DNA of 18,822 nt from an uncultured Opitutia bacterium (GTDB lineage Bacteria; Verrucomicrobiota; Verrucomicrobiae; Opitutales; MB11C04): the NCBI GenBank assembly GCA_913048545.1, contig CAJWWH010000023.1, forward strand, positions 1 to 18,822, written 5' to 3'. A program made the position numbers and the translations under genes. This document shows positions 1-18,822 of the stretch, piece by piece (position 1 is the first letter of the stretch; every line of letters starts with the position of its first letter). Below the pieces are notes generated by a model. It was not told the origin of the DNA and searched no databases. It saw nothing but the letters and a program-made list of their open reading frames with translations.

Positions 1-159
1 ACCGATCCCACCGGACCGGCATCGGGCTCCTTTCGTGTTTTTCGGGGCGGGTCTTGGAACGGTGCAGGCACGTACCTGCGTTCGGCTGGCCGCAGCTACA
101 GCATCCCGGGCGACCGCGGCTACATCATCGGCTTCCGTGTCGGTTTCAAACAGCAGTGA
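1..159 (+). CDS. DGR target protein, FGE-sulfatase/C-type-lectin-like fold (3' end only)
   Basis: Only the last 52 codons are present; the gene enters from the left edge in frame 1 and stops with TGA at 157-159. The translated tail carries the FGE/SUMF1-type C-terminal signature: RVFRGGSW (residues 12-19 of the visible part), then LRSAGR, and IGFRVGF near the end. This family has a C-type-lectin-like fold and is a common target of diversity-generating retroelements, whose variable residues form a ligand-binding surface at the C-terminus. The variable repeat occupies codons 6-48 of the visible part. Positions that are Asn codons in the downstream template are here Phe, Gly, Tyr, Gly, Ser, Tyr, Ser, Ile, Asp, Gly, Tyr and Ile, so the surface is diversified while RGGSWN and IGFRVG are kept. 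The ligand, signal peptide and full domain layout cannot be seen. Confidence 0.9.
   Translation, partial: TDPTGPASGSFRVFRGGSWNGAGTYLRSAGRSYSIPGDRGYIIGFRVGFKQQ
18..143 (+). repeat. DGR variable repeat (VR)
   Basis: This segment aligns without gaps to 1848-1973 (offset 1830). Between 21 and 140 there are 21 mismatches; 19 of them (31, 32, 40, 61, 62, 64, 73, 88, 89, 95, 97, 101, 104, 109, 112, 118, 119, 121, 125) fall where the other copy has A. The substitutions are 11 A-to-G and 8 A-to-T. The two others (33, 87) are C in the template and T here. The 3' part, 126-143, is an identical GC-rich block and is the likely initiation-of-mutagenic-homing (IMH) site. After 143 the copies diverge (144, 148-150), as expected of IMH versus IMH*. 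Confidence 0.95.
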
Positions 160-304
160 GCTAGGGACGGAAGGATGACGGCACTAGTGGATAAAAAGGC
201 GGAGCGCGGCGGGCCTGGACCAACGGGGCGGCAGCCCAAATGGGCCATGCCAGCAAGCGGAGCCCCGGCGTAATTGAGCGTTCTGTAAAACCAATTTTGA
301 ATGG
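160..304 (+). other. Intergenic region after the VR, with a small hairpin
   Basis: This 145-nt gap between the target gene stop and the HRDC gene has no convincing gene. It is visibly GC-richer than the RT region. Positions 230-251 can fold as GGCA+GCCCA / AA / TGGGC+TGCC, a 9-bp stem with a 2-nt bulge (246-247) and a tiny loop. Some DGRs need a hairpin downstream of the VR for efficient homing (established for the Bordetella phage element). This one is a weak candidate, 71 nt after the stop codon. It has no T-tract, so it is not an obvious terminator. Confidence 0.35.
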
Positions 305-799
305 GTGGTGGGAAAAGTTTCTTTTAAATATCGTTTTTTCCAAATCCCCGCTTGCGGGGATGAGTTTTTAGAGGGTGAGTTTAATGCGTTCCTCGAAAGA
401 AAACCAGTGGTCGATGTAAGGCAGGAGTTTGTGGAGGCAGAGAGTGGTGCCCAGTGGTGTTTCAGTGTTCGCTGGCGCGATGGGGCTGTGGCCAAGGATG
501 GCCCGAAAAGAGCCAAGGCGCTGGTGGATTATAAGGAAATTTTATCTCCGGAAGATTTTGTTACTTTTTCCCGTTTGCGCGATATCCGCAAAGAATTGGC
601 TAGAACCGAACAGGTGCCGGCGTACGCGATTTTTACCAACGAACAGTTGGCTGAGATCGCCAAGGCACTTCCACTTTCTGCTAATGCACTGTCTAAGATC
701 GAAGGGGTGGGGGAGAATAGGGTAGAAAAATATGGTAGCCAATTTCTCAAAGTTCTGAAGGAGGAAGCCAACCTGCAAACTGGAGATGCTAAGTCCTGA
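305..799 (+). CDS. DGR accessory protein with HRDC domain (Avd alternative)
   Basis: The 164-aa product has two parts. Residues about 5-60 (FKYRFFQIP..., ELNAFL-like EFNAFLERKPV, AQWCFSVRW) form a small alpha/beta module of the kind found at the N-terminus of DGR-associated HRDC proteins. Residues about 75-155 are an HRDC domain: LRDIRKELARTEQVPAYAIF, then LAEIAKALPLSANALSKIEGVG and a closing helix. HRDC domains bind nucleic acid, typically in RecQ helicases and RNase D. In a subset of DGRs an HRDC protein sits where Avd would be and is presumed to help the RT on the template RNA. The gene lies between VR and RT on the same strand. Its start is GTG at 305 or 308; there is no in-frame ATG upstream back to the TGA at 275 and no clear Shine-Dalgarno. 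HRDC assignment is firm; the accessory role is inferred from position. Confidence 0.85.
   Translation: MVGKVSFKYRFFQIPACGDEFLEGEFNAFLERKPVVDVRQEFVEAESGAQWCFSVRWRDGAVAKDGPKRAKALVDYKEILSPEDFVTFSRLRDIRKELARTEQVPAYAIFTNEQLAEIAKALPLSANALSKIEGVGENRVEKYGSQFLKVLKEEANLQTGDAKS
344..361 (+). repeat. Perfect 8-bp inverted repeat inside the HRDC gene start
   Basis: ATCCCCGC-TT-GCGGGGAT reads as a perfect hairpin with 8-bp arms (in practice about 7 bp with a 4-nt loop). It is 185 nt downstream of the target stop codon and 40 nt into the HRDC gene, encoding IPACGD. It is GC-rich in an AT-rich surrounding. It may be the structured element that supports homing, a translation-tuning hairpin, or chance; the sequence alone does not decide. 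Confidence 0.4.
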
Positions 800-829
800 T
801 CCTTTTCTAAACCAGGGAAATTTGTAAGC

Positions 830-1807
830 ATGAAGCGAGTGGGGTATCTTCTACCCGAAATTTTGGAATGGGAGAACTTACTCCTTTCCTTTTGCCGGGC
901 AGAACGGGGGGTAAGCGATAAGCATGAAGCTGATTTATATCGAGAAAATCTGGATGAAAACCTGAGGTTTTTGCGAGACGGGCTGGCGGATGGAAGTTTC
1001 CCCTTTGGGGAATACCATAGCTTTGAAGTACGCGATCCAAAGACTCGATTAATCCATGCACCAGCCTTTCGGGAGCGAGTGGCTCAGCACGCAATTTTTA
1101 ATGTGTGCGAACCTGTGCTGGAAAGGAAGTTAATTGATGATTCTTTTGCCTGCAGGACTGGCAAGGGAACGCATGGAGCGTTGCGTAGGGCGCAGGTATT
1201 TGCCCGAAGGCAAGATTGGTTCTTAAAACTGGATGTTCGGCGTTTTTTTGATTCCGTGGTTCACGACAGGTTGTTGGAAATGTTGGAGAGGGTATTTAAG
1301 GATAGAGGTGTACTTAATTTATTTAGAAAAATTTTAAACGGGTACTGTACAGGGCCGGGTCGTGGATTGCCCATTGGCAGTCTGGCTTCCCAGTTCTTTG
1401 CCAACCATTACTTATGTACTCTCGATCGAATGAGTAAGGAACAATTGAAGGTACCGGGTTATTTGCGTTATATGGATGATTTTATTCTTTGGGGGAATGA
1501 AAGGAAGGAGTTGTGCAGAGCGAGAGTACGGGTGGAAGAGTGCCTGGAAGAACTGGGATTGAAATTGAAAATAGGTAATCATCCGCAGAGGGTAAGGCAG
1601 GGTGTTCCTTTTCTTGGGCATGTGGTACACCCCTTCCGCATGGTTCCGGACCGGCGGGCAAGGGTACGATTTTTCCGAAAAATTCGTAGCCTGGAATCGC
1701 AGGCAGATGAAGGGTGGATTGATGAGCTGGAACTTCAACAGAGACATCAATGCCTGTTGGGATTTGGTAGCCTGTCCAACTTGAATACTTTACAGAAAGC
1801 CATTTAG
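830..1807 (+). CDS. Diversity-generating retroelement reverse transcriptase
   Basis: The 325-aa RT reverse-transcribes the TR transcript with adenine-specific infidelity, giving the cDNA that replaces the VR. Visible motifs are: ERVAQHAIFNVCEPVLE (motif 1-2 region, about residues 83-100), SFACRTGKGTHGA, motif 3 KLDVRRFFDS with catalytic Asp135, motif 4 LPIGSLASQFFAN (IGSLASQ at 182-188), YMDD at 214-217 (Asp216, Asp217), then GLKLKIGN and PFLGHVV. The IGxxxSQ form of motif 4, instead of the QG-type motif of group II intron RTs, is the known hallmark of DGR RTs. There is no maturase, X or endonuclease domain, which rules out a group II intron, and the length is within the usual range for DGR RTs. 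It starts at ATG 830, 30 nt after the HRDC stop, with a weak AGGGAA upstream. The template repeat follows 40 nt after its stop. Confidence 0.96.
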   Translation: MKRVGYLLPEILEWENLLLSFCRAERGVSDKHEADLYRENLDENLRFLRDGLADGSFPFGEYHSFEVRDPKTRLIHAPAFRERVAQHAIFNVCEPVLERKLIDDSFACRTGKGTHGALRRAQVFARRQDWFLKLDVRRFFDSVVHDRLLEMLERVFKDRGVLNLFRKILNGYCTGPGRGLPIGSLASQFFANHYLCTLDRMSKEQLKVPGYLRYMDDFILWGNERKELCRARVRVEECLEELGLKLKIGNHPQRVRQGVPFLGHVVHPFRMVPDRRARVRFFRKIRSLESQADEGWIDELELQQRHQCLLGFGSLSNLNTLQKAI

Positions 1808-1847
1808 AAATGTTTTAAACCAACTTATACTTTGGGCGCAAGACGAG

Positions 1848-1973
1848 GGCATCGGGCTCCAACCGTGTTATTCGGGGCGGGTCTTGGAACAATACAGGCA
1901 CGAACCTGCGTTCGGCCAACCGCAACAACAACAACCCGAGCAACCGCAACAACAACATCGGCTTCCGTGTCGG
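1848..1973 (+). repeat. DGR template repeat (TR)
   Basis: This is the invariant donor copy of the VR, in the same orientation as and 40 nt downstream of the RT gene. Read in the VR frame it contains 12 AAC codons and one AAT, with a run of four AAC at 1924-1935 and three at 1948-1956. This is the usual DGR design: mutating A in AAC gives NNC, so every outcome is a sense codon. Eleven of the 12 AAC codons and the AAT are altered in the VR; only the AAC at 1888-1890 (GGSWN) is kept. The frame stays open from 1819 to a TGA at 1981-1983 but has no start codon after the TAA at 1816, so it is very likely transcribed and not translated. The TR RNA is expected to extend on both sides of the repeat. 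Confidence 0.95.
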
Positions 1974-1983
1974 CTTCGTGTGA

Positions 1984-2301
1984 ATGATTGAAGGAATGGA
2001 CTTTCCTCAGGAAATTCAAATTTGAAACGCGTCTTGGTCCTGCGTCATCGAATAGATATTCGAGTTCGCAAAACCCATGTGTGGGATAAACCAGTGGGGG
2101 AAGTGAGTAGAGCAACATGCTTCGAAAGCTTTCTCCACCGGTGATTTACTATGCCACACACTTCGTCATCGCGAGGGCTCTAAGCCCATGGCGATCCACT
2201 GGGAAACGGGAAGCGAAGAGACAAGTCGACCGCGTTTCTCGAGACACGATGGATCAGAGCGTCGTCCATTCTGCCCTTCTCGGAATGACAAGAATTCCGT
2301 T
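1984..2301. other. Intergenic region after the TR
   Basis: This 318-nt region has no convincing gene. Its first half (1984-2160) shows only a 12-bp palindrome TTCAAATTTGAA at 2015-2026. The second half holds a repeat-like element (2164-2289) and a terminator-like hairpin (2281-2303). It separates the + strand DGR from the convergent - strand lipid operon. Confidence 0.5.
2164..2289. repeat. Degenerate palindromic (REP/MITE-like) intergenic repeat
   Basis: The left end CGTCATCGCGAGG and the right end (reverse complement TGTCATTCCGAG) are imperfect inverted copies. Further in, GCGATCCA and GGATC elements recur on opposite strands. This layout matches the widespread bacterial intergenic repeats of the CGTCATTGCGAGG...GCGATCC type, thought to be mobilised in trans. 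It encodes nothing. The match comes from recognising the pattern by eye; the copy number in this genome is unknown. Confidence 0.45.
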
Positions 2302-2303
2302 TT
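2281..2303 (+). terminator. Possible Rho-independent terminator of the DGR
   Basis: CGGAAT (2281-2286), a 7-nt loop and ATTCCG (2294-2299) form a 6-bp stem followed by TTTT (2300-2303). It points the right way to end the RT-TR transcript, but the stem is short and not very GC-rich. It overlaps the last codon of the convergent propeller gene. Confidence 0.35.
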
Positions 2304-3543
2304 ACCAACTATAACATGCGATCGCTTCCAGTTCGCGCACAAACATTTGTTTGCCCGATAAAGCGGGGTAGGACCAAGTGGGGGACTGGGAAATTTTCCG
2401 TTCTTCTAAAATAACCAATTTGTTTGAGTTTGCATCGATCCGGTAGAGGGTACCGTCCTCATCGAGAGCGAGAATTTCCTCCCCGTTTGAAACCATGGAC
2501 ATGTACTTACCGAAGGATTCACTACTGATCCACTTGGTTTTGCCGGTTTTCATGTCCAGACAGGTCATTCGCTGCTTCCTTAAATGGAGGTAGCAGTAGT
2601 CCCCGATCACAATTGGACTCGACATGTAGGCCTCCTGTTTATTCTGCCATTGTTCGGAGACCGAGAATCCGTCGGAGTTTTTTCCAAGTCCGACGAGCAC
2701 GCTTTTTCCACCGTAGCAACTTGTGAACACGGAATTTTCCAGAATTGTGGGGGTGAGGATATTCATTCCACGAAAGGCCTTCACCGGTTTTTTCCAAATG
2801 ACTTTTCCATCGCTCGGATTGACTCCGACCAAATCGGTTCGGGTTTGCACTACGAGTTGTTCGATTCCTCCCAGATTTGCAACTGTTGGTGAGGAAAATG
2901 CACAGTTGTATTTTTCCCCTTTCACGGTGAGGATGCGCCAAATGGATTCTCCGGTTCGCTTATCGATTTTAACCAGTCCGGTAGCGGCCTGTACATAGAG
3001 GTGATCCCCGAGGACCATGGGAGAGCAGACAAACCCAAAGGTGGGGAGCGGGGAACCGTATCTTTCCATAAAGTCCACACTCCATTTTTTTTCGCCGCTC
3101 TCCGCATCCAAACAGACCAAATAATCCCGCATGCCACAGACATAGAGATTTTCTCCATCAAACACGGGAGTCGATCTTATCCAACTCCCATTTTTCCAGG
3201 CAAAGAATGGAACACTCATTGATCCGGGCCATTGAGTTTCCCATTTTTGTTGCCCACTTGAACGCTCAAAGGCACGGACCACTTCGTTCTTTCCCTTGGT
3301 TTCGATGGTGAATACGAGACTGTCTGAGGTGATTGGCCCGGAATACCCCTTGCCGATTTTCTGTCGCCATGACAGGGATAATTTTTTTTCTGAAAGGGTG
3401 GTCGGCCAGGGTGCCCCGTCCGTTACGAAACCATCACGCATTGGACCCCGCCACTGGTTCCAATTGCCGGAATTATTACTGATTTCCTTCGCATCAGTAG
3501 ATGCAAAAAAGAGAGTGAAAATGAGGGAAAAGAATGTTTTCAC
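2302..3543 (-). CDS. Exported PQQ-like beta-propeller repeat protein
   Basis: The 413-aa protein has an N-terminal signal peptide (hydrophobic MKTFFSLIFTLFFAS, cleavage probably after ADA near residue 18). A beta-propeller follows, built of PQQ-type blades, each with a pattern such as VRAFERSSGQQKWE, LVCLDAESGEKKWS, LVKIDKRTGESIWR, LVGVNPSDGKVIWK and MTCLDMKTGKTKWI. The mature start WNQWRGPMRDG is typical of a family common in Planctomycetes and Verrucomicrobia. No dehydrogenase catalytic residues are evident, so it is more likely a binding or assembly protein than a quinoprotein enzyme. Its GTG start (3543-3541) overlaps the TGA of the upstream methyltransferase (GTGA), making it the last gene of the lipid operon. 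Its substrate is unknown; an envelope function linked to the lipids made by the operon is only inferred. Confidence 0.8.
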   Translation of the reverse strand: MKTFFSLIFTLFFASTDAKEISNNSGNWNQWRGPMRDGFVTDGAPWPTTLSEKKLSLSWRQKIGKGYSGPITSDSLVFTIETKGKNEVVRAFERSSGQQKWETQWPGSMSVPFFAWKNGSWIRSTPVFDGENLYVCGMRDYLVCLDAESGEKKWSVDFMERYGSPLPTFGFVCSPMVLGDHLYVQAATGLVKIDKRTGESIWRILTVKGEKYNCAFSSPTVANLGGIEQLVVQTRTDLVGVNPSDGKVIWKKPVKAFRGMNILTPTILENSVFTSCYGGKSVLVGLGKNSDGFSVSEQWQNKQEAYMSSPIVIGDYCYLHLRKQRMTCLDMKTGKTKWISSESFGKYMSMVSNGEEILALDEDGTLYRIDANSNKLVILEERKISQSPTWSYPALSGKQMFVRELEAIACYSW

Positions 3544-4580
3544 GGTTTTTTAAATAAGTAATGACTGACCCACCATTCCTGTCCATTTCTAAAACCAAAG
3601 GTCTCAGCACAGGCAAGGAAAAATATACGCCAACGGTAAAAGGTCCGATGGGCTTCAGCCATGGATAGGTCTTGGCTGAATAGCTTAAGGATTTCGGTGC
3701 GGGCCTGATCAATATTAACTACCCAATCCTCGGATGTCCGGGCGTAATGTTCACCGGACCAACGCCAACGGTGCTCGAGTTCAAGGTTGCCTGAGATGCG
3801 AAGGAAAAGTTCGTCCGCGGGCATGGTGCCCCCGCTAAAGAAGTGCTTGGACATCCAGTCATCCTCTCCTTCCACTTCAAAGGGGTAGGAGGTTGACCGG
3901 TGGCAAAAGACATGGGCGAATAGTTTACCACCCTGTTTAAGCCAACCGTGAATACGACTGAACAATTCACGATGATTGCGTACATGTTCGAACATTTCCA
4001 CCGAGACCACCCGGTCAAACTGGGAATCGGTTTCAAATTCGTTAATGTCCTCAGTATGAACCGTAAGGTTTTCGAGACCACGCCTTCTAGCCTGTCCCAT
4101 AATATATTCGCGCTGGGAATTTGAATTGGAAATTGAGGTGATTTTTGATTTTGGGAAGTGCTTAGCCATCCAAAGTGAAAGCGAGCCCCAGCCACAGCCC
4201 AGTTCCAGAATATCCAACCCGTTTTCCAGGTTGGCATGTTCGCAGGTCAGTGCGAGGGCACGGTCTTCCGCTTGGTCGAGGGAATCATTTTTGGAGTCGT
4301 AGTAGCAGCAGCTGTACTTGTAGTTCTTTCCCAGGGCATAGTGGTAAAATTCCGCTGGTACTTCGTAGTGTTGTTGATTGGCTTTTTCGGTGAGCACGGC
4401 CATGGGGGAGGCATCCGATTCCTTAATGTATTTCTCCGCGAGTTCGGCATTGGCTTCGCAGTCATTGGCTTTGCATTGTTGCAGACGTTTTTTACAAAGA
4501 TTGCGTATGCCTGCACGGATAAGAAAATCGGGCACCAGTCCGCGTTCAGCAAGGTCGATAAAAAAATTGGTCAGACTCAT
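3540..4580 (-). CDS. SAM-dependent methyltransferase, cyclopropane-fatty-acid-synthase family (second copy)
   Basis: This 346-aa class I methyltransferase has SAM-binding motif ILELGCGWGSLSLWMA (ELGCGWGS at 126-133), acidic DINEF after strand 4, and VSVEMFEHVRN (about 192-202). Upstream lies HYEVPAEFYHYALGKNYKYSC, resembling the substrate-side motif of CFA synthases. The full pattern also resembles the coclaurine-N-methyltransferase-like branch of this superfamily, which occurs in bacteria as well as plants. It lacks the long N-terminal domain of true CFA synthases. The likely job is methylation of an unsaturated acyl chain or lipid headgroup. It follows the DUF1295 gene with a 3-nt gap and overlaps the propeller gene by 4 nt. 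Two CFA-family enzymes in one operon suggest sequential or alternative methylation steps. Confidence 0.8.
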   Translation of the reverse strand: MSLTNFFIDLAERGLVPDFLIRAGIRNLCKKRLQQCKANDCEANAELAEKYIKESDASPMAVLTEKANQQHYEVPAEFYHYALGKNYKYSCCYYDSKNDSLDQAEDRALALTCEHANLENGLDILELGCGWGSLSLWMAKHFPKSKITSISNSNSQREYIMGQARRRGLENLTVHTEDINEFETDSQFDRVVSVEMFEHVRNHRELFSRIHGWLKQGGKLFAHVFCHRSTSYPFEVEGEDDWMSKHFFSGGTMPADELFLRISGNLELEHRWRWSGEHYARTSEDWVVNIDQARTEILKLFSQDLSMAEAHRTFYRWRIFFLACAETFGFRNGQEWWVSHYLFKKP

Positions 4581-4583
4581 TTT

Positions 4584-5375
4584 TTAATTTTGATTTTTCG
4601 GGAGTCCCGGAAAAAAAGAATTGGTTTGTTGAATGTAAGATTTGTATTCCTCTCCGCTTGCTTCCAACTTTCTGGCTTCCACAAATGGAACCCCAGTGAT
4701 TTTACTGAGAAAAATATAGAGAATTACCGGAATTAATAGGAGCCATGGACCAAGTGGTGCCTGCCATCCAATAAATATATAACCAATCCAAAGGACCCAT
4801 TCGAAAAAATAATTGGGATGGCGTGAATATTTCCAAAGTCCGGTGTTACATACATCCGCCCGTGTACGGTTTGGCTGGGATTTAAATATTTTGAGTTGTT
4901 TATCTGCGATGTGGACACCACAAAACCCAATTAACCAGATGATTAAACCGATATGATCGAGGGTGTTTACCGGATTTTGATTCTTTACCAGAATAAGAAA
5001 TGGCGAGGCAAATAAGACCACCCAGAATGCCTGCACCTGGAAAAAGACAAAGAACCCAAGGTTGGCTTTTTTCCCCATGTATTCACGAAGGTAGGCATAG
5101 CGTGCATCCTCCGGTTTCCCGATACATCTTTTAAGCAGATATGTGCCCAGTCGAATGGACCAGGTAAGGAGCAGGGCTTTAAGTAAAGCCATCCTCGCCG
5201 GGTCAGTATTTTCATCGGCTAAAACCAGGTAGATGAATCCAAGTACTCCAACACCGTAGCCCCAGAGAACATCAACATAGGATGTATTTTTAATTACCAC
5301 GGCGTGAACCCAGGCAAGTGCCATCACCAAAGATGCACCCAGTTGTCCGTAGAGAAGAAGTTCAAGCGTACTCAT
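4584..5375 (-). CDS. DUF1295 integral membrane protein, steroid-5-alpha-reductase-like fold
   Basis: This 263-aa polytopic membrane protein has about six to seven hydrophobic segments. The family signature WKYSRHPNYFFEW (181-193) is present, with the C-terminal GVPFVEARKLEASGEEYKSY. DUF1295 proteins share the fold of steroid 5-alpha-reductases and isoprenylcysteine methyltransferases and are thought to act on lipid double bonds with NAD(P)H; the exact reaction in this context is unknown. I chose ATG 5375 because it forms an ATGA overlap with the upstream DUF2878 stop. A longer frame back to 5432 would only add residues overlapping that gene. It is a recurrent neighbour of CFA-like, DUF1365 and DUF2878 genes in light- or singlet-oxygen-induced lipid clusters. 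Confidence 0.82.
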   Translation of the reverse strand: MSTLELLLYGQLGASLVMALAWVHAVVIKNTSYVDVLWGYGVGVLGFIYLVLADENTDPARMALLKALLLTWSIRLGTYLLKRCIGKPEDARYAYLREYMGKKANLGFFVFFQVQAFWVVLFASPFLILVKNQNPVNTLDHIGLIIWLIGFCGVHIADKQLKIFKSQPNRTRADVCNTGLWKYSRHPNYFFEWVLWIGYIFIGWQAPLGPWLLLIPVILYIFLSKITGVPFVEARKLEASGEEYKSYIQQTNSFFPGLPKNQN

Positions 5376-5893
5376 TCGGGTAATGGGAATTTGAGATGTA
5401 GGTAGCGTAGGACGATGCCGGCAATAGCCCACTCCACAGCCACACCAAGGTGGGATTGGAGGTCAATGCTGAGGGCAAGCACCTCCAGTTTTTGCCCGGA
5501 ATAATATGCAACCACACCTCCAGCTGAAAAACCAATGATTGCTCGCCAACAATGATCGAGAAACCAAGTGAAGAGAGGCCTGAGCATGAGGCCAAAATTA
5601 AGCCACAGGGCAACCATCCACAGCGGGGCCCCGAAAAGGGAAGGGTAAGGTTCAAAGGAAAGCAGGCCAAGGTTAACAAGGGTTGCATCTCCAACAACTC
5701 CCAAGATTAGACAGGCCAAAGTAAAAGGAAGGGCCTGAGCCAGCCCACGGGTAAGGAGTACGCGAACCAGAACAAGAAGGAGGACTAGGATGGGGAGCAG
5801 ATGCGGGAATGGACTGCGGGTGGCGAGGACACAGCCAAACCAGGCAACCTGAAAGATTACCAAGTCAGTAATGAATGAGATTCGGGGACTCAT
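5372..5893 (-). CDS. DUF2878 family membrane protein
   Basis: The 173-aa, very hydrophobic protein has about five membrane segments: FITDLVIFQVAWFGCVLA, LLPILVLLLVLVRVLL, ALPFTLACLILGVVGD, PLWMVALWLNFGLML and a C-terminal one. The GVVGDATLV and LWLNFG motifs with membrane spans are what I associate with DUF2878. No biochemical function is established. The start at 5893 overlaps the stop of the upstream CFA synthase-like gene (ATGA), and its own stop overlaps the start of the DUF1295 gene, so translation is coupled on both sides. Its consistent presence in this kind of cluster suggests a lipid-linked membrane role. Confidence 0.75.
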   Translation of the reverse strand: MSPRISFITDLVIFQVAWFGCVLATRSPFPHLLPILVLLLVLVRVLLTRGLAQALPFTLACLILGVVGDATLVNLGLLSFEPYPSLFGAPLWMVALWLNFGLMLRPLFTWFLDHCWRAIIGFSAGGVVAYYSGQKLEVLALSIDLQSHLGVAVEWAIAGIVLRYLHLKFPLPE

Positions 5894-7158
5894 TGTGGGA
5901 AGCCGCGGCATAGTTTGCATTCCGGCTTGGCGAGGAGGAGATGAATATCCCCGGTGTAGCCTTCCTCAAACCCGGCTTCGCAATAACTGAGGTAATAAAG
6001 CCATGCCCTGCGGAAATGTTCGTCATATCCAAGTTCTTTAATCTGGTTCTCGTTTTCGAGAAAGCGCAGGCGCCACTCCCGTAGGGTACGGGAATAATGG
6101 TATCCAAAATCGTGAAGGTCGGCCGGGCGCAGGTTCGATTCCTTGACCGCGGCTTCAATCATCGCGGAGGCGGAGGGTACACAGCTCCCAGGGAAGACAC
6201 GCGTGCGTATGTAGTCGACTTCCTTGAGGTACTGGTCATAGCGATGATCGGGCATGGTTATTCCCTGTATCATGGCGGCACCCGTTGGGAGCAGAAGGTC
6301 AGAAATTTTGGAAAAGTAGGCGGTTAGAAATTCGTGGCCCACCGCCTCGATCATTTCGATGGAAACAATTCGGTCAAACTGGCCAACTAAATCGCGGTAG
6401 TCTTTTTTTATAATCGACACCCTGTCCTCGAACCCGTTTTTTTGAATCCTGTTTTGGGCATATTCAAATTGACGGTCAGAAATTGTGGTGGCGGTTAGCT
6501 TGGCCTTGGTTTGTTGGGCGAGCCGGTCTGCGAATCCACCCCATCCACACCCGATTTCAAGAACATGGTGGTGGGGTTGAATGTCAAGCTGATCAATAAT
6601 CCGGTCGTATTTTGCCAGTGAAGCCTGTTCAAGGGTGGATTGGGGAGATTCAAAAATCCCACATGAATAAGTCATGGTCGGGTCGAGCATGAGTTCATAA
6701 AAATCATTCCCGAGGTCGTAGTGTAGGGCGATATTTTTTCGGCTTCCTTTGCGGGTGTTTTTTTGCCCGAGTAAATAGCTCCATCTGGCAATTCGGTTGA
6801 GCAGGGAAGCCCATCCTCCTTCCATCCCGTCCATCACATCCTGGTTTTGTAAAAAGAGGCGGAATACATCGACGAGGTCATCGGTTTCCCAGTCTCCGTC
6901 CGCATAACTGTCCGCCACTCCGAGAGAGCCACCGAGGCAGCATTTACGAAAGAAGGATTTATTGGTTATTTCAATACCTGCAGAAATGTGGTCACTCGAA
7001 GGGGTACCTAGGGTGAGTTGGCGTTTTCCCATTTTGACTGATAGGGAGCCCCGATCAATATTTTTTAACTGGCCAAGCAGGGCACGTTCCCAAAACCCGG
7101 CATTTCCGTTTTCTGAAAGTGTGAACTGGTTGGCATGTTCAGCCGGTTGGTTATTCAT
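5890..7158 (-). CDS. Cyclopropane-fatty-acyl-phospholipid synthase-like methyltransferase
   Basis: At 422 aa this is full length for the CFA synthase family. It has the N-terminal SCP2-like/lipid-binding part (about 30-130), then ALHYDLGNDFYELMLDP (about 145-160) and MTYSCGIF with Cys166 where CFA synthase has its bicarbonate-binding Cys. The SAM site is VLEIGCGWGGFADRL (EIGCGWGG at 201-208), followed by VSIEMIEAVG (Glu271). E. coli Cfa has EHVG where this protein has EAVG, typical of the subfamily found with FAD/DUF1365 genes. It would transfer a methyl group from SAM to the double bond of an acyl chain in a membrane phospholipid, yielding a cyclopropane or a methylated (furan-fatty-acid precursor) chain. 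It starts immediately after the DUF1365 stop (TAA at 7161-7159, ATG at 7158). Confidence 0.88.
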   Translation of the reverse strand: MNNQPAEHANQFTLSENGNAGFWERALLGQLKNIDRGSLSVKMGKRQLTLGTPSSDHISAGIEITNKSFFRKCCLGGSLGVADSYADGDWETDDLVDVFRLFLQNQDVMDGMEGGWASLLNRIARWSYLLGQKNTRKGSRKNIALHYDLGNDFYELMLDPTMTYSCGIFESPQSTLEQASLAKYDRIIDQLDIQPHHHVLEIGCGWGGFADRLAQQTKAKLTATTISDRQFEYAQNRIQKNGFEDRVSIIKKDYRDLVGQFDRIVSIEMIEAVGHEFLTAYFSKISDLLLPTGAAMIQGITMPDHRYDQYLKEVDYIRTRVFPGSCVPSASAMIEAAVKESNLRPADLHDFGYHYSRTLREWRLRFLENENQIKELGYDEHFRRAWLYYLSYCEAGFEEGYTGDIHLLLAKPECKLCRGFPQ

Positions 7159-7917
7159 TTATGTGGTAGAAATTGAATTTTTAGGATGCGGATAAAATCG
7201 ACACCCTTTTAAACGAAGGAGTAGGGCATGCCAATAAATTCCGAAGGTAATACGAAAAGTAAGCAGGGGAAAGCGAACCAGTGCCCAGATTGAATTTTTT
7301 AGGTTAAAGGGTCTATGGGAAAGGTTGAGGTGGGCACTGAAGATCGTTTTCTTTTCTTCACGGAGGATCATATCCACTTTAAATTTTTCGGCTGGACCAT
7401 GAAAACGCCAGTCATATTCAATGTTCATTCCGATAAAGGGAGAGACATGAAATTCTTTGTCAAAATTATGCTTGGACTTTTCATTTTCAGAGTCCTGTAA
7501 ATCAAAGCATTTTGCATAGCGCTCATGCCAAGGGGTATTGGTAATCTCCGTCATCATGGCATGGGGTTTCGTTTTCTCCCGGTTCCAGCAGTAGTAAAAT
7601 GAAACCGGGTTGAAACAATAGCCAAATGTACGAAGGTGGGTAATTATAGAAACGGGCCCCTCGATTGAGCGACCCAGTTGCTCGCTCATTGTGGACTGAA
7701 CGGCTAGAGCTAAATCCTTGACTTCTGGTTTGTGATAGTCTGTCCGGTGGTAGGAGGAGAGGTTTTTTTTATTGGCCGACCAAAACCATTTTTTTGAAAA
7801 GATTTTGCTGATTTCATCGATGAATAAATGGCACATGAATACACGGTATTGGAAAGCGTGTTTTTTTGGGCTCTTTCTTTGATGACGAACCTCGCCAAAA
7901 TAGAGTGAGCTTTTCAC
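7159..7917 (-). CDS. DUF1365 domain-containing protein
   Basis: The 252-aa protein is recognised by the N-terminal pattern LYFGEVRHQRKSPKKHAFQY, the central GYCFNPVSFYYCW and ITNTPWHERYA. I set the start at GTG 7917 because the next residues match the usual DUF1365 N-terminus and the codon forms a GTGA overlap with the stop of the upstream FAD gene; the frame extends to 8004 but that part overlaps the FAD gene. DUF1365 proteins are almost always encoded beside a flavin amine-oxidase-like gene and a CFA-like gene, as here. The molecular function is unknown; a partner role in acyl-chain modification is inferred from that association. Confidence 0.85.
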   Translation of the reverse strand: MKSSLYFGEVRHQRKSPKKHAFQYRVFMCHLFIDEISKIFSKKWFWSANKKNLSSYHRTDYHKPEVKDLALAVQSTMSEQLGRSIEGPVSIITHLRTFGYCFNPVSFYYCWNREKTKPHAMMTEITNTPWHERYAKCFDLQDSENEKSKHNFDKEFHVSPFIGMNIEYDWRFHGPAEKFKVDMILREEKKTIFSAHLNLSHRPFNLKNSIWALVRFPLLTFRITFGIYWHALLLRLKGCRFYPHPKNSISTT

Positions 7918-9152
7918 CCAAGGGATTCTCCGAATGCTTCGCAGACCCTTAGCCCGCTGTTTAGTCCATCTTCGTGAAAACCGTATCCCCAATATGCTCC
8001 GCACAGGGAAATACCACGGTTGCGAATAAAGGAGGCGTGCTTGCTCTGTGCGTCTTTTCGGCCGGGGTGATAGGTGGGATGTGAAAAATTGTAATTTCCA
8101 TGAATCAGTTTTGGATCAACCAGGTTTTGCTGGTTTAGAGAAACGCAAAATTGTTCCCGGGTGGGCAGGCTTTGTAAAATATTCATGTCGTAGGTAACCA
8201 AAGCATCAGAGCTATTCTTTTTGGGCAAGTACGCATTCCAACTCGCACGGGCAGATTTTCTTTTGGGGATTACCGAGTCGTCACTATGCAGGGTGACCCG
8301 GTTTGCCTGATAGGGGAATCTTTCCAGCAAGGCTTTTTCTTCCGGGGTCGGGGAAGAGAGTAGGCGAAGAGACTGATCTGCATGGCAGGCGAGGATGACC
8401 TCGTCAAAAATCGGTTCAGTTCCATCAGGCAGGGTCAGTTTTACCCGGTCATTACTTCGTTGAACCTGCTGGATGGGAGTGTTTAGTTTCATACGGTCGC
8501 CAAGGATATCGACTAATTTATCCACATAAGTCCGAGAGCCTCCTTTGAGCACCCGCCAAACTGGCCGGTTATTTGTCTGAAGCATTTGATGATTGGAGAG
8601 AAAGTCAGAGACAAACTCCATGGGGAACTTTCCAAATTGATCCGTTGAGCAGGACCAAAGGGCAGAACCAAGTGGAAGTAGGAAATAGTCAGAAAACCGC
8701 TGGCCAAATCGATGTCTTTTTAGAAAGGAGTCAACCGTTTCCTCTGGGTTGCCGTTTTCCTTGGCAATATCGTGAAAGCGAAGAATATCCCTGACCATAT
8801 TCCAATGCTTTGGATCAACCAGGTTGCGAAAATGACCGAAGAGACCGATTGTACTTTCTCCACTGTACTCCAGGTTTAAGGATTCTGACTGGACGGAAAA
8901 TCCCATCCGGGTAGATTGAGAAGGAACATTTAACAGATCGAGCAGACGGACAAAGTTCGGATAGTTTTCCCGATTAAAAACGATAAAACCAGTATCGACC
9001 TGAAACTCTCCGGTCTTTCCCTGCGTTTTAATGGTGTTTACGTGGCCACCGGGTTTATTACTGCTTTCAAATAGCGTAATGTCATGGTTTTTTTTTAACA
9101 GGTAGGCACAGGAAAGTCCGGAAATGCCGGATCCCACCACTGCGATTTTCAC
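7914..9152 (-). CDS. FAD-dependent oxidoreductase, flavin amine-oxidase-like
   Basis: The 412-aa protein begins with the dinucleotide-binding motif VVGSGISGLSCAYLL (GSGISG at 7-12) and the acidic strand end LFESS, followed by GGHVNT and VDTGFIVFN. It ends with the second FAD-binding region ISLCGAYWGYGFHEDGLNSG. These features match the NAD/FAD-binding protein family that accompanies DUF1365 and CFA synthases. In Rhodobacter sphaeroides a flavoprotein of such a cluster takes part in furan-fatty-acid formation; whether this one does is inference. It starts at GTG 9152, 15 nt after the desaturase stop, with no strong Shine-Dalgarno. Its stop overlaps the DUF1365 start. Confidence 0.88.
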   Translation of the reverse strand: MKIAVVGSGISGLSCAYLLKKNHDITLFESSNKPGGHVNTIKTQGKTGEFQVDTGFIVFNRENYPNFVRLLDLLNVPSQSTRMGFSVQSESLNLEYSGESTIGLFGHFRNLVDPKHWNMVRDILRFHDIAKENGNPEETVDSFLKRHRFGQRFSDYFLLPLGSALWSCSTDQFGKFPMEFVSDFLSNHQMLQTNNRPVWRVLKGGSRTYVDKLVDILGDRMKLNTPIQQVQRSNDRVKLTLPDGTEPIFDEVILACHADQSLRLLSSPTPEEKALLERFPYQANRVTLHSDDSVIPKRKSARASWNAYLPKKNSSDALVTYDMNILQSLPTREQFCVSLNQQNLVDPKLIHGNYNFSHPTYHPGRKDAQSKHASFIRNRGISLCGAYWGYGFHEDGLNSGLRVCEAFGESLG

Positions 9153-9167
9153 GACAGAATATTACAG

Positions 9168-10082
9168 TTAACTTTGGGACGCTTTATCTTTAACCCAAGC
9201 TGGAACTGGCCGTAAATCACGAACTAATCCAAGTAGGGAAAGAAACTTGAGACCATAATATGTAATATCAAACTCGCCTTTGAAAAATCCCTGTCTCGCA
9301 GATCCCGGGAAAAAATGGTGGTTGTTGTGCCACCCCTCACCAAATGCAAATATTGCCACGATCCAATTATTTCTGCTTTCATCATCCGTTTTAAACCTGC
9401 GAGATCCAAATAAATGAGTGATCGAATTAACCGCAAATGTGGCGTGGTAAAGTAGGATGGTTGGTACAAAGACTCCCCACATTAAAGACTGCATGTTTGA
9501 AAGACCAGTTAGTTCAAAATAAAGAGGAATTTCAGGAGCAAAGTAGCAAAGTAAACCAAGCATAACCAGTGGAATCCAATCATAACGATTTAGGAATTTA
9601 AGTTCCTTAAATTTAACCAAATCAGGAATTTCTTTAAGAAAAGTGGGGACAGAGTACTCAGTCATAAACCATAGGGTATGACTCCAAAAGAAACTTCTTG
9701 TCTGTGGTGAATGTACATCTTTGTCTGTGTCTGAATGCCGGTGGTGCCTACGGTGATGTGCTGCCCACCAAAGTGGACCGCGTTGACCTGAGCTACAGGC
9801 GATGAAGGCACCAATAAACTGGAAAAAACGCGAAGTCTTAAAAGTCCGGTGGGAAAAATAGCGATGATAAAAGGCGGTTATTGAAAACATACGCAAGCTG
9901 TATGAAATCAAAGCAATTACAAAACATGGCCAAGTAACTGGATAAAAGAATGCACCTAAGGCGAGCAGATGGATGATTATATAGGGCAAACACCTAAACC
10001 ACTCAACACTTCCCTCAGTACCTTGAGGTTCTTCGTTTATTTCGGGGGGTGGACACACCCATTTAGATAGAGAAAATGACAT
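9168..10082 (-). CDS. Membrane fatty-acid desaturase (delta-9 acyl desaturase type)
   Basis: The 304-aa integral membrane di-iron desaturase has all three histidine boxes: HRYFSH (73-78), HRRHH (110-114) followed by RHSD, and HNNHH (252-256). Hydrophobic segments lie around 33-70, 85-100, 170-185 and 200-215. The histidine-box pattern is that of acyl-CoA/acyl-lipid delta-9 desaturases. It would introduce the double bond that CFA-type enzymes of the same operon then modify. The start ATG (10082) is 1 nt after the sigma-factor stop (TAA 10086-10084), so sigma factor and desaturase are surely co-transcribed. The acyl position and electron donor are not visible. Confidence 0.9.
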   Translation of the reverse strand: MSFSLSKWVCPPPEINEEPQGTEGSVEWFRCLPYIIIHLLALGAFFYPVTWPCFVIALISYSLRMFSITAFYHRYFSHRTFKTSRFFQFIGAFIACSSGQRGPLWWAAHHRRHHRHSDTDKDVHSPQTRSFFWSHTLWFMTEYSVPTFLKEIPDLVKFKELKFLNRYDWIPLVMLGLLCYFAPEIPLYFELTGLSNMQSLMWGVFVPTILLYHATFAVNSITHLFGSRRFKTDDESRNNWIVAIFAFGEGWHNNHHFFPGSARQGFFKGEFDITYYGLKFLSLLGLVRDLRPVPAWVKDKASQS

Positions 10083-10083
10083 G

Positions 10084-11028
10084 TTACGTAGCAGAATCCG
10101 AGATGAGGGATAATTCTAAAGGACTCATCTTGGTTTTGCCACGTAAATCGGTACTTACGAGTTGATCTAATTTTCTAAAATCCACTTTTCCATTTTGTAG
10201 GAGTACTGCGCGTAGTTTTCTTAAACCAAGAGACTCCAACTGCCTTACCCGTTCACCTGAAACATTCATGGAGTCAGCTATATCATCAAGCTTCATTGAT
10301 TCACCTTTTTCCATACCAAAACGCATGCTTAAAACCTTTCTTTCCCGTTGATCGAGAAATGAAAGTGCTACCCCAATGTCATCCTTGAGCGAACCATCTT
10401 CCCTGTAGGACTGATTGAGTTCTTCTTCGGCGGTCATGAGATCAGCCAAAGTACTGTCTGAATCTTCGTTCAGAGGTTCATCGAGTGAAAGCGAGCTGGT
10501 GGGAGCAAATTTGACACGTTTGGTGAGATTACGATCTTGGCCAAGTGCAGTGCTGACTTCATCATCTGTGGGAACCCGTCCAAATTCGACTTGCAACTCT
10601 GAGCGTACCATACCTTCTTTTCTTTTACCTTGAGACACATCATGTGGAATAGCTACGGCACCTGACATTTTGCCGATTAAGCGTTGAATACGTTGGCGAA
10701 TCCACCATGCAGCATATGTACTTAATTTAATGCCACGAGTGTGATCAAACTTATCTAAGGCGACAATAAGACCTTGAATGCCTTCAGCCATAATGTCATC
10801 CATTAAGACATTTGTCTGGCGAAATTTCAGGGCGATAGATGCAACTAAACGAATGTGTCTTTCGATAAGTTCTTTTCTTGCGTCATCAGAACCTTTGAGC
10901 ATTTCCTCAAAAAGAGCGTCACACTCTTCCTTGGTTGGTGGTGCCATGCGTGAACGATCGGAAATAAAACGCCCCACTGGATCGGGACTTTCTTTTCCAT
11001 TATTGGTTTTAACATGTGGAGTTACCAT
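10084..11028 (-). CDS. RNA polymerase sigma-70 family factor, group 2-like (lacks region 1.1)
   Basis: The 314-aa factor has a region 1.2-like start (DPVGRFISDRSRMAPPTKEE, about 16-35), region 2 (RHIRLVASIALKFR, MAEGIQGLIVALDKFDHTRG, LSTYAAWWIRQRIQ, about 57-115), region 3 with SELQVEFGRVPTDDEV, and region 4 (LDQRERKVLSMRFGM, MNVSGERVRQLESLGLRKLR). It lacks region 1.1 and the long insert of a primary sigma factor, so it is group 2 or 3, not ECF. A tail of about 35 residues follows region 4. I chose ATG 11028; the frame runs up to ATG 11097, preceded by AGGGA, but the extra 23 residues look like translated AT-rich leader DNA. It is the first gene of the nine-gene operon and a plausible autoregulator of it. 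No anti-sigma gene is adjacent. Confidence 0.88.
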   Translation of the reverse strand: MVTPHVKTNNGKESPDPVGRFISDRSRMAPPTKEECDALFEEMLKGSDDARKELIERHIRLVASIALKFRQTNVLMDDIMAEGIQGLIVALDKFDHTRGIKLSTYAAWWIRQRIQRLIGKMSGAVAIPHDVSQGKRKEGMVRSELQVEFGRVPTDDEVSTALGQDRNLTKRVKFAPTSSLSLDEPLNEDSDSTLADLMTAEEELNQSYREDGSLKDDIGVALSFLDQRERKVLSMRFGMEKGESMKLDDIADSMNVSGERVRQLESLGLRKLRAVLLQNGKVDFRKLDQLVSTDLRGKTKMSPLELSLISDSAT

Positions 11029-11199
11029 AACAGGGAATAGAACGAAAGATTTATAATTTAGGATCATACAAAATAAACAATATTTTTTTTGGTACATTTT
11101 TCATTCCCTAAATCTTACAGGACAGAGGGTTTTAAAGGGATTAAAACTCTGAAAAAGTTTGTCCTTTGGATGTTTTAGGAATCAGATACCTGTTTACTG
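11029..11199. promoter_or_regulatory. Divergent promoter region between the sigma operon and the exonuclease-ligase operon
   Basis: The region is AT-rich. An imperfect inverted repeat lies at 11124-11150: AGAG-gg-TTTTAA, spacer AGGGA, TTAAAA-CTCT. On the - strand a weak promoter could be TTGTTT (11080-11075) and TATAAA (11055-11050), 19 nt apart, giving a short leader before ATG 11028. On the + strand a perfect TATAAT sits at 11052-11057 but has no fitting -35. None of these is secure. Confidence 0.35.
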
Positions 11200-12201
11200 A
11201 TGGACGATTTAGATAGCAGGATCTTAACCACCCGAAAAGAAGGGTTGTACTGTGAGGCGGGAAATTTCTATATCGACCCGCGTGGAAAAGTGGATCGGGC
11301 AGTAATTACCCATGCCCACAGCGATCATGCCCGTTCTGGTCACAATAGTTACCTGTGCTCTTTTTCCACAAAACCGCTTTTGGAGGTGAGGATAGGAACA
11401 AATTCGGTGATTGAATCCCTTCCTTTCGGTAAAGCACAAACCATTGGAGATGCTCGGGTTTCTTTTCACCCGGCTGGGCACATTTTGGGATCGGCTCAAA
11501 TAAGAATTGAGGTGAAAGGTCGAGTATGGGTGGTAAGTGGTGACTATAAACCACAGCCAGATAAAACGAGCGAAGATTTCGAATTAATTCAATGCCACGG
11601 ATTTATATCAGAATGTACATTTGGACTTCCGGTCTATCGTTGGGTACCGGAAGAGGACATCCATAATGAAATAAACCAATGGTGGTCAGTAAACAAAGAA
11701 TCCGGACAAGGGTCTCTTTTATTCGCTTATTCATTGGGAAAAGCACAGCGGGTATTGGCTGGTTTGGATCTAGGAATCGGAGAGATTTATGCCCATCCAG
11801 CGGTACACTCTTTTATAGGGCATTACCGGAATGCGGGCATTTCATTACCCGATGTCAAAAAAGTGGATGGAATTAAAGATTTTGCAGGTGCTATGATTAT
11901 TGCACCCCCCGCTGTGGAGGACAGTAGTTGGACCAAAAAATTCCGAAAAACAAAGAGGGGGTTTGCGTCCGGCTGGATGGCAATACGTGGTCCGAGGAGG
12001 AGGAAAAATATTGATCGTGGATTCGTACTGTCTGATCATGCGGATTGGAATGGTCTGGTCGATGTGATTACCGGTACGGGTGCCGAAGTGGTAAAAGTTA
12101 CCCATGGTAATGGGGATGCTCTGAGCCGATACCTTCAGGAATCTGGAATTAATGGGTCAGTTTTAGAATATGGGTCGTTTCAAAGCGACGAAACGGAGTG
12201 A
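11200..12201 (+). CDS. Ligase-associated MBL-fold DNA exonuclease
   Basis: The 333-aa metallo-beta-lactamase-fold nuclease carries the metal site HAHSDH (38-43), HPAGHILGSAQI and VVSGDYKPQPD, then a beta-CASP-like region and a late FVLSDHADWNGL. This combination is that of the mRNA-3'-end-processing-factor-like exonuclease encoded beside bacterial ATP-dependent DNA ligases (often named Lxo). In the known four-gene cluster it works with the ligase, an Lhr-type helicase and a calcineurin-like phosphoesterase in DNA repair. Its TGA overlaps the GTG start of the ligase. No strong Shine-Dalgarno precedes ATG 11200. Confidence 0.9.
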   Translation: MDDLDSRILTTRKEGLYCEAGNFYIDPRGKVDRAVITHAHSDHARSGHNSYLCSFSTKPLLEVRIGTNSVIESLPFGKAQTIGDARVSFHPAGHILGSAQIRIEVKGRVWVVSGDYKPQPDKTSEDFELIQCHGFISECTFGLPVYRWVPEEDIHNEINQWWSVNKESGQGSLLFAYSLGKAQRVLAGLDLGIGEIYAHPAVHSFIGHYRNAGISLPDVKKVDGIKDFAGAMIIAPPAVEDSSWTKKFRKTKRGFASGWMAIRGPRRRKNIDRGFVLSDHADWNGLVDVITGTGAEVVKVTHGNGDALSRYLQESGINGSVLEYGSFQSDETE

Positions 12202-13853
12202 AAGAATTTGCAAAATTATTTCACGGTCTGGATAGGGAGACAAAAACAAATGCCCGTCTTGATTTACTTGTTGATTACATTACGAAATCGGACCCATTGG
12301 ATGCCATATGGGTATGCTGGTTTTTGAGCGGAAATCGTATTAAGGGAGCAATAAAAGTTTCCGAACTTCGAGCCTTTGCATCGGAGCGGAGTGGATTTGC
12401 CAAATGGATGCTTGAGGAGTGTCATGACCGGGTGGGGGATCTGGCCGAGACTATTACACTCCTGATTGGTAACGGATTGAAGAAGTATAAGGGAAGCCTT
12501 CATGATGTGGTTCAACGCTTTATTGAACCAATGGTTTACATGGACACAGCCGAAAGAAGGGAAAGGATTTTTGAAGCATGGGACCTGTTGGGTGAAAAAG
12601 AGTTATTGCCTTTCCATAAACTTCTTACTGGTGGATTTAGGATGGGTGTTTCAAAGGGGAATTTATGTAAAGCCCTTGCCCGTGTTGGAAATGTGGAACC
12701 AGCAATTATTGCTCAGAGATTGGCTGGCTCCTGGTCTCCTAAGTCATTGAGTTTGGAACAAATTCTCAACCCAGTTGAGGAAGATGATCGCTTATGTAAA
12801 CCTTTCCCCTTTTGCCTGGCTCATCCTTTGCAGGAAAAGGTTGAAAATCTTGGTCCAGTCGAGGATTGGCAGGTGGAGTGGAAATGGGACGGGATACGTG
12901 CACAACTGATAAATCAGGGTGGAACCTCGATGCTTTGGTCGAGAGGTGATGAGTCTGTGGGGCATTCTTTTCCGGAGATTCTGGAGGCGGGGAAATGGTT
13001 ACCTGGGGATCTGTGTTTGGATGGTGAAATTCTTGCCTGGGGAAAAGAGGGTTTACGATCTTTTTCGCGTCTTCAAAAAAGACTGGGGCGAAAGGAACCC
13101 GGTCCAACGATCTTAAAAGGGGAACCGGTCCGTTTTCAGGCATACGATGTTTTGCGATTAAATGGAAAGGATTTACGAGGATTTTCACTCCGGAAAAGAA
13201 GAGAGCAATTGGAGGAGATTTGCTCATCCCTGCCCCGGGAATTTCCACTTGGATTGTCTCCGGTTGTGAAGGATGACCAATGGACTGACCTCGCCAAAAT
13301 AAGGAAAGAGTCAAGGGAACGGGGTGTGGAGGGTTTTATGCTCAAGAAAAAAGATTCTCCTTATGAATCTGGGCGGGTGAAGGGAAGTTGGTATAAATGG
13401 AAAATTGATCCGTACCTTGCGGATATGGTGGTGGTGAGTGCACAGTTAGGCCATGGTAAAAGATCAAACCTGTATTCAGATTATTCTCTGGCGGTGCTTG
13501 ATGATAAAGGGGAGCTACAGACCGTAGCCAAAGCTTATTCCGGATTAACAGATAAGGAAATTGAACAAGTGGACCGATATGTCCGAAAGAATATAACTGG
13601 TAAATTCGGACCTGTACGATCGGTCCGCCCGGGGCTGGTCTTTGAAATTGCTTTTGAGGGAATCCGTTCGTCTGGGCGGCATAAGTCGGGTGTTGCCTTG
13701 CGGTTTCCCAGAATAAACCGCTGGCGTAAGGATAAGAGGATTGAAGAGGCAGATACGCTGGAAACAATTCGCGGCTTTGCCGGAATGAACGAAAACCTGA
13801 AGACAGCGAATGGAACGAAAGTTGACCAGGATGGGAACCTGTTACTTTTTTGA
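12198..13853 (+). CDS. ATP-dependent DNA ligase
   Basis: The 551-aa ligase has an N-terminal helical DNA-binding domain (about 1-195). A nucleotidyltransferase domain follows, with motif I EWKWDGIR whose lysine (Lys229) would be adenylylated, motif III LDGEIL, YDVLRLNGKDLRG, EGFMLKKKDSPYESG and motif V WYKWK. The OB-fold domain ends with PRINRWRKDKR (motif VI region). Motif order and length fit the bacterial LigB/LigC-like ATP ligases that pair with Lxo. It seals nicks using ATP, in addition to the essential NAD ligase expected elsewhere in the genome. The start is GTG 12198, with ACGGAG upstream, overlapping the exonuclease stop (GTGA). It ends 38 nt before the convergent photolyase gene; no clear terminator is visible there. 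Confidence 0.93.
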   Translation: MKEFAKLFHGLDRETKTNARLDLLVDYITKSDPLDAIWVCWFLSGNRIKGAIKVSELRAFASERSGFAKWMLEECHDRVGDLAETITLLIGNGLKKYKGSLHDVVQRFIEPMVYMDTAERRERIFEAWDLLGEKELLPFHKLLTGGFRMGVSKGNLCKALARVGNVEPAIIAQRLAGSWSPKSLSLEQILNPVEEDDRLCKPFPFCLAHPLQEKVENLGPVEDWQVEWKWDGIRAQLINQGGTSMLWSRGDESVGHSFPEILEAGKWLPGDLCLDGEILAWGKEGLRSFSRLQKRLGRKEPGPTILKGEPVRFQAYDVLRLNGKDLRGFSLRKRREQLEEICSSLPREFPLGLSPVVKDDQWTDLAKIRKESRERGVEGFMLKKKDSPYESGRVKGSWYKWKIDPYLADMVVVSAQLGHGKRSNLYSDYSLAVLDDKGELQTVAKAYSGLTDKEIEQVDRYVRKNITGKFGPVRSVRPGLVFEIAFEGIRSSGRHKSGVALRFPRINRWRKDKRIEEADTLETIRGFAGMNENLKTANGTKVDQDGNLLLF

Positions 13854-13891
13854 GTAGTCAGGAATTAGTTGGTGGGATCAGCCCTCAAATT

Positions 13892-15457
13892 TTACAATGA
13901 TTTTAGCCGGGCAAGGCTGTTCTTAAAGCGAGCGAGGTTCTCTTTGGCACTTTGTTTTCTTTCCACAATTGGGTTTGGATAATCCTTACCGATTGTACAG
14001 TTTGAATTTGCCTGAACATTCTCAGGTGCCAAGTGAGGTTCGTAGATATACTTGGGAGGGAAATCTTTTAACTCAGGTACCCAGTACTTGATGAATTCAG
14101 CATTTTCTGCCTCCACATTCAGACTGGATTTTCCATCCGGACAGGGGTTGTAGAGCCTGAAATAGGGCATGGAAAAAGGAGCGACTCCGGCCAGCCATAA
14201 CCAGTTCCCATTGTTTAATGCCCAGTCACTGTCGAGGAGTTTTCGGTCAAATACATCTCTTCCAAATTTCCAGTTTTGCCAAAGTTGTCCACGGGTCAGA
14301 AAACAGGAGACTGCATGTCTGGCCAGGTGGTGCATCCAACCAGTAGTATGGAGTTGTCTCATCATGGCATCAATTAAGGGAAACCCAGTCTGTCCGTTTT
14401 CCCATGCCTCCATTTTTTTCTGGTCAAAATCTCCCCATTCAATTTCTTTGCACATTACATTGGATTGATCCTCATCCCAATGATCCACGCTTCTTGACAG
14501 GAGGTAGAACATTTCCCTGAACATCAATTGGCCGTGTAAGGATTCAGGTGGTTGTGAATGGGCACCCTGAAGCTGGCATTTTTCACATTCTTTCCATAAT
14601 TGCCGGACCGATAAACTGCCAACGCTCAAATAAGGTGATAGCCCAGTGGTACTGGGTTCCATTGGTTCACCCGCCTGATTAGTCGACATGGTTTTCGGCT
14701 TTCTAAAGGTATTTACATAATCCGTCTGTCCGGATACTTTCTTTCTTAATCTGTCCAATGCTTCGGTTTCTCCCCCGGGGAAATAAGATTTTACAGACAT
14801 GATATCAGTCTTCACTTCCCGGGAGATCTGAGTGGTCAACTCTTCAATTGATAACGATTGGACACCGGTGACCTGAGGTAAAGGTTTGATTTTACCCGGT
14901 GCAGGAATTGGATCCTCAATTTTGTAAAACCCATGTTCATCTTTATCAAAATGTGAAGAAAATATTCGATCGATGTCTTTCATCGATTTTGGATTTCGGT
15001 AGTCCGCTGAGGAGACTGCTTTTTCCACATCAAGAATAGTCTGGAAGGCACTGAATGATTGAATCTGTACCGATGCATTCTTTTTCTCAAGTGCTTTTTG
15101 CAGGGAGGAAATTTTTTTCCGCTCCCACGGTTCGGAGCAGTACTCGCAGTTGATGGAACCTAAAGATTGTCCGAGCTGATCGGCAATATTTTCAAAAATT
15201 ACATTTGGATTACCCTGTAGAATAAATAACCCACTCCCGTACTGGGAGGAAAGCTGGCGGTCGAGGTCGGATAAACCTTCGATTAAAAAGCGTAATCGAT
15301 TGGGGCTCCATTTTTGATAATTTTCTCCGACCGTATCGGGATCAAGTATATAGAGCGGTAAAATCGAATCGACATTTTCGTTTTCACAGGAAGCAGTAAG
15401 CGCCGGGTTGTCATGCAGACGCAGGGATTTTCGAAACCATACAATCGAGGTTTTCAT
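13892..15457 (-). CDS. Cryptochrome/(6-4) photolyase-like flavoprotein, animal-type
   Basis: The 521-aa photolyase/cryptochrome family member has an N-terminal photolyase domain (IVWFRKSLRLHDNPAL, 5-20) and a C-terminal FAD domain (about 270-500) with GQTGFPLIDAMMRQLHTTGW, DSDWALNNGNWLWLAG and YFRLYNPC. The stretch HHLARHAVSCFLTRG (HHLARH at 376-381) and later FPPKYIYEP closely match animal cryptochromes and (6-4) photolyases. The two histidines of the (6-4) repair site are conserved there, whereas CPD photolyases have an NR or NRxRM pattern. It could repair (6-4) photoproducts or act as a blue-light sensor. It lies 64 nt downstream of the CPD photolyase gene on the same strand; co-transcription is likely but not proven. 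Family certain, subtype inferred from motifs. Confidence 0.88.
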   Translation of the reverse strand: MKTSIVWFRKSLRLHDNPALTASCENENVDSILPLYILDPDTVGENYQKWSPNRLRFLIEGLSDLDRQLSSQYGSGLFILQGNPNVIFENIADQLGQSLGSINCEYCSEPWERKKISSLQKALEKKNASVQIQSFSAFQTILDVEKAVSSADYRNPKSMKDIDRIFSSHFDKDEHGFYKIEDPIPAPGKIKPLPQVTGVQSLSIEELTTQISREVKTDIMSVKSYFPGGETEALDRLRKKVSGQTDYVNTFRKPKTMSTNQAGEPMEPSTTGLSPYLSVGSLSVRQLWKECEKCQLQGAHSQPPESLHGQLMFREMFYLLSRSVDHWDEDQSNVMCKEIEWGDFDQKKMEAWENGQTGFPLIDAMMRQLHTTGWMHHLARHAVSCFLTRGQLWQNWKFGRDVFDRKLLDSDWALNNGNWLWLAGVAPFSMPYFRLYNPCPDGKSSLNVEAENAEFIKYWVPELKDFPPKYIYEPHLAPENVQANSNCTIGKDYPNPIVERKQSAKENLARFKNSLARLKSL

Positions 15458-15521
15458 GAATCGTGGTTAAGTAGTAAGGAGTCAGTGCAATGGGGAAACA
15501 ACATTTGGGAATTTATCCTGA

Positions 15522-16982
15522 TTAGGATTCTTTAATCGAAGCAAGTGCTTCGAGTGCACGGGCACGGCCTTCCTTATGATCCACACAGGGATGGGGATAA
15601 TTATTACCCAGAAAAACATCACTCACCAGCAAGAGATCGGGTGGGGCTTCCCAAGGCTTGAAAATCCATTTTCCGGGCAGTTCTTTAAGGCTGGGAATCC
15701 ATTTTCGTGCATATTCTCCTTTGCCATCAAATTTTTCTCCCTGCGTGATCGGATTGAAAATTCGGAAGTAGGGAGCCGCATCAGCTCCGCAACCCGCTGC
15801 CCATTGCCAACCCTGCGTGTTACTGGCGAGGTCGGCATCCACTAATGTATCCCAAAACCATCGGGCTCCATCCTGCCAGGAAATAAGCAGGTGTTTCACT
15901 AGGAATGAGGCAACCACCATACGCACCCGGTTGTGCATCCATCCAGTTTCATAGAGTTGCCTCATCCCGGCATCCACCATCGGATATCCGGTGTTTCCAA
16001 ACTGCCATGCATGGAGGGATTTTTTATCATCAAGCCAAGGGAAAGTGGAATATTTTTCCCGAAGGGGTTGATCCGCAATATGGGGAAAGTGATAGAGCAG
16101 TTGGTAAGAAAATTCACGCCAGCCAATTTCGACGAGGTATTTGTTTTCACCACGATGCCCACCTTCATTGTCCGCGGTGAGAACAGCTTGGCAAATTTGC
16201 CTCGGACTTACCAATCCCCAGGCGAGGTAGGGAGATAATCGGGAAGTTCCGTCTTTGGAGGGGATATTTCTTGCCGTGGCGTAGGACCGGGTTATCACTT
16301 CGGCAGTTCGTTGAATAAGTTTGTGGGCCGCTTTTTCTGAAACATCCCAGTGTTCGGATAGTTTTAAATGCCAGTCGTGATCGGGTAAAAGTTCCAACTC
16401 ATCTAGACTAATTCCATCTGATTTAAGGTTGAAAAAAGATAAGTTCTTTAAGGAATACTTGGCTGGTTCACGATAGATACCCGCCCGTGATTTTCGCCAA
16501 TATGGAGTAAATACTTGGAAGGGTCGTCCGGATCCATTTTTAACTTCCCAGGGTTCGTGTAATAAACTGGTGTTGAATGATTCCAGGGAGATCGGATAGT
16601 CTGTAAAGGACGTTTCCACTGTCTGCTCGGTGGCTCGTCCAGCTGGGTCGTAGGTTCTGCCAAAGTAAAGGGTGTCTGCTTGCAAATCTTCAGCCAGTCG
16701 AGGCAGGATTTCTTCTGCTCTTCCTTTTTTTAAAAGGAGGGAGCCGCCTAGATCTTCTATATCCTTACCCAAACTGGCAAGTGCCTGATGGAGCCACCAA
16801 CGGGCGGCTGAACCCGGGCTCCATGCACCCCCTTCCTCCTTATTCCAAATGTAAACCGGTATGATTTCCTTTCCCGATTTTAATGCGGCTTCCAAGCATG
16901 GATTGTCGGCTAATCTCAGATCTTTGCGAAACCAAACCAGAGCCCGCCCACCGCTCGGAGCAGAAGATGGATCAGCGATCAT
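15522..16982 (-). CDS. phrB: Class I deoxyribodipyrimidine (CPD) photolyase
   Basis: The 486-aa protein has an N-terminal Rossmann-like domain (ALVWFRKDLRLADNPCL, about 14-30) and a C-terminal FAD domain with SRLSPYLAWGLVSPRQ, IGWREFSYQLLYHFP, NTGYPMVDAGMRQLYETGW, MHNRVRMVVASFLVK, DADLASNTQGWQWAAG and PYFRIFNP. These are the class I CPD photolyase signatures, including NRVRM where (6-4) enzymes have HLARH. It repairs cyclobutane pyrimidine dimers with light and FADH-. Its ATG start (16982) overlaps the end of the SDR gene by 11 nt, so the two are co-translated. Placing a photolyase with an SDR and near a CFA/DUF1365 cluster recalls light-stress regulons of Proteobacteria. Confidence 0.93.
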   Translation of the reverse strand: MIADPSSAPSGGRALVWFRKDLRLADNPCLEAALKSGKEIIPVYIWNKEEGGAWSPGSAARWWLHQALASLGKDIEDLGGSLLLKKGRAEEILPRLAEDLQADTLYFGRTYDPAGRATEQTVETSFTDYPISLESFNTSLLHEPWEVKNGSGRPFQVFTPYWRKSRAGIYREPAKYSLKNLSFFNLKSDGISLDELELLPDHDWHLKLSEHWDVSEKAAHKLIQRTAEVITRSYATARNIPSKDGTSRLSPYLAWGLVSPRQICQAVLTADNEGGHRGENKYLVEIGWREFSYQLLYHFPHIADQPLREKYSTFPWLDDKKSLHAWQFGNTGYPMVDAGMRQLYETGWMHNRVRMVVASFLVKHLLISWQDGARWFWDTLVDADLASNTQGWQWAAGCGADAAPYFRIFNPITQGEKFDGKGEYARKWIPSLKELPGKWIFKPWEAPPDLLLVSDVFLGNNYPHPCVDHKEGRARALEALASIKES

Positions 16983-17688
16983 TAAGGCGAATATTGGACA
17001 GTCCGGAGTCCACCTTGAGAATTTGCCCGGTAATTGATTTGGCAGCGGATGAATGAAGGAAAGAAATCGTTCCGGCGATCTCCTCCACCGCAGGGATTGC
17101 TTTTAATGGATGTTTGTTTTCAATTAAGGGAATCATTTTATCTCCACCGACCATACCTAAACCCATTTCGGTGGGTGTCAAGGTTGGTGCCACCACATTG
17201 ACCCGTACTTTGGGAGCCAGGTCAGCGGCGAGGGCAATGGCGAATCCCTCCAACCCTGATTTCGCGGCAGATATCGCGCAATGACTGGGCAAGCCAGTGG
17301 TTGCGGCCACCGAAGAGATAAATACCACTGAACCCTCGAGTCGTGGGAGCAGTGCCTGAATTAAAGTAAAAGCATCCAATACACTTGTCTGGTATGCCTC
17401 AAGCATTTGTTCGGGTTTTAACCGTTTGACCGGGCCGAGAATTACTTTTCCTGGACAGAATGTGAGGGCATTTATTGTTTCAGGTAGCTGATCAAGAAAT
17501 GCCTCCGGTTCAGTTGCATTTCCTGTGATCCAGTTGCACCCTGTAATAGGTTCAATTGGAGACGTTCTTGCCAGTGCAGTCACACTGTGTCCGTTTCGTA
17601 TGGATTGATCAACTAATGACCGGCCAATTCCTCGGGATGCCCCGACAATAAAATGAGTGAGAGAGTTTTGTTTGTTTAATGAATCCAC
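16972..17688 (-). CDS. Short-chain dehydrogenase-like protein lacking the catalytic Tyr
   Basis: The 238-aa SDR-fold protein has nucleotide-binding motif GASRGIG (16-22), FISSVAATTG with Ser125/126, RVNVVAPTLTPTE, and the C-terminal ITGQILKVDSGL. The classical YxxxK active site reads ISAAK: Ile139 (codon ATA) stands where Tyr is needed, while Lys143 is kept. The NNAG motif is also replaced, by FCPG (77-80). It therefore probably lacks ordinary oxidoreductase activity. I recall similarly deviating SDRs in ChrR-type photo-oxidative clusters, but could not check. It begins at GTG 17688 (an overlapping ATG at 17690 is in another frame and stops quickly) and overlaps phrB by 11 nt. Alternatives are a sequencing error, unlikely because both motifs are altered, or a structural or regulatory role. 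Confidence 0.82.
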   Translation of the reverse strand: MDSLNKQNSLTHFIVGASRGIGRSLVDQSIRNGHSVTALARTSPIEPITGCNWITGNATEPEAFLDQLPETINALTFCPGKVILGPVKRLKPEQMLEAYQTSVLDAFTLIQALLPRLEGSVVFISSVAATTGLPSHCAISAAKSGLEGFAIALAADLAPKVRVNVVAPTLTPTEMGLGMVGGDKMIPLIENKHPLKAIPAVEEIAGTISFLHSSAAKSITGQILKVDSGLSNIRLNDR

Positions 17689-17749
17689 ATTTATATATCG
17701 TTAATTTGGGTTTTTCAGATCACAATTAATCTCCTTTCTTGCTTTTTTT

Positions 17750-17768
17750 GAAATTTGTAACATATTTC
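17750..17768. promoter_or_regulatory. Dyad operator candidate upstream of umuDC
   Basis: GAAATTTGTAACATATTTC pairs 8 of 9 half-site positions around a central A. It ends 7 nt before the umuD ATG, in the 86-nt gap between the divergent SDR-photolyase genes and umuDC. Its position fits a repressor site, with LexA the natural suspect. It does not match the LexA boxes of E. coli or Bacillus, so the binding protein is unassigned. Confidence 0.35.
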
Positions 17769-17774
17769 AAAACT

Positions 17775-18290
17775 ATGACAAGAGGTGGAAAGAGAAACGG
17801 AGCCGGCCGGCCCCAAGGAAGTAATTTATACGGCGAAAAAACCCGTCCGGTCCGTATACCGATCAGCCAAGTGGAGCGGGTCCTGCGGTTTGTTCGGGAA
17901 CGGGAGAATCAATTACCCCTTTATGCCTGTGGGGTATCTGCTGGATTTCCCTCGCCGGCAGATGATTACCTCGAAGGTGCCCTCGACCTGAATACCCATC
18001 TGGTCCGCGAGCCCAATGCCACTTTTTTTGTCCGGGCGAATGGAGAGTCTATGATTGGGGCGGGAATCCATGATGGAGACTTGTTAGTGGTGGACCGGAG
18101 TGCCCGGGTGACTGATGGAAAAGTGGTCATCGTGGCCTTGAACGGCGAGCTCACCGTAAAACGATTTCGGAAGGAGAAGGAGAAATCCTGGTTGATGCCG
18201 GAAAACCCAAAGTTTAAACCGATTCTTTTAAACGAGCAGGATGATACTCATTTATGGGGGGTGGTCACCAGTGTGATCCATTCCCTATGA
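17775..18290 (+). CDS. umuD: UmuD-like S24 peptidase, translesion polymerase subunit
   Basis: The 171-aa self-cleaving S24 peptidase has its cleavage site in [17 protein letters not shown] (Ala56-Gly57), nucleophile Ser92 in NGESMIG, general base Lys129 in ELTVKRF, and GDLLVVDRS between. [10 protein letters not shown] and GDLLVVD match E. coli UmuD closely. RecA-stimulated cleavage would yield the active form that joins UmuC as DNA polymerase V. The protein is about 30 residues longer than E. coli UmuD because of a basic N-terminus, [11 protein letters not shown] (3-13), of AT-hook-like composition. I start at ATG 17775, which begins this motif. A TTG at 17739 is possible but would put the dyad inside the gene. 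The stop overlaps the umuC start (ATGA). Confidence 0.92.
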
Positions 18291-18822
18291 TTGCCCTGGC
18301 GGACTGTAATAACTTTTATGTTTCCTGCGAGCGGGTCTTTCGTCCCGCATTGCGAAATAGACCCGTAATTGTGCTTTCGAATAATGACGGCTGTGCCGTG
18401 GCCCGTTCCAATGAGGCTAAAGCCCTCGGTATTCCGATGGGAGCTCCCTATCACCAGATTAAAAGATGCTGCGAACATAATGGAGTGGTCGTACTTTCAT
18501 CCAATTATGAATTGTATGGCGATATGTCCAGGCGGGTCACTTCGGTTCTTGCCCGGTTTGCCCCGGAGTTGGAAATTTATTCGATTGATGAATCTTTTCT
18601 GAACCTGAGTGGAGTGGAATCCCCGTTGCTTTTGAGTCAGCGGATTCGTAAAACAGTGGGTCGTTGGACTGGAATTCCCATATCGATTGGCCTCGGTAAA
18701 ACCAAGACATTGGCCAAGTTAGCCAACCGGCTGGCTAAGAAAAAAAAGACCGGGTGTTTTGAGGTGTGGGCCGGGCAGGATGATGTGCTCAGCGGTATTC
18801 CGATTGAGGATATCTGGGGGGT
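18287..18822 (+). CDS. umuC: DNA polymerase V catalytic subunit UmuC (5' part)
   Basis: The first 178 codons of a Y-family polymerase are present, running off the right edge without a stop. It begins [18 protein letters not shown], with the metal-binding Asp6. It continues [30 protein letters not shown] and [10 protein letters not shown] with catalytic Asp101-Glu102, then [20 protein letters not shown]. The numbering of the DE pair equals that of E. coli UmuC. It performs error-prone translesion synthesis with cleaved UmuD and is translationally coupled to umuD (ATGA). Confidence 0.95.

What the first reader, a model, noticed from the sequence alone, without database searches (positions are those of the whole stretch)
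1..1983. Complete diversity-generating retroelement with matching VR/TR
VR (18-143) and TR (1848-1973) align without gaps. Nineteen of 21 differences in 21-140 are at template adenines (11 to G, 8 to T, none to C). The RT has the DGR-specific IGSLASQ plus YMDD motifs, and the order target-accessory-RT-TR is classic. The TR has 33 adenines in 1851-1970, so over half are altered. This makes the target a hypervariable, probably surface or ligand-binding, FGE/C-type-lectin-like protein.
Basis: partly seen in the sequence, partly recalled or inferred. Interest (0 to 1): 0.95.

Follow-up and report, generated by a model that had tools for sequence, protein, structure and literature searches.

The report
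Bacterial hypermutation cassette with RNA scaffold
This stretch of likely bacterial chromosome carries a reverse-transcriptase cassette whose template copy differs from its target gene almost only at adenines, so it is predicted to rewrite the end of a likely surface protein; the template lies inside a predicted RNA fold that relatives with a different helper protein also keep, which suggests that the RNA is the lasting core of such machines.

Summary
In detail: VR 18-143 and TR 1848-1973 differ at 21 sites, 19 of them template adenines. The locus is a diversity-generating retroelement (DGR) of an Opitutales-like bacterium. Three parts of the reading change: the target is only a 52-codon tail, so the cassette is not complete; the helper is an HRDC-domain protein, not Avd; and the order target-HRDC-RT-TR is not the prototypical one. 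In 58 related loci the TR flanks form a locus-specific closing stem (0 of 20,000 permutations in 46 lineages). Behind it stands a hairpin with an NGUA/GAA internal loop, found in 54 of 82 RT loci, including 9 of 10 loci with a confirmed Avd gene, so it likely predates the Avd-to-HRDC exchange suggested by the RT tree. In the closest relative with a held genome one TR matches four VRs in two genes: 74 of 128 adenine cells and 1 of 368 others are changed. A 115-bp element behind the window's VR recurs in three genomes only behind VRs that end a gene. The RNA is not in Rfam 15, but the key BPP-1 RNA paper could not be read here. 'No A-to-C' belongs to this one VR, not to the clade.

The parts
1..159 (+). 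3' end (52 codons and stop) of the target gene, FGE-like tail
   Evidence: translation; PF03781 E 0.0019, below cut-off
18..143 (+). variable repeat (VR)
   Evidence: ungapped alignment with TR, 19 of 21 differences at template A
158..272 (+). tail element behind the VR, with an inverted repeat at about 160-188; function inferred
   Evidence: in G001-G003 matched at E up to 0.1 only behind VRs that end a gene (5 full matches, 1 partial at a contig end); copies aligned
305..799 (+). HRDC-domain accessory protein (164 aa)
830..1807 (+). DGR reverse transcriptase (325 aa)
   Evidence: RVT_1; phrog_1423 1.4e-90; IGSLASQ and YMDD, tree
1839..1845 (+). 5' arm of the closing stem P1 (CAAGACG)
1848..1973 (+). 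template repeat (TR)
2030..2036 (+). 3' arm of the closing stem P1 (CGTCTTG)
2094..2138 (+). hairpin P3 with internal loop AGUA/GAA (2106-2109 and 2124-2126); model hit 2096-2136

Best explanation
This is a diversity-generating retroelement whose transcript is predicted to fold around its template, with a closing stem (P1) on both sides of the TR and an NGUA/GAA hairpin (P3) behind it, so that the RT, likely with the HRDC protein, would copy the TR with errors at adenines and the cDNA would replace the VR of a likely surface-exposed FGE-fold target. Shown by sequence: the adenine-biased VR/TR pair, the DGR-type RT, the HRDC gene, TR flanks that pair within each locus better than across lineages, the hairpin at a fixed place, and the element behind the VR. 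Shown in the closest relative with a held genome (G001, RT 79% identical): one TR matches four VRs in two genes on two contigs, changed at adenines and at one other site only. Inferred: that P1 and P3 serve cDNA priming and RT binding as reported for the BPP-1 spacer; that HRDC stands in for Avd; that the 158-272 element helps target choice; and that the window's own genome holds further targets.
For: VR/TR statistics. RT within DGR RTs and inside a 59-row group that holds all 53 HRDC rows, support 100/94 (74 of the 82 loci entered the tree, the rest were too short or had a stop). P1: 0 of 100,000 permutations in 14 lineage representatives, 0 of 20,000 in 46 (z -9.8; with HRDC 30, z -8.0; without 16, z -5.3). 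P3: strict form in 24 of 58 loci, 0 of 1,160 shuffles, 0 of 58 in each of seven permuted-loop controls at the same cut-off, 0 of 423 control stretches and 0 of 58 minus strands; covariation 0.928 against 0.280, 0 of 500 shuffles (19 sequences chosen for having the stem); model R1 found 11 of 12 later-fetched loci (L112 repeats L010) and gave 48 of 49 hits in the right place in 82 loci, 30 of the 48 not in training. Trans rewriting in G001: 74 of 128 A cells and 1 of 368 other cells changed; VR non-A positions 91-92 of 92 alike between copies while 300 nt upstream are 58-86% alike.
Against: No reads or experiment: activity of the window's own locus is not shown. The window's P1 is modest (second of 17 and fourth of 17). 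28 of 82 RT loci have no P3 hit at E up to 1, and of 18 phage DGR loci only three have one at the expected place (one with E below 0.05), BPP-1 none. Six rows of the HRDC group have no HRDC hit; two of these loci are cut short (L027, L109), four have 1.5 kb upstream (L028, L085, L087, L092). The tail element is missing behind internal VRs of G001, which are rewritten all the same, and behind the cassette-side VR of G003.
Confidence: 0.88

Rival explanations
1. An ordinary HRDC-branch DGR; the pairing TR flanks and the hairpin are simply the DGR RNA already described for BPP-1, so the locus adds a member and nothing else.
For: BPP-1's spacer is reported to fold, bind bRT-Avd and prime cDNA (PMC12875486, passages); a BPP-1 duplex between its TR 5' flank and the spacer folds at -28.3 kcal/mol (no control run); HRDC accessory, multi-VR and remote targets are in print. 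From memory, the 2025 Nature abstract says the RNA mechanism is probably conserved in distant DGRs; the paper was not held.
Against: BPP-1 has no P3 hit; Rfam 15 has no such family in the window or in 11 relatives; the open-licence searches listed no paper on it.
Confidence: 0.4
2. The DGR is a decayed leftover: the RT and TR persist but the window's VR is no longer rewritten.
For: Target truncated in the window; two C>T differences are not at adenines; G003 relatives carry frame-breaking indels in VRs.
Against: RT and HRDC frames are open; 19 of 21 differences at A with otherwise identical sequence; P1 and P3 kept; G001 VRs nearly free of other changes.
Confidence: 0.1
3. The 158-272 element is a conserved 3' UTR or transcription-end structure of the target genes and has no part in retrohoming.
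For: Internal VRs of G001 lack it and are rewritten all the same; it does not fit the 7-10 bp stem with a 4-nt GRNA loop given for BPP-1-like targets (PMC3240598, passages).
Against: 81-87% conserved although non-coding and found only behind gene-ending VRs in the three genomes searched.
Confidence: 0.4

Closest known systems
Treponema denticola DGR with HRDC accessory (PMC4891356, passages read)
   Same: HRDC-domain accessory next to the RT; one TR serving several, partly remote targets
   Different: There the accessory gene lies between TR and RT; here TR is last, behind the RT; spirochaete against Opitutales-like host; its RNA was not compared here
Bordetella phage BPP-1 DGR (L053; PMC3240598 and PMC12875486, passages)
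   Same: DGR RT, adenine-biased VR/TR, RNA stretch behind the TR, a repeat element behind the VR
   Different: Avd instead of HRDC; TR before the RT; GRNA-loop hairpin behind the VR; no P3 hit
Multi-VR FGE targets: Marichromatium purpuratum (PMC3521204), Thiohalocapsa PB-PSB1 DGR 4 (PMC10907252), passages read
   Same: Several VR-bearing domains in one target gene, as in L001 and L006 relatives of the window
   Different: Other lineages; the window itself shows only one VR; accessory genes not compared here
Avd-type DGRs of Planctomycetota and Verrucomicrobiota (L029, L030, L032, L071, L072, L074-L076, L082, L083)
   Same: TR behind the RT, FGE-like TR, closing stem; P3 hits in 9 of 10
   Different: bAvd accessory (PF22296); RTs outside the HRDC group

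Membership tests
Diversity-generating retroelement | TR/VR pair with differences almost only at template adenines | tested here: met
   19 of 21 at A, P 2.2e-11
Diversity-generating retroelement | RT of the DGR clade with (I/V/L)GxxxSQ and YxDD | tested here: met
   IGSLASQ, YMDD and tree position; motif definition from PMC3521204 passages
Diversity-generating retroelement | VR at the end of a C-type-lectin/FGE-fold target gene | tested here: inconclusive
   52-codon tail, PF03781 E 0.0019 below cut-off; full domains only in relatives
Diversity-generating retroelement | demonstrated retrohoming in the window's organism | not testable with these tools
   no reads, no genome held
BPP-1-like (Avd) DGR | Avd accessory gene | tested here: not met
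   accessory matches HRDC, no Avd match
BPP-1-like (Avd) DGR | GC-rich 7-10 bp hairpin with 4-nt GRNA loop behind the VR | tested here: inconclusive
   read by eye and by folding: inverted repeat with a longer loop at about 160-188; definition from PMC3240598 passages
HRDC-type DGR (T. denticola kind) | HRDC-domain gene next to the DGR RT | tested here: met
   HRDC group in the tree
HRDC-type DGR (T. denticola kind) | accessory gene between TR and RT | tested here: not met
   order here is VR, HRDC, RT, TR
Known Rfam 15 RNA family | match of the TR flanks at E up to 1 | tested here: not met
   none in window 1-2400; in 11 related loci only group II intron pieces in L026

The most novel reading that the evidence does not exclude
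An RNA scaffold, a stem that closes the template into a loop followed by a GUA/GAA (bulged-G-like) hairpin, is the old core of a large part of DGRs. It stayed while the protein helper was exchanged from Avd to HRDC on one branch, and it is found with the template on either side of the RT. In the Opitutales branch one scaffolded template serves a dispersed set of multi-domain surface proteins, many of whose gene-ending target sites are marked by a dedicated 115-bp tail.
Probability: 0.5. Interest if true: 0.75.

Novelty: new variant of a known kind. Interest (0 to 1): 0.5.

Why it matters
The DGR biochemistry in the papers seen here rests on one phage system with Avd. A covariance-backed RNA shared by Avd- and HRDC-type cassettes gives a direct way to ask what the helper protein does and what the RNA does. 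One template matching four VRs in two genes of a bacterium makes trans targeting testable from sequence alone, and the 115-bp tail is a concrete candidate for how such a system marks its targets.

Full report
The VR lies in the last 52 codons of a frame (stop 157-159) that enters from the left edge, so the target is not complete. No genome is held for the window.

RELATIVES. The RT is 77-79% identical to three Opitutales loci (L001-L003). Others come from the phylum of L004, Planctomycetota (26 of 392 genomes at E up to 1e-45), of L006, Verrucomicrobiota (23 of 387), of L010, Hydrogenedentota (8 of 68), and from the order of G001 (10 of 372 at 1e-40). Duplicates, TR/VR hit loci and two distant RTs dropped, and before the Hydrogenedentota loci were added, 82 RT loci remained, 58 with an HRDC hit upstream and 24 without; some of the 24 are cut short upstream. 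74 of the 82 entered a tree with nine phage DGR RTs and two outgroup RTs. All 53 HRDC rows fall in one 59-row group (100/94); the six others there are L027 and L109 (cut short upstream) and L028, L085, L087 and L092 (1.5 kb upstream, no HRDC hit). Ten loci outside that group have a confirmed bAvd gene (PF22296). The simplest reading is one exchange of Avd for HRDC; this is inferred from the tree, whose root was not tested.

RNA. In 20 loci the stretch before the TR looked complementary to one behind it. In 14 lineage representatives own pairing beat all 100,000 permutations. In 58 loci where a TR was found by its translated motif (24 of 82 without were dropped), 46 representatives gave 0 of 20,000, z -9.8, with HRDC (30, z -8.0) and without (16, z -5.3). 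Several loci do not stand out singly, and the window's own P1 is modest: second of 17 and fourth of 17. Behind P1 lies hairpin P3 with an internal loop NGUA/GAA, which I recognise from memory as the bulged-G (sarcin-ricin-like) motif; no call tested its three-dimensional form. The strict form: 24 of 58 loci at score 12 or more, 0 of 1,160 shuffles, 0 of 58 in each of seven permuted-loop controls, 0 of 423 control stretches, 0 of 58 minus strands. In 19 aligned representatives, chosen because they have the stem, 93.8% of cells pair (62.6% shuffled), and nine of ten outer pairs show two-sided changes; with 47 model-aligned rows 91.3% against 62.2%. R1 found 11 of 12 loci fetched after the training set was fixed (L116 missed, L112 repeats L010). 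Over the 82 loci it gave 49 hits at E up to 1, 48 in the right orientation behind the RT, 30 of these not in training; where a TR was known they start 83-182 nt behind the TR core. With R2 the union is 54 of 82: 39 of 58 HRDC loci and 15 of 24 others. Of ten bAvd-confirmed loci nine have it (four were in training; L071 has none). In 18 phage loci three hits lie at the expected place (E 0.008, 0.72, 0.99), one is misplaced, and BPP-1 has none.

TARGETS. In G001, the genome of L001, one TR has four VRs: two in the gene beside the cassette and two in a second gene on another contig. Of 128 template-adenine cells 74 are changed (31 G, 27 T, 16 C), of 368 other cells one. Between copies 91-92 of 92 non-adenine positions agree while the 300 nt upstream are 58-86% alike: what copying from one template predicts. 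G003 has ten VR-like matches on five contigs; the six aligned all have 1-6 gap positions against the TR, by assembly error or decay. G002 has three weaker ones, with many changes outside adenines. The L001 target has two FGE and two bacterial surface Ig-like stretches, the L006 target two FGE stretches. Several VRs in one gene and remote targets are in print (passages of PMC3521204, PMC6642488, PMC10907252, PMC4891356). Seven short proteins of public contigs share most constant residues of the window's tail and differ at many template-adenine codons.

TAIL ELEMENT. Window 158-272 has full-length matches in G001 (2) and G003 (3) and one partial match at a contig end of G002; each full match lies behind a VR that ends a gene, and nothing else matched at E up to 0.1 (surroundings). 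It is absent behind internal VRs of G001, which are rewritten all the same, and behind the cassette-side VR of G003, so it cannot be strictly needed. It holds an inverted repeat that differs between copies, not the GRNA-loop hairpin of BPP-1-like targets (PMC3240598, passages).

BASE SPECTRUM. The window has no A>C in 19. Against G001 (16 of 74) P is 0.0098 by the pooled rate and Fisher 0.036, both post hoc. DiGReF reports that single VRs of one DGR can differ strongly (PMC3521204, passages), and context effects are known for bRT (PMC12875486, passages). I take it as variation of one VR.

VERDICT. A real, likely functional DGR of the HRDC branch. What is new against what I could read is the conserved RNA scaffold on both sides of the Avd/HRDC divide and the tail element. 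How far the RNA part overlaps with the unread 2025 Nature paper is open, so the rival 'already known RNA' keeps a high weight.

Noticed in passing
window 2155-2300: Dispersed repeat: 30 matches at E up to 0.001 in G001-G003, directly behind the DGR RNA.
   Followed up: partly
window 1-18; L012 1-120; L002 1-62: The window begins 17 bases before its VR, contig L012 ends at its VR, and L002's contig ends inside the tail element; assemblies may break at VRs because they are diverse or repeated.
   Followed up: no
window 2302-7158 and L001 6806-10975: Window and L001 share the genes behind the DGR in the same order (PQQ-type, CMAS-type methyltransferases, DUF1295, DUF2878); L002 and L003 have other genes there.
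   Followed up: no
L004, L010, L014, L017, L025 (RT 3' ends): The RT frame stops only three bases before the TR core motif, so the RT gene reads into the TR; in the window the RT stops before the TR.
   Followed up: no
L003 / G003 VRs: VRs with 1-6 gap positions against the TR that break reading frames.
   Followed up: partly
L085, L087, L092, L028: Rows of the HRDC group without an HRDC hit in 1.5 kb upstream.
   Followed up: partly
window 13892-16982 and 10084-11097: Two photolyase genes, a sigma-70-type factor and a desaturase/CMAS/amine-oxidase cluster.
   Followed up: no
window 17739-18820: An S24 peptidase gene overlapping a Y-family polymerase gene (IMS domain) that runs off the right edge.
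   Followed up: no
L026 258-610: Group II intron pieces, just under Rfam's cut-off, beside an HRDC-type DGR.
   Followed up: no
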